DNA of 48,582 nt from Aureispira sp. CCB-QB1 (GTDB lineage Bacteria; Bacteroidota; Bacteroidia; Chitinophagales; Saprospiraceae): positions 1 to 48,582 of the forward strand of contig CAMBRK010000028.1 in the NCBI GenBank assembly GCA_945870185.1. The letters run 5' to 3'. Position 1 is the stretch's first letter. Each line of letters starts with the position of its first letter. The position numbers were made by a program, and so were the translations under genes. This document shows, one piece after another, positions 1 through 48,582 of this stretch. The notes below the pieces were generated by a model, which did no database searches, was not told the origin of the DNA, and saw only the letters and a program-made list of their open reading frames with translations.

Positions 1-57
1 TGCCGTCAGGCAGGCCCGCATAGGGCAAAAGCTTAAATGATGTGCAAATGATTCAGG

Positions 58-149
58 AGTTTTGAAGAAATTACCGTGCAACGAAATCTACGAATATGTA
101 CATATATAATGGATAATCATTAATTTATATTACACCAAGCAGGCCCTAA
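58..149 (-). repeat. Dispersed intergenic repeat, copy A
   Basis: Read on the minus strand, this stretch runs from TAGGGCCTGCTTGGTGTAAT through an AT-rich centre ending ATTATCCATT to a tail with TTTCGTTGCACGG and AATTTCTTC. The same order of blocks is seen at 41832-41900 and, more diverged, at 19637-19695. All three copies are intergenic. It is too short for a transposon with its own gene; a MITE-like element or a conserved RNA are the alternatives. Similarity was judged by eye. Confidence 0.6.
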
Positions 150-186
150 GTAATGCTGATAATTAAGTTGCTGTGAGTGGATGTAG

Positions 187-233
187 GGCACAAATTGCAC
201 CTGTATGCCCTGCAACATACAGAAACTTGTGCC
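187..233. repeat. Nested hairpin element
   Basis: The arms GGCACAA (187-193) and TTGTGCC (227-233) are perfect inverted repeats. They enclose a second perfect pair, CTGTATG (201-207) and CATACAG (216-222), with an 8-base loop. No U-tract follows on either strand, so it is not an intrinsic terminator. It sits about 120 bases upstream of the OmpA-family gene. The GCACAA/TTGCA wording resembles the REP-like units at 15466-15720, so it may be a relative of them; a structured 5' RNA is the other possibility. Confidence 0.5.
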
Positions 234-355
234 AAGAAAAAATAGCCAAAATTGATGAAGAGCCATCAGACATCATGCAGCCTTAAAAAATAAAAGTCAA
301 TCTAAAACTAATTTGCATACAATCTACGTTATAGTGTGAATCGGAATCAGTCAAT

Positions 356-2314
356 ATGAGTATTTTATTAAAATCTTTTGGGCTCGTTATCATATTCTCG
401 CTTACATTGGCTATGGTGGGTTGTAGTCAGAACAAAACGGTAATCGACCTGAACTCCAAAGAAAAAAAACATTATGAAGAAGGAAAAAAATGGGCATCAC
501 AAGGCAATCTGGAAAAAAGTAATGCTTCGTTTCAAAAATTACTGATCACCAAGCCCAATCACACGGAAGTCATGTTAAGGTTAGCAACCAACTATTTTCA
601 ACAAAATGATTTGGAAAACGCAGAGGTACTGTTTTTAAAAGCAGTGGCATTAGAGCCAGCATTTGATCGGGAAATGTACTATTCTTTGGCTCAAGTACAA
701 CAGAAGCAAAAAAAATATTTGAATGCAGCAGATCATTTTGAAAAATATGTAGCCATGTCACCTAGTAACCCACAAAAAATAAAACATGCACAAGCACAGA
801 TAGACAACCTTAGATTTATAGACAAAGCTATACAAAACCCTGTAACTTTCAAGCCACAAAATCTAGGTAGCTCTGTTAATACTAACCAGCACTCAGAATA
901 TACACCAAGTATAGGTATTGATGGCAGTTATATGATTTTTACTAGAAATGTTAAGTCCAAAGAAGCATTTATTGGTCAAGAAGATTTATATATTAGCTAT
1001 TGGGATAGTATGGGTTGGAAGTTGGCTACTCCACTTACAGAAATCAATACTTTACAAAATGAAGGAGCTTTCGCAATGTCGGGTAACGGCAAATACATGA
1101 TTTTCACATCGTGTGATCGCAAAGATGCTTTTGGCAGTTGTGATTTGTATTATACTGTCTACGATAATGGGAAATGGGCTACACCTTTAAATATGGGTCA
1201 TGTAGTGAACTCTGCGGCTTGGGATTCCCAACCCACATTATCTTCGGATGGTAGAACACTTATATTCGCTAGTAGAAGAAAAGGTGGCTTGGGCGGCTCC
1301 GATCTTTGGATAACACAAAAAAACGAAAGAAACGCTTGGACAGTTCCGGCCAATCTGGGCAATGTGATCAATACTTCGGGGGACGACGAAAGTCCATTTT
1401 TACATCCTGATGGACAAACGCTTTACTTCAGATCTAAAGGAAGACCTGGAATGGGGGATTTTGATATTTACTACTCCCGAAAAAATGAAATCTCAGGCGA
1501 ATGGGACCTACCTGTAAATATGGGTTACCCTATCAATACTCAAGGCGCAGAAGGTGCATTGACAGTTTCTTTGGACGGAATCCATGCATTTTATTCAAGT
1601 GATTATAACTATGTATCTAATACAAGGAATAATCAGCTAGACATTTTCACCTTTGAATTGCCCATTAATGCTCGAGCAAAATCATCCGCATACACCTCAG
1701 GTATTGTCAAAAATAGTAAAACCTTAAAACCAGTAAAAAGCAATGTTACCATCATTGAGTTGAGCAGTGGCAAAAAAATAACTACATTCTCCACCTCAGA
1801 AGATGGTACCTTTTTTACAACTTTCCCTTCTGGAAAATCGTATGCTTGCCTGATAGAGGCATCTGGATATGTATTTTATTCACAAAACTTTGACCTTAAA
1901 GAAAACAAAGATGCTTACAAACCCTATCTATTAGAGATATTTTTGGATCCGATACAAGACATAACTGAAAACAAACCCTTAGTTCTCAATAATATATTTT
2001 TCAAATTCGGTTCAGCCGAGCTTCTCCCTGAATCCATGTCGGAGATCAATCAGATCACCAAATTACTTCAAACACACGATGCACTGCGCTTTAAAATATC
2101 AGGACATACAGACGATATAGGTAGCGATGATGATAATCAAGTCCTATCAGAAAAAAGAGCATCGGCTGTAGTTACTGCTCTTATTCAAAATGGTATCGAC
2201 CCCAAAAGACTTCAATCAGAAGGCAAAGGCGAAAAATATCCAATTGCAGATAATAAAACACCCGAAGGCCAAAGTAAAAACAGGAGAATCGAAATGACGG
2301 TACTCCAAAAATAA
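356..2314 (+). CDS. OmpA-family lipoprotein with TPR, propeller and CRD domains (PorE-like)
   Basis: Outer-membrane-associated lipoprotein predicted to anchor envelope machinery to peptidoglycan. Residues 1-23 are a lipoprotein signal ending in a lipobox (AMVGC, Cys23). About 36-150 are TPR-like helices; about 165-435 are PD40/WD40-like propeller blades with recurrent TLIFAS- and GGSDLW-type motifs; about 445-530 are a carboxypeptidase-regulatory (CRD) fold; about 540-650 are an OmpA C-terminal domain (FKFGSAELLPES, SGHTDD, NRRIEM). This order is that of PorE, a T9SS component, and the 652-residue length is similar. Bacteroidota carry many paralogues of this architecture, so PorE itself is an inference. 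The gene ends one base before the convergent stop of the next gene, leaving no room for a separate terminator. Confidence 0.88.
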   Translation: MSILLKSFGLVIIFSLTLAMVGCSQNKTVIDLNSKEKKHYEEGKKWASQGNLEKSNASFQKLLITKPNHTEVMLRLATNYFQQNDLENAEVLFLKAVALEPAFDREMYYSLAQVQQKQKKYLNAADHFEKYVAMSPSNPQKIKHAQAQIDNLRFIDKAIQNPVTFKPQNLGSSVNTNQHSEYTPSIGIDGSYMIFTRNVKSKEAFIGQEDLYISYWDSMGWKLATPLTEINTLQNEGAFAMSGNGKYMIFTSCDRKDAFGSCDLYYTVYDNGKWATPLNMGHVVNSAAWDSQPTLSSDGRTLIFASRRKGGLGGSDLWITQKNERNAWTVPANLGNVINTSGDDESPFLHPDGQTLYFRSKGRPGMGDFDIYYSRKNEISGEWDLPVNMGYPINTQGAEGALTVSLDGIHAFYSSDYNYVSNTRNNQLDIFTFELPINARAKSSAYTSGIVKNSKTLKPVKSNVTIIELSSGKKITTFSTSEDGTFFTTFPSGKSYACLIEASGYVFYSQNFDLKENKDAYKPYLLEIFLDPIQDITENKPLVLNNIFFKFGSAELLPESMSEINQITKLLQTHDALRFKISGHTDDIGSDDDNQVLSEKRASAVVTALIQNGIDPKRLQSEGKGEKYPIADNKTPEGQSKNRRIEMTVLQK

Positions 2315-2315
2315 A

Positions 2316-3368
2316 TTACACGGTATTCCTTTTTTTCCGCTCTACTAGCTTAGAAGCTAGTAAAGTCATGGTGAATGCTATCGTTAAAATAATGACCAGC
2401 AACCATAGATTGCCAATATCTTGTAGCATAATAGCTAGCAGTATAAATAAAATATTGGTAAGGAACAAGACCCCTGTCGCTTGCATATGCGTAAGGCCCA
2501 GGTCTATCATGATGTGATGAATGTGTTTACGATCTGGATGAAAAGGTGACTTTCCTTCCATAGCCCTAAGAGTAAATAATCTCAAGGTATCAAATAAAGG
2601 TATTATAAGGATTGCTATGGCAACCGATGGTGCAGAATTAAATGTATAAAGGGAGTCACTTAGCGTCTTATGCAATTCTATAAATTTAATAGCGAGAATC
2701 GAACATACCAATCCCAATAATAATGCCCCGGTGTCCCCCATAAAAATTTGAGCTGGAGTGATATTATATTTCAAAAACGCAACCAATGCTCCAGCTAATG
2801 CAAAAGCTACTACTGCAATCTCAATATTTTCTGTTAAATAAAACCAACTTCCCAATAAGGACGTGATCAAAACTCCTAAAAAGCCCGATAATCCATTGAT
2901 CCCATCAATTAAGTTGAAAGCATTAATAATGACCAAAATTGTAAATAACGACAAAATGATACTAGCTACTTCTGATATTTCATATACTCCGAAAAATCCA
3001 TACAAACTGGTTAATTTTATATTGGCTCTAAAAACCAGGATACCAGCTGCAAACAATTCTCCCATAAACTTCTTGGAAGGAGAAATAGGATCAATGTCAT
3101 CTTTAGCACCTATCAAAAATATAATTATAAAAGCACATAATATATACTGTAAGTCACCAAAATACTCAAATGGTGTCCACATTATAATCGAAAAAAGCGT
3201 ACCCGCAAAAATAGCTATACCTCCCAATGATGGTGTACTCACATGATGTGAATGCCTATCTCCCGGCTCATCCATCAAGTTTTTTTTGATCGCAAGATGT
3301 ATAATAGAGGGTATGGCTAGGTAAGTCAGTGCAAAAGCGGTGATAAAAGCTAAAATGATATCATACAT
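2316..3368 (-). CDS. Undecaprenyl-phosphate N-acetylhexosamine-1-phosphate transferase (WecA/MraY family)
   Basis: Polytopic inner-membrane enzyme that moves a UDP-linked N-acetylhexosamine 1-phosphate onto undecaprenyl phosphate, the first step of O-antigen, capsule or teichoic-type glycan synthesis. About ten membrane segments are visible. Family motifs occur in order: DEPGDRHSH with PSLGG near residues 34-50, the Asp-rich GAKDDIDP near 88, NAFNLIDGINGL near 150, GDTGALLLG near 212, and the His box HPDRKHIHH near 280, which is typical of the WecA/TagO branch rather than MraY. I chose the ATG at 3368; a TTG three codons upstream is less likely. It lies 62 bases downstream of aroA on the same strand and may be co-transcribed. 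No glycosyltransferase neighbours reveal which polymer it serves. Confidence 0.88.
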   Translation of the reverse strand: MYDIILAFITAFALTYLAIPSIIHLAIKKNLMDEPGDRHSHHVSTPSLGGIAIFAGTLFSIIMWTPFEYFGDLQYILCAFIIIFLIGAKDDIDPISPSKKFMGELFAAGILVFRANIKLTSLYGFFGVYEISEVASIILSLFTILVIINAFNLIDGINGLSGFLGVLITSLLGSWFYLTENIEIAVVAFALAGALVAFLKYNITPAQIFMGDTGALLLGLVCSILAIKFIELHKTLSDSLYTFNSAPSVAIAILIIPLFDTLRLFTLRAMEGKSPFHPDRKHIHHIMIDLGLTHMQATGVLFLTNILFILLAIMLQDIGNLWLLVIILTIAFTMTLLASKLVERKKRNTV

Positions 3369-3430
3369 ATTATACAATTAATGTGTCGTAAAAGTAATAA
3401 TTTTTACTGATTAATAATAATCCTTTTAAA

Positions 3431-4696
3431 TCAGATCATGGGCTTAATGTCAAAACCGATCGATGCCAAGTCTTTCCAAAATTCGGGATATGATTTTGAA
3501 ACTACATCGGAGTCATGGACTAATATAGGATTTAGCATTGCCAAAGGAGCAAATGCCATAGCCATCCGGTGATCATGGTAAGTATCAAAAGCTGTGTATG
3601 CTTCAGTATCAAAATTTGCTTTACCTTCTTGCATATAGTACTCAACGGAAGTTTTTTTACTGAATTTTTGTGGCATTTGATTCAAAAATACCTGTATTTT
3701 TGCTAACTCTGTTTGCAAAGCCGCGATTCGATCTGTTTCTTTGATCTTGAGCGTTTGTAATCCAGAGTACAGCATATGGGTTCCTGTTCCTGCGCACAAC
3801 ACAGCAATACTTTGAGCAATATCAGGTACTTTTAAAAAATCATATTCATAAAACTCCAAAGTCCTGGTGTTTTCCTGCTTTTTTAGCGTAACTTGATAAT
3901 GTCCCAATATGGTGGCTACTCCAAATGTCTTTCCAATGGCTACTATTGCTGCATCACCTTGAAGACTCTCAGCATGTAATCCTTCTAATACCAAGTCTGT
4001 TGTATCACTCAATGCAGCGATGCTATAAAAATAGGAAGCAGCTGACCAGTCTGATTCTACATGATAGTCTTTGGCTACATAATCTTGATGTGGAACCATT
4101 AAGGTGTTTTCTTCCCAACTGACTGATACCCCAAAGTGAGCCATGATATGTATGGTCATTTCTATATAGGGTCTAGATACGATATTGCCCGTAAGTCTTA
4201 TCTTCAAGCCATCTTTCAGTACTGGAGCTACCAATAACAATGCAGTAATATATTGAGAACTGATATCTGCTGGCAATTCTATTTCACTCTTCCAAAATTT
4301 TGGTGAAGCTTTTATATGCAGCGGAGGAAATCCTTCTTGTCCTAAATAGGTAATATCTGCACCTAAATGAAGGAGTGCTTCTACTAGTGCTTTGATAGGC
4401 CTTTGTTTCATCCTTTCTGAACCTGTCAGTATATGTTCACCCTGTTGCAAAGCCAGATAAGCAGTCAAAAATCTAAAAGTAGTACCCGCATGATGCGCAT
4501 CTAGTGTGGAATCAGAGCTGCTGAGTAAAGCCGACAGTGTTTTGGTGTCATCGCTGTCCGATAAATTTTCTATATTAAACTTATCTTTGGTCAATGCTTG
4601 AATGAGCAATACTCGATTGGAGATACTTTTGGAACCACTTAATTTTATAGTTCCTTTGATATTTTTAGTTTTTGCCGTTACTTTTATAGTGCTCAT
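3431..4696 (-). CDS. aroA: 3-phosphoshikimate 1-carboxyvinyltransferase (EPSP synthase)
   Basis: Sixth shikimate-pathway enzyme, cytosolic: joins phosphoenolpyruvate to shikimate 3-phosphate. The N-terminal substrate loop KLSGSKSISNR, HAGTTFRFLTAYLAL, SDWSAASYFY, KIKETDRIAAL and the C-terminal HDHRMAMAFAPLAM are all present, covering both inside-out alpha/beta domains. At 421 residues it is near the usual length. The N-terminal half looks somewhat divergent from classical class I enzymes but keeps the Lys, Ser, Arg, Asp and Glu positions expected at the active site. The start is an ATG at 4696. The OsmC/PhoH pair lies 44 bases upstream on the same strand, so a polycistronic message is possible. 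aroB is about 3.4 kb away on the other strand. Confidence 0.95.
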   Translation of the reverse strand: MSTIKVTAKTKNIKGTIKLSGSKSISNRVLLIQALTKDKFNIENLSDSDDTKTLSALLSSSDSTLDAHHAGTTFRFLTAYLALQQGEHILTGSERMKQRPIKALVEALLHLGADITYLGQEGFPPLHIKASPKFWKSEIELPADISSQYITALLLVAPVLKDGLKIRLTGNIVSRPYIEMTIHIMAHFGVSVSWEENTLMVPHQDYVAKDYHVESDWSAASYFYSIAALSDTTDLVLEGLHAESLQGDAAIVAIGKTFGVATILGHYQVTLKKQENTRTLEFYEYDFLKVPDIAQSIAVLCAGTGTHMLYSGLQTLKIKETDRIAALQTELAKIQVFLNQMPQKFSKKTSVEYYMQEGKANFDTEAYTAFDTYHDHRMAMAFAPLAMLNPILVHDSDVVSKSYPEFWKDLASIGFDIKPMI

Positions 4697-4740
4697 GATT
4701 GTATTTCAAACCTTGTTAAAAATGTAAACCCATAAAAGGA

Positions 4741-5148
4741 TCATGCTTTCCAAATAAAATTCAGATTTTGCTTGATGTCGGGGTGCAGACTTAAGGCAAC
4801 AGGACACGTTTTTGCTGCTGCTTCTAAAATTTTTTTCTCTTTTCCGACGTATGTTTTATCTGGAAAAATAATATTTACATCAATAGCTGAAATTCTTCTG
4901 GGGTCTGCCACCATATGTTTGGTAACTTCGAGTCTGGTGCCATCTATGTCGATATCATGATTCTGGGCTGCAATACCCATGATCGTCACCATACAAGCAC
5001 CTAAAGATGTAGCCGTAAGATCTGTAGGAGAAAAAGCTTCTCCTTTACCATTATTGTCTATAGGTGCATCTGTGATGATAGTCTGTCCTGACTTTAAGTG
5101 AGTGCATTCTGTCCTGAGGTCACCTAGATAGGTTATTGATGATGTCAT
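4741..5148 (-). CDS. OsmC/Ohr family peroxiredoxin-like protein
   Basis: Small cytosolic protein of the OsmC fold, a family of thiol peroxidases that reduce organic hydroperoxides. The two conserved cysteines are present: Cys52 in SLGACMVTIMG and Cys115 in AAKTCPVALSLHPD. The FSPTDLTA stretch before Cys52 is also typical. At 135 residues it is full length for the YhfA/OsmC branch. Its ATG overlaps the stop codon of the phoH-like gene by four bases (ATGA), so the two are translationally coupled. Substrate specificity cannot be told from sequence. Confidence 0.9.
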   Translation of the reverse strand: MTSSITYLGDLRTECTHLKSGQTIITDAPIDNNGKGEAFSPTDLTATSLGACMVTIMGIAAQNHDIDIDGTRLEVTKHMVADPRRISAIDVNIIFPDKTYVGKEKKILEAAAKTCPVALSLHPDIKQNLNFIWKA

Positions 5149-6197
5149 ACCTGTTTAATTAAATTTTCAGAAGGAATATTTTGATCTTTTGCAGCTTCGC
5201 GAGCCGTATCTTTTGCTTCTCTGATTCTGAGTTTTTCTGCTTCGTCCGCTTCGTCCGCAAGGTCATATGATTTGATAATCTCCTTGACCAATCTATGCCT
5301 GACAACGTCATCCGCAGTTAAGAAAAGCTGCCCGATACCATCTATAGGTTTGAGTATGTCCAATGCTTTCCTTAGTCCCGACTTTTGATACCCTGGTAAA
5401 TCTATTTGCGATAAGTCCCCTGTAATGATCGCTTTGGCGCTAGGTCCTATCCTAGTTAAAAACATCTTCAGCTGAGTCGTGGTACAGTTTTGGGCTTCAT
5501 CCAAGATAATAAATGCATGATCTAAAGTCCTACCTCTCATAAATGCCAACGGTGCCACTTCTATCACCCTATTGGTAATAAAAAAATTTAGCTTCTCAGC
5601 AGGTAGCATATCGTCTAGTGCGTCATATAGTGGTCTTAGATATGGGTCAACTTTTTCTTTCATATCTCCAGGCAAAAAACCTAAATGTTCGCCTGCTTCC
5701 ACAGCTGGCCTGGTCAAAATGATCTTTTTGACAACTTTAGACTTCAAGGCTCTCATAGCTAAGGCTACCGCAGTATATGTCTTTCCGGTACCTGCAGGAC
5801 CTATAGCAAATACGATATCATTGGCCTCTGAGCAATCTACAAGAAGCTTTTGATTCTTAGTCTTCGCTTTGATCGGAGCACCATTTTTTCCATAAACTAT
5901 AACGCCACCTGAAACATGCTGGCTGATCTTATTTTCCTGCGCATAATCCGTTAACAGCAAGTCTTCAACTACCTGAATAGAAAGGTCGAGTTTGTCTTGA
6001 ATCATTTTTACCATAATCTCCAACTTAGATTTTACGGCATCAAGACCCTTTTTATCGCCTTTCAATTTGATTTGGTTTCCTCTTGAGGTGATTTGCACGT
6101 CAGGGTAGGATTTTTTCACTAAATTTAGTTTGGCATTTCCTTCACCAAACAACTCAAGCGGATCTATTCCGTCGATGGTTAATATTACTTCACTCAA
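5145..6197 (-). CDS. PhoH family P-loop ATPase
   Basis: Cytosolic ATPase of the PhoH/YbeZ family, linked in other bacteria to RNA metabolism and ribosome maturation. Residues 133-140 form Walker A (GPAGTGKT); the Walker B region is FIILDEAQN near 230, followed by TTTQLKMFLTRIG and GDLSQIDLP, a family signature. The N-terminal 120 residues are the usual accessory domain and the C-terminal 30 are charged and probably disordered. The length of 350 is normal. The start is probably TTG at 6197: the N-terminus (SEVILTIDGIDPLELFG) matches the family there and no in-frame ATG lies upstream. It is coupled to the OsmC gene by a 4-base overlap; ybeY is not adjacent. Confidence 0.93.
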   Translation of the reverse strand: MSEVILTIDGIDPLELFGEGNAKLNLVKKSYPDVQITSRGNQIKLKGDKKGLDAVKSKLEIMVKMIQDKLDLSIQVVEDLLLTDYAQENKISQHVSGGVIVYGKNGAPIKAKTKNQKLLVDCSEANDIVFAIGPAGTGKTYTAVALAMRALKSKVVKKIILTRPAVEAGEHLGFLPGDMKEKVDPYLRPLYDALDDMLPAEKLNFFITNRVIEVAPLAFMRGRTLDHAFIILDEAQNCTTTQLKMFLTRIGPSAKAIITGDLSQIDLPGYQKSGLRKALDILKPIDGIGQLFLTADDVVRHRLVKEIIKSYDLADEADEAEKLRIREAKDTAREAAKDQNIPSENLIKQV

Positions 6198-6389
6198 TAT
6201 GATTATAAAATTTTAATTTTTGTACTAATATAAGTAAATTTTACAGATAAAGATAGCCATTGAATTAATTATATATGTCAAAATATTTTAATATATGATT
6301 TTATATGCTTTACTTTGCACAAAAATATTAGTAAAATATATTTATTAGGTATTGTTTGGCTTATTTTTTAGAAAATTAACGGGTATTTA

Positions 6390-7163
6390 ATGCAAATTGT
6401 TTCTCTCACCACGGATTATGGCTCCAAAGACTATTATGTAGCCGAACTCAAAGCTTCCATACTAGGTAAGAAAAATGATTTTTCTATCATTGACATCAGC
6501 CACCATATAGATCACTTTGACATAGTACAGGCATCTTTTTATTTACAAAACGCTGTACCGTCTTTTCCGAAGCGCTCTATACACATCGTTGCGGTCAATT
6601 GTAACTACAAACGAAAGAGTGAGTACATTTGTTTTGAACATAACGAACACTTTTTTATAGGTCCCAATAATGGAGTTTTCAGTTTAGTATTTGATGATAT
6701 AGATGATCAAAAAATTTACAAGATCAATCCAGCTGATGAAGAGAATACCTCCGTAAATTCTATTTTTTCACATGGTGCGGCATTTATCGGGCATGGACTT
6801 CCACTAGAAGACATAGGTCCAAAACTTGAAAATTTTAATAAAAAATTAGTCATCCAACCTGTCATTACTTCTAATCAAATCAGAGCTACTATCATACACG
6901 TCGATCATTTTGGAAATGTGGTGGTCAATCTAAAAAAGGAACTCTTCGAAAAAATCAGAAATAACAGAAGATTTGACTTATACTACAAGCCCAATGATCC
7001 CCTTCACTTTCTGAGTAAGGATTATGGTGATGTCTCTATCGGAGATCCCTTGGCATTTTTTAATTCTTCAGGATATCTAGAAATAGCATTGAACCTTGAC
7101 AAAGCCAATACGCTGCTCAATCTCAACAAAAATGAAATGATTCAAATCAATTTTTTTGAATGA
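6390..7163 (+). CDS. SAM hydroxide adenosyltransferase (DUF62/SAM hydrolase family)
   Basis: Member of the family that includes SAM hydroxide adenosyltransferases (SAM plus water to adenosine plus methionine) and the fluorinase/chlorinase halogenases. The N-terminal TTDYGSKDYYV (residues 7-17), GPNNGVFS (91-98) and DHFGNVVVNL (about 168-177) are family motifs. The length of 257 residues fits hydroxide adenosyltransferases, which lack the halogenase insertion loop, so hydrolase is favoured; this was not tested by alignment. It is divergent from phoH across a 192-base AT-rich gap with no clear TAnnTTTG box. The stop overlaps the next start by four bases, implying coupled translation with the ABM-domain protein. 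Confidence 0.88.
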   Translation: MQIVSLTTDYGSKDYYVAELKASILGKKNDFSIIDISHHIDHFDIVQASFYLQNAVPSFPKRSIHIVAVNCNYKRKSEYICFEHNEHFFIGPNNGVFSLVFDDIDDQKIYKINPADEENTSVNSIFSHGAAFIGHGLPLEDIGPKLENFNKKLVIQPVITSNQIRATIIHVDHFGNVVVNLKKELFEKIRNNRRFDLYYKPNDPLHFLSKDYGDVSIGDPLAFFNSSGYLEIALNLDKANTLLNLNKNEMIQINFFE

Positions 7164-7456
7164 GTAAGGAAATTTTAAGAATTGTAAGGTTAACTTTTAT
7201 TCCTGAATTGACATCAGACTTCATAACTATCTTTGATGAAAGTAAAGACTTGATTGCCGCATGTGATGGCTGTATAGAAGTTAAACTCAAAAGAGATCAT
7301 GATCATCCCCATATTTTTTACACGGTCAGCAAATGGAGTAGTATTGATCATCTCAATGCTTACAGAAAATCAGTATTGTTTGAGCACACCTGGGCAAAAA
7401 CCAAAAAATTATTTTCGGATAAGCCACAAGCTTTCTCACTTATGGATGTGGGATAA
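7160..7456 (+). CDS. Antibiotic biosynthesis monooxygenase (ABM) domain protein
   Basis: Single dimeric alpha+beta barrel (ABM-type) domain of 98 residues. The pattern IVRLTFIPELTSDFITIFDESKDLI, then a central CDGCIEVKLKRD, then YTVSKWSSIDHLNAYRKS and FEHTWAKTKKLFS is that of the family: strand, helix, two strands, and the W-x-S-x-x-x-h-x-x-Y motif. Such proteins range from quinol monooxygenases to heme-degrading or non-catalytic members, so the substrate is unknown. The ATG overlaps the stop of the SAM hydrolase gene (ATGA), which argues for stoichiometric expression of the two. Confidence 0.82.
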   Translation: MSKEILRIVRLTFIPELTSDFITIFDESKDLIAACDGCIEVKLKRDHDHPHIFYTVSKWSSIDHLNAYRKSVLFEHTWAKTKKLFSDKPQAFSLMDVG

Positions 7457-8048
7457 TCTTTTTTCCCAACCCTCCCCAACTTTGTCGGCAGGCAGGCTTG
7501 AAAAGGAGAGAATAACAATCGTTCTTTGATTCTTGGCTTTATCTCTTATTTTAAAACCAAAAATTAATTAAATATTAAATATGGGTGATAAAAACTATTC
7601 TTTAGCTACAAAATCTTTTTAAAATGAGCTTCAAGCCATTGAATAAAAACCTTAGAATTAGCCCAACACAACTATTCCTTTTTTAGTGTGTTCATAGAGA
7701 TCAAACCAATATTCAAATATTCATATAAAAATAATTTTGAATATAAATTACCAATATATGATACTTTTGATTTAATTTGCGTCCTAATTAGTACAAATAG
7801 CTAAACTGAATACTTTGGAAATATTTGATATCTTGATGTTTTTAGTTATGGGATTCCGCAATCTAAGGAGTTTTCATAATAAAAAGAATAACTTGAAAAA
7901 CGTATCATACTTTACTACTGATCACAAAGAGAAGAGAAATACTTTACTCCCGTCTTTTAAGTCGAGGTTTTGAAAGTTTACATTGTAATTTAATTCATTT
8001 ATCCCCAATACCAATATTTCACTCATATTATAATTCATAATTGGTAAA
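7457..8048. other. 592-base AT-rich gap, no gene seen
   Basis: No frame longer than about 45 codons shows protein-like composition on either strand. A GGCAGGCAGGC motif near 7490 resembles the one at the very start of the window and the CCTGCC palindromes near 26518. A short frame beginning near 7837 (MFLVMGFRNL..., about 45 codons) has no recognisable family and is not called. The region may be decayed DNA; any promoter for aroB is not obvious. Confidence 0.5.
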
Positions 8049-9104
8049 ATGAAAAATATATCTTGCAACAATTACAATATCCACATCAATGATTGGGAGG
8101 CTTTAGAATCTTATCTTGAAAAAAAATCAGCATCTCAAACATTCATCATCGTAGACTCCAATACTGAAAAGTACTGCCTGCATCAGTTTTTGGAAAAGAC
8201 ACAGATAGATGTACACATCATAAAAATACCTGTAGGCGAAAGCTTCAAAACCATAGAAACTTGTCAAAAAGTATGGGCAGAAATCTTACGAAAAGGAACT
8301 GACCGACATGCCTTGGTCATCAACCTTGGAGGAGGAGTTATAGGTGATTTAGGTGGATTTTGTGCCGCTACTTATATGCGTGGGATCTCATTTATACAGA
8401 TACCTACTACATTATTGTCGCAAGTTGATGCTTCTGTAGGTGGTAAGTTGGGTGTGGATTTCTTAGGATTCAAAAATATGATTGGCCTCATTCAAGAACC
8501 GGAAGGTGTATTTATCTTTACTGATTTTTTGAAAACGCTTCCTGTAGACCAAATGCGAAGTGGATACGCCGAATTACTCAAACACGGACTCATAGCCGAT
8601 AGACTTACCTGGAAATCATTGACAGAAAATACGGATATTAATAATCTCGATTTTGAAAGTATAGTTTATCAATCCGTGTTGATCAAAAAGCAAGTCACCG
8701 AGCAGGACCCTACCGAAAAAGGGATGAGAAAAATTCTAAACTTTGGTCACACTATAGGCCACGCTATTGAGTCCTATTGGTTGGATAGTAGCTCTCCACT
8801 ACTGCATGGTGAAGCCGTTGCAATAGGTATGGTGTCAGAAGCATTTTTATCTTATCGAATTGGCAATATTTCAGAAAATGAGTTGTTTGATATCAGAAAT
8901 GCGATCGTAAAAATGTATGGCCACCATCCTAAATATGTTAAGCCAGCTGAAGAAATACTCCATATTATGAAAGCTGATAAAAAGAATCAAAAGGGTGAAT
9001 ATAGATTTGCACTGTTGGAGTCCGTAGGTAAAGCCTGTTTTGATATACCTGTGTCTTCTGAGTATGTGGAAGAAAGTTTGCTTTTTTATAAGGAAAAACT
9101 ATAA
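8049..9104 (+). CDS. aroB: 3-dehydroquinate synthase
   Basis: Second shikimate-pathway enzyme: NAD- and metal-dependent cyclisation of DAHP to 3-dehydroquinate, in the cytosol. Residues 94-100 (GGGVIGD, continuing LGGFCAATYMRG) bind NAD; PTTLLSQVDASVGGK (120-133) and KNMIG contribute to the active site; the metal-binding histidines appear in LNFGHTIGHAIES (about 230-242) and LLHGEAVAIGM. The 351-residue length is normal. It stands alone behind a 592-base gap; the convergent lipoprotein gene begins about 100 bases beyond its stop. Together with aroA it shows the shikimate pathway is present but scattered. Confidence 0.96.
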   Translation: MKNISCNNYNIHINDWEALESYLEKKSASQTFIIVDSNTEKYCLHQFLEKTQIDVHIIKIPVGESFKTIETCQKVWAEILRKGTDRHALVINLGGGVIGDLGGFCAATYMRGISFIQIPTTLLSQVDASVGGKLGVDFLGFKNMIGLIQEPEGVFIFTDFLKTLPVDQMRSGYAELLKHGLIADRLTWKSLTENTDINNLDFESIVYQSVLIKKQVTEQDPTEKGMRKILNFGHTIGHAIESYWLDSSSPLLHGEAVAIGMVSEAFLSYRIGNISENELFDIRNAIVKMYGHHPKYVKPAEEILHIMKADKKNQKGEYRFALLESVGKACFDIPVSSEYVEESLLFYKEKL

Positions 9105-9112
9105 AATAGATC

Positions 9113-9205
9113 TTATTGCTTGGTTATCTCCCAGGTTTCAGTCGTTTTATATACTGTCCCCGCAATAAAATCTACACTAGGTACTCGATACAAGTATTCA
9201 CCAAT
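9113..9205 (-). pseudogene. Cut-off C-terminal extension of the small lipoprotein
   Basis: These 30 in-frame codons plus a TAA directly follow the TAG that ends the lipoprotein gene. The residues (GEYLYRVPSVDFIAG, VYKTTETWEITKQ) look like amphipathic beta strands, as in the rest of the protein, and the frame closes eight bases before the convergent aroB stop, where a gene end would be expected. This fits a single-base nonsense change in a formerly longer gene. Confidence 0.5.
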
Positions 9206-9583
9206 CTAAGTTTGAGTTTTGTTATCTTTTTTAATTACCTTGAATGATTTGGGCAAATTAATAAGTAAAAGTGGGCTTTCTGAAACAAAAGCAATTGATT
9301 CTGCATCAGGCTGGTAAGTCCACTTAAAATCAAAATTATTTTCCAAACCCAAAAACAACATTTCCGATATAATAGCATCTTCTTTATTGATAAACCTAGC
9401 TTTGGTTTGACGGGTACCCGTTGTACCTTTATTAGTGCTTAAGTTTGTTTTTACAAAAGTCACCTTACCATCCCAAGTTCCTAAGAGTGCACCCCTACTT
9501 TCTGCCCAAGAGTCACCATCCGTAGTGAAACAAGATGAAAAAATCAACAAAGTCAAAATCAAAATTATAAATTTTAAATACAT
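9206..9583 (-). CDS. Small lipoprotein, probably shortened by a nonsense codon
   Basis: Residues 1-18 are a lipoprotein signal (MYLKFIILILTLLIFSSC) with the lipidated Cys at about 18, so the product should be membrane-anchored. The body has alternating strands (TWDGKVTFVKTNL, TKARFINKEDAIISEMLFLG, FDFKWTYQPDAESIAFVS) that suggest a lipocalin-like or small beta-barrel fold; no family is recognised. The 125-residue frame stops at a TAG (9206-9208), but the same frame continues for 30 codons to a TAA at 9113-9115 with protein-like content (EYLYRVPSVDF, KTTETWEITKQ). The intact protein was therefore probably about 156 residues; a sequencing error is the alternative. Confidence 0.65.
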   Translation of the reverse strand: MYLKFIILILTLLIFSSCFTTDGDSWAESRGALLGTWDGKVTFVKTNLSTNKGTTGTRQTKARFINKEDAIISEMLFLGLENNFDFKWTYQPDAESIAFVSESPLLLINLPKSFKVIKKDNKTQT

Positions 9584-9715
9584 TTCTAATACATTTTAGG
9601 TTATATTCATATTCAAAGTAAAATTAATCGTTTGTCGAAAAAAACCATTATAATTTAATTTTTTTCTTGATTTTTTATAAACCTTTGTGATAAAAGCTAT
9701 ATTTTGCGATCCTAT

Positions 9716-12700
9716 ATGAACAGAATATTTGTTTTTATTTTAGGAATTTTGGGGTTTCATGGCTTGGCTGCCCAAAGTATCAATACGGAGTTTGGCAAAA
9801 ACCGAATTCAGTTTCATGACGACTTTAACGATTGGTGGGAATACGAAACCGCAAATTTTATAACTTATTGGTACGGTAAGTCCAAAAATATTGCTATTCC
9901 TACCCTACAGATGGCAGAAATGGATCACGATGATATCCAACGCGTCATGGAACATCGGATCAATGATAAAATCGAAATCATCGTTTATGTAGATATTTCT
10001 GACTTGAAACAAAGCAATATCGGTACCGAAGAAACCTTCACGTCAAGAACAGGAGAAACCAAAATAGCTGGTAACAAAATGTTTGTTTACTTTAATGGAG
10101 ACCATCAGGACTTACGAAAAAAAATCAGAGAAGGTATCGCAACGGTATATTTTAACAACATGCTTTTCGGGTCTAGTCTTCAGGAGATTATACAGAATGC
10201 TGTGCTGCTCAATATTCCAGATTGGTATAAAGATGGTATAGTGGCATATACCGCTTCGCCCTGGAATCATCTGGTAGAAGACGAACTGAGAGATATCTGG
10301 GCGAGAAATAAGAAGTATCATAATTTTAAAAAATTAGCCAACGATTTTCCAAAACTTGCGGGACATTCATTTTGGTTTTATGTTGATCAAAACTATGGGA
10401 AATCTTCCATTGCCAATCTTCTGTATTTGACCAAGATCAGTAGAGGTATGGAAAATAGTTTTGAATATATACTCAATGCAGATATTAAAACCCTTCATAG
10501 CGAATGGTCAACATTTTATGAAAATTATTTTAAATCAGAAAAAGGAAGATTTGCAGAAAATAAAGATGCTAACCTTTTAAAATTGTCTAATAAAAAATAC
10601 AACCCTATAAGTCATCTTTGTTTAAGTCCTGATGGAAATTATTTAGCTTACGCTTTTAATGATCAAGGTAAATATAGAGTCAAACTCCGAGACATGAAAA
10701 CTGGGTCTGAAAAACGTATTTTCAAGTATGGATATAAAAATATTTTTCAAGAAACTGATTATAACTATCCACTCATCGCTTGGCACCCTTCCAAACCAGA
10801 ATTATCCATAGCTTACGAACATAGAGATGTCATTAATCTTATAAAATATGACATACCTACAGCTGAAAAAATGGTACAAATTATTCCCACAGATTTCCAG
10901 AGACTCTATAGTATCAGCTATATCAATGATCTAGACTATATCTTTTCAGCATCACAAGATGGTTTTTCTGACTTATACCTTTATAAGTCCAAAAATAGAA
11001 ATCACCAAAGACTTACGCAAGACTATTTTGATGATTTAGATGCGCAATATATCCATTACAAAGGGGAGAGAGGAATACTTTTTAGTTCTAATAGGACTAT
11101 GGACACCATACAAGAATTAAAATACGATACTCTACTACCGCTACAAAATTTTGATATATACTTCTGGCCTGATGGAGCTAAAACCGCCAAAAAACTAACG
11201 CAAACACAGCATTCCAACGAAAGATATCCCATGCTCTATAATGGCGAAAATATACTTTGTGTAAGTGATGAAAGTGGTATCAATAATACATATCAAATAT
11301 TGGATGGCTCAGGATTAAAACCATTGAGTAATCTAAACAGAAATCTCATCCGACACCATGCCTCACCCAATAGTAAAACTTACATAAAAACTTATTATAA
11401 AAATGGCGCTTATGTAAGTTATGAAGAAAAACTAGACCTCAACAATGAAGTAAAAATTGAAAATACTTCCACTGGAAAGGCAACTCAAACCCAACTGCCC
11501 TCTATTTTGATTGTAAATAAAGAAGCGGAACCTCAAAAAAATCAAATCATTGATGAAAAATATTTATTCCAAACCAAATTTCCTGACCCTGAAAATATAG
11601 AACCAATCAAAGGTCCTGTCTTGGACAATGAAAACACCAAAAATTTCAGGATCAACATCAATAAGCCTTTTGTTTCTCAAAAATCAATAGAAGCATACAA
11701 CAATACAAGAGCGATCGCAGCGAAAAATAAGTTTGCCCTAACTAACGTGACCACCAAACTGGATAATGACCTTCTCTTCGAAGGACTGGAGTCGTATACA
11801 GGAGATAGACAACAACTATTGACCACACCGGTAGGATTTTTATTAAAAGCAACAGTAGAAGACCTATTTGAAGATTACAAAATAGAAACGGGTGTCAGAA
11901 TACCCACAACCTTCAATGGAGCGGAATACTTCCTGGTTTTTGATAATAAGAAAAAAAGGATTGATAAAAAAATAGCTCTATATAGAAGGACATCTAAATA
12001 TAACAACGAACTAGCAACCAACACCAATTTTCTCAGCAGATCAAAAAAAACTACGACCCTAGGACTTTATCAGCTAAAATTTCCTTTTGATATCTACAGA
12101 TCTATAAGAGCAACGGGAAGCTTAAGATTTGACAGATATTTGCAACTGAGCACTGAAAATAATTCTCTTTCATCTCCTGCTGAAAATGAAAAACGAATCA
12201 GCCTCAGACTCGAGTATATCTATGATAATACTCACGATGCTGCTATGAATATTAAGCATGGAACCCGATATAAAATTTATAGTGAAGTGATTAATAATTT
12301 TAACATGGAGTTCATAGATGGTTTTAATTTTGAAGCTTCCAACGGTTACACGGGAATTGTTGGTTTCGATGCTAGACATTACATTCCATTGTTGCGAAAG
12401 TCCATCTTGGCTATCAGAGGAGCAGGTGCCACTTCATTTGGGTCTCAAAAAATGCTATACTATATGGGCGGTATGGAAAACTGGATATTCCCGTCCTTTA
12501 ACAATAATATACCGGTGCCCGACCATTCTGATTATGCTTTCAAAGCCAATGTATTTCAACTTCGTGGATTCAATAATAACATAAGAAACGGTGCTACTTT
12601 CTTAGTAACCAATACAGAACTTCGCATTCCATTTATGCAGTATATCCTGGGTAAGAACAGAGGAAATGCCTTTTTCAGAAATCTGCAATTGACAGGTTTT

Positions 12701-12955
12701 TTTGATGCTGGATTAGCATTTCATGGGAGTAGTCCATTTAGCGACAAAAACCCACTCAATAAAATACAAATCAGTAGTCCACCTGTATTAGAACTGGAAA
12801 TCGAATACTTCAGAGATCCATTAGTTATGGGTTTTGGTACAGGTATCAGGACTCAACTTCTGGGATACTTTGTAAAGGCAGACTATGGCTGGGGTATCGA
12901 GACCAGGCAAATTCAGAAACCAAGACTTTATTTGAGTTTGGGTATGGATTTTTAG
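9716..12955 (+). CDS. Exported TolB-like propeller protein with C-terminal outer-membrane barrel
   Basis: Very large envelope protein (1079 residues from the ATG at 9716; the frame opens 12 bases earlier with TTG). Residues 1-20 are a signal peptide ending LAAQS. The first 260 residues resemble the M1-like peptidase-MA domain found at the start of such proteins, but no HExxH is visible and the usual WFxEG reads DWYKDG, so it looks catalytically dead. Residues about 280-560 contain TolB-type propeller blades (LSPDGNYLAYAF, GILFSSNR, ERYPMLYNGENILCVSDESGINN). The last about 370 residues alternate strands and end in LYLSLGMDF, like BamA/surface-antigen barrels. It lies 34 bases before the M1 peptidase gene, in a probable operon. 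The barrel assignment is inferred from strand pattern. Confidence 0.8.
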   Translation: MNRIFVFILGILGFHGLAAQSINTEFGKNRIQFHDDFNDWWEYETANFITYWYGKSKNIAIPTLQMAEMDHDDIQRVMEHRINDKIEIIVYVDISDLKQSNIGTEETFTSRTGETKIAGNKMFVYFNGDHQDLRKKIREGIATVYFNNMLFGSSLQEIIQNAVLLNIPDWYKDGIVAYTASPWNHLVEDELRDIWARNKKYHNFKKLANDFPKLAGHSFWFYVDQNYGKSSIANLLYLTKISRGMENSFEYILNADIKTLHSEWSTFYENYFKSEKGRFAENKDANLLKLSNKKYNPISHLCLSPDGNYLAYAFNDQGKYRVKLRDMKTGSEKRIFKYGYKNIFQETDYNYPLIAWHPSKPELSIAYEHRDVINLIKYDIPTAEKMVQIIPTDFQRLYSISYINDLDYIFSASQDGFSDLYLYKSKNRNHQRLTQDYFDDLDAQYIHYKGERGILFSSNRTMDTIQELKYDTLLPLQNFDIYFWPDGAKTAKKLTQTQHSNERYPMLYNGENILCVSDESGINNTYQILDGSGLKPLSNLNRNLIRHHASPNSKTYIKTYYKNGAYVSYEEKLDLNNEVKIENTSTGKATQTQLPSILIVNKEAEPQKNQIIDEKYLFQTKFPDPENIEPIKGPVLDNENTKNFRININKPFVSQKSIEAYNNTRAIAAKNKFALTNVTTKLDNDLLFEGLESYTGDRQQLLTTPVGFLLKATVEDLFEDYKIETGVRIPTTFNGAEYFLVFDNKKKRIDKKIALYRRTSKYNNELATNTNFLSRSKKTTTLGLYQLKFPFDIYRSIRATGSLRFDRYLQLSTENNSLSSPAENEKRISLRLEYIYDNTHDAAMNIKHGTRYKIYSEVINNFNMEFIDGFNFEASNGYTGIVGFDARHYIPLLRKSILAIRGAGATSFGSQKMLYYMGGMENWIFPSFNNNIPVPDHSDYAFKANVFQLRGFNNNIRNGATFLVTNTELRIPFMQYILGKNRGNAFFRNLQLTGFFDAGLAFHGSSPFSDKNPLNKIQISSPPVLELEIEYFRDPLVMGFGTGIRTQLLGYFVKADYGWGIETRQIQKPRLYLSLGMDF

Positions 12956-12989
12956 AATTTCAATCAATTAAATTGTTATAATTATAAAT

Positions 12990-15338
12990 ATGATCAACAA
13001 ACATCATTTCTTTTTACTATTCATTTTATGTGTAAATATAATCTCTGCTCAAGAACGCTCCAATCATGGTCGTAAATTTGAGCAACTCGACAATATGCTT
13101 CGTTCACCCAACGAATATCGAGGTGCAGACGGCGCTCCCGGTCCGAAATACTGGCAACAAAAAGCAGATTATAAAATAAAATGTACTCTGGATACCAAAA
13201 ACCAAAGAATAGATGGGTCGGAAGTTATCACTTATCATAACAATTCGCCCGTAGAGATGACGTATCTTTGGCTTCAACTAGATGAAAACGAACATTCTCC
13301 TAAGTCATCAAAACACTACATGAATGGCTCTAAAATGCGTGAAATCATGGACCAAGGTAGTATAGACCGACTAGAAGCAGTCAAACAATTGGATAATTAT
13401 GGCGTCCAACTCAAAAAAGTGACTACTGATAAAGGGCAGTCTTTAAAATATATCGTCAATGAAAGTATGATGCGGATCGATTTGCCTACACCACTCAAAC
13501 CTGGTAAAAAAGTCACCTTTAATATTGACTGGTACTACAATATGATCAATAGAATAACCAACCCAAGTTGGGGTCGAGGTGGTTATGAGTATTTTAAAGA
13601 CCATGGCAACTATTTATATACCGTAGTACAGTGGTTTCCTCGTATGTGTGTGTATAGCGACTTCGAAGGATGGCAAAACAAGCAGTTTCAAGGTACCGGA
13701 GAGTTTGCGCTATCTTTTGGTGATTATGAAGTAGAGATCACTTTGCCTGATGATCATGTAGTGTCCGCTACAGGTGAATGTCAAAATTATAAAGAGACAT
13801 TGACTCCAACTCAGTACAGCAGGTGGATCCAAGCTCAATCAGCTAAGTCGCCGCTACTCATAGTAAATCTTGATGAAGCCAAAGCCAACGAACAAAAGCC
13901 CATTTCAACCAAAACCAAAATCTGGAAGTATAAAGCTAAAAATGTGAGAGATTTTGCATGGACGGCTTCCAAAAAATTTGCGTGGGATGCTATGCCGCAC
14001 TACAACGAATTGGGCCAAAAGGTCATGTGTATGAGCCTTTATGGAAAAGAAGCATACCCTATTTACAACAAATATTCTACCAAAGTCATAGACCATACTT
14101 TAAGAACATACTCTAAATATAGCATACCCTATCCTTATCCTGTAGCGATCTCTGTAGAAGCAGCCAATGGTATGGAGTACCCTATGATCTCCTTCAATCC
14201 AGGTAGAGCAGATGAAGATGGTACGTACACCGAAGGATCCAAAAGAGCAGCCATACTGGTGATCATCCACGAAGTGGGACACACTTATTTTCCGATGATT
14301 ATCAATAGTGATGAAAGACAATGGGCTTGGTTTGATGAAGGTATCAATAGTTTTATGCAATTCATCACAGAACAGGAATGGGACAATGACTTCAAATCTG
14401 ATGGAGGCGTACCTCACAATATTACTGAGTATATGTCCAGGTCAAAAGATCAATTGGAACCCATCATGACCAATAGCGAAAACATCATAGACTATGGAAG
14501 TAATGCCTATGATAAGCCTGCAGCAGCACTCAATATACTACGCGAAACCATCATGGGGAGAGAGCTTTTTGACTATGCCTTTAAGGAATATTGCAAAAGA
14601 TGGGCATTCAAGCATCCGACTCCTGATGACTTTTTCCGTACTATGGAAGAAGCGAGTGCCATGGATTTAGATTGGTACTGGCGTGGTTGGTTTTATTCTA
14701 TAGATGCTGTGGATATTGCATTGGATAGTGTCGCATGGTACAAAGTGGATCCGGATAAAGACCCGGAACAAAAGCTAGATACTTTTAAAAATATCATTAA
14801 AAAACCCAAAGACTTTTTGACTAAGCAAAGAAACCGTGCACAATTTGGCACCTTTCCAGTAGAGCGAGATAGTACGGCTTCTGACTTTTACAATACCTAT
14901 AGGCCTTGGGAAACAGAAGACTCTGTAGATGTGACCATCAGAATGAAATACGACAGCCTGATGACCAAGCAAGAAAAGGAAGAGAAGTATGGAGAAAAAA
15001 ATTATTACGAACTCCAGTTTAGCAATAAAGGTGGTTTGGTGATGCCGATCATCATTGAATGGACTTTTGCAGATGGTACCAAGGAAGTGGAACGTGTACC
15101 TGTAGAAATCTGGCGTAAAAATGAAGAAAAAGTCACCAAGGTATTTGTCAAAAACAAAGAAGTGACTGCCATCCAACTCGATCCATTTAGCGAAACAGCT
15201 GATATAGATGTGTCGAATAATAGTTTTCCTGTCCGTGAAGTACCAACAAGATTCCAGCTATTTAAACAACACAAGTATAAAGAAAAACTGAATCCGATGC
15301 AGAAGGCAAAGGAGAAAGAAAAGGAAATAAGACCGTGA
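12990..15338 (+). CDS. M1 family metallopeptidase, exported
   Basis: Zinc aminopeptidase-like enzyme of the gluzincin M1 family, secreted by a signal peptide (MINKHHFFLLFILCVNIISA, about 20 residues). The zinc ligands are H427 and H431 of HEVGH and E450 in WFDEGIN; E428 is the catalytic base. GMEYPMISF upstream of HEVGH occupies the position of the GAMEN exopeptidase motif but is altered to GMEYP, a common form in Bacteroidota homologues. DWYWRGWFYS marks the helical C-terminal region, and a charged tail (KAKEKEKEIRP) ends the 782-residue protein. It follows the propeller/barrel gene by 34 bases and is followed by an intrinsic terminator at 15417-15454. The role is presumably peptide digestion in periplasm or outside; substrate unknown. 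Confidence 0.93.
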   Translation: MINKHHFFLLFILCVNIISAQERSNHGRKFEQLDNMLRSPNEYRGADGAPGPKYWQQKADYKIKCTLDTKNQRIDGSEVITYHNNSPVEMTYLWLQLDENEHSPKSSKHYMNGSKMREIMDQGSIDRLEAVKQLDNYGVQLKKVTTDKGQSLKYIVNESMMRIDLPTPLKPGKKVTFNIDWYYNMINRITNPSWGRGGYEYFKDHGNYLYTVVQWFPRMCVYSDFEGWQNKQFQGTGEFALSFGDYEVEITLPDDHVVSATGECQNYKETLTPTQYSRWIQAQSAKSPLLIVNLDEAKANEQKPISTKTKIWKYKAKNVRDFAWTASKKFAWDAMPHYNELGQKVMCMSLYGKEAYPIYNKYSTKVIDHTLRTYSKYSIPYPYPVAISVEAANGMEYPMISFNPGRADEDGTYTEGSKRAAILVIIHEVGHTYFPMIINSDERQWAWFDEGINSFMQFITEQEWDNDFKSDGGVPHNITEYMSRSKDQLEPIMTNSENIIDYGSNAYDKPAAALNILRETIMGRELFDYAFKEYCKRWAFKHPTPDDFFRTMEEASAMDLDWYWRGWFYSIDAVDIALDSVAWYKVDPDKDPEQKLDTFKNIIKKPKDFLTKQRNRAQFGTFPVERDSTASDFYNTYRPWETEDSVDVTIRMKYDSLMTKQEKEEKYGEKNYYELQFSNKGGLVMPIIIEWTFADGTKEVERVPVEIWRKNEEKVTKVFVKNKEVTAIQLDPFSETADIDVSNNSFPVREVPTRFQLFKQHKYKEKLNPMQKAKEKEKEIRP

Positions 15339-15348
15339 TACTTTATCA

Positions 15349-15396
15349 GTGATCTAGTGATTTGGTGATCTTGTGATCTTGTGATCTTGTGATCAA
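15349..15396 (+). repeat. Octamer tandem repeat GTGATCNN x6
   Basis: Six in-phase octamers begin ten bases after the metallopeptidase stop: GTGATCTA, GTGATTTG, three identical GTGATCTT, then GTGATCAA. Five of six contain GATC. This is a short microsatellite likely to vary in copy number by replication slippage. It precedes the terminator and is not coding. Confidence 0.85.
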
Positions 15397-15416
15397 ATTT
15401 TTTTTGATTATATAAA

Positions 15417-15454
15417 AAAGAACCGATTTCTGTTTGGAAGTCGGTTCTTTTTTT
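15417..15454 (+). terminator. Intrinsic terminator after the M1 peptidase gene
   Basis: AAAGAACCGA (15417-15426) pairs perfectly with TCGGTTCTTT (15441-15450) across a 14-base loop, and the right arm runs into a tract of seven T (15448-15454). This is the clearest rho-independent terminator in the window and ends the propeller/barrel-peptidase transcription unit. The A-rich left flank could also let it act weakly on the other strand. Confidence 0.9.
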
Positions 15455-15465
15455 GTTGGAGGTAA

Positions 15466-15720
15466 AAGCACAAGTTGCAAACTTGCGCTAGCAAAGGTTA
15501 TGGTAGATAACTTGTTTATTATTAAGGTACTATAGGCACAAGTTACAAACTCGCTCCAGCAAAGGAACGAAGGTAAGATCGATTTTCATAATTTTAGTAT
15601 ATAGCATCATAGCATCGCAGTTACAAACTGCGACGATCGGGATGCAACTACGCCGAACGGAGGGCTAATTTAATTTATTTATAAATTGCCCTTGCTAGCG
15701 CAAGTTTGCAACTTGTGCTT
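15466..15720. repeat. Cluster of REP-like palindromic units with 29-bp inverted ends
   Basis: Units at 15466-15494 and 15692-15720 are perfect inverted copies over 29 bases, facing each other across about 200 bases. Each contains its own small hairpin CAAGTT-GCA-AACTTG. Between them lie a diverged unit at 15536-15565 (GCACAAGTTACAAACTCGC) and a hairpin unit at 15615-15633 (TCGCAGTT-ACA-AACTGCGA, perfect 8-bp stem). The pattern is like REP/BIME clusters mobilised by RAYT-type (IS200-like) transposases; no such transposase lies in the window. It fills the gap between convergent peptidase and queG genes. Confidence 0.8.
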
Positions 15721-15785
15721 CAATAAATAAACGAAAGCTACATAACAAATCAAAAAGTTGTATGGCTTTTGTCATAAATCGTGAC

Positions 15786-16712
15786 TTATTGCTCTAAGAA
15801 TTTAATATTCCTTACCAAGCCTTCATACATTGTTCTTTTGACAGCGTTACCTTCAAAAAGTTGGTTGTATACAGGCTCTGATAAGTCCTTCCATTCTTCT
15901 TGGGTCATGGACATCAACTCAGGTTTGGGCAAAAATTGTGCTTCGGTGTGCGGCGTCGAAAATCGATTCCAAGGGCATACTTGTTGGCAGATATCACAGC
16001 CAAACATCCATCCATCCATCTTGGATTTAAAAGTATCCGGTATGGACGATTTGAGTTCTATGGTAAGATACGAAATGCACTTACTACCATCTACTATATA
16101 TCCTTGTGGACTGATGGCATCAGTAGGACAGGCATCGATACATTTGGTACAAGTACCACAGTAATCATTCAACGGTTCATCATATTCTAATTCCAGATCC
16201 AAGATGATTTCACCTAAGAAGAAATATGACCCTTTTTTAGGATGAATGAGCATAGCGTTTTTTCCAATCCAGCCGTTGCCGCTTCGTCGTGCCCAATCAC
16301 GTTCCAAAACAGGAGCTGAATCCACAAATGATCTGCCATGTATGTCGCCAGCGATCGATTTTATAAAATTGAAAAGTGTTACGATTTTTTTCTTAACGAC
16401 TTTATGGTAATCTCTCCCATAAGCATACATAGAGATTTTTGGGGCTGACTCATCTTGTTGTTGCTCTGGATTAAAGTAGTTGTACCCTAAAGAAATCACA
16501 CTCTTGGCACCACGTACTAACAATGTAGGGTCTACCCGCTTATCAAAATGATTTGCCATGTAAGACATATTGCCATGATAGTTTTGGTTGAGCCAATTTT
16601 CAAGATTTTTGGCTTCTGTATCCATAAAACCAGCCTTAGCCACGGCACACATAAGAAAGCCAAGTTCCTCAGCTTTAGTTTTAATTTGGTTTGTCAGTTG
16701 AGCGCGGTTCAT
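15786..16712 (-). CDS. queG: Epoxyqueuosine reductase
   Basis: Cobalamin- and [4Fe-4S]-dependent enzyme that reduces epoxyqueuosine to queuosine at the tRNA wobble position, the last step of queuosine synthesis. The two iron-sulfur clusters are visible as C185, C188, C191, C195 (CGTCTKCIDACP) and C212 with C239, C242, C246 (CDICQQVCPW). VDSAPVLERDWA (130-141) carries the Asp thought to be the proton donor, and ARRSGNGWIGKN follows as in all QueG proteins. The 308-residue length is that of the short form without HEAT repeats. Transcription is independent of the convergent peptidase; marC lies 32 bases upstream on the same strand and may be co-transcribed. Other que genes are not in the window. 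Confidence 0.95.
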   Translation of the reverse strand: MNRAQLTNQIKTKAEELGFLMCAVAKAGFMDTEAKNLENWLNQNYHGNMSYMANHFDKRVDPTLLVRGAKSVISLGYNYFNPEQQQDESAPKISMYAYGRDYHKVVKKKIVTLFNFIKSIAGDIHGRSFVDSAPVLERDWARRSGNGWIGKNAMLIHPKKGSYFFLGEIILDLELEYDEPLNDYCGTCTKCIDACPTDAISPQGYIVDGSKCISYLTIELKSSIPDTFKSKMDGWMFGCDICQQVCPWNRFSTPHTEAQFLPKPELMSMTQEEWKDLSEPVYNQLFEGNAVKRTMYEGLVRNIKFLEQ

Positions 16713-16744
16713 ATTTGAATAAATGCAGGCCCAAAGATACTAAT

Positions 16745-17353
16745 TTATGATACTTGTTTTAGAAAACCTAATTTGTTTTCTGGGGTAATCACCAAGTGAA
16801 AGTTTTCTTTGAAGAGTTTAATCGAAATAGCCAAGAGGATGATACCAAAAACTTTTCTCAATACCGCAGCACCCGCATCTCCCAATTTCTCTTTGATCAA
16901 GTCTGAAAAATGTAGCACGGCAAACACTACGACTATATTGATAAAAATAGCTGCAAGTATATCCATATTTTCGTACTTTGACTTCAGAGAAATCAGTGTA
17001 GTCATTGTGCCTGCGCCAGCAATCAATGGAAAAGCAATAGGTACTATGGTACCTGTGGATGTACCAGCACTTTCTCTAAAAAATCTCACTCCTAGTATCA
17101 TCTCAAGTCCTAGAAAGAACAAAATAATCGCCCCTGCTACTGCAAATGACTGTACATCCAGCCCGAAAAGTTTTAAGATACCTTCACCCATGTATAAAAA
17201 GGAAATCATCAACCCCATAGAAACTAATGCTGCCTTCATGGAATCTACTTCAATTCCTTTCTTTTTTAAATCAATAATGACCGGTATATTGCCTACTATA
17301 TCTATGACAGAAAATAAAATCAAAGCAATACTTAATATGTTTGCAATATTCAT
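16745..17353 (-). CDS. MarC family integral membrane protein
   Basis: Inner-membrane protein of 202 residues with about six hydrophobic segments, spread over residues 3-25, 42-64, 70-88, 105-123, 133-152 and 164-183. Family features include FSVIDIVGNIPVIIDLKKK near the N-terminus, FFLGLEMILG, and IVPIAFPLIAGAGTMTTLISL in the middle. Despite the name, a role in multiple antibiotic resistance is not supported for the family, and its function is unknown. The gene is upstream of queG with a 32-base gap. Confidence 0.9.
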   Translation of the reverse strand: MNIANILSIALILFSVIDIVGNIPVIIDLKKKGIEVDSMKAALVSMGLMISFLYMGEGILKLFGLDVQSFAVAGAIILFFLGLEMILGVRFFRESAGTSTGTIVPIAFPLIAGAGTMTTLISLKSKYENMDILAAIFINIVVVFAVLHFSDLIKEKLGDAGAAVLRKVFGIILLAISIKLFKENFHLVITPENKLGFLKQVS

Positions 17354-17739
17354 AACAAATAAAATTCTTTAAACACCTAATAATTATACGCAAATAACAA
17401 TATAATGTTGCTTTTAATTCAATTTACAGACAATAATTTGAACAACGTTAACAACCATTAACTTTAGGGGTATGACTATTATATATTTTGGCGGTGCATA
17501 GGGGCATCATTTGTGATCCTCACTTCACAAAAAAATGAATCCACTTTTTAAACGCTTGATTTTAAACTACATAATAAATACAGTTTTGCGTAATGTAAAA
17601 ATTACCCCACGTTAAAATCAATTGTGGCATAGTTTCTGATTGTATTTACAGGACACCGTCACGAAAAAATTCAGATATATTCCATAGTGGATGATTTATT
17701 TTTCGAGCGTGTTTTTAATCCTAAAATACATTTAGCAAT
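17354..17739. other. 386-base divergent intergenic region
   Basis: This lies between marC (leftward) and the orphan at 17740 (rightward). No clear -33/-7 pair is seen; TACATTTA just before 17740 resembles the -7 consensus but lacks its final G. A 26-codon frame near 17534 has no support. No strong hairpin or known RNA motif was noticed. Confidence 0.45.
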
Positions 17740-18081
17740 ATGGACATACAAAAGATAAACCGAAGACATTTTGTCGAAACAGATTTGTACTATAGAGTAA
17801 GTATGGGTTTGTCTTCCAAACTGCTAAAATATGAGAATGGCATCTTTCATCTAGAAGTAACTCTAGGTCGAAAGTGGGATAAAAACTACAATGCAACCGC
17901 TGCAGAGGTAAGCCATTGTTGGAAGTCAAACCATCCCGAACTTACTCATGCCATAGGATGTAAAATATTTATCATAGATTTAAAAAGTGGAGAAGACAAA
18001 ACCGTTTTAATCCAAGCTGGAATAAATCCTGGATATGATGCCTTCAAAGGAATATTATTCAGAAAAAACTATCTCAACTAG
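17740..18081 (+). CDS. Hypothetical protein, 113 residues
   Basis: I do not recognise this family. The product has no signal peptide or membrane segment. It looks like a compact alpha/beta or mostly beta protein: LYYRVSMGLSSKLLKY, IFHLEVTLGRKWD, then a central AAEVSHCWKSNHPELTHAIGCKIFII, then KTVLIQAGINPGYDAFKGILFR. The two Cys (in SHCW and IGCK) and two His (SHC, THA) are close together and could bind a metal, which is speculation. It is flanked by gaps of over 300 bases on both sides and stands alone, but its frame has ordinary codon use, so I take it as real. Confidence 0.65.
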   Translation: MDIQKINRRHFVETDLYYRVSMGLSSKLLKYENGIFHLEVTLGRKWDKNYNATAAEVSHCWKSNHPELTHAIGCKIFIIDLKSGEDKTVLIQAGINPGYDAFKGILFRKNYLN

Positions 18082-18396
18082 TACTTTGTCAAGTTACAGA
18101 ATTTAAACGAATAGCAATAGAAGTGATTTTTCATATTTCCTCCTTATTTCATATTTGATAATGAGATTTGTTTTTTTAAGGCAAATAAATACTGAGCAGC
18201 TATCGATCGCCTAGTATTATGCCACATTTTTTTCTATAATTTTACCTGCTATTTTCCAAAAAAGACAAATTTGATACCCGCATTGATACGTTTATTGTGG
18301 TATGCTTGCTGCTAGGCTGTTTGCGATTCTGAGGAGATTTACATCATTTAGAATGTAGCTAGAATCTAAATGATGGGACATAATGGTACAAAACTA
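18082..18396. other. 315-base gap with an inverted repeat and a possible gene remnant
   Basis: A perfect 11-bp inverted repeat, CATCATTTAGA (18342-18352) and TCTAAATGATG (18365-18375), lies just after the stop of the EEP-family gene on the minus strand; it lacks a U-tract, so a terminator role is uncertain. At 18249-18311 the minus strand has a short open stretch ending NAGIKFVFFGK and a stop, resembling the last strand of an outer-membrane barrel, with a TAG directly upstream in frame. This may be the tail of a lost gene. Confidence 0.4.
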
Positions 18397-19374
18397 TCAC
18401 TGTTCTAGTTTATACCTTTTCAGTTTCACATCCACTCGCCATCCAAAGTGGTCTGAAAAGGGGTTTTCATGTGTCATCGTTCTTGCTTGGTTTACGATTT
18501 CATATTTTGCAGCAAAAACACTGGATGTAAATATATAGTCCAATTTAGTTCGAGGCTCTTTTTGATTCACAAATGGGTTTTTAACACTATCCATAGTATA
18601 GTCTTCATCAGTTATCATCGGTTTGGAGTCGCAATACTGAAAATCTTTAGTAATCACATCATAAACTTCCGACTGGGCGACACATGGATGATGAATATTA
18701 AAATCTCCCAAAAGGACTAGAGTCTTATCTTGCAGACCGAGTTGGTTTAAAGTTTGATGCATATACTCCACTTGTAGTTTTCTCTGATATTCAGCTTTGG
18801 GATGATTGCCCGCATACAGGTGCGTATTTACCACAAAAACATATTGTTCACCAAACTTTATTTTGGATATCAGAAATCCTTTGGCACCTGCCTTTTCTAT
18901 CAAAGAAGTAGATTCATTAACAGGATAAGGGAAAAACTTTTCAGACTCGATAGGATATTTACTCAATGTCATGAGACCACCATAAAGGTCCATCTGCGCC
19001 AATCCCAAAATTGACCTGCTAGACCTATAATCACTGTAAGTATAATAATGTTTATGAAGGTCTTGGAGTAAAGTTAAACGAAGTTCAGGATGAAAAGTCT
19101 CTTGCAATGCCACGATATCAGCTTGGACTTCCAAAATAGCAGAGCCCATGCTACCAAATCTTCGTTCCTGATCATGTCCACTGAGATTTATGGGAAGTCC
19201 CCAAGTATTGTAGCTAATGATAGAGAGTGCTCCATTTTCAATTTTGCGCTCCATTTCTATTTTTTCTAATGTATTCCAATATTTCTTTGGAATTGCTAGT
19301 GGTGTAGTTTCGGAGTTAATAAGAAAAATAGGAAATAACCAGAAAGTAATGAATAATGGGAGTATTCGATGCAC
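18397..19374 (-). CDS. Endonuclease/exonuclease/phosphatase (EEP) family hydrolase, exported
   Basis: Phosphodiesterase of the EEP fold, closest in style to neutral sphingomyelinase-like members. An N-terminal hydrophobic signal (LPLFITFWLFPIFLINS, residues 5-21) sends it out of the cytosol. Catalytic motifs are in order: ISYNTWGLP near 53-61, IVALQETFHPE near 87-97 (metal-binding Glu), LLGDFNIHHP near 217-226 (Asp/Asn), the conserved Asp in KLDYIFTS, and FSDHFGWRVDV near 307-317 (catalytic His). The 325-residue length fits. The start is GTG at 19374; no in-frame ATG offers a signal peptide. It is monocistronic. Substrate (phospholipid, nucleotide or inositol phosphate) cannot be decided. Confidence 0.88.
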   Translation of the reverse strand: MHRILPLFITFWLFPIFLINSETTPLAIPKKYWNTLEKIEMERKIENGALSIISYNTWGLPINLSGHDQERRFGSMGSAILEVQADIVALQETFHPELRLTLLQDLHKHYYTYSDYRSSRSILGLAQMDLYGGLMTLSKYPIESEKFFPYPVNESTSLIEKAGAKGFLISKIKFGEQYVFVVNTHLYAGNHPKAEYQRKLQVEYMHQTLNQLGLQDKTLVLLGDFNIHHPCVAQSEVYDVITKDFQYCDSKPMITDEDYTMDSVKNPFVNQKEPRTKLDYIFTSSVFAAKYEIVNQARTMTHENPFSDHFGWRVDVKLKRYKLEQ

Positions 19375-19636
19375 GATATGTTCTGTTTAATTGATCGAAC
19401 AAAGGTCTGAACGTAGAGTTAAGTTATTGTATTAAAATCATTAATGTATAATGAATTATTTGTAAATTTAATATTAAGAAAGTTTTAGCAGTAAGAACAT
19501 AAACTTAATTTACTTACACATTTGCTATTTTGGAAATAAACCCAAAAAAAAGTTGAATATGGATTTGTTGGATTACTTTTCTCCAACCTAACACGTCCTT
19601 ATTTAATCTGCTACTAGACATGGGCCTACATCGTAC

Positions 19637-19695
19637 TTGCTTGGTGTAATTTATATTATTGATTATCAATATAATATATTTAAATTTATTGCTTT
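19637..19695 (+). repeat. Dispersed intergenic repeat, copy B
   Basis: It begins CTTGCTTGGTGTAAT, continues with TTATATTATTGATTATC, and after an AT-rich stretch reaches TTTCGATACACG. The order of blocks matches copies A (58-149, minus) and C (41832-41900). This copy has extra bases both before the CTTGCTTGG block and before the TTTCGA block, so it is the most diverged. Confidence 0.5.
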
Positions 19696-19864
19696 CGATA
19701 CACGTGTTTTTGTGCTCTTGTGACGCATAAGCGTAAAAGTCTCCAAGATAATAAATTGTATAAATAAATGATTATCAACTGTTTGATATTTGGGATTCTT
19801 TGTTTTTTAGTGCCTTTGTGGCAAAATTATAGTTTTCGGAGTGGAATCATACTTTAATTATTTG

Positions 19865-19872
19865 TATTTTTG
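19865..19872 (+). promoter_or_regulatory. TAnnTTTG -7 box directly before the permease start
   Basis: TATTTTTG matches the Bacteroidota -7 consensus TAnnTTTG. It ends only four bases before the ATG at 19877, so transcription would begin at or next to the start codon and give a leaderless message. The -33 element is weak (a TTTTCGG near 19833). Confidence 0.5.
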
Positions 19873-19876
19873 TACC

Positions 19877-21091
19877 ATGAAGTTATATTTCAAAATAGCG
19901 TTAAGGTACTTATTAGGTAAAAAAACAACCAATGCCATTAATGTCATCACTTGGATATCGATCCTAGGTATGTCTATAGGTACCGCTGCACTGATTCTGA
20001 TATTGTCTGTTTTCAATGGTTTTGAAAGTCTGCTGACTGGTATGTTGAGCAATTTTAATCCGGATGTAAAAGTCACTCTGGTACAAAGAAAATATATCTC
20101 CATGGACAGTGTTGATGTTAAGTCATTGGCTTCTATACCTGGAGTTGAAAAACTCGCATTTACGATAGAAGAAACATCTTTTTTTGATTATAAAGGATCA
20201 CAAGAAGTGGGTATCATCAAAGGCGTGGACCAAAATTTCATGAAAGTAACCGGATTGGATACTTCACTGCTTTCTGGTGCAGCCAAATTTGGACTGGATG
20301 TGGAGTACGGGCTGATAGGCTCGGGAATGACCACCAAGCTTTCCGTAAATCCTTCTGACGGTTTTACTCAGTTGATGGCTTATATGCCGTCTCGCAAAAG
20401 CAAAGGTCCTCTGGCTAAGGAATTCAATAGTTATGGTTTCTACCCTTCCGGCGTGTTTTCGGTTGGAAGTGATGTGGATATGCAGTATATCTTGGTAAAT
20501 TTTGATGCTGTAAATACTATGTTGGGGCTCGAAAATCACTTCTCAGCTATAGAATTTAAAATAGATGAGGCTGTAGGTGAAAAAAAAGTGATGAAAGAAC
20601 TAACAAAAATCTTAGGTCCAATGTACAAAGTGAGCAACAGGTACCAACAAGATGAGAGTTTCTTGAAAATCATGAATATCGAAAAATGGATATCATATCT
20701 TATTGCATGTCTCACGCTCCTGATCATAGCCTTCAATCTGGTGGGATCCCTCTGGATGATCGTGCTGGAAAAGAAAAAAGATATAGCCATACTTAAATCC
20801 ATGGGACTCACTACCGCAGGTATTCGATGGATCTTCCTGGCCTTGGGCATGCTGATCTCGTTTATAGGCATGGGAGTAGGATTTTTATTGGGCATCATAT
20901 TGTATTGGTTACAAAAGGACTATGGGTTAATCGGAATACCTGATGGATTTTTGATAGATGCCTATCCGATAGAGATGCGATGGATAGATTTTGTAGTTGT
21001 AACCGTAACCGTATTAATGATCGGATATCTAGCATCTTTGTTACCATCCTATAGAGCTGGCCAGATCAGTGCTTTTGTAAGGCAAGAGTGA
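19877..21091 (+). CDS. ABC transporter permease, FtsX/LolC-E family
   Basis: Inner-membrane permease subunit of the MacB/LolCDE type, which moves lipoproteins or other substrates out of the membrane. The ATG at 19877 gives 404 residues; the frame opens upstream with GTG but that would add an unlikely leader. One membrane segment follows the N-terminal KIALRYLLGKKTTNAINVITWISILGMSIGTAALILILSVFNGFE, then a periplasmic domain of about 220 residues, then three segments near 265-290, 315-345 and 370-390. The fused pattern FNLVGSLWMIVLEKKKDIAILKSMG is diagnostic of FtsX domains. No ATPase gene (lolD-like) is adjacent, so its partner must lie elsewhere. A LolE-like function is the best guess. Confidence 0.88.
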   Translation: MKLYFKIALRYLLGKKTTNAINVITWISILGMSIGTAALILILSVFNGFESLLTGMLSNFNPDVKVTLVQRKYISMDSVDVKSLASIPGVEKLAFTIEETSFFDYKGSQEVGIIKGVDQNFMKVTGLDTSLLSGAAKFGLDVEYGLIGSGMTTKLSVNPSDGFTQLMAYMPSRKSKGPLAKEFNSYGFYPSGVFSVGSDVDMQYILVNFDAVNTMLGLENHFSAIEFKIDEAVGEKKVMKELTKILGPMYKVSNRYQQDESFLKIMNIEKWISYLIACLTLLIIAFNLVGSLWMIVLEKKKDIAILKSMGLTTAGIRWIFLALGMLISFIGMGVGFLLGIILYWLQKDYGLIGIPDGFLIDAYPIEMRWIDFVVVTVTVLMIGYLASLLPSYRAGQISAFVRQE

Positions 21092-21206
21092 TGGCCGATA
21101 TTACAATTTATACATACAGATATGATATTTTTAAATTGCAGTATTTTTATTAGCCAAATTACTATTTATCATTTCTGAAATTGCGCTATAATATTGCAAA
21201 AAACAC

Positions 21207-21214
21207 TATTTTTG
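21207..21214 (+). promoter_or_regulatory. TAnnTTTG -7 box for asnS
   Basis: TATTTTTG matches the -7 consensus and lies 29 bases before the asnS ATG. An AATTG at 21179-21183 is a possible -33 element at 23-base spacing. It indicates that asnS and the two genes coupled to it have their own promoter. Confidence 0.5.
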
Positions 21215-21243
21215 TCCCCTGTTTTAATATAAAATATTTATCC

Positions 21244-22695
21244 ATGGCGACTAAGACAAGAGTAAAAGACATTTTTTCGGCTGAGACTGGCCACCAATAT
21301 ACGATGATGGGTTGGGTTCGTACCTTCCGCAATAATCAGTTTATTGCACTCAACGACGGTTCTTGCCTTGCCAATCTACAAGTAGTGGTAGATATGGAAA
21401 AGACAGATATTGACACCATCAGACGTATTACCACGGGTGCAGGTATCAGCGTCACAGGTCAGTTGATTGAGTCTCAAGGAAAGGGCCAAACGGTAGAGTT
21501 GGTAGCGGAGACGATTGAGATATTGGGTGATTGTGATCCGGAGACTTATCCGATTCAGCTTAAAAATAGGCCTAGTCTAGAGTATCTTAGAGAGATCGCC
21601 CACTTGCGGTTTCGGACCAATGCTTTCAGCGCCATATCTAGAGTAAAACAAACGCTTTTTTACGGTATTCATAAGTTTTTTAATGACAGACATTTTGTAA
21701 ATGTTCACTCACCTATCATCACGGGTAGCGATGCAGAGGGTGCAGGAGAGATGTTTCAAGTGACGACTTTGGATATGAATAATTTGCCCAAAAACGAAGA
21801 CGGAAGCATCAATTATAAAGAAGATTTTTTTGGCAAAGCGACCAATCTTACTGTTTCTGGTCAATTACAAGCCGAATTAGCAGCATTGGCTTTAGGAAGA
21901 GTTTATACTTTTGGACCTACTTTCCGGGCTGAAAAATCCAATACTACCCGACATCTAGCGGAATTCTGGATGATGGAACCCGAAGTAGCTTTCAATGATC
22001 TTGATGACAATATGGATCTCGCAGAGGATATGTTAAAATTTTTGATCCAGTATGCGCTTGACAAATGTAAAGAAGATTTAGAATTCCTGGAGCAGAGACT
22101 CATCGATGACGAAAAGACTAAACCACAAGCTGAGCGTTCAGAAATGACTTTGACAGAGAAATTGAAGTTTTGTTTGGCTGAGCCTTTCCAGCGACTGACT
22201 TACACTGAAGCCATTGAAATACTTAAAAATTCTACACCCAATAAAAAAGGAAAATTCCAGTTTCCTATCGATAAATGGGGCGCAGACCTACAGTCAGAAC
22301 ATGAAAGATATCTGGTAGAAAAGCACTTTAAAAAACCTGTTATATTGACCAATTATCCTGCGGATATCAAAGCTTTCTACATGAGACAAGATGATCCTAA
22401 AGAAGGCGTGGCAGGACCGACGGTTTCAGCTATGGATATATTGTTTCCTGGGATCGGCGAGATCATAGGTGGATCACAAAGAGAGGAGAGACTTGATAAA
22501 CTACTCAGACGTATGGAAGAAATGCATATTCCTGCAGAAGAGATGTCATGGTTTCTAGACACTAGAAGATACGGTACAGTACCACACGCTGGATTTGGTC
22601 TGGGATTTGAGAGATTGGTATTATTTGTGACGGGTATGACCAATATCAGAGATGTGATTCCTTTCCCTAGATATCCTGGTAATGCAGAATTTTAA
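21244..22695 (+). CDS. asnS: Asparaginyl-tRNA synthetase
   Basis: Class IIb aminoacyl-tRNA synthetase that charges tRNA-Asn in the cytosol. The ATG at 21244 gives 483 residues; the frame extends 21 codons upstream to a TTG but that part carries the promoter box. An OB-fold anticodon-binding domain occupies about 15-115 ([20 protein letters not shown]). Motif 2 is [21 protein letters not shown] (about 223-243) and motif 3 is [27 protein letters not shown] near the C-terminus, which ends PGNAEF as usual. The next gene starts inside its last codons (14-base overlap), an unusual linkage for a housekeeping synthetase. Confidence 0.96.
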
Positions 22696-23416
22696 GATTG
22701 ACTGGAAAGATGTAGGTTTCAAATCCTTAAAGTATCTGACTGAACTTTTTGTGGTAGTTTTTGGCGTGTATATAGGCTTCAAAGCCAATAATTATGCTGA
22801 AGAGCTGAAACAAAAGGACTACGTCAATACAACCATAAAGGAAATGTATCAGGGGCTTGCAGAAGATGCCAAAGATGCTGAGGATAATAAGAAAGGTCAT
22901 TTAGGCGGACAAAAAGCAATCAATTATTTCTTAAAATTATCCAATAACAATCCTGTAAAAAAAGATTCTTTTGAGTTTTACCTTTTGGGAGTATTGACAA
23001 GGAACTTTGTGAGCATTCAGAATACTGCTCCATTCGAAACCATAAAGTCCAAAGGATTTAATTTAATCACCAATGATTCTCTTCGGAAGAATATGATCAA
23101 ACTATATGATTTCCAATATGAAGTACTTGAAAAATTGGAAGAAAAATATCAGGAAATGCAGTTTTATGCCAATGAAGCTAATCATATAAATGAAATACTG
23201 GCTCCTTCTATATTGTATGATGATGAAGGGAAATTTGTTAAAGTGAAGATGCCTTTACAAATCAGTGATCAGGATAGAAATAGATTGATTTTGATATTGA
23301 AAAGGTTTAATTTTAACAGAAAGTTTATTATATCAATGTATGATACTGTAATCAAGGATATACAAAATCTCAGAAAACAATTGGAAGAAGTGTATCCCTT
23401 CGTTCTGGAAAAATGA
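22682..23416 (+). CDS. DUF6090-like membrane-anchored protein
   Basis: 244-residue protein with one N-terminal membrane segment ([20 protein letters not shown], residues 19-38) and a mostly helical soluble part with coiled-coil character ([46 protein letters not shown]). This plan, an anchored hydrophobic stretch followed by an asparagine- and glutamate-rich helical domain, is that of the DUF6090-like proteins common in Bacteroidota, of unknown function. The ATG lies inside the last codons of asnS, and its stop overlaps the start of the AAA ATPase (ATGA), so the three are one transcription unit. Family assignment is by resemblance only. Confidence 0.72.
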
Positions 23417-24150
23417 TCTCAGCTCGTCCATACATCAAATCGGTATTCTTTAAGGAAGAAGAAACTAAAAATAAACGAGGATATCCTTATGACATTCTAT
23501 CTATAAAGCAATGCGAAGATATCCGATTTCATCCTGATGTGACCTTCTTTATAGGCGAAAATGGAAGTGGAAAAAGCACATTGCTTGAAGCGATTGCCAT
23601 AGCATATGGTTTTAATCCTGAAGGTGGTACCAAGTCAGCACAGTTTGAAATTCATAATACACATTCTGATCTACATCGTGAAATCAAACTATCCAAAAGC
23701 TTTAAAATTCCTGGAGATGCTTATTTTTTAAGGGCAGAAAGCTTTTACAATGTAGCTACCAAAGCAGAAGAATTTGGTGTCCTCAAATCCTATGGTGGCA
23801 AATCACTCCACGAACAATCGCACGGCGAAGCATTCCTGGCTACATTGATGCACAAACTTACCGGCAATGGTCTTTATTTACTAGACGAACCCGAGGCCGC
23901 ATTATCTCCTGCTCGACAGTTGACGGCCATCAGCTTGATACATCAATTGGTGCAACAAGACTCACAATTTATTATAGCGACTCACTCGCCGATTATCATG
24001 GCCTACCCCAATGCGCGCATCTATGAGTTCAGTGCAGAAGGCATCAAAGAAGTCAGCTACGAAGAAACTGAACATTACCAAATCACGAAGTCGTTTTTGG
24101 ACAATCCCGAGATCAGTCTGAAACTGTTGATGGAGAATGAAGATGAGTAA
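23413..24150 (+). CDS. AAA family ATPase, SMC/RecF-like (COG3910 type)
   Basis: Soluble ABC-type ATPase of 245 residues with all core motifs and little else: Walker A GENGSGKST (48-56), an ABC signature-like QSHGE (136-140), Walker B LYLLDEPEAALSP (154-166) and the switch His191 in IIATHSP. There is no long coiled coil between them, so it is not a full SMC or RecF, and no TOPRIM domain as in OLD nucleases. Its role is unknown; small ATPases of this class occur both in DNA repair and in defence systems. It is translationally coupled to the DUF6090-like gene. The downstream repeat begins nine bases after its stop. Confidence 0.85.
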   Translation: MISARPYIKSVFFKEEETKNKRGYPYDILSIKQCEDIRFHPDVTFFIGENGSGKSTLLEAIAIAYGFNPEGGTKSAQFEIHNTHSDLHREIKLSKSFKIPGDAYFLRAESFYNVATKAEEFGVLKSYGGKSLHEQSHGEAFLATLMHKLTGNGLYLLDEPEAALSPARQLTAISLIHQLVQQDSQFIIATHSPIIMAYPNARIYEFSAEGIKEVSYEETEHYQITKSFLDNPEISLKLLMENEDE

Positions 24151-24158
24151 TAGAACTT

Positions 24159-24254
24159 CAATTTGGCTATAAGTATTAAAAAATATATATTTATAGCCAA
24201 ATTTAAGCTTTGATTTGGCTATAAATATGCTTTATTGTATCTTTGTAGCCAAAT
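24159..24254 (+). repeat. 96-bp direct repeat, left copy, with palindromic arms
   Basis: This 96-base unit matches 25688-25783 at about 85 positions, counted by eye. It contains ATTTGGCTATAA (24161-24172), its perfect reverse complement TTATAGCCAAAT (24191-24202), a second ATTTGGCTATAA (24213-24224) and a partial arm TGTAGCCAAAT (24244-24254). The left copy carries the promoter of the ATPase gene. The two copies frame exactly one gene. Confidence 0.92.
24214..24245 (+). promoter_or_regulatory. Promoter of the ATPase/nuclease gene, inside the left repeat
   Basis: TTTG at 24214-24217 and TATCTTTG at 24238-24245 match the Bacteroidota -33 and -7 elements with a 20-base spacer. The -33 lies within the third palindromic arm and the start region falls within the fourth arm, so a protein binding these arms would block transcription. 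The right-hand repeat copy has lost the -7 sequence (CAACACTTG instead). Confidence 0.72.
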
Positions 24255-24264
24255 TGAAATCATT

Positions 24265-25674
24265 ATGGATGCTAAGTTAATTGGGCGACTAAGAGAATTG
24301 GACGATATTGATAAGTATTTCTCTGACAAAAAATCACATTTTATTGCTGTATATGGAAGGCGTAGAGTAGGAAAAACTTTTTTGATTCGTAAAGCTTTTT
24401 TGGATCAGTTTACATTTTATACCACTGGAATAGCTAAAGGTTCTCTAAAGGAGCAATTGGCAACATTTAGCATTGCTTTAAAAAAATATTTTGGTGATGA
24501 AACGATATCTATGCCCAAAACTTGGATTGATGCTTTTGCCTTACTTATTGAGAAGTTAGAAGCTGATACATCGAAGAAAAAAGTAATCTTTCTTGATGAA
24601 TTACCTTGGATGGACAATCGAAATTCAAAGTTTATCAATGCTTTAGATTATTTTTGGAATAGTTGGGCAAGTGGCAGGTCGGATATATTGCTCATCGTTT
24701 GTGGATCTTCAGCATCCTGGATGATGAATAAGTTGATCAAAAACAAAGGCGGCTTGTACAACAGAGTCACGGGAAGGATCAAACTAAATCCATTTACGTT
24801 GCGTGAAACTAAGCTGTATCTTGAATCTTTGGGTTGTCAATATGATGAATTTCAATGTATTCAGGCTTACATGTGTTTTGGCGGAATACCATTTTATCTT
24901 TCACATTTTAATAAAGACTGGAGTGCATCTCAAAATATCAACATGTTATGTTTTGCCGAGAATGCTCTTTTAAAAAGGGAATATTACGTCCTATACCCAT
25001 CACTTTTTGACAATCCTGAAAATCATATTGCAATAGTAGAGGCCATCGCAAGTAAAAACAAAGGTATGCTAAGATCAGAAATTGTAAAACAAAGTGGACT
25101 GACCGACGGCGGTGGACTGACCCGAATACTCATAGAGTTAGAAGAAAGTGGATTTATCAGAAAATATTACAATTTTAATAAGATATCTAGAGAAGCAATA
25201 TATCAACTCACGGATTTATTTTCATTGTTTCATTTAAGCTTTTTGAACAAGCCACAGATCAATGATGACAATACCTGGCTCAATATGATCAATACACCCA
25301 AACAGAATACTTGGTCTGGATATGCTTTTGAGATTTTGTGTATTTTACATTCCCATGAAATAAAACAAGAACTAGGGATAGCTGGCATATTATCCCATAT
25401 CTCTACTTGGCAAAATAAAGCTGCTCAAATCGATTTAGTTATAGACCGTAGCGACAATGTGGTTAATGTCATTGAAATCAAATTTTCGAATAGCGAATAC
25501 ACGATTACGAAAGATTACGATCTTAAGCTGCGAAATAAAATGCAAGAATTTAAGGAAAGTACTAAAACTCAAAAAGCCCTATGGTTAGTCATGCTCACTA
25601 CATTTGGATTAAAGAATGGACCTTACAATGGAATTGTTCAGAGATCAATTGCGGCTGATATTTTCTTCAAATAG
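24265..25674 (+). CDS. ATPase with winged helix and DUF234 PD-(D/E)XK domain
   Basis: Archaeal-ATPase/DUF234 family protein of 469 residues from the ATG at 24265 (an upstream in-frame TTG would fall inside the promoter). The STAND/AAA-like N-terminus has Walker A YGRRRVGKT (about 30-38), Walker B KVIFLDELPW (about 106-115) and a GSSASWM sensor (about 147-153). A winged helix spans about 268-300 (MLRSEIVKQSGL, LTRILIELEESGFI). The C-terminal domain keeps a nuclease-like set: E355, D390 (QIDLVID), E404 and K406 (VIEIKFS). Cellular role of this widespread family is not established. Here it is a single gene framed by two 96-bp direct repeats that also hold its promoter. Confidence 0.9.
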   Translation: MDAKLIGRLRELDDIDKYFSDKKSHFIAVYGRRRVGKTFLIRKAFLDQFTFYTTGIAKGSLKEQLATFSIALKKYFGDETISMPKTWIDAFALLIEKLEADTSKKKVIFLDELPWMDNRNSKFINALDYFWNSWASGRSDILLIVCGSSASWMMNKLIKNKGGLYNRVTGRIKLNPFTLRETKLYLESLGCQYDEFQCIQAYMCFGGIPFYLSHFNKDWSASQNINMLCFAENALLKREYYVLYPSLFDNPENHIAIVEAIASKNKGMLRSEIVKQSGLTDGGGLTRILIELEESGFIRKYYNFNKISREAIYQLTDLFSLFHLSFLNKPQINDDNTWLNMINTPKQNTWSGYAFEILCILHSHEIKQELGIAGILSHISTWQNKAAQIDLVIDRSDNVVNVIEIKFSNSEYTITKDYDLKLRNKMQEFKESTKTQKALWLVMLTTFGLKNGPYNGIVQRSIAADIFFK

Positions 25675-25687
25675 CCAAAAAACCACT

Positions 25688-25783
25688 CAATTTGGCTATA
25701 AGTATTAAAATATACATAGTTATAGCCAAATTTAAGCTTTGATTTGGCTATAACTATGCTTTTTGCAACACTTGTAGCCAAAT
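25688..25783 (+). repeat. 96-bp direct repeat, right copy
   Basis: Same length and arm order as 24159-24254: ATTTGGCTATAA at 25690-25701, TTATAGCCAAAT at 25720-25731, ATTTGGCTATAA at 25742-25753, TGTAGCCAAAT at 25773-25783. Differences cluster at the position of the left copy's -7 box and in the first loop; all arms are unchanged, so the palindromes and not the promoter are under constraint. An extra ATAGCCAAA overlaps the ATPase stop codon at 25671-25679. Confidence 0.92.
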
Positions 25784-25865
25784 CAGTACTTACAAAGGAT
25801 CATAAAAATGTATTTCTTATTCAAATACAACCCATTTGGACTAGGCTATACAAAAGAATATAATA

Positions 25866-26492
25866 TCAAATCTCGAATACTATTGGGTTATTGACCAGTC
25901 GATATCTCACATCAAGTACACTGGCATTGATATACAAAGTGTCTTTTGTTTGCATTTGACCATAGGCTTCGTGTATATGTCCACATATGTGTACTTTGGG
26001 AAGGATGGTTTTTAAAGTATCTTTGAGTGTTTCACAACCGACATTTAGACCATGAACAGTAAGATCTAGTATCCCGTAGACAGGTCCATGCGTAATCAAG
26101 ATATCTGTGCTATGAGGAATAAGATGCCAATGTTTTTGAATATCTGCACCACGTTGTCTATTAAATGCCCAATCCAAAAACCACGGTGTAATCGGTGATC
26201 CCCAAATATGATAGCCTTCTATATGGATACCACCATCATTGAGATAGATAACATTATCAGGAATGATATTTTTTATTCTTTCAATACTTGCTTTTTCAAA
26301 GAAAAAATCATGGTTGCCTGCTATAAATATTTTATACTTAAAGTCTTGGGCTTCAAACCAATCTAAAAAATATTTGACTTCTTTTTCACTACCACGAGCA
26401 CTTACATCACCCGCATGAATGAGTATATCACCTGCGGGTAGCACAAGCTGGTCATGATATCCATGGGTATCTGATATAGAGACTATTGTCAT
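25866..26492 (-). CDS. Metallophosphoesterase (MPPED/UPF0046-like)
   Basis: Calcineurin-like phosphoesterase of 208 residues, cytosolic. Metal ligands are visible in sequence order: SDTHG (D8, H10), GDILIHAGDVS (D28), AGNHDFFFE (N-H-D near 59-61), DILITHGPVYG (His near 136) and CGHIHEAYG (two His near 172-174). The arrangement with THGPPxG-like and CGHIHEAYG motifs places it with the UPF0046/MPPED branch, whose substrates are cyclic nucleotides or phosphodiesters. It is on the opposite strand to the ATPase unit and ends about 80 bases from the right repeat. It is probably monocistronic. Confidence 0.9.
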   Translation of the reverse strand: MTIVSISDTHGYHDQLVLPAGDILIHAGDVSARGSEKEVKYFLDWFEAQDFKYKIFIAGNHDFFFEKASIERIKNIIPDNVIYLNDGGIHIEGYHIWGSPITPWFLDWAFNRQRGADIQKHWHLIPHSTDILITHGPVYGILDLTVHGLNVGCETLKDTLKTILPKVHICGHIHEAYGQMQTKDTLYINASVLDVRYRLVNNPIVFEI

Positions 26493-26517
26493 AACTATAG
26501 AAAATTAAAAATCTAAA

Positions 26518-26580
26518 CCTGCCTTCATCTACCTTCATTGCATTAAGGCAGACAGGTTTAATTGCTGCAGACAGGCCTTA
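26518..26580. repeat. CCTGCCTT palindrome cluster
   Basis: CCTGCCTT (26518-26525) faces AAGGCAG (26545-26551), giving a hairpin, and a further GCAGACAGGCCT follows. GCAGGC/GCAGAC motifs of this kind also occur at 1-20 and near 7490, suggesting a small intergenic repeat family. On the minus strand it could also stop transcription from the gene at 26700-27533, since the hairpin is followed by TTTAGATTTTTAATTTT. Confidence 0.45.
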
Positions 26581-26650
26581 TTCTTAACCCAAAAAAAATA
26601 TTATTGTTGTTGAATGGTGAATATTATTGAGTTGTAAAGTCCAAAGCAAT

Positions 26651-26698
26651 CTCAACCTTAATCTTAACCTTAGTCTTAATCTTAACCTAAATCTTACC
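26651..26698 (+). repeat. Hexamer tandem repeat, CTTAAY x8
   Basis: Eight hexamers in phase: CTCAAC, CTTAAT, CTTAAC, CTTAGT, CTTAAT, CTTAAC, CTAAAT, CTTACC. The array ends one base before the stop codon of the exported protein on the minus strand. It is a degenerate microsatellite with a 12-base super-period (CTTAAT CTTAAC). Confidence 0.8.
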
Positions 26699-26699
26699 C

Positions 26700-27533
26700 T
26701 TACTTTGCCAACCCAAATCCTGCCGTGATGACCAATACGCCGTTTTTAAATGCTTCTATATTTTGATTATTGATAAAATGGTGTAGGCCACATTTTAGAT
26801 TGAGATAGTTTTTTATGTCTATTCCACATTCTATATTAGTACTTGCCATAATAGCAGGTGCATTGCATCCATATACCTGATGCATTTTTTGTTTTTCCAA
26901 AAAAGATGTGGTGACCATGAGTTTGATCCAAGCTCGACCAGCGTTTTCTTGATCATTTTGAGAGACCCACGCCTTGCTGTTCAGTAAAGCCCCAAGAGAT
27001 ACGATTTGAGATGACATATCCAGATGCGTCTGATCGTCATTGCTGATACCCGAGAAGGTTTTATAAGCAAGCTGATACAAACCGACAATATAAGTATGTG
27101 TACCATACTTTTTTAGGAGTCGTTTACCCATGATACCCGCATTGATCGTTCCTCCCAGATTATTTAATATCTCCGCGGCGCTGATCGCATGAATACTATT
27201 ACCTTCAGAAAAAGATGAAGAAGTGGCGCCACCGATAATGTAAAGCGGCAAATAAAATTTATCTGGATCGCCTATATTGATTTGGGCTACCTGAGCACAT
27301 GACCTGATCAATCCATTGTTAAAATATTCCAGTTCGCCAGATGCAAATAACTGAAAAAACTTTTGATGGTTTAAGGTGCTGACAGGATACTGCACCAATA
27401 CCTCCTGACTTAATGAATCTGATGCTTCCTGTTCGGTTTCATCAGTTGGTTCGGCTTCATCAGCTGGTTCATTTTCCTGACTCCATAGGGATAATGGAAT
27501 GATTAAGAACAAATAAGAAAGATATCTGATCAT
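26700..27533 (-). CDS. Exported hypothetical protein, 277 residues
   Basis: No family is recognised. A signal peptide (MIRYLSYLFLIIPLSLWSQ, 19 residues) is followed by a short acidic linker (ADEAEPTDETEQEASD, about 23-40) that may be flexible. The rest has glycine-rich turns and hydrophobic stretches (LYIIGGATSSSFSEGNS, EILNNLGGTINAGIMGKRLLKKYG, VLVITAGFGLAK at the C-terminus). It may be periplasmic or outer-membrane associated; homology to barrels is not clear. The stop codon adjoins a hexamer repeat. It is the last of three leftward exported-protein genes, but 283 bases and a terminator separate it from the next. Confidence 0.7.
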   Translation of the reverse strand: MIRYLSYLFLIIPLSLWSQENEPADEAEPTDETEQEASDSLSQEVLVQYPVSTLNHQKFFQLFASGELEYFNNGLIRSCAQVAQINIGDPDKFYLPLYIIGGATSSSFSEGNSIHAISAAEILNNLGGTINAGIMGKRLLKKYGTHTYIVGLYQLAYKTFSGISNDDQTHLDMSSQIVSLGALLNSKAWVSQNDQENAGRAWIKLMVTTSFLEKQKMHQVYGCNAPAIMASTNIECGIDIKNYLNLKCGLHHFINNQNIEAFKNGVLVITAGFGLAK

Positions 27534-27677
27534 ATGGCATCCAATTTAAAATGAAAAAATCTATTGCGAATATGTAGAAATAGTGTCTTATGGGGAATGC
27601 TATTTGGTATGAATAGAGAAACTTAAAGTTTACCTTTGATATTGTTGTAATTATGTTAAAATTTTTAGGGACGAGAT

Positions 27678-27720
27678 CCAAAAACAAACCATGCCACTGA
27701 AAATGAATTCAGCAGCATGG
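27678..27720 (-). terminator. Probable intrinsic terminator after the 259-residue T9SS gene
   Basis: CCATGC (27689-27694) and GCATGG (27715-27720) pair, then after a 2x2 mismatch CTGAA (27697-27701) pairs with TTCAG (27708-27712), loop AATGAA. On the minus strand the hairpin is followed by TTTGTTTTTGG. It lies 97 bases beyond the stop of the gene at 27817-28596. Confidence 0.65.
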
Positions 27721-27816
27721 TGTACATAGCTCTTTTTAGAAATAAGCAGGTCTTGAAGTTTTGGTACAGCTAGGTAATTAAAAACAATTAAACCACAATT
27801 AACCTTAATTTTTACT

Positions 27817-28596
27817 TTATCGTATCACCCATGTTTTGGTAATATAAGACGTGTTGTTTTGAAGTACAATTTTATACAAGCCTGGGTAAAATGGCTCATC
27901 CCAATGTATCTGCATGGCTCCAGACTCCGGAGATCTCACTTCATCATCCCATATATTTTTTCCCATAACATCATATATACTAATTTTTTGTGGCATCCAT
28001 GATGGCGACCACTTGATATTCAGGTATTCACCAGTAGATGGGTTTGGATAGATGTTATAATGGTAATCCACACCTTCGATTTCTTCTGACGAAGACACTC
28101 TGTCAGGAAAACTAAATTCTAAAAGAATTTTATCAGAAACATTTGAATCTTCATAATTGGCTTCACTGATCATCACCGTACTATCCAGTCTGATAAATTC
28201 AGATAAATACCCAGACTTACTAGGCTTTATTCTAATTTTAAATATGGTTTTATCGGGTGTAATAGATGTAGGTATTACAGATGTTTCATACCATAAAGTC
28301 CTGAGCGCTTTTTCCGTAGGAAGGTAAAAATGTGAGTTTGCCAATTCCAAAACCCCGTTAAAAACATTGAGGAGTTCAGCATCTTTGAGCCTGAATCCAA
28401 CTTGAAAATTAATGATGTTAACAAAATTGGAAGATTGAATCTGTATTTCATGGTCTACCCCAGATAAAAGAAAATCATCGTAAGCAAAAAACTTAAGTGG
28501 CTCTACATTTTTATTGCTGATACCTGACCCTTGGTTTTGAGCTGCGATGTTAAGTCCCAAAACCATGAAAATTAAAGGTAATATTAAGTGTCTCAT
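27817..28596 (-). CDS. T9SS type A sorting-domain protein with cohesin-like domain
   Basis: Secreted protein of 259 residues. A signal peptide (MRHLILPLIFMVLGLNIAAQ) is followed by a domain of about 140 residues with the strand pattern of cohesin-like modules (HEIQIQSSNFVNIINFQVGFRLKDAEL, ANSHFYLP, RIKPSKSGYLSEFIRL). The last about 75 residues are a type A sorting domain: YNIYPNPSTGEYLNIKW, ISIYDVMGKNIWD, LYKIVLQNNTSYITKTWVIR. It should be exported by the T9SS and anchored or released at the surface. It shares the cohesin-like plus sorting-domain plan with its larger upstream neighbour, suggesting they act together or arose by duplication. Ligand unknown. Confidence 0.88.
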   Translation of the reverse strand: MRHLILPLIFMVLGLNIAAQNQGSGISNKNVEPLKFFAYDDFLLSGVDHEIQIQSSNFVNIINFQVGFRLKDAELLNVFNGVLELANSHFYLPTEKALRTLWYETSVIPTSITPDKTIFKIRIKPSKSGYLSEFIRLDSTVMISEANYEDSNVSDKILLEFSFPDRVSSSEEIEGVDYHYNIYPNPSTGEYLNIKWSPSWMPQKISIYDVMGKNIWDDEVRSPESGAMQIHWDEPFYPGLYKIVLQNNTSYITKTWVIR

Positions 28597-28643
28597 AAAT
28601 TTATTTTTTAATGATGGATAAAAATAGTCATTGAAGGTTGGTT

Positions 28644-28683
28644 AAAAGATGCCGCCAGAGTCTTTACTGCAGCAGCATCTTTT
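28644..28683 (-). terminator. Probable intrinsic terminator after the 729-residue T9SS gene
   Basis: AAAAGATGC (28644-28652) pairs perfectly with GCATCTTTT (28675-28683), and pairing extends inward by GC/GC after one mismatch. On the minus strand the right side runs into GCATCTTTTAACC. It is about 80 bases beyond the stop of the gene at 28762-30951. Confidence 0.65.
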
Positions 28684-28761
28684 CAAAGTTTCCCTGATAT
28701 TGTATCTTTGTTGAGTTGGTGTTCTTTTTTGTTTTAGTAAGAGGATCGAATGTTTATGAAA

Positions 28762-30951
28762 TTATTCAGGGCGTATTACAAATTTTACAGTTCCAGTCAC
28801 ATTTTGTTTGTTTTTGACTTGCATGACATATACTCCGGGTGACCAATCCTGACAGTTGATGGTATGTTTTGGGGTATTGGTTTTTTCAGTATACCAGTTT
28901 TTACCATACATATCTGCAATACTGATCCAAGCTTCGTGATCTTCACTATCTGATGACTGCACCGTAATATGTTGGCTAGCAGGATTGGGATAAATCTGGA
29001 TTTGCATTTTTTCAATATTACCATCCACAGAAGTCACTTTTATAAAATTAGTCCCTATGACATGAAAAGTAGTATTGGTAAACTTGGATATTTCATTATT
29101 GTAAAAAATCCTAGATATATTAAATATCGTATCTTTATCTTGTATAAGTTCTACAGGCAATATTTTGTATTTTACGTATCCCAAGCTTGCAAGCCCAGCT
29201 GAAGTATCTGGCAATGCTATTTGGTCAAATGAAATCACTAATTCCCGGGATTTGTTAAACGCATAGGTGTATGGATGACTGGATGACCCCATTTGCAAAG
29301 TATTGATATCCAGATTAGCGGGAATGCTATTTCTGATAGTTAATTGTCTTACTGTATCCTTTTCGGTATTGGCAAACCTAATCAAATACTCAATATTGGC
29401 ATCCCTATTGATATAATGTTCTGCACCATATCCTATAGGGAAAGGGACGATTTCATGCCCGCTGATGATATCCGTGCTTTGCTGACAGTCTTTATCTATC
29501 GAAATGTCTCTGTCACTTTCTTCATACATATTTACGAAACCTTTGCTAAATGTAACCCCTGTAGTACATCCTTCGATGGCCAAAGTAGCATTTTGGTCTT
29601 CGTATGGAAATAGATCATCCTGCTGCGCAATGACTCTATAAGTTTTGCCATCTGCCGGAAACTCCAGTGTAAAAGATGCGGCTTGATCAAGTTGTATGGG
29701 CTGAGGTGGCCTCATGACATCATCTTCCGTTACAATGTATGACTTCGCATTTTTCATGCCTGCAGTTCCGTTGTTGGAGATATTAAATCTGACTTTATTA
29801 TTGATTTCGTCACAAACTGCGTCCAATTGGAGTACAGCCCCAGAAAAATCAGAAGAAATAAAACAAGGCGTATTAGGATCAGCTTGTGCCGTGACACAAT
29901 GGGTTTGGCCGGTTTGCGTTTCTGTGCAGTCTAGATTCAACACCAATAAAATAGTATCTCTTTCTTGTACATCTACATCTCCAATATTAAAAATGACCTG
30001 TTGATTACCGGTAGAAAAATCATTAAAATCAGTAGAGACAAATGTCATGAAACGATCAAAATCTACTTTGATTTTTACATTTTCTGCCAGAGTTGTTCCT
30101 TGGTTTTCATAAATAAGATGGTACCTATTGTCTTCGCATCTCTTGAGAATAGGCGTAGAAATATCTGTTTTGATCACTGGGCATTCCAAAAAATAATTGG
30201 CCAAAAAAACAGGTGCTTCTTGCTGATCTTCTGTAAGATTGACCGAGATAGCATCGTCACATATTTGCCAAAACTCATTTTTGGCTAGCAACCGCAGGGA
30301 GTAGATGCCTTTGGGCAAGTCAAATGAATAAAACCCGTTTTTGTCCGTAGATCTATAATATTTACGATTGCCAGAAGTCAACTCTACCAACCAACCTTCG
30401 ATACCTTCTTCTTCGGGTTCAAAAACGCAATTGTCATTTTTATCATAAATAACTCTGCCCTTAAGCTCTGAACCTGTAGCCTCAATTTTTAGAAATTCTG
30501 TCTTTACACACAACAATCTGCTGTCTTTATTGATGAATTCAAAGGGTAGATTGGATTGACTGATTTCAAAAAAACCATCAGCTGCGATCTCCAACGGTGT
30601 AAATTTCAATGTAAGGAGCGCATCGTCTTCATCCAAAGAAAATCCTGTACTCGAAGCCCCGTCAAACCATAAAAACCGGACAGAACCTTTGCCATCCACT
30701 TTGAAGTTGGAATCCATAAAATTGGGCACGGGAGATGTAACAAACTTCAGTCTGTAAGCTTCATGATCATAGTTGAGCGAAAACTGCATCCCTAAGATAT
30801 TCTTAAAATTTTTGGCTTTTATGGTCAATGTCAGGTCAGGCCCAGCTATATCATGCAAAAAGCTAAGCTTGACCGTATCCGGACAATTTTGCGCCATCAA
30901 GCCTGTCAGGGGGAACAGAAGAATGATGATATATGTGGTCAAATTTTTCAT
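28762..30951 (-). CDS. T9SS sorting-domain adhesin-like protein with cohesin, SdrD-like and DUF11-like domains
   Basis: Large secreted surface protein of 729 residues. A signal peptide (MKNLTTYIIILLFPLTGLMAQ) leads into a cohesin-like domain (about 28-150: LTIKAKNFKNILGMQFSLNYDHEAY), an SdrD/CNA-B type repeat (about 160-250: GSELKGRVIYDKNDNCVFEPEEEGIEGW, TDKNGFYSFDLPKG), then two domains of the DUF11/CARDB kind (YENQGTTLAENVKIKV; ANIEYLIRFANTEKDTVRQLTIRNSIP, with about ten Cys between). A type A sorting domain ends it (IQIYPNPASQHITVQSS, WSPGVYVMQVKNKQN, GTVKFVIRPE). Cys pairs suggest disulfides. It is probably exported through the outer membrane and displayed; adhesion is a guess from domain types. 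It has its own terminator and is not co-transcribed with the smaller neighbour. Confidence 0.9.
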   Translation of the reverse strand: MKNLTTYIIILLFPLTGLMAQNCPDTVKLSFLHDIAGPDLTLTIKAKNFKNILGMQFSLNYDHEAYRLKFVTSPVPNFMDSNFKVDGKGSVRFLWFDGASSTGFSLDEDDALLTLKFTPLEIAADGFFEISQSNLPFEFINKDSRLLCVKTEFLKIEATGSELKGRVIYDKNDNCVFEPEEEGIEGWLVELTSGNRKYYRSTDKNGFYSFDLPKGIYSLRLLAKNEFWQICDDAISVNLTEDQQEAPVFLANYFLECPVIKTDISTPILKRCEDNRYHLIYENQGTTLAENVKIKVDFDRFMTFVSTDFNDFSTGNQQVIFNIGDVDVQERDTILLVLNLDCTETQTGQTHCVTAQADPNTPCFISSDFSGAVLQLDAVCDEINNKVRFNISNNGTAGMKNAKSYIVTEDDVMRPPQPIQLDQAASFTLEFPADGKTYRVIAQQDDLFPYEDQNATLAIEGCTTGVTFSKGFVNMYEESDRDISIDKDCQQSTDIISGHEIVPFPIGYGAEHYINRDANIEYLIRFANTEKDTVRQLTIRNSIPANLDINTLQMGSSSHPYTYAFNKSRELVISFDQIALPDTSAGLASLGYVKYKILPVELIQDKDTIFNISRIFYNNEISKFTNTTFHVIGTNFIKVTSVDGNIEKMQIQIYPNPASQHITVQSSDSEDHEAWISIADMYGKNWYTEKTNTPKHTINCQDWSPGVYVMQVKNKQNVTGTVKFVIRPE

Positions 30952-31009
30952 ATTGGGAAATATGTTATGGGTTTTATTTTAAATGATGATGCAAATATGC
31001 GCTTGTTTA

Positions 31010-31041
31010 TTTGTTTAAAAAATTACATTATTTTACATTTG
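31010..31041 (+). promoter_or_regulatory. -33/-7 promoter for the 449-residue TPR-like protein
   Basis: TTTG at 31010-31013 and TACATTTG at 31034-31041 match the Bacteroidota elements with a 20-base spacer, the same spacing as in the ATPase promoter at 24214. The predicted leader to the ATG at 31120 is about 70 bases. Confidence 0.7.
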
Positions 31042-31119
31042 TAGTAAATATATATCACAATATGTATCACAAGTAATTTATTTTCAATAATATATACACA
31101 ATAAAAGTAGTAAAAACCT

Positions 31120-32469
31120 ATGAGTACAAAATTAAAAAACCTTATTTTTATTTTGGATAATGATGACATTCAGTCTTTTTCTGAGCTCATCACCACAAAA
31201 ATAATGTCGGGAAACAAGAACCACCTGGTTTTTTTTAATAATTATATACAAAACGAACTAAGCGAAAAAAACAAAGTCATACCCGTATCAGACAGATTGT
31301 TGATGAGTGATCTTTGCAAAATGATAGAAAAATATTTGGTCATGAAAAAAGCGGCCAATGCTGCCCACTTTTATGATATGACTTTGATGGGTATTTATAG
31401 GATACATGAAAATGAAAAACTTTTTAATGACATCTTGCATACGGCGCAAAAACGCGAAAAATTAAGTTTAAAAAATGCGGATTATTACGCAGAGATTTCA
31501 GAGATCTATTTTGAAAAATGGCAATTTGATCAGTTGAAAAACAGATTTGGCAATACTGAAGCCGATGATATCATCATGATGGAAGAAATATCGCTCATCA
31601 GTAAAAAGCTTAAGCAAACGGTCATTCTAGCACCACAGTCTTCACTCATTTCAAAAAAAATAAATACCCAATTCATTGATTATATAGAGTCTTATATCAT
31701 TGAAAAAAATTATCTGGAATATCCATGTATCTCTGTATTCTATTATGCTATAAAAATGTTGTTTTATCCGGATGACCTCCAATGGTTTGATCGTTTTAAT
31801 CACATATTGACATCATACGAACAACATTTTTCAGTAGAAGAGTTGAAAACCCTCTATTTTCAGGCTATCAATTATTGTATCCGAAAACACAATCTGGGCA
31901 ATAAAGAATTTAGTAAGAAGCTTCTAGAATATTATATGACCGCTTTAAAAAAGCACTACCTGCTGACCAATGGTTTCTTGTCCAAAAACACCTACAGAAA
32001 TATTAATACCATCGCCATAAGGATGGGAAAATATGAAGAAGCTAACAAAATCACACTAGACAATGCCAAATTTCTACGAAAAGAAGAAAAAGAAAGTGCC
32101 TATCAGTTTAACCTAGCAAATATCCATTATGCCAAACATGAATATGACCTGGCCTTAAATGCGCTGAGAATAGCTGAATTTGATGATCACCTATCCAATC
32201 TTTTTGCAAAAACCCTGATGCTCAAGATATATTATGAAACAAAAGAAACCCGTTTATTGGATTCACATCTCGATGCCATGCAAGTATATCTGACCCGAAA
32301 AAAGATCATCGGCTACCATAAAACAAACTATTCCAATATCGTAAAATACACCAGAAAACTCATCAGGCTCAAGCCCTATGATCAGAAAGCCAAAGAAAAA
32401 CTGGCGGAAAGTATCAGAAATGAAAAGCTACTTCCTGACAGAGATTGGTTGCTACGGCAAGTGGGATGA
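31120..32469 (+). CDS. Hypothetical helical repeat (TPR-like) protein
   Basis: 449-residue cytosolic protein without signal peptide or membrane segments. It is almost wholly helical, with TPR-like pairs in the second half: YRNINTIAIRMGKYEEANKIT, AYQFNLANIHYAKHEYDLALNALRIAEF, and KYTRKLIRLKPYDQKAKEKLAES. The N-terminal half (SFSELITTKIMSGNKNHLVFF, MIEKYLVMKKAANAAHFYDMTLMGIYRIHENEKLF) shows no known domain but similar helix spacing. I do not recognise the family; such proteins look lineage-specific in Saprospiria. It has its own good promoter and ends 28 bases before the convergent START-domain gene. Confidence 0.75.
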   Translation: MSTKLKNLIFILDNDDIQSFSELITTKIMSGNKNHLVFFNNYIQNELSEKNKVIPVSDRLLMSDLCKMIEKYLVMKKAANAAHFYDMTLMGIYRIHENEKLFNDILHTAQKREKLSLKNADYYAEISEIYFEKWQFDQLKNRFGNTEADDIIMMEEISLISKKLKQTVILAPQSSLISKKINTQFIDYIESYIIEKNYLEYPCISVFYYAIKMLFYPDDLQWFDRFNHILTSYEQHFSVEELKTLYFQAINYCIRKHNLGNKEFSKKLLEYYMTALKKHYLLTNGFLSKNTYRNINTIAIRMGKYEEANKITLDNAKFLRKEEKESAYQFNLANIHYAKHEYDLALNALRIAEFDDHLSNLFAKTLMLKIYYETKETRLLDSHLDAMQVYLTRKKIIGYHKTNYSNIVKYTRKLIRLKPYDQKAKEKLAESIRNEKLLPDRDWLLRQVG

Positions 32470-32497
32470 TAGAGAAATTTGTTAAATGTACAAGTGC

Positions 32498-33121
32498 TTA
32501 TTTGGCTTGATATTTTACCATCATCTTTTTAAAGCCACTCAGTGTTTTGGGCGGACCTGAGGTGATACTCTCGTTGGTCAGCCATACAGGTACATTTCCT
32601 CCGGGATTCATGTATCCTTCGTGGATGATTTTAATCTGTGTATCATTGACTTCCGAAATCTTCCAGCTGGAGTATATGGTGGTGATTAATTCCATTTTTT
32701 GCTTGTCGGCGGGAATCGGGAAAGGAAAGTTTTTAGTTTCTACAGTAAATGAGTTTTTGTCTGCCGCCATGTCTATTTTGCCTCTTACTGTGGCGATGCG
32801 ATCTTCAAACGGAAATGGAAGATCATATTCCAAAAGATAAATACCTTCATTATCACTGATAGTTTTGAGTAGGCTTACTTTCTTTACTTTGTCGTACCAC
32901 AAATGCATATTTTGTACATCCTTGAGTATTTTGTAGGCCGATTGGATATCAGCGGTGATAATGGCTTCTTTTTTAAATTGTTTGATCTCTTGACCTGGAG
33001 CATTTTTGAGCCATATGGTATAATCACTAGTTTTTTTGTGTACTTCCCAGTTAGCTTGTCCCTGCAAATAAAATCCCATCCATAAAAATAAGCTTAGCGC
33101 AATACATTTATGCATATTCAT
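32498..33121 (-). CDS. START/SRPBCC domain lipid-binding protein, exported
   Basis: 207-residue protein with a signal peptide (MHKCIALSLFLWMGFYLQGQA after two leading residues) and a START-type domain: WEVHKKTSDYTIWLKNAPG, AYKILKDVQNMHLWYDKVKKVSLLK, YLLEYDLPFPFEDRIATVRGKI, IKIIHEGYMNPGGNVPVWLTN. START domains bind lipids in a helix-grip cavity; a periplasmic lipid carrier is inferred. I moved the start to the ATG at 33121 because GGAGG lies nine bases upstream and the signal peptide then begins at once; a longer form to 33157 is less likely. It overlaps the 3' end of the polysaccharide deacetylase gene by 14 bases, so the two are coupled. Confidence 0.83.
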   Translation of the reverse strand: MNMHKCIALSLFLWMGFYLQGQANWEVHKKTSDYTIWLKNAPGQEIKQFKKEAIITADIQSAYKILKDVQNMHLWYDKVKKVSLLKTISDNEGIYLLEYDLPFPFEDRIATVRGKIDMAADKNSFTVETKNFPFPIPADKQKMELITTIYSSWKISEVNDTQIKIIHEGYMNPGGNVPVWLTNESITSGPPKTLSGFKKMMVKYQAK

Positions 33122-33740
33122 AAACTGCTGCCTCCAAACTTTTTGACAAAAATCCACTGCTTTTTAAGTGGTCAAGATATTTTGGTAGTGTGTATCTTAG
33201 ATTATGTTGTGCCTTGATGCTGTCATGAAATACAATGATAGATCCATTGCTATAATTGTCCAACACATTACTCAAACATTTTTCTGGGGTAATGCTTTGA
33301 TCAAAGTCACCACTCAGCACATCCCACATCACTACAGTTTTGATCAATTTTAATACTTGGGACTGTGATCTTCTGAGTTTACCATACGGTGGCCTGAAGA
33401 GATCAGATTGAACTAATAAATCACATTCTTTAATGTTTTCCAGGTAGGTCTCTTGATCAGTGGTCCATCCATTTAGATGATTAAACGTATGATTTCCAAT
33501 ACTGTGACCTTCTTCCATTATTCTATCATAAATGCTATCATATTTTCTCACATTATCTCCCACACAAAAAAAAGTAGCTTTAAAATCGTATGCTTTAAGC
33601 ACATCTAAGACCCAAGGGGTAACCTCGGGTATCGGGCCATCATCAAAGGTCAAGAAAACTTCTTTTTGATCTGTAGGTATCGACCAGACAAAATCCGAAA
33701 ATATATTTTGAACGACTTGTGGAGTTTTTACTAAATACAT
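33108..33740 (-). CDS. Polysaccharide deacetylase (NodB-homology) family protein
   Basis: NodB-type metal-dependent deacetylase of about 210 residues acting on N-acetylated glycans or related compounds. Motif 1 is FLTFDDGPIPE (about 29-39), motif 2 is GHSIGNHTFNH (about 80-90, metal-binding His pair), and motif 3 is RPPYGKLRRSQ (about 132-142). MWDVLSGDFD and IVFHDS near the C-terminus are motifs 4 and 5. The N-terminus (MYLVKTPQVVQNIFSDFVWSIP) matches Bacteroidota members, so I chose the ATG at 33740 over one five codons upstream. There is no signal peptide; it may act in the cytosol or at the membrane. Coupled to the START-domain gene by overlap. Confidence 0.9.
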   Translation of the reverse strand: MYLVKTPQVVQNIFSDFVWSIPTDQKEVFLTFDDGPIPEVTPWVLDVLKAYDFKATFFCVGDNVRKYDSIYDRIMEEGHSIGNHTFNHLNGWTTDQETYLENIKECDLLVQSDLFRPPYGKLRRSQSQVLKLIKTVVMWDVLSGDFDQSITPEKCLSNVLDNYSNGSIIVFHDSIKAQHNLRYTLPKYLDHLKSSGFLSKSLEAAVYEYA

Positions 33741-33843
33741 AAGATTAGAAAGCAATCAAAATACCACCACTTAAAGATGGGAAGTATTCAAATTTTATTT
33801 TATATTATTCAAATTTTAATTATAAAATTTCGTTATTTACAAC

Positions 33844-33851
33844 TATTTTTG
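33844..33851 (+). promoter_or_regulatory. Possible -7 box for gltX
   Basis: TATTTTTG matches TAnnTTTG and lies about 135 bases before the gltX start. No clear -33 TTG is at the right distance, so the call is weak. Confidence 0.35.
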
Positions 33852-33985
33852 CAGCCTTGCACAAGGTTAAGGTTGTCATTTAAGCATAAATCACATGGAC
33901 ATAACGTTTACATTGTCATAAATGCGGCTTCACTTTGCTCCATTTTCAAAAAATTAACATATAAAATATTTTTAATATATAAAGG

Positions 33986-35485
33986 ATGTCAGAAGTTAGA
34001 GTCAGATTCGCACCTAGTCCAACAGGTGCATTACACATAGGAGGAGTAAGAACAGCATTGTACAATTATCTTTTTGCCAAAAAAAATGGTGGCACTTTCA
34101 TCTTAAGAATAGAAGATACTGACCAGGCCAGATATGTACCTGGAGCAGAAAAATATATCATAGATTCTTTGAGATGGTTTGGTATCTTGCCTACTGAAGG
34201 TCCTGAGTTTGGTGGAAATTATGGCCCATATCGGCAGTCAGAACGCAAAGATTTGTACAAACAATACGCAGATAAACTTATAGCTGATGGAAATGCATAT
34301 TATGCTTTTGATACTCCTGAAGAATTAGAAGCATTAAGAAAAAGCGATGCAGAATTTAAATATTGTGGTCATACCAGAGCAAATCTAAAAAATAGCTTGT
34401 CACTCTCGGATGAAGAAACCCAAGCTTTATTAGAAGATGGTGCACATGTAGCCATCAGACTCAAAATACCGGTAAATGAATCTATAGCTTTTAATGATGA
34501 AGTCAGAGGACACGTAGTATTTGATAGCAACGAACTCGATGATAAAGTCATTCTCAAAGGTGACGGAATGCCTACCTATCACTTAGCTAATATTGTAGAC
34601 GATCACCTGATGAAAATATCTCATGTGATCAGAGGCGAAGAGTGGCTGAGCAGTACACCACATCACGTATTGATGTATAGGTTTTTGGGCTGGACACCAC
34701 CATCTTTTTCACATTTACCTTTGATTCTCAAACCCACAGGTCAAGGAAAACTCAGCAAGCGAGATGGAGCTAAATTTGGTTTTCCGGTGTTTCCACTGTC
34801 ATGGGATAGCGATCATGAAGAAGATAATTTTGTGGGATTTAGAGATGATGGCTACCTACCGGATGGTCTTTTAAATTTCTTGGCCCTACTAGGTTGGAGT
34901 CCGGGTGATGATCAGGAAATACTTACATTAGATCAGATGATTGCACTATTTGGATTAGACAAAATTGTTAAATCAGGTGCCCGATTTGATATAGAAAAGG
35001 CTTTATGGTTCAATCAGCAGTACATTATTCATAGTGATGATTTAAAATTGGGATATCTGATCCAAGATCGCGCCATAGAAGAAGGATATCATGTTGCTGT
35101 AGAGTATTTGGCCGAAGTTTGCCGTCTGATGAAGGAGAGAGTACACAAAACCACTGAGATCATAGCCAATGGAAGATTCTTTTTTGAAGCTCCACATGCT
35201 TATGACGATGAAACCATAAAAAAGAAATATAAGCCTGAAAACAAGGAGCACTTGATTGCTATAGCGCAAAACCTTAAAGATGCTTCAACAAAAGATGTAG
35301 AAAGTGCCATCAAAGTGTATATCCAAGAGCAAGGTTTAAAATTGGGTGATTTTATGCCATTGATCAGAATTGCTATCAGTGGAAGCATGCAAGGACCTGA
35401 TTTGATAGAAAGTATAAAACTGATTGGAGGTGCTGAGTCAGCGCTGAGAATGTTAAAAGCAGTTGAATATTTTGAAAAGATTTAA
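33986..35485 (+). CDS. gltX: Glutamyl-tRNA synthetase
   Basis: Class I aminoacyl-tRNA synthetase charging tRNA-Glu. The HIGH motif appears as ALHIGG (residues 15-20) within RFAPSPTGALHIGGVRTALYNY-like sequence, and the KMSKS loop as GKLSKRDG near 253-260. RIEDTDQARY, GDGMPTYHLANIVDDHLM and VIRGEEWLSSTPHHVLMY are the expected glutamate and ATP pocket segments; a C-terminal helical anticodon-binding domain follows. The 499-residue length is normal. AAAGG just before the ATG may aid initiation. It is divergent from the deacetylase pair and closed by a terminator at 35530-35560. Confidence 0.96.
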   Translation: MSEVRVRFAPSPTGALHIGGVRTALYNYLFAKKNGGTFILRIEDTDQARYVPGAEKYIIDSLRWFGILPTEGPEFGGNYGPYRQSERKDLYKQYADKLIADGNAYYAFDTPEELEALRKSDAEFKYCGHTRANLKNSLSLSDEETQALLEDGAHVAIRLKIPVNESIAFNDEVRGHVVFDSNELDDKVILKGDGMPTYHLANIVDDHLMKISHVIRGEEWLSSTPHHVLMYRFLGWTPPSFSHLPLILKPTGQGKLSKRDGAKFGFPVFPLSWDSDHEEDNFVGFRDDGYLPDGLLNFLALLGWSPGDDQEILTLDQMIALFGLDKIVKSGARFDIEKALWFNQQYIIHSDDLKLGYLIQDRAIEEGYHVAVEYLAEVCRLMKERVHKTTEIIANGRFFFEAPHAYDDETIKKKYKPENKEHLIAIAQNLKDASTKDVESAIKVYIQEQGLKLGDFMPLIRIAISGSMQGPDLIESIKLIGGAESALRMLKAVEYFEKI

Positions 35486-35529
35486 ACCTTAGTACAAGTA
35501 ATTTGTAATGATATTAGTCATATTTGATT

Positions 35530-35560
35530 GATGATATTTTGATTTTTATCATCTTTTATT
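35530..35560 (+). terminator. Intrinsic terminator after gltX
   Basis: GATGATA (35530-35536) pairs with TATCATC (35547-35553) across a 10-base loop and is followed by TTTTATT. It lies 45 bases after the gltX stop and separates it from the citrate synthase gene. Confidence 0.7.
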
Positions 35561-35581
35561 GTAAGATTAAACAAAATAATT

Positions 35582-35589
35582 ATCTTAGC
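35582..35589 (+). promoter_or_regulatory. Possible promoter box for citrate synthase
   Basis: TATCTTAG resembles the -7 consensus TAnnTTTG with one change, and an ATTG lies about 20 bases upstream near 35559. The spacing to the ATG at 35679 leaves a leader of about 85 bases with AGGAG ten to fifteen bases before the start. Confidence 0.35.
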
Positions 35590-35678
35590 GCAAGTTTTCA
35601 AATGATTGATATAAAATCGTTTTTTGAATTTTAATAAATATAATCTCTAACCAAATAAACAGGAGTTAAATCCAAATT

Positions 35679-36986
35679 ATGGATCCATTAAAAGAAAAAT
35701 TTTATCAAAAATCAGTTGCCCTCAAAGCTGATATCAAGTCCATTCTGAAAGACCACGGTGACACAAAGGTAGATGAAGTGACTGTGGAGCAATTGATAGG
35801 TGGTATGCGAAGTGTAAAAAGTATGATATGGGATACCTCATCCCTAGACCCTGAAGAAGGAATCAGATTCAGAGGATACAACATACCGCAGCTTCGTGAA
35901 TTACTACCTCGCGTACCTAATGGCAAGGAACCACTACCAGAAGGACTTTTCTGGCTTATGATGACTGGTGACCTACCTACAGTAGAAGAAGTCAGATGGT
36001 TGTCAACCGAATGGAGCAAGAGAAGTGGTGTGCCCGCTCATGTATTCGACACGCTTAGATCTTTACCTAAAGATACGCATCCTATGACCCAGTTTAGCAT
36101 AGCAGTGTTGGCGTTACAAGGCGAAAGTATTTTTGCACAACAGTACGAAGAAGGTATGAGCAAAAATGATTATTGGGATGTGATGTATGAGGACTCCATG
36201 AACTTGATTGCCAAGCTTCCTATCATTGCGGCATTTATATATAGACGTACTTTTCACAATGATGTACATATAGCTTCAGACCCGACTATGGATTGGGCAG
36301 GGAATTTTGCCAAGATGCTAGGTTTCGAAAGTACAGATTTTCTGGCCTTGATGAGGTTGTATATGACCATACATACAGATCATGAAGGTGGCAATGCTTC
36401 TGCACATACGATGCATCTGGTGGGTTCTACACTGAGTGACGTCTATTATTCATTCAGTGCAGCTATGAATGCATTGGCAGGTCCATTACACGGTTTGGCC
36501 AATCAGGAAGTGATCAAATGGATTTTCGAAATGGTAGAAGAATTAGGGACCAACAATCCAACCAAAGATCAAATCAGAAAATATATCCACGACACCCTTG
36601 CAGAAGGAAAAGTAGTACCAGGTTACGGACATGCTGTATTGCGTCAACCAGATCCTAGATTTATAGCACAAATGAGATTTGCTCAAGAAAATATCAAAGA
36701 TGATCCTACCGTTCAGATCGTTTGGGATCTCTACGAATTGGTTCCAGAAATATTGACTGCACTAGGCAAAGTGAAAAATCCATGGCCAAACGTAGACGCT
36801 CACTCTGGTGCATTATTAGTTCATTATGGACTTACTGAGTATAACTATTACACTGTACTCTTTGGAGTTTCCAGAGCTTTGGGTGTATGTGCCGGATTGT
36901 GCTGGGATAGAGCCTTGGGTTTACCGCTCGAGAGACCTAAATCTATAACCACAGACTGGCTCAAAAAATTTCTTGCGATTAACTAA
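35679..36986 (+). CDS. gltA: Citrate synthase, mitochondrial-like type
   Basis: TCA-cycle enzyme condensing acetyl-CoA with oxaloacetate. Catalytic residues are H271 (GPLHGLANQE), H318 (VPGYGHAVLR) and D373 (NVDAHSG). The 435-residue sequence follows the animal mitochondrial enzyme closely throughout: GIRFRGYNIP, EPLPEGLFWL, SMNLIAKLP, HTDHEGGNASAHT, VVPGYGHAVLR, KNPWPNVDAHSG, NYYTVLFGVSRALGV and LGLPLERPKS. This points to a Si-type dimeric enzyme rather than the hexameric, NADH-sensitive GltA of Gram-negatives; the symbol is used for function only. AGGAG precedes the ATG. gcvH follows 20 bases after the stop and is probably co-transcribed. Confidence 0.95.
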   Translation: MDPLKEKFYQKSVALKADIKSILKDHGDTKVDEVTVEQLIGGMRSVKSMIWDTSSLDPEEGIRFRGYNIPQLRELLPRVPNGKEPLPEGLFWLMMTGDLPTVEEVRWLSTEWSKRSGVPAHVFDTLRSLPKDTHPMTQFSIAVLALQGESIFAQQYEEGMSKNDYWDVMYEDSMNLIAKLPIIAAFIYRRTFHNDVHIASDPTMDWAGNFAKMLGFESTDFLALMRLYMTIHTDHEGGNASAHTMHLVGSTLSDVYYSFSAAMNALAGPLHGLANQEVIKWIFEMVEELGTNNPTKDQIRKYIHDTLAEGKVVPGYGHAVLRQPDPRFIAQMRFAQENIKDDPTVQIVWDLYELVPEILTALGKVKNPWPNVDAHSGALLVHYGLTEYNYYTVLFGVSRALGVCAGLCWDRALGLPLERPKSITTDWLKKFLAIN

Positions 36987-37006
36987 CCAAATAATATAAA
37001 CAAAAA

Positions 37007-37396
37007 ATGAATATTCCTGATAGTCTTAAATATACTAAAGAGCACGAGTGGATCCGTATCGAAGGAGATGTAGCTATAGTAGGTATCACTGATTTTGCCC
37101 AAGGTGAACTAGGTGAATTGGTCTATGTAGAAGTAGATACCGTAGGTCAAACCGTAGCTAAAGACGAAATATTCGGTACTGTAGAAGCTGTAAAAACCAC
37201 CTCAGATTTATTTATGCCCGTAACAGGAGAGATCCTGGAGTTCAATGCGCAACTGGACGAGTCTGATGGTGACAACCCTGGATTGATCAATGAAGATCCT
37301 TACGGAGCAGGCTGGATCGTAAAAGTAAAAATAGCAAATACTGATGAGTTAGCGGAACTATTGGACGCTTCAGCTTATGCAGCACTAGTAGGTTGA
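37007..37396 (+). CDS. gcvH: Glycine cleavage system H protein
   Basis: Lipoyl carrier of the glycine cleavage system, shuttling the aminomethyl group between the P, T and L proteins. The lipoylated lysine is K63 in [26 protein letters not shown] at the N-terminus, [20 protein letters not shown] and [14 protein letters not shown] are standard for the family, and 129 residues is the normal length. It follows citrate synthase by 20 bases and ends at a hairpin (37423-37463). gcvT, gcvP and a lipoate ligase are not in the window. Confidence 0.96.
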
Positions 37397-37422
37397 TAAA
37401 CTTACCTTGTTAATAGATAAAA

Positions 37423-37463
37423 GCCAAATAGATGCTCCCCAAAGTGTTTATTTGGCCTCTTTT
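37423..37463 (+). terminator. Probable terminator after gcvH
   Basis: GCCAAATA (37423-37430) pairs perfectly with TATTTGGC (37449-37456) across an 18-base loop, followed by CTCTTTT. It lies 26 bases after the gcvH stop and closes the citrate synthase-gcvH unit. Because it lies inside the long form of the next frame, it supports the shorter start for that gene. Confidence 0.6.
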
Positions 37464-37535
37464 ACATTAAGACTTATTCTTATTTTGAAAGGAACAAAAA
37501 TTAATGTTTATTCGTTAAGGTATAAATATGTTTTA

Positions 37536-37733
37536 ATGGATATAGCATCAGAAAAAGTAGTTTTAAAAAACTGGATAGATACCATCACTGACCCTGACAT
37601 CATCGAACAAATCATAGAGATCAAAAGTCATACAAAATTTGATTTTGAAGAGGAGTGGGCAAAATCAATTTCTATAACGGAAGCACGAACAAAGTCCAAA
37701 AAAATGATAGCATCTTTACCTTGGAAAAGATAA
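37536..37733 (+). CDS. Small orphan protein, possibly antitoxin-like
   Basis: 65-residue protein from the ATG at 37536. The frame opens at 37407, but that longer form runs through the gcvH terminator. The product is charged and helical: LKNWIDTITDPDIIEQIIEIK, then an acidic FDFEEEWAKSISITEARTKSK, then a C-terminal SLPWKR. Short helical proteins of this build are common as Bacteroidota antitoxins, where the partner toxin overlaps or follows; here no toxin gene follows, only decayed ppdK on the other strand. No family is assigned. It may be a remnant of a toxin-antitoxin pair or a free orphan. Confidence 0.5.
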   Translation: MDIASEKVVLKNWIDTITDPDIIEQIIEIKSHTKFDFEEEWAKSISITEARTKSKKMIASLPWKR

Positions 37734-37842
37734 ATGTTGACATTTCTACTTCGGTAGTTGAATATTTAGGGGGTTGGTACACTACTCCGTTTTTCCTTTA
37801 GTTTAAAAGTCTTTGCTAATGCAAAAATTTTAAAGGGCTATT

Positions 37843-38621
37843 TTACATATTTTGTTTTATCATACCCCATTCATCAGGAATTTTTTCAATACGCCTATAT
37901 TCCATTGCTCTTTTTCCTTGCCGGCTTCCGAATACAGCAACGATTCCGCCCCATAACTGATCTATCGGGTCTTCGGGAAAAGCTTGTCCCAATGTATCAT
38001 ATACTTTACGCTTGAAAACCGAAACCAAATGTTTGAGATCATCTGCAGTTAATTCGGTGTCAATCTAATAGCCTTGTTTATGTTTTACATCTTCTAGAAT
38101 GTCTTCGAGGACTCGCCTGATACCTTTGCCACCTTTAGGTTATACACCTGCTGCCTTTTCCATAACCACATCTGCGTGCATCTTTACGAGTCGGCGATAA
38201 ACATCGTATGCAAATCTTTCATTTCCAGTCTGCTCAATGAGTCCTTTTATAGTGTCATCGTTTAATCCCAAATTCAAAACGGTATCCATCATACCAGGCA
38301 TAGATCTTCTGGCACCTGACCTAACAGACAGCAGTAAAGGATTTTTTTATCTCCAAATTTCCTGCCCATGATTTTTTCCATTTTTCTCAGAGCTTCATCA
38401 ACTTCACTCTGAAGAGAAGTTGGATAAGTCTTTTCATGTTGGTAATAATAGGTACACACATCTGTTGTAACGGTAAAACCAGCAGATACCGGCAAAAGTA
38501 GATTAGGATGTCCAGCCATCTCAGCTAGATTGGCCCCCTTACCTCCTAGCAGGTTCTTCATCGATTCGTTTCCATCAGCCTCGCCGCCACCGAAACTGTA
38601 AACATACTTTTCTGAAGACAT
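37843..38621 (-). pseudogene. ppdK: Decayed pyruvate, phosphate dikinase, N-terminal part only
   Basis: The start (KYVYSFGGGEADGN, MKNLLGGKGANLAEMA, LPVSAGFTVTTDVC) and the region after it are clear PPDK. A run of seven T (38342-38348) lacks one base compared with the expected frame, so the reading ends early at 38289; restoring it gives [24 protein letters not shown]. In that second frame a TAA (38140-38142) and a TAG (38065-38067) interrupt the coding sequence. Similarity stops after RIEKIPDEWG near 37861, where PPDK should go on for some 600 residues. Three independent lesions plus a truncation show a dead gene; if PPDK is needed another copy must exist elsewhere. Confidence 0.92.
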
Positions 38622-38983
38622 AATATTTTATTTAATTATTAGTAGATATCAAAAAACTCGAACAAAGAAGAAGAAACTAGATATACTTCAAACTTATCTA
38701 AGTCATATCTTGTCATGATATTCATTAAAACATTATAAAAAGATGACTTGCAATGTTTGGGTTGTGAGTCAAGTAAGACCAATATTTTACTTTAAGAGCT
38801 ATAATTATGAATTATTTTTATTTCAAATGATGCAACTGTTAAGTGTTCGAGTGATGTTCTTCAAAGTAAAATGGCTTAACTTTGATTGTATAAACTATTT
38901 TTTTTAATTTTACATTTCTTTTAATATTATTCTTATTTTTACGATTATATTATTATTCAGAAATTGGTCAAATAAAACATAGA
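38622..38983. other. 362-base region upstream of xylB
   Basis: AT-rich DNA between the dead ppdK (leftward) and xylB. A candidate xylB promoter box is at 38877-38884. No gene, strong hairpin or known riboswitch was seen; no inverted repeat that would be an obvious operator for a xylose regulator was found by eye. Confidence 0.5.
38877..38884 (+). promoter_or_regulatory. -7 box for the xylBA operon
   Basis: TAACTTTG matches TAnnTTTG and would start a leader of about 95 bases before the xylB ATG. A -33 element is not obvious at the usual distance. Confidence 0.45.
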
Positions 38984-40468
38984 ATGTACGCGATTGGATA
39001 TGATATCGGTAGCTCATCAGTAAAAGCATCTATTGTCTGTATAGAATCAGGCCAAGTTGTAGTCAACGACAAATATCCTGAATCCGAAATGAATATGGAA
39101 ACAAAAAATGCTGGATGGGCAGAACAGGATCCTGAAATGTGGTGGAAAAGTATATGTATTTTGACCAAAACATTACTTACGAAAAACAATATTGATCCGA
39201 GGCTAATCTTGTCCATAGGTATTGGTTATCAAATGCATGGCTTAGTTTTGGTGGACAAAAATCATCAAATACTCCGTCCTTCTATCATTTGGTGTGACAG
39301 TCGGGCTACTCAGATTGGAAAGAAGGCTTTTAGAGACTTAGGCAGCGATTATTGCCATGGCCATATGCTCAATTCACCAGGTAATTTTACAGCATCAAAA
39401 CTCAAATGGGTTAAAGATAACGAACCGGAAATCTTTGACAAAATACATAAATGGATGCTTCCGGGAGATTTTGTGGCGATGAAATTTACCAATGAAATCA
39501 ATAGTACAGTTTCAGGATATTCGGAAGGAATGTTTTGGGATTTTAAAAATAATAGTCCTGCTGACAAGCTATTGCTATATTATGGTATTCCGAAAGCAAT
39601 GATGCCCGAGTTGGTAGATACATTTTCTATTCACGGAAGGGTGACTACTACTGCAGCAAAGAAAAGTGGATTGGTTGCAGGTACTCCTATCACTTATCGC
39701 GCAGGAGATCAACCCAATAATGCAATGGCTTTGAAAGTATTGCACCCTGGTGATGTTGCAGCCACTGGCGGGACTTCCGGTGTAGTGTATGCTGTGACAG
39801 ACAAATTGGATTATGATGTTCAATCTCGGGTCAATGGTTTTGCGCATATCAACCATACTGCAGACCATAAGAGACTTGGCCAATTATTGTGTATCAATGG
39901 TTGCGGCATCTTATACGCGTGGATGCGAAAACAAGTAGCAGCTTTAGGTGTGACTTACCAAACCATGGAAGAGCAAATAAAAAGTATTCCTATTGGGTCA
40001 GAGGGATTGATCATTTTACCTTTTGGAAATGGAAGTGAGCGTATTCTAAATGATAAAATAATGGGTGCTCGCATCGATAATTTACAGTTTAATAGGCATA
40101 CCCAAGCACACCTTTTCAGAGCTGCTTTAGAAGGGATTGTATTTTCCTTTGCCTATGGCATGGACATTTTAAAATCTATAGGCATCACGCCAACTACCAT
40201 TAAAGTAGGCAATGATAATCTGTTTTTATCTGATACATTTAGCGCTTCTATGGCCAATCTACTCCAATGCAATATAGAAATGTATGACACTAAAGGGGCT
40301 GTAGGCGCTGCCAAAGCAAGTACGGTAGCTCTTGGAAAGTATAATAATATCGATGAGGCTATTAACGATATGAAACCTATAAAAATAACAGAATATAGTT
40401 CAGTCAATAGTCAATATCTTGATGCTTATGGCCAATGGTCATACCAACTCATTAACTTAATTAAATAA
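38984..40468 (+). CDS. xylB: Xylulokinase
   Basis: FGGY-family sugar kinase phosphorylating D-xylulose to xylulose 5-phosphate. The N-terminal phosphate-binding motif [12 protein letters not shown] (residues 5-16), [23 protein letters not shown] and SIIWCDSRA are typical of xylulokinases; [11 protein letters not shown] and [13 protein letters not shown] (about 245-270) bind sugar and ATP, and [13 protein letters not shown] near 405 takes the place of the usual GGGARS motif, an altered but recognisable form. The 494-residue length is normal. xylA follows after 14 bases, making a two-gene operon in the order xylB-xylA. Confidence 0.93.
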
Positions 40469-40482
40469 AATACCATAAAAAA

Positions 40483-41793
40483 GTGAGGATTTACTTTAAC
40501 AATATCGAAAAAATAAAATTTGAAGGACGGGAATCTAAAAACCCATTGGCTTTCAGATGGTATGATGAAAATCAAATGGTCAATGACAAAAGCCTTAAAG
40601 ATCACTTTAGATTTGCGGTAGCTTATTGGCATAGCCTATGTGGAGGCGGTAGCGATCCTTTCGGAAGTCCTACAAGACCCATGCCGTGGTTATCTTCACA
40701 TGACCCAATACAAAAAGCAAAGGATAAGATGGATGCTGCATTTGAATTCATTTCAAAGTTGGGTGTTCCGTATTATTGTTTTCATGATATAGACTTAATA
40801 GATGAAGGTGATTCTGTAGCTGAATACGAAAAAAGGATGCAGATTATCACGGATTATGCCCTTGAAAAACAAAAAGAAACAGGTATTCGATTACTTTGGG
40901 GCACAGCCAATTTGTTTTCTCACCCGAGATATATGAATGGAGCCTCGACCAACCCTGACTTTAATGTAGTGGCAAGAGCAAGTGTACAAATCAAAAATGC
41001 CATAGATGCTACTATCAAATTGGGTGGTCAGAATTATGTATTCTGGGGCGGACGTGAAGGATATGTTTCACTAATCCATACCAATGTTAAAAAGGAATTG
41101 GATCACCTAGCAAGATTCTTGACCATTTCCAGAGATTATGGTCGTAAAAATGGATTTACAGGTAAGTTTTTGATCGAACCTAAACCTATGGAACCATCAA
41201 AACACCAATATGATTTTGATGCAGCCACGGTAATTGGATTTTTAAGAGAATATGGTCTCATGGATGATTTTGCTTTAAATCTTGAAGTCAATCACGCAAC
41301 TTTAGCAGGACATACTATGGAACACGAAATGACCATCGCAGCCAATGCAGGTATGCTCGGAAGTATGGATGCCAACAGAGGTGACTATCAGAATGGTTGG
41401 GATACCGATCAGTTCCCAATAGATATTTATGAGTTGACCCAAATGATGTTGGTATTTTTGGAAAGTGGTGGATTTCAGACCGGAGGAATCAATTTTGATG
41501 CAAAAATCAGAAGAAACTCCACTGATCTTGAAGATTTATTTATAGCACACATCAGTGGTATGGATGCTTTTGCTAGAGCCCTGATCATCGCCAATAATAT
41601 TATCAAAGACTCACCTTACATTCAGATGAAAAAGGAAAGGTACGGTAGTTTTGATATTGGAAACGGCGCTTTATTTTCTTCTGGTCAATTGACCCTCGAA
41701 GACTTAGCAAAGATAGGCACAGCCAACGGCGAACCAAATCAAATAAGCGGAAAACAGGAGCGTTATGAGCAGTTGATTAATATGTATATTTAG
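40483..41793 (+). CDS. xylA: Xylose isomerase
   Basis: Converts D-xylose to D-xylulose with two divalent metals; cytosolic. The catalytic His/Asp are in [15 protein letters not shown] (about 98-112), metal-binding residues in [35 protein letters not shown] and [19 protein letters not shown], and [10 protein letters not shown] is intact. At 436 residues it is a class II (longer) isomerase. The start is GTG at 40483, 14 bases after the xylB stop; no ATG is nearby and [14 protein letters not shown] matches the family N-terminus. No transporter, xylosidase or regulator gene is in the operon. Confidence 0.96.
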
Positions 41794-41831
41794 AGGGAAT
41801 TAGTGTATTGAATTCAAAAACAATTTTATGT

Positions 41832-41900
41832 AGGGCCTGCTTAGTGTAATTTAAATTATTGACTATCCATTTCGATGCACGGGAATTTCTGCAAAGGTTG
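41832..41900 (+). repeat. Dispersed intergenic repeat, copy C
   Basis: It begins AGGGCCTGCTTAGTGTAAT, continues TTAAATTATTGACTATCCATTTC and ends GATGCACGGGAATTTCTGCAAAGG. All blocks align with copy A read on the minus strand (58-149), including the AATTTCTxCAAA tail, though the spacing between blocks differs. Confidence 0.6.
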
Positions 41901-42045
41901 GTAGAATAGGCAGAAAGATAACCAATATTCGCAAATCTGTCTCTAAGAAGACAGTTATGTTCACTATATATTTTTTAAAATTGCTAAATGCAATCGGAAG
42001 AGCGTATATGAATCATAATAAGAGAAAACTTTGATCGAAAAAATT

Positions 42046-42075
42046 ATTGAGTTATTATTTTATCTCTTATATTTG
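42046..42075 (+). promoter_or_regulatory. Promoter for the VOC gene pair
   Basis: ATTG at 42046-42049 and TATATTTG at 42068-42075 fit the -33 and -7 elements with an 18-base spacer, giving a leader of about 70 bases before the ATG at 42151. Confidence 0.6.
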
Positions 42076-42150
42076 TATCGATTAGTTTAGTGTGATTTTC
42101 CATTTTTAGAGGTACGTATAATTTTATTAATTTCTATCAATTATAACAAT

Positions 42151-42522
42151 ATGAAACTTGGAGCATTTTCTATCAGCCTTGCGGTGAAAGACATACAACA
42201 ATCCAATTCGTTTTACGAAAACTTGGGCTTTTCAAAATTAGGAGGTAACATCGATCATAAGTGGGTAATTTTAAAAAATGGAAGTGCTATTATCGGTTTG
42301 TTTCAAGGTATGTTTGAGGGCAATATCATCACTTTTAATCCTGGTTGGGATGAAGATGCTAAGAACTTCGATCCATATGATGATGTAAGAGTTATTCAGG
42401 AACATCTAAAGTCTTGTGGCATTCACTTAACCACCGAAGCTAATATGAGTACAACTGGTCCTGCCCACATCACTCTAACAGATCCTGATGGTAACCAAAT
42501 CCTAATAGACCAACACAGATAA
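42151..42522 (+). CDS. VOC (glyoxalase/bleomycin-resistance fold) protein
   Basis: 123-residue vicinal-oxygen-chelate protein made of paired beta-alpha-beta-beta-beta modules: SISLAVKDIQQSNSFYENLGF at the start and LTDPDGNQILIDQHR at the end are family signatures. The Asp/Gly-rich PDGNQ turn and terminal acidic/His residues could hold a metal. Members include glyoxalases, dioxygenases and antibiotic-binding proteins, so no reaction is assigned. It is first of a two-gene unit with a second, different VOC protein 35 bases on; about 230 bases separate that from the SDR gene. Confidence 0.88.
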   Translation: MKLGAFSISLAVKDIQQSNSFYENLGFSKLGGNIDHKWVILKNGSAIIGLFQGMFEGNIITFNPGWDEDAKNFDPYDDVRVIQEHLKSCGIHLTTEANMSTTGPAHITLTDPDGNQILIDQHR

Positions 42523-42557
42523 TATAATTCATCAACCATTAAAATCATATTCAATAT

Positions 42558-42950
42558 ATGTCAACACCAACAAAAAATCCTTTCACTTGGATAGAAATTT
42601 ACGTAGAAGACATGAGCAGAGCTCAGAAATTTTATGAAGCCGTATTGCAAATTGAGATGGTACCTATGCAAGCGCCCGGAGATTTCGGTGACTTAGAAAT
42701 GCTAAGCTTCCCATGGGTGCAAGATGGAGCTAATATCAGTGGAGCACTGTGCAAAACCAGTGACTTTAAACCTGGGTCTGGTGGGACATTGGTTTATTTT
42801 ACCAGTGAAGACGCAGCCATAGAAATATCCAGAGTAGAAGCCGCTGGTGGTAAGGTGATGCAAGAAAAGTTTTCCATCAGCGAACATGGTTTTGTGGCTT
42901 TGGCCATGGATACCGAAGGTAATACTATTGGGTTTCATTCCAATAAATAA
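42558..42950 (+). CDS. VOC family protein, second copy
   Basis: 130 residues of the CFC/YurT-like VOC type: PFTWIEIYVEDMSRAQKFYEAVL, GALCKTSDFKPGSGGTLVYF, ISRVEAAGGKVMQEKFSI, GFVALAMDTEGNTIGFHS. The sequence differs from its neighbour enough to be an old paralogue or an independent member rather than a recent duplication. Its function is unknown. It is co-oriented with, and 35 bases from, the first VOC gene. Confidence 0.88.
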   Translation: MSTPTKNPFTWIEIYVEDMSRAQKFYEAVLQIEMVPMQAPGDFGDLEMLSFPWVQDGANISGALCKTSDFKPGSGGTLVYFTSEDAAIEISRVEAAGGKVMQEKFSISEHGFVALAMDTEGNTIGFHSNK

Positions 42951-43182
42951 ATATTCATAGGCCTTAGAGTCTTGGTAGTTAATTATCTCTTTATTTGTAG
43001 TTGACTTTCCGGTATGGACGTCGTACATAGCGAATCAAATAGGCACTTGTACTGATTTTGCACCATATTTTGAATATAACTGTAATACTAATCATCAAAA
43101 AGTATACAATATTCCTGAATTTGTATGATGATTATATCTTGCTATGACCTGACCTTTGTGGCATAATTTTAAATAAATCAAA

Positions 43183-44001
43183 ATGAGTAAAAAAGTAATA
43201 TTAATTACAGGCGCCAGTTCAGGAATGGGCAAAGAAGCTGCAAAGTCACTAATTGTGCAAGGACATATTGTGTATACGGTTGCAAGGAGATTAGATCAAA
43301 TGCAAGACATCAAGACCATGGGTGGTCATCCGATGTCAATGGACGTAACCCAAGAATATGATATACAGCATGTGGTAGATACCATCATCCAAAAGGAAGG
43401 AAAAATAGATGTATTGTGGAATAATGCTGGCTATGGTTTGTATGGGGCTGTAGAAGATATTCCTGTGTCTGAAGCCAGAAATCAGTTTGAGGTAAACTTA
43501 TTTGGTCTAGCTGCCATTACACAAAAAGTAATCCCATATATGCGTGCAGCCAAAGAAGGTTTGATCATCAATACCTCATCTATGGGTGGCAAAATGTACA
43601 CACCTATGGGTGCTTGGTATCATGCAAGTAAGCATGCGGTTGAAGGGTTTAGTGATTGTATGAGACTGGAGTTAAAACCATTTAATATTCATGTCGTCGT
43701 CTTAGAGCCAGGGATTATTGTGACAGAGTTTGGCGATGTAATGCTAAAAAATATTAGTAAGTTTTCTGCTAAAGGTGCTTATGCTTCACTTACTCAGAAG
43801 CTTATTGCTGCCACTCAAAAAATGTATGATAGCGGACAAGGTTCTTCATCAGCAGTCATAGCAGATACGGTTACAAAAATTGTAAATACCAAATCACCTA
43901 AAACAAGATACAGAGTTGGTTTATGGGCAAAACCTATGGTTTGGATGCGATTATATTTGGGAGACCGATTGTTTGATAAAATAGTAATGAGTCAAGTCTA
44001 G
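43183..44001 (+). CDS. SDR family oxidoreductase
   Basis: Classical short-chain dehydrogenase/reductase, 272 residues. The nucleotide-binding TGASSGMG (9-16), NNAGYG (80-85) and the catalytic Ser (NTSS, 132-133), Tyr146 and Lys150 (YHASK) are all present. Arg35-36 after the second strand suggest NADP(H) use, an inference. The C-terminal MVWMRLYLGDRLFDKIVM is hydrophobic and is seen in other Bacteroidota members of this subgroup. The AraC gene follows after a single base, so the pair is co-transcribed; the regulator may control this enzyme. A GACCTTTG 24 bases upstream is a poor -7 match. Confidence 0.9.
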   Translation: MSKKVILITGASSGMGKEAAKSLIVQGHIVYTVARRLDQMQDIKTMGGHPMSMDVTQEYDIQHVVDTIIQKEGKIDVLWNNAGYGLYGAVEDIPVSEARNQFEVNLFGLAAITQKVIPYMRAAKEGLIINTSSMGGKMYTPMGAWYHASKHAVEGFSDCMRLELKPFNIHVVVLEPGIIVTEFGDVMLKNISKFSAKGAYASLTQKLIAATQKMYDSGQGSSSAVIADTVTKIVNTKSPKTRYRVGLWAKPMVWMRLYLGDRLFDKIVMSQV

Positions 44002-44002
44002 A

Positions 44003-44908
44003 ATGAAACCTATTATTCATTTAAGGAGTATTGCTGATCTCAATCATTTGGTACAATCCAAAACGTACCATCCTTTGGTTGCGGTCATTGATTTTAGTAA
44101 GACAGACGAATATATGGAAGAAGGCACCCGGATTAGTGCTAATTTTTATACCATAATGTTTAAAAATTACTGTACTAACAAGCTCAGATACGGCAGACAA
44201 TCCTACGATTTTCAAGAAGGAAGCTTAATTTGTATTGCACCAAAACAGGTAATAACTTTGGACACTGAGACAGAAAAAAGAAGTGATATGATGGGGTGGG
44301 GCTTGTTTTTTCATCCTGATGCACTCCGTGGCACCTCGTTAGGCGAAAAGATGAATGATTATACTTTTTTTTCTTATGAAACATCAGAAGCTCTGCATCT
44401 ATCAGACAAAGAAAAGTTGGTGTTGTATGATTGTATCCAAAAAATTGAAAACGAACTCCAAGAAAATATTGATGCCCACAGTCAGACTTTGATCATTTCA
44501 AATATTGAATTACTCTTGAATTATTGCGCAAGATATTATGGACGCCAATTTATAACGCGTAAAGATACACATTCTAATACTGTAGCTAAGGTCGAGAAAC
44601 TACTTAAAGTTTACTTCAAATCAGAAGACCTGGTATCTGCTGGATTGCCTACTGTAAAATATCTGGCTGACCAAGTGCATTTATCGCCAAGCTATCTGAG
44701 TGACCTACTCAAAAAAGAAACCGGTATGAATGCTCAGGACCATATTCATTACTTTATCATCGAAGAAGCAAAAAATATTTTAGCCAATACAGATCAATCC
44801 ATAGGCGAAATTGCATTTTCTTTAGGTTTTGAATATCCGCAATACTTCAGTAAACTTTTTAAGCTGAAGACAGGAACCACTCCTGTCCAATACAGGAATC
44901 TATGCTAA
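44003..44908 (+). CDS. AraC family transcriptional regulator
   Basis: 301-residue DNA-binding protein. The N-terminal about 190 residues form a cupin-like ligand or dimer domain (NFYTIMFKNYCTNKLRYGRQSYDFQEGSLICIAPKQVI). The C-terminal AraC/XylS pair of helix-turn-helix units occupies about 215-300: VKYLADQVHLSPSYLSDLLKKETG and IGEIAFSLGFEYPQYFSKLFKLKTGTTPVQYR. It begins one base after the SDR stop. Regulators in this arrangement often sense a small molecule handled by the linked enzyme, but the ligand is unknown. Confidence 0.93.
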   Translation: MKPIIHLRSIADLNHLVQSKTYHPLVAVIDFSKTDEYMEEGTRISANFYTIMFKNYCTNKLRYGRQSYDFQEGSLICIAPKQVITLDTETEKRSDMMGWGLFFHPDALRGTSLGEKMNDYTFFSYETSEALHLSDKEKLVLYDCIQKIENELQENIDAHSQTLIISNIELLLNYCARYYGRQFITRKDTHSNTVAKVEKLLKVYFKSEDLVSAGLPTVKYLADQVHLSPSYLSDLLKKETGMNAQDHIHYFIIEEAKNILANTDQSIGEIAFSLGFEYPQYFSKLFKLKTGTTPVQYRNLC

Positions 44909-44951
44909 GATGATGGAAACATTTATTTAAATTCTTAAAATCTTTCCAGAA

Positions 44952-45464
44952 ATGCAAGGCGAAGATTTTGTTTTGACCATTGACCGTTGGATAAAGGATA
45001 TTGACCAATTTCATTTTGATCAATTATGCATTCAACCCAAAGATGACAGTTGGTCACTCGGACAAGTTTGCATTCATTTGATAGCATCTACCCATTATTT
45101 TTTTAGTCAGATACCTATTTGCACATCCAATAATGAAGATGCTGATAAAGCAATGTCAAAAAATGCCATATCTATGTTTCAAAATAACGCATTTCCAGAT
45201 ATCATCATAAAAGGGCCTAAATCTAATGATGACACTCGCCAATCTACGTCTAAAGAGGAAATTATAACATCATTTGAAAAATTGAAAATGGATGTCATTA
45301 GCTTAACTAAACAAATTTCTAATAGCAATTACAATGGAAAAACCAAACATCCTGGATTACATTATTTTAATGCCCATGAATGGTTACAGTTTGCATTTAT
45401 GCATTTTAAGCACCATTCTAGACAAAAAAATAGGATAGAAGCATATTTAAAAACAAAAGAATAA
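44952..45464 (+). CDS. DinB family protein
   Basis: Four-helix DinB/YfiT-fold protein of 170 residues. The fold's conserved features are visible: WSLGQVCIHLIASTHYFFSQI (about 35-55, first metal His) and LQFAFMHFKHHSRQKNRIEAYL (C-terminal His pair). The family includes thiol-dependent metalloenzymes; the damage-inducible name does not imply polymerase DinB. It lies 43 bases after the AraC gene on the same strand and may belong to that operon. Confidence 0.85.
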   Translation: MQGEDFVLTIDRWIKDIDQFHFDQLCIQPKDDSWSLGQVCIHLIASTHYFFSQIPICTSNNEDADKAMSKNAISMFQNNAFPDIIIKGPKSNDDTRQSTSKEEIITSFEKLKMDVISLTKQISNSNYNGKTKHPGLHYFNAHEWLQFAFMHFKHHSRQKNRIEAYLKTKE

Positions 45465-45602
45465 CAAAATTATGAAATCGAAGACAAGGTTATATGCGCT
45501 GCCATATGAATCAAAATAGCGGCGTTTATTCTTTTACTCAAAATTTTTAAGTCTTCTTAAATAAATTAGAAAATATTAGGCATTAAATCAATCATTTCTA
45601 GC

Positions 45603-45610
45603 TACTTTTG
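45603..45610 (+). promoter_or_regulatory. -7 box for the Crp-type regulator
   Basis: TACTTTTG matches TAnnTTTG and lies about 92 bases before the ATG at 45702. No good -33 TTG is seen at the normal spacing. Confidence 0.4.
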
Positions 45611-45701
45611 TGATCAGACCATAAATTTATTTTCTCAATATAATAAAATGTGTGTTTTTTATAATGATATATAAACGTCTTTACACCTATACCATAGCAA
45701 T

Positions 45702-46283
45702 ATGACAGAAGACCATTTTTTAAAAACAATTTTTGCAGAACAAAACTTCCGAAAAGATGACTTAGAGCATATTATTGATCAATATAAACGGGTTGAATTC
45801 AATAAAAATGACTATTTTATCAAGGAAGATACCACAGCCAATTTCTATTATTTTATGGAGAGTGGTTTTGCAAGGTCATATGTGATTGATTTGGAAGGAA
45901 ATGACATCAGTACCAAGTTTTTTAGTACCACAGACATTGTCATAGATTGGCATTCTTATTTCTTAAAGACAAAGTGTCGAGAAAATATTCAAGCTATAAC
46001 GCCTTGCGTAGCTTGGAAAATTACCTTCGAGAATTTTATGAAACTATTTAGTATAGAAGCTTTTAGAGAAGTAGGTCGCACTCGGTTGATAACCAATTAT
46101 TTTGAGTTAAAAAATCATTCCATTTCCATTATTGCCGATCCTGCGAAGGATAGATATCTGAATTTACTAAAAGCAAAACCAGACATCGTACAGAATGTGC
46201 CTTTAAAACAGATTGCCACCTATCTCGGCATTACGGATACATCATTGAGTAGAATTAGAAAAGAAATATTAGACAATAAATGA
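45702..46283 (+). CDS. Crp/Fnr family transcriptional regulator
   Basis: 193 residues: an N-terminal cyclic-nucleotide-binding beta-roll (YKRVEFNKNDYFIKEDTTANFYYFMESGFARSYVIDLEGNDIST, about 25-70) and a C-terminal winged-helix HTH (VPLKQIATYLGITDTSLSRIRKEI). The FKG[ED]LA-type cAMP motif is not intact, so cAMP binding is doubtful, as in many Bacteroidota members. The gene overlaps the following membrane-protein gene by four bases (ATGA), making a regulator/effector pair. Confidence 0.9.
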   Translation: MTEDHFLKTIFAEQNFRKDDLEHIIDQYKRVEFNKNDYFIKEDTTANFYYFMESGFARSYVIDLEGNDISTKFFSTTDIVIDWHSYFLKTKCRENIQAITPCVAWKITFENFMKLFSIEAFREVGRTRLITNYFELKNHSISIIADPAKDRYLNLLKAKPDIVQNVPLKQIATYLGITDTSLSRIRKEILDNK

Positions 46284-46996
46284 ATACTTTAACACAATAC
46301 TTCGTCCCGGAATGGATTTCGACGTCATTTCTTATTGCCATTCCACTTCCTTTTATATTGATCACTTTATTTGTTCGCAGTACATCTAAAAATACAACAC
46401 ACAAAAATGCATTTCCTTTTGTTGTTTTATTTTTTGTACTTTATCTTACTTATATTGCCCTAGCAAGTTACCTAGGATGGTTTAACCATATATCGCTGCC
46501 ACCTAGGGTACTTTTGTTGACTACTTTTCCATTTGCTTTTTTGCTTTTTATGGTGATAGAAAAGACCCAAGTATTTAAAGATATCATATCAAATGCTACA
46601 TTAGAGCAACTAGTGAAACTGCATATATTTCGGGTCATAGGTATCTTTTTTATATTACTAGCAGTAAATGATACCTTGCCAAAACCATTTGCATTCATAG
46701 CAGGTATGGGTGACGTCCTTACGGCTATTAGTAGTATTTTTGTTGCAAAAGCGATTCAGAATAAAAAAAGCTATGCCAAAAAACTCACTTTTTATTGGAA
46801 TGTATTTGGTACAGTAGATATTATGTTTACGGCCATTGCAGCCAATGTGCTTACAAAAATATCGATGGATACAGAATCAATGGGTGTAGACACTTTAGCG
46901 TTTTTCCCTTTCTGCATCATTCCTGCATTTGCACCACCTATGATTTTATTCCTACACTGGACTATTTTTAAAAAAATGAAAGAATTTTCTGTATAA
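46280..46996 (+). CDS. Integral membrane protein coupled to the Crp-type regulator
   Basis: 238 residues with about seven membrane segments (FLIAIPLPFILITLFV, AFPFVVLFFVLYLTYIALASYL, VLLLTTFPFAFLLFMVI, IFRVIGIFFILLAVNDTLP, FIAGMGDVLTAISSIFVA, FYWNVFGTVDIMFTAIAANVL, FPFCIIPAFAPPMILFLHWTIF). No soluble domain or catalytic motif is recognised. Its start overlaps the stop of the Crp gene, so the two are likely to work together; the regulator may control or respond to it. Function unknown. Confidence 0.78.
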   Translation: MNTLTQYFVPEWISTSFLIAIPLPFILITLFVRSTSKNTTHKNAFPFVVLFFVLYLTYIALASYLGWFNHISLPPRVLLLTTFPFAFLLFMVIEKTQVFKDIISNATLEQLVKLHIFRVIGIFFILLAVNDTLPKPFAFIAGMGDVLTAISSIFVAKAIQNKKSYAKKLTFYWNVFGTVDIMFTAIAANVLTKISMDTESMGVDTLAFFPFCIIPAFAPPMILFLHWTIFKKMKEFSV

Positions 46997-47041
46997 ATGG
47001 TTTTCTTGTCCTATGGCAAGAATGGACATTTCGCATCGTCA

Positions 47042-47049
47042 TACCTTTG
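47042..47049 (+). promoter_or_regulatory. -7 box before the YCII-like gene
   Basis: TACCTTTG matches TAnnTTTG and lies 30 bases before the ATG at 47080. It marks a new transcription start after the Crp/membrane-protein pair, although a -33 element is not clear. Confidence 0.5.
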
Positions 47050-47079
47050 TACCATCATTAACAATAAAAAATAAATAGA

Positions 47080-47427
47080 ATGGTACAGACAAATGAATTT
47101 ATGCTTGCGTTCAGATTTGAACCCAACAACAATTATCAGCCTACAGCCGCTGAAATGGATCAAATGCATCAAGCTTGGGGTGCATTCATAGGAAACATAG
47201 CTCTCCAAGAAAAACTCATCAGCACACACCAATTAGGTTTTGAAGGTAAACAAATATTTGCCGACAAAACCGTGGTGGATGGCATACATATTGCCGGAAA
47301 CCAAACACTCGGTGGTAATATGATCGTAAGAGCCCAATCGATCGACGAAGCAGCATCTATGGCGAAAAACTGTCCCATCTTATCTATGGGCGGAAGTGTG
47401 GAAGTCAGAGAGATACAGCCCATGTAA
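47080..47427 (+). CDS. YCII-related (DGPF domain) protein
   Basis: 115-residue small alpha/beta protein of the YCII/dimeric barrel family. FMLAFRFEPNNNYQPTAAEMDQMHQAWGAFIGNIA, the central GKQIFADKTVVDGIHIAGNQ and C-terminal AQSIDEAASMAKNCPILSMGGSVEVREIQPM follow the pattern of DGPF proteins, often found with sigma-70 ECF factors in other bacteria, but no ECF gene is here. The fold resembles ABM proteins. Catalysis unknown. Confidence 0.82.
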   Translation: MVQTNEFMLAFRFEPNNNYQPTAAEMDQMHQAWGAFIGNIALQEKLISTHQLGFEGKQIFADKTVVDGIHIAGNQTLGGNMIVRAQSIDEAASMAKNCPILSMGGSVEVREIQPM

Positions 47428-47501
47428 TTGCTTTAATTACAAGGAACGGCTAACGCCAAAATTTATCAAAATAGCATTAATTTTTTTTAAACAATTTTAA
47501 A

Positions 47502-48044
47502 ATGAACACAAAAATGATTATCACAATCTTAGCAATCGCATTAGTTGCATTCATCACATTTGGCTTATACAAAGCTAGCGGTTTGAAAAACATTCAAATC
47601 ATAAAAACCGTCACTATTAAAGGTAGTAACCAAGAAGTTTTTGATATGGTAAAATACCTGAAAAATTTTCCAAAATGGTCACCATTTCTCGCCGAAGATC
47701 CAGGCCAAAAATATGAAGTAAAAGGACAAGATGGAGCTGTAGGAGCACAATATCATTGGGACGGAAACAAAGGTAAGGACTTAGGTTTTCAGGAAATCGT
47801 AAAAATACAGGAAGGAAAGTTTATTGGCATGCAATGTGATATTCAAAAACCATTTGTAGCTAAACCTACATTTGACTATTATTTTACAGAAACTGCCAAT
47901 GGAATAGAAGTAAAACAAGATTTCAAAGTAGAATCTGCCCTTCCAGATGCATTTTTCATGTGGCTTTTCGGTGCCAAATCTGGTATGGAAAAAATGAATC
48001 AAACAGGTTTGGATTTACTAAAAAAAGCAGTAGAAAACAAATAA
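47502..48044 (+). CDS. SRPBCC family (polyketide-cyclase-like) membrane-anchored protein
   Basis: 180 residues. Residues 3-25 form a membrane anchor or uncleaved signal (MIITILAIALVAFITFGLYK). The remainder is a helix-grip SRPBCC domain: VTIKGSNQEVFDMVKYLKNFPKWSPFLAEDPG, AVGAQYHWDGNKGKDLGFQEIVKIQEGKFI and YYFTETANGIEVKQDFKVE. Such domains bind hydrophobic small ligands or act as cyclases and hydrolases; here the anchor places it at the membrane, probably facing the periplasm. It is upstream of and 26 bases from the partial DUF4287 gene and may be in the same unit. Confidence 0.85.
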   Translation: MNTKMIITILAIALVAFITFGLYKASGLKNIQIIKTVTIKGSNQEVFDMVKYLKNFPKWSPFLAEDPGQKYEVKGQDGAVGAQYHWDGNKGKDLGFQEIVKIQEGKFIGMQCDIQKPFVAKPTFDYYFTETANGIEVKQDFKVESALPDAFFMWLFGAKSGMEKMNQTGLDLLKKAVENK

Positions 48045-48070
48045 TTTAATCATCAATAAAATATAATATT

Positions 48071-48582
48071 ATGGACAAGACAGTAGAAACAATGATTGCA
48101 AACCTGAAAGAAAAAACGGGTCATACTTTAGAAGAGTGGAAAGAAATAACTACGAAACAAAACCTAACAAAACACGGTGAAATCGTAAAGTATCTGAAGA
48201 ATACACATCAAGTAACTCACGGATATGCTTCTGAAATTGCATTAAAAGTTTTGGGATCTGATGCAGATTCTGCAAGCAATGCTGAAGATTTTATAGTGAG
48301 TCAATACAAAGGTAAAGAGCATCTCAAAGCTTTTTATGACAAACTTCTTGAAGAAATTCATCAGTTTTGTGGCGACTTCAAAATCGATCCAAAGAAAACC
48401 TATGTGAGTCTGAAAAGGAAAAAACAATTTATCGTCTTAAACCCTGCATCAAAAACAAGATTTGAAATAGGATTCAACCTAAAAGGTGTGGAACCCAAAG
48501 GCAAATTGGAAGCCGAAAAACCAAACGGTATTTGTTCTCATAAGATAAATCTAAGTGACGTTTCTGAAATTGACAAAGAAGT
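48071..48582 (+). CDS. DUF4287/DUF5655 domain protein (partial, runs off the window)
   Basis: An open frame of 170 codons from ATG at 48071 reaches the window edge without a stop. The N-terminal about 60 residues (MIANLKEKTGHTLEEWK, LTKHGEIVKYLKNTHQVTHGYASEIAL) match DUF4287. From about residue 80 a DUF5655-like part follows (AFYDKLLEEIHQFCGDFKIDPKKTYVSLKRKKQFIVLNPASKTR, FEIGFNLKG). The pair is a known two-domain arrangement in Bacteroidota and Actinobacteria; function is not established. The C-terminal end is missing. It follows the SRPBCC gene by 26 bases. Confidence 0.85.
   Translation, partial: MDKTVETMIANLKEKTGHTLEEWKEITTKQNLTKHGEIVKYLKNTHQVTHGYASEIALKVLGSDADSASNAEDFIVSQYKGKEHLKAFYDKLLEEIHQFCGDFKIDPKKTYVSLKRKKQFIVLNPASKTRFEIGFNLKGVEPKGKLEAEKPNGICSHKINLSDVSEIDKE

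Follow-up and report, generated by a model that had tools for sequence, protein, structure and literature searches.

The window, a 48.6-kb stretch of DNA (48,582 nucleotides) from Aureispira sp. CCB-QB1, contains at positions 24265–25674 of the plus strand an open frame for a 469-amino-acid protein with an ATPase_2 domain, a winged helix and a DUF234 nuclease fold, which corresponds to the PADLOC family PDC-S27. The gene is framed by a 97-nucleotide direct repeat, whose copies form an upstream end unit at 24158–24254 and a downstream end unit at 25687–25783, both on the plus strand. The two units are spaced 1529 bp apart and are identical at 86 of 97 positions (89%). The initial annotation had placed two 96-base units around the gene with about 85 agreeing positions; its coordinates hold to within 1 bp and the count bears out its estimate of agreement, but the length is 97 nucleotides rather than 96. 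Two neighbouring genes lie outside the framed block. On the left, an AAA/ABC-type ATPase gene (23413–24150, plus strand) ends 7 bp before the unit, and on the right there is a convergent calcineurin-like phosphoesterase gene (25866–26492, minus strand).

Each unit is composed of two pairs of arms. In the upstream unit, arm 1 (ATTTGGCTATAA) occupies 24161–24172 on the plus strand, arm 2 (TTATAGCCAAAT as read on the plus strand) occupies 24191–24202 on the minus strand, arm 3 occupies 24213–24224 on the plus strand, and arm 4 (TGTAGCCAAAT as read on the plus strand) occupies 24244–24254 on the minus strand. Because the orientation of the arms alternates, each unit as a whole is nearly self-complementary (51-nt arms, 78%). 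The four arms (12, 12, 12 and 11 bp) are identical in both units at an offset of 1529 bp, and all 11 mismatches between the units fall within the 50 non-arm positions (P = 0.0004), just as had been proposed when the arms were described as unchanged and the spacers as variable. When the upstream flank of the gene is aligned with the downstream flank, the local score is 145, compared with a 99th percentile of 30 and a maximum of 87 for mispaired flanks, which excludes a chance origin of the repeat. At a strict threshold only two palindromes are found across the 48.6-kb window, each of them in one or other unit. A search of the 4.9-Mb host assembly, as had been suggested, yielded no further full-length copy of the 97-bp unit. 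A domain scan of eight proteins, comprising the element protein and seven neighbouring window proteins, recovered no transposase domain, in agreement with the initial annotation, and the element protein in particular lacks a DDE or other classical transposase domain.

The upstream unit also carries promoter-like sequences. A −33-like TTTG at 24214–24217 is contained in arm 3, and a −7-like box, TATCTTTG, is located between arms 3 and 4 at 24238–24245 on the plus strand, where it runs into arm 4; 20 bp separate the two. We take these sequences to fit the promoter pattern of Bacteroidota (−33 TTTG, −7 TAnnTTTG). In the downstream unit all four arms are retained and the −7 box is lost, with AACACTTG in its place. 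When the 100 bp on either side of the gene are compared over 177 loci, TAnnTTTG is present on the upstream side at 143 and on the downstream side at 30; it lies inside inverted arms at 51 of the 177 loci versus 49 of 715 shuffles. Loci that had been fetched twice and a few partial loci were removed before these counts, as they were before the covariation, terminator and arm-mismatch counts given below. Judged by these motifs, the upstream unit encloses the putative promoter of the gene, and autorepression would be the natural reading of a promoter located within the arms. Because the downstream unit holds the arms without a promoter, it can be argued that the arms have a second role.

The encoded protein scores 61.5 bits for ATPase_2 (cut-off 33.2) and 23.7 bits for DUF234 (cut-off 22.5). 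The PADLOC PDC-S27 profile matches with an E value of 1.5e-189 over its full length (residues 2–468 on profile positions 2–473 of 474), whereas NCBIfam gives no match and a three-sequence profile searched against solved structures gives none at an E value of 0.01. An AlphaFold model built from 43 sequences has a pLDDT of 93.4. Among its Foldseek neighbours 2QEN ranks first, followed mostly by ORC/Cdc6 and NLR ATPases, with TnsC of Tn6677 at rank 42. Residues 251–315 form a winged helix predicted from secondary structure, in which the helix at 283–294 occupies the recognition position in the model. The C-terminal domain, modelled separately (pLDDT 91.3), resembles nuclease folds with weak scores, namely 1Y88 at 8.6e-4, MspJI at 1.0e-3 and NucS/EndoMS at 4e-3 to 6e-3. 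We predict a PD-(D/E)XK-type nuclease domain from this fold resemblance, weak as it is by score. Across the 43 proteins, the Walker residues G31, G36, K37, T38, D111 and E112 are invariant, as are E356, D390, E404 and K406 of the nuclease fold. From these invariant residues and the weak fold matches, both ATPase and nuclease activity are predicted.

Three more homologues of the gene are found in the host genome. One of them (L010) has a frame unit with the same geometry as that in the window (52-bp period) and unrelated arms, and another (L011) has three 53-bp repeats on its upstream side only. The third, at L012:1501–2335, is truncated at its N terminus, and downstream of it lie palindromes whose arms are of a different type again; one of these palindromes is found a second time at a distance of 360 bp. 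To place these loci in context, we assembled a set of 84 loci from the best 80 of at least 582 confirmed relatives in genome contigs and the four host loci. Taking the 99th percentile of scores from mispaired flanks as the threshold, 25 of these 84 close relatives have direct repeats in their flanks that exceed it, and the remaining 59 have none. Scored separately, a palindromic unit exceeds the 99th percentile of the controls upstream of the gene at 55 loci and downstream at 21, a level that 2 of 296 controls surpass. Among further loci drawn from a phylum-wide sample, plasmids and phages, three of the 22 that could be scored reach a score above 30. Taken together, the difference between upstream and downstream units in the close set and the low count among the further loci indicate that the generally shared trait is the upstream unit and that full framing belongs to part of the subfamily. 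The gene itself is sporadic, being present in 15 of 392 genomes of the phylum at an E value of 1e-60 and, at the level of the genus, in one of ten genomes, namely the host.

By sequence comparison, many genes of this subfamily show the same design with gene-specific, private arms. The suggestion that other DUF234 loci would carry these arms is therefore upheld for the design, which many of them share, but not for the arm sequences, and many loci have the upstream unit only. Comparing the two ends of individual copies at 42 loci gives 44 mismatches in 1285 arm positions versus 107 in 640 positions of the inner spacers; the arms are the conserved portion of the units. At two loci (L221 and L059) the frame arms are unlike the promoter arms. 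In the former case, the outer units at L221:754–805 and downstream of the gene are of the GTCAGAAACCAGCGAAATC type, differ from the promoter arms of the same locus, and look like captured foreign ends.

Strong palindromes are infrequent in flanks away from the elements (4 per 126.8 kb, two of which belong to elements). In the flanks of PDC-S01 genes they number 6 per 84.3 kb, and strong palindromes are thus not exclusive to framed PDC-S27 elements. PDC-S01 was considered as a second framed family and rejected, given that flank repeats exceed the control at only 5 of 29 PDC-S01 loci from the same genomes (one of 30 loci was dropped because of a short flank).

If the protein recognises its own units, arm sequences and the predicted recognition helix may be expected to vary together. 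The covariation tests were limited to the 122 of 175 loci that have a clear upstream unit. Where the proteins are less than about 50% identical, similarity between their units does not rise over background, and above 90% it reaches a median of 0.85. When 20-residue segments of the protein were scanned using pairs below 75% identity, the segment 280–299 followed the similarity of the units most closely, with a partial rho of 0.185 (60 permutations). A repeat of the scan with 77 representatives below 65% identity again placed 280–299 first, with a partial rho of 0.173 and 0 of 500 permutations reaching it. No permutation matched the observed rho at any segment in either scan. This segment contains the modelled recognition helix (283–294). 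The effect is small, and the label permutations preserve relatedness only through the correction for overall identity. The covariation bears at most on binding, with catalysis outside its reach. Together with the promoter boxes within the arms, it lends support to the earlier idea of a duplicated operator to which the ATPase itself may bind.

Evidence on mobility comes from genomes in which the family is expanded. Five genomes, those behind loci L080, L083, L087, L093 and L097, hold 16, 24, 8, 29 and 21 such genes, respectively (E ≤ 1e-60), and 80 of these 98 matches in G402–G406 were examined (14/16, 23/24, 1/8, 27/29 and 15/21). Flank repeats score above 30 in 48 of the 80 copies and above 39, the 99th percentile of the control, in 44. 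Among the copies examined, paralogues within one genome are at most about 60% identical, apart from one pair at 77%, and their arms differ. With paralogue identity this low, no burst of fresh copies is seen, with the caveat that metagenome-assembled genomes (MAGs) can lose identical copies; most of these genomes are MAGs, so both the copy number and the existence of identical copies are uncertain.

Across the expanded genomes, the same element (82–99% protein identity) is frequently found at different loci. In five pairs (L186/L212, with 99.2% protein identity, L182/L208, L203/L226, L179/L229 and L184/L247), the DNA held in common extends approximately from outer arm to outer arm, and hardly any similarity, if any, is left in the remaining flank of about 1 kb. 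In the 48 pairs whose flanks were long enough, where unit edges were taken from a repeat search within one pair member, the limit of homology lies within 10 bp of the unit edge on the left in 19 of 27 scorable cases and on the right in 15 of 19. It lies off the edge in the other 8 and 4 cases, several pairs differ at one flank only, and the 48 pairs form clusters of orthologues and are not independent. For L247, five relatives lose left homology at the unit edge, with a right side that is not clean; for L182, it ends three bases short of the unit in one relative, and again the right side is not clean. By these comparisons, relatives relocate as unit-gene-unit blocks bounded by their end units, which agrees with the proposal that such a frame marks a unit moving as a cassette. 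For the copy in the window, we infer mobility from the anatomy that it has in common with these relatives. No empty allele of it was found, and the only congener that closely matches the left neighbour (G004, 84% identity) has a different sequence to the right of the match.

Empty sites are available for the L203 element, which occupies one site in G402, G403 and G404 and is absent from G409, G406 and G405, where both flanking genes are kept. The empty sites of G409 and G406 have no unit at all, and that of G405 carries about 70 bp of other sequence, which by eye resembles an imperfect palindrome of a different type. Empty sites retaining one repeat copy had been anticipated. Three empty sites do exist, but two retain no unit, and similar palindromes remain only in the Wolbachia phage case described below. 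For L186 there is no clean empty site, only a left flank within a messy intergenic region. Assembly error is an unlikely source of the sharp ends and empty alleles, as they are seen repeatedly, in several genomes whose flanks are continuous.

No target-site duplication is evident by eye at L203, and none was found as a general feature of the elements. At one locus (L063:2691–2806 and 4464–4577), the 3′ end of clpB and its terminator are doubled (about 105 bp, imperfect) around the ATPase/DUF234 gene, which looks as though insertion had copied the target or brought the target along. By eye, L203, L247, L182 and L063 gave the impression of insertion behind intrinsic terminators. Under strict criteria, a scan detected terminator hairpins at 1 left and 2 right flanks in 61 framed loci versus 15 of 850 control windows; with counts this close to the control, terminator insertion is not supported as a general rule. 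Another candidate, a palindrome beside L239 that resembled a solo unit, was rejected because it is actually the end of a second element; two different elements are located back to back at L239:1–1001, about 57 bp apart, each ending near its unit edge. In addition, a short interspersed sequence (around CATAAACCGAAGCC) recurs intergenically in these genomes next to some of the elements (left flank of L186, L258, L261 and right flank of L212).

The wider family extends to 127 plasmid records and 7 phage records, in which every relative has less than 60% identity. Arm-type framing is absent from eight distant plasmid relatives (five haloarchaeal, and one each from Desulfosarcina, Cetobacterium and Rhodothermus). 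Three of the eight exceed the maximum of the mispaired control (23), with scores of 24, 27 and 45, and none has strong two-sided palindromes. The Cetobacterium and Rhodothermus genes have palindromes just before the start codon. The five haloarchaeal homologues (L327, L329, L330, L331 and L333) have a common repeated motif (TCATTATCGYAGTAATCATTA) directly before the start codon. An autoregulated ATPase-nuclease may be the ancestral trait, and framing and mobility look derived within the family.

A homologue in Wolbachia phage WO (L114) sits in the gap between a capsid gene and its neighbour. It is unframed, and at L114:3903–3996 two palindromes spaced 56 bp apart enclose TATAAT rather than TAnnTTTG. 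Seven of 14 other WO phage records were examined, and all seven are free of the gene; in six of them the same gap holds one to three similar palindromes, and the gap of the seventh (L123) holds none, the palindromes here, like the remnant in G405, having been assessed by eye. From such gene-free gaps it follows that gene loss leaving units behind, or insertion beside existing units, may occur. The units are not dispersed in these phages: a strict pattern, which detects only one of the two L114 units, matches once in 40 kb and once in 30 kb, each time at the site itself.

We consider it probable that the block at 24158–25783 is one copy in a family of single-gene mobile elements with the layout end unit, gene, end unit, which recognise their own ends and repress their own expression. 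In the mechanism that we propose, the protein would bind its own arms through the winged helix and, once bound, would repress its own promoter. Two like ends would be brought together in an ATP-dependent complex, and the nuclease domain would cut at or beside the units, after which the block would be moved or copied. With private arms, many elements could coexist in one genome, each leaving the others untouched. We infer that binding, repression, end synapsis, cutting and strand transfer are all performed by the encoded protein, and transposition might be carried out by the nuclease itself.

Alternatively, the two palindromic units might be the ends of an element whose movement depends on a different recombinase acting in trans, such as a RAYT/IS200-type or IS transposase encoded by the host; the ATPase-nuclease would then be cargo and would use the upstream unit only as its operator. 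Such an arrangement would account for an element without a classical transposase domain, and an IS5-like transposase is located near one distant homologue. Palindromic ends without a clear target duplication are a feature of single-strand transposons, which the elements recall in this respect. We nevertheless judge this explanation unlikely, because a common trans-acting enzyme predicts common ends and yet paralogues in one genome differ in their arms. It also fits poorly with arms that track the recognition helix of the protein itself and with a downstream copy that retains its arms without the promoter boxes.

If the gene were an anti-phage gene of the PDC-S27 type with an autoregulatory operator, framing and relocation would be by-products of the horizontal exchange of defence genes. 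An operator, however, requires no second copy behind the gene, and under this explanation homology should not stop at both units, yet it does; nor do the PDC-S01 genes of the same genomes exceed the control at more than the 5 of 29 loci noted above. We therefore regard defence as the sole explanation as rather improbable, even with a PADLOC profile match as strong as the one obtained, with relatives on plasmids and phages, and with operator-like promoter repeats also present in distant haloarchaeal relatives. Roles in defence and as a mobile element are compatible and not exclusive. Homing or a recombination hot spot, whereby the units pre-exist and the gene inserts beside or between them or is lost by direct-repeat recombination, would explain the palindromes in six of the seven gene-free WO phage relatives. 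We give this very little credence, as two of the three empty L203 sites in Bacteroidota are without any unit and strong palindromes are rare in flanks. A single-gene mobile element that acts on its own ends is the reading that we prefer.

Several known systems resemble parts of this element. PADLOC lists PDC-S27, to which the protein belongs by its profile match, as a defence candidate consisting of one gene; the passages on the family that were consulted make no mention of end units, gene mobility or covariation between arms and helix. No published account of PDC-S27 end units or mobility was found in the full texts searched, which leave out most subscription papers. RAYT/REP systems (REPtrons) are similar in that a gene is flanked by short palindromic repeats; in the part of the literature consulted, REPs are hypothesised to be miniature transposons and are present in high copy, and RAYTs are tyrosine transposases (PMC3733652). 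In contrast, the element protein is an ATPase-nuclease, and its palindromes are private and rare elsewhere. The domain scan found in the element protein no tyrosine transposase domain of the kind flanked by GTAG/CGTC REPs.

In Tn7, the PD-(D/E)XK nuclease TnsA and the AAA+ ATPase TnsC act in transposition, and the rank-42 Foldseek match to Tn6677 TnsC is a likeness of this type. The element differs from Tn7 in having no TnsB-type transposase domain and in combining ATPase and nuclease domains in one protein, and 2QEN, ORC/Cdc6 and NLR ATPases are structurally nearer to it than TnsC is. An integron cassette is likewise one gene travelling with a palindromic site. However, no array was seen, each gene here has two full end units, and the encoded protein is the likely binder. 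The PDC-S01 family (DUF4143/AAA_14) also fuses an ATPase to a PD-(D/E)XK domain and is multicopy in the same genomes, but it differs in how few of its loci have flank repeats over the control. A Thermus AAA_14/DUF4143 gene is tabulated with ‘transposase’ among its predicted functions in the accessible part of one report (PMC4406477).

The framed single-gene element points to an undescribed type of jumping gene and provides a proposed function for a large protein family whose role is unsettled. If the protein is a passenger, the finding reduces to a new variant of palindrome-ended elements. The 122 loci with a clear unit are natural pairs of arm and recognition helix, and constitute a data set for a code of DNA recognition. 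A broader proposal, which in our estimation has even chances of being correct, is that the framed PDC-S27 genes of Bacteroidota constitute an undescribed superfamily of autonomous transposable elements, whose single protein, built from a STAND/ORC-like ATPase, a winged helix and a PD-(D/E)XK domain, would act simultaneously as repressor, end binder and strand-cutting recombinase. Private palindromes that co-evolve with the recognition helix would then allow as many as about 29 elements to occupy the same genome, each blind to the others. On this view, some of the genes tallied as PDC-S27 in defence surveys would represent mobile elements, rather than or besides immunity. According to the sections of two surveys that we could consult, PDC-S27 accounts for 3503 genes in Archaea and 4562 in Bacteria in a 2026 survey (PMC12988326) and for 2865 in rumen MAGs in another (PMC13356809). 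Should members of the framed subfamily prove to be mobile DNA that carries its own ends, these tallies would need re-examination, and a transposition enzyme made from an ORC/STAND-like ATPase and a restriction-type nuclease becomes testable.
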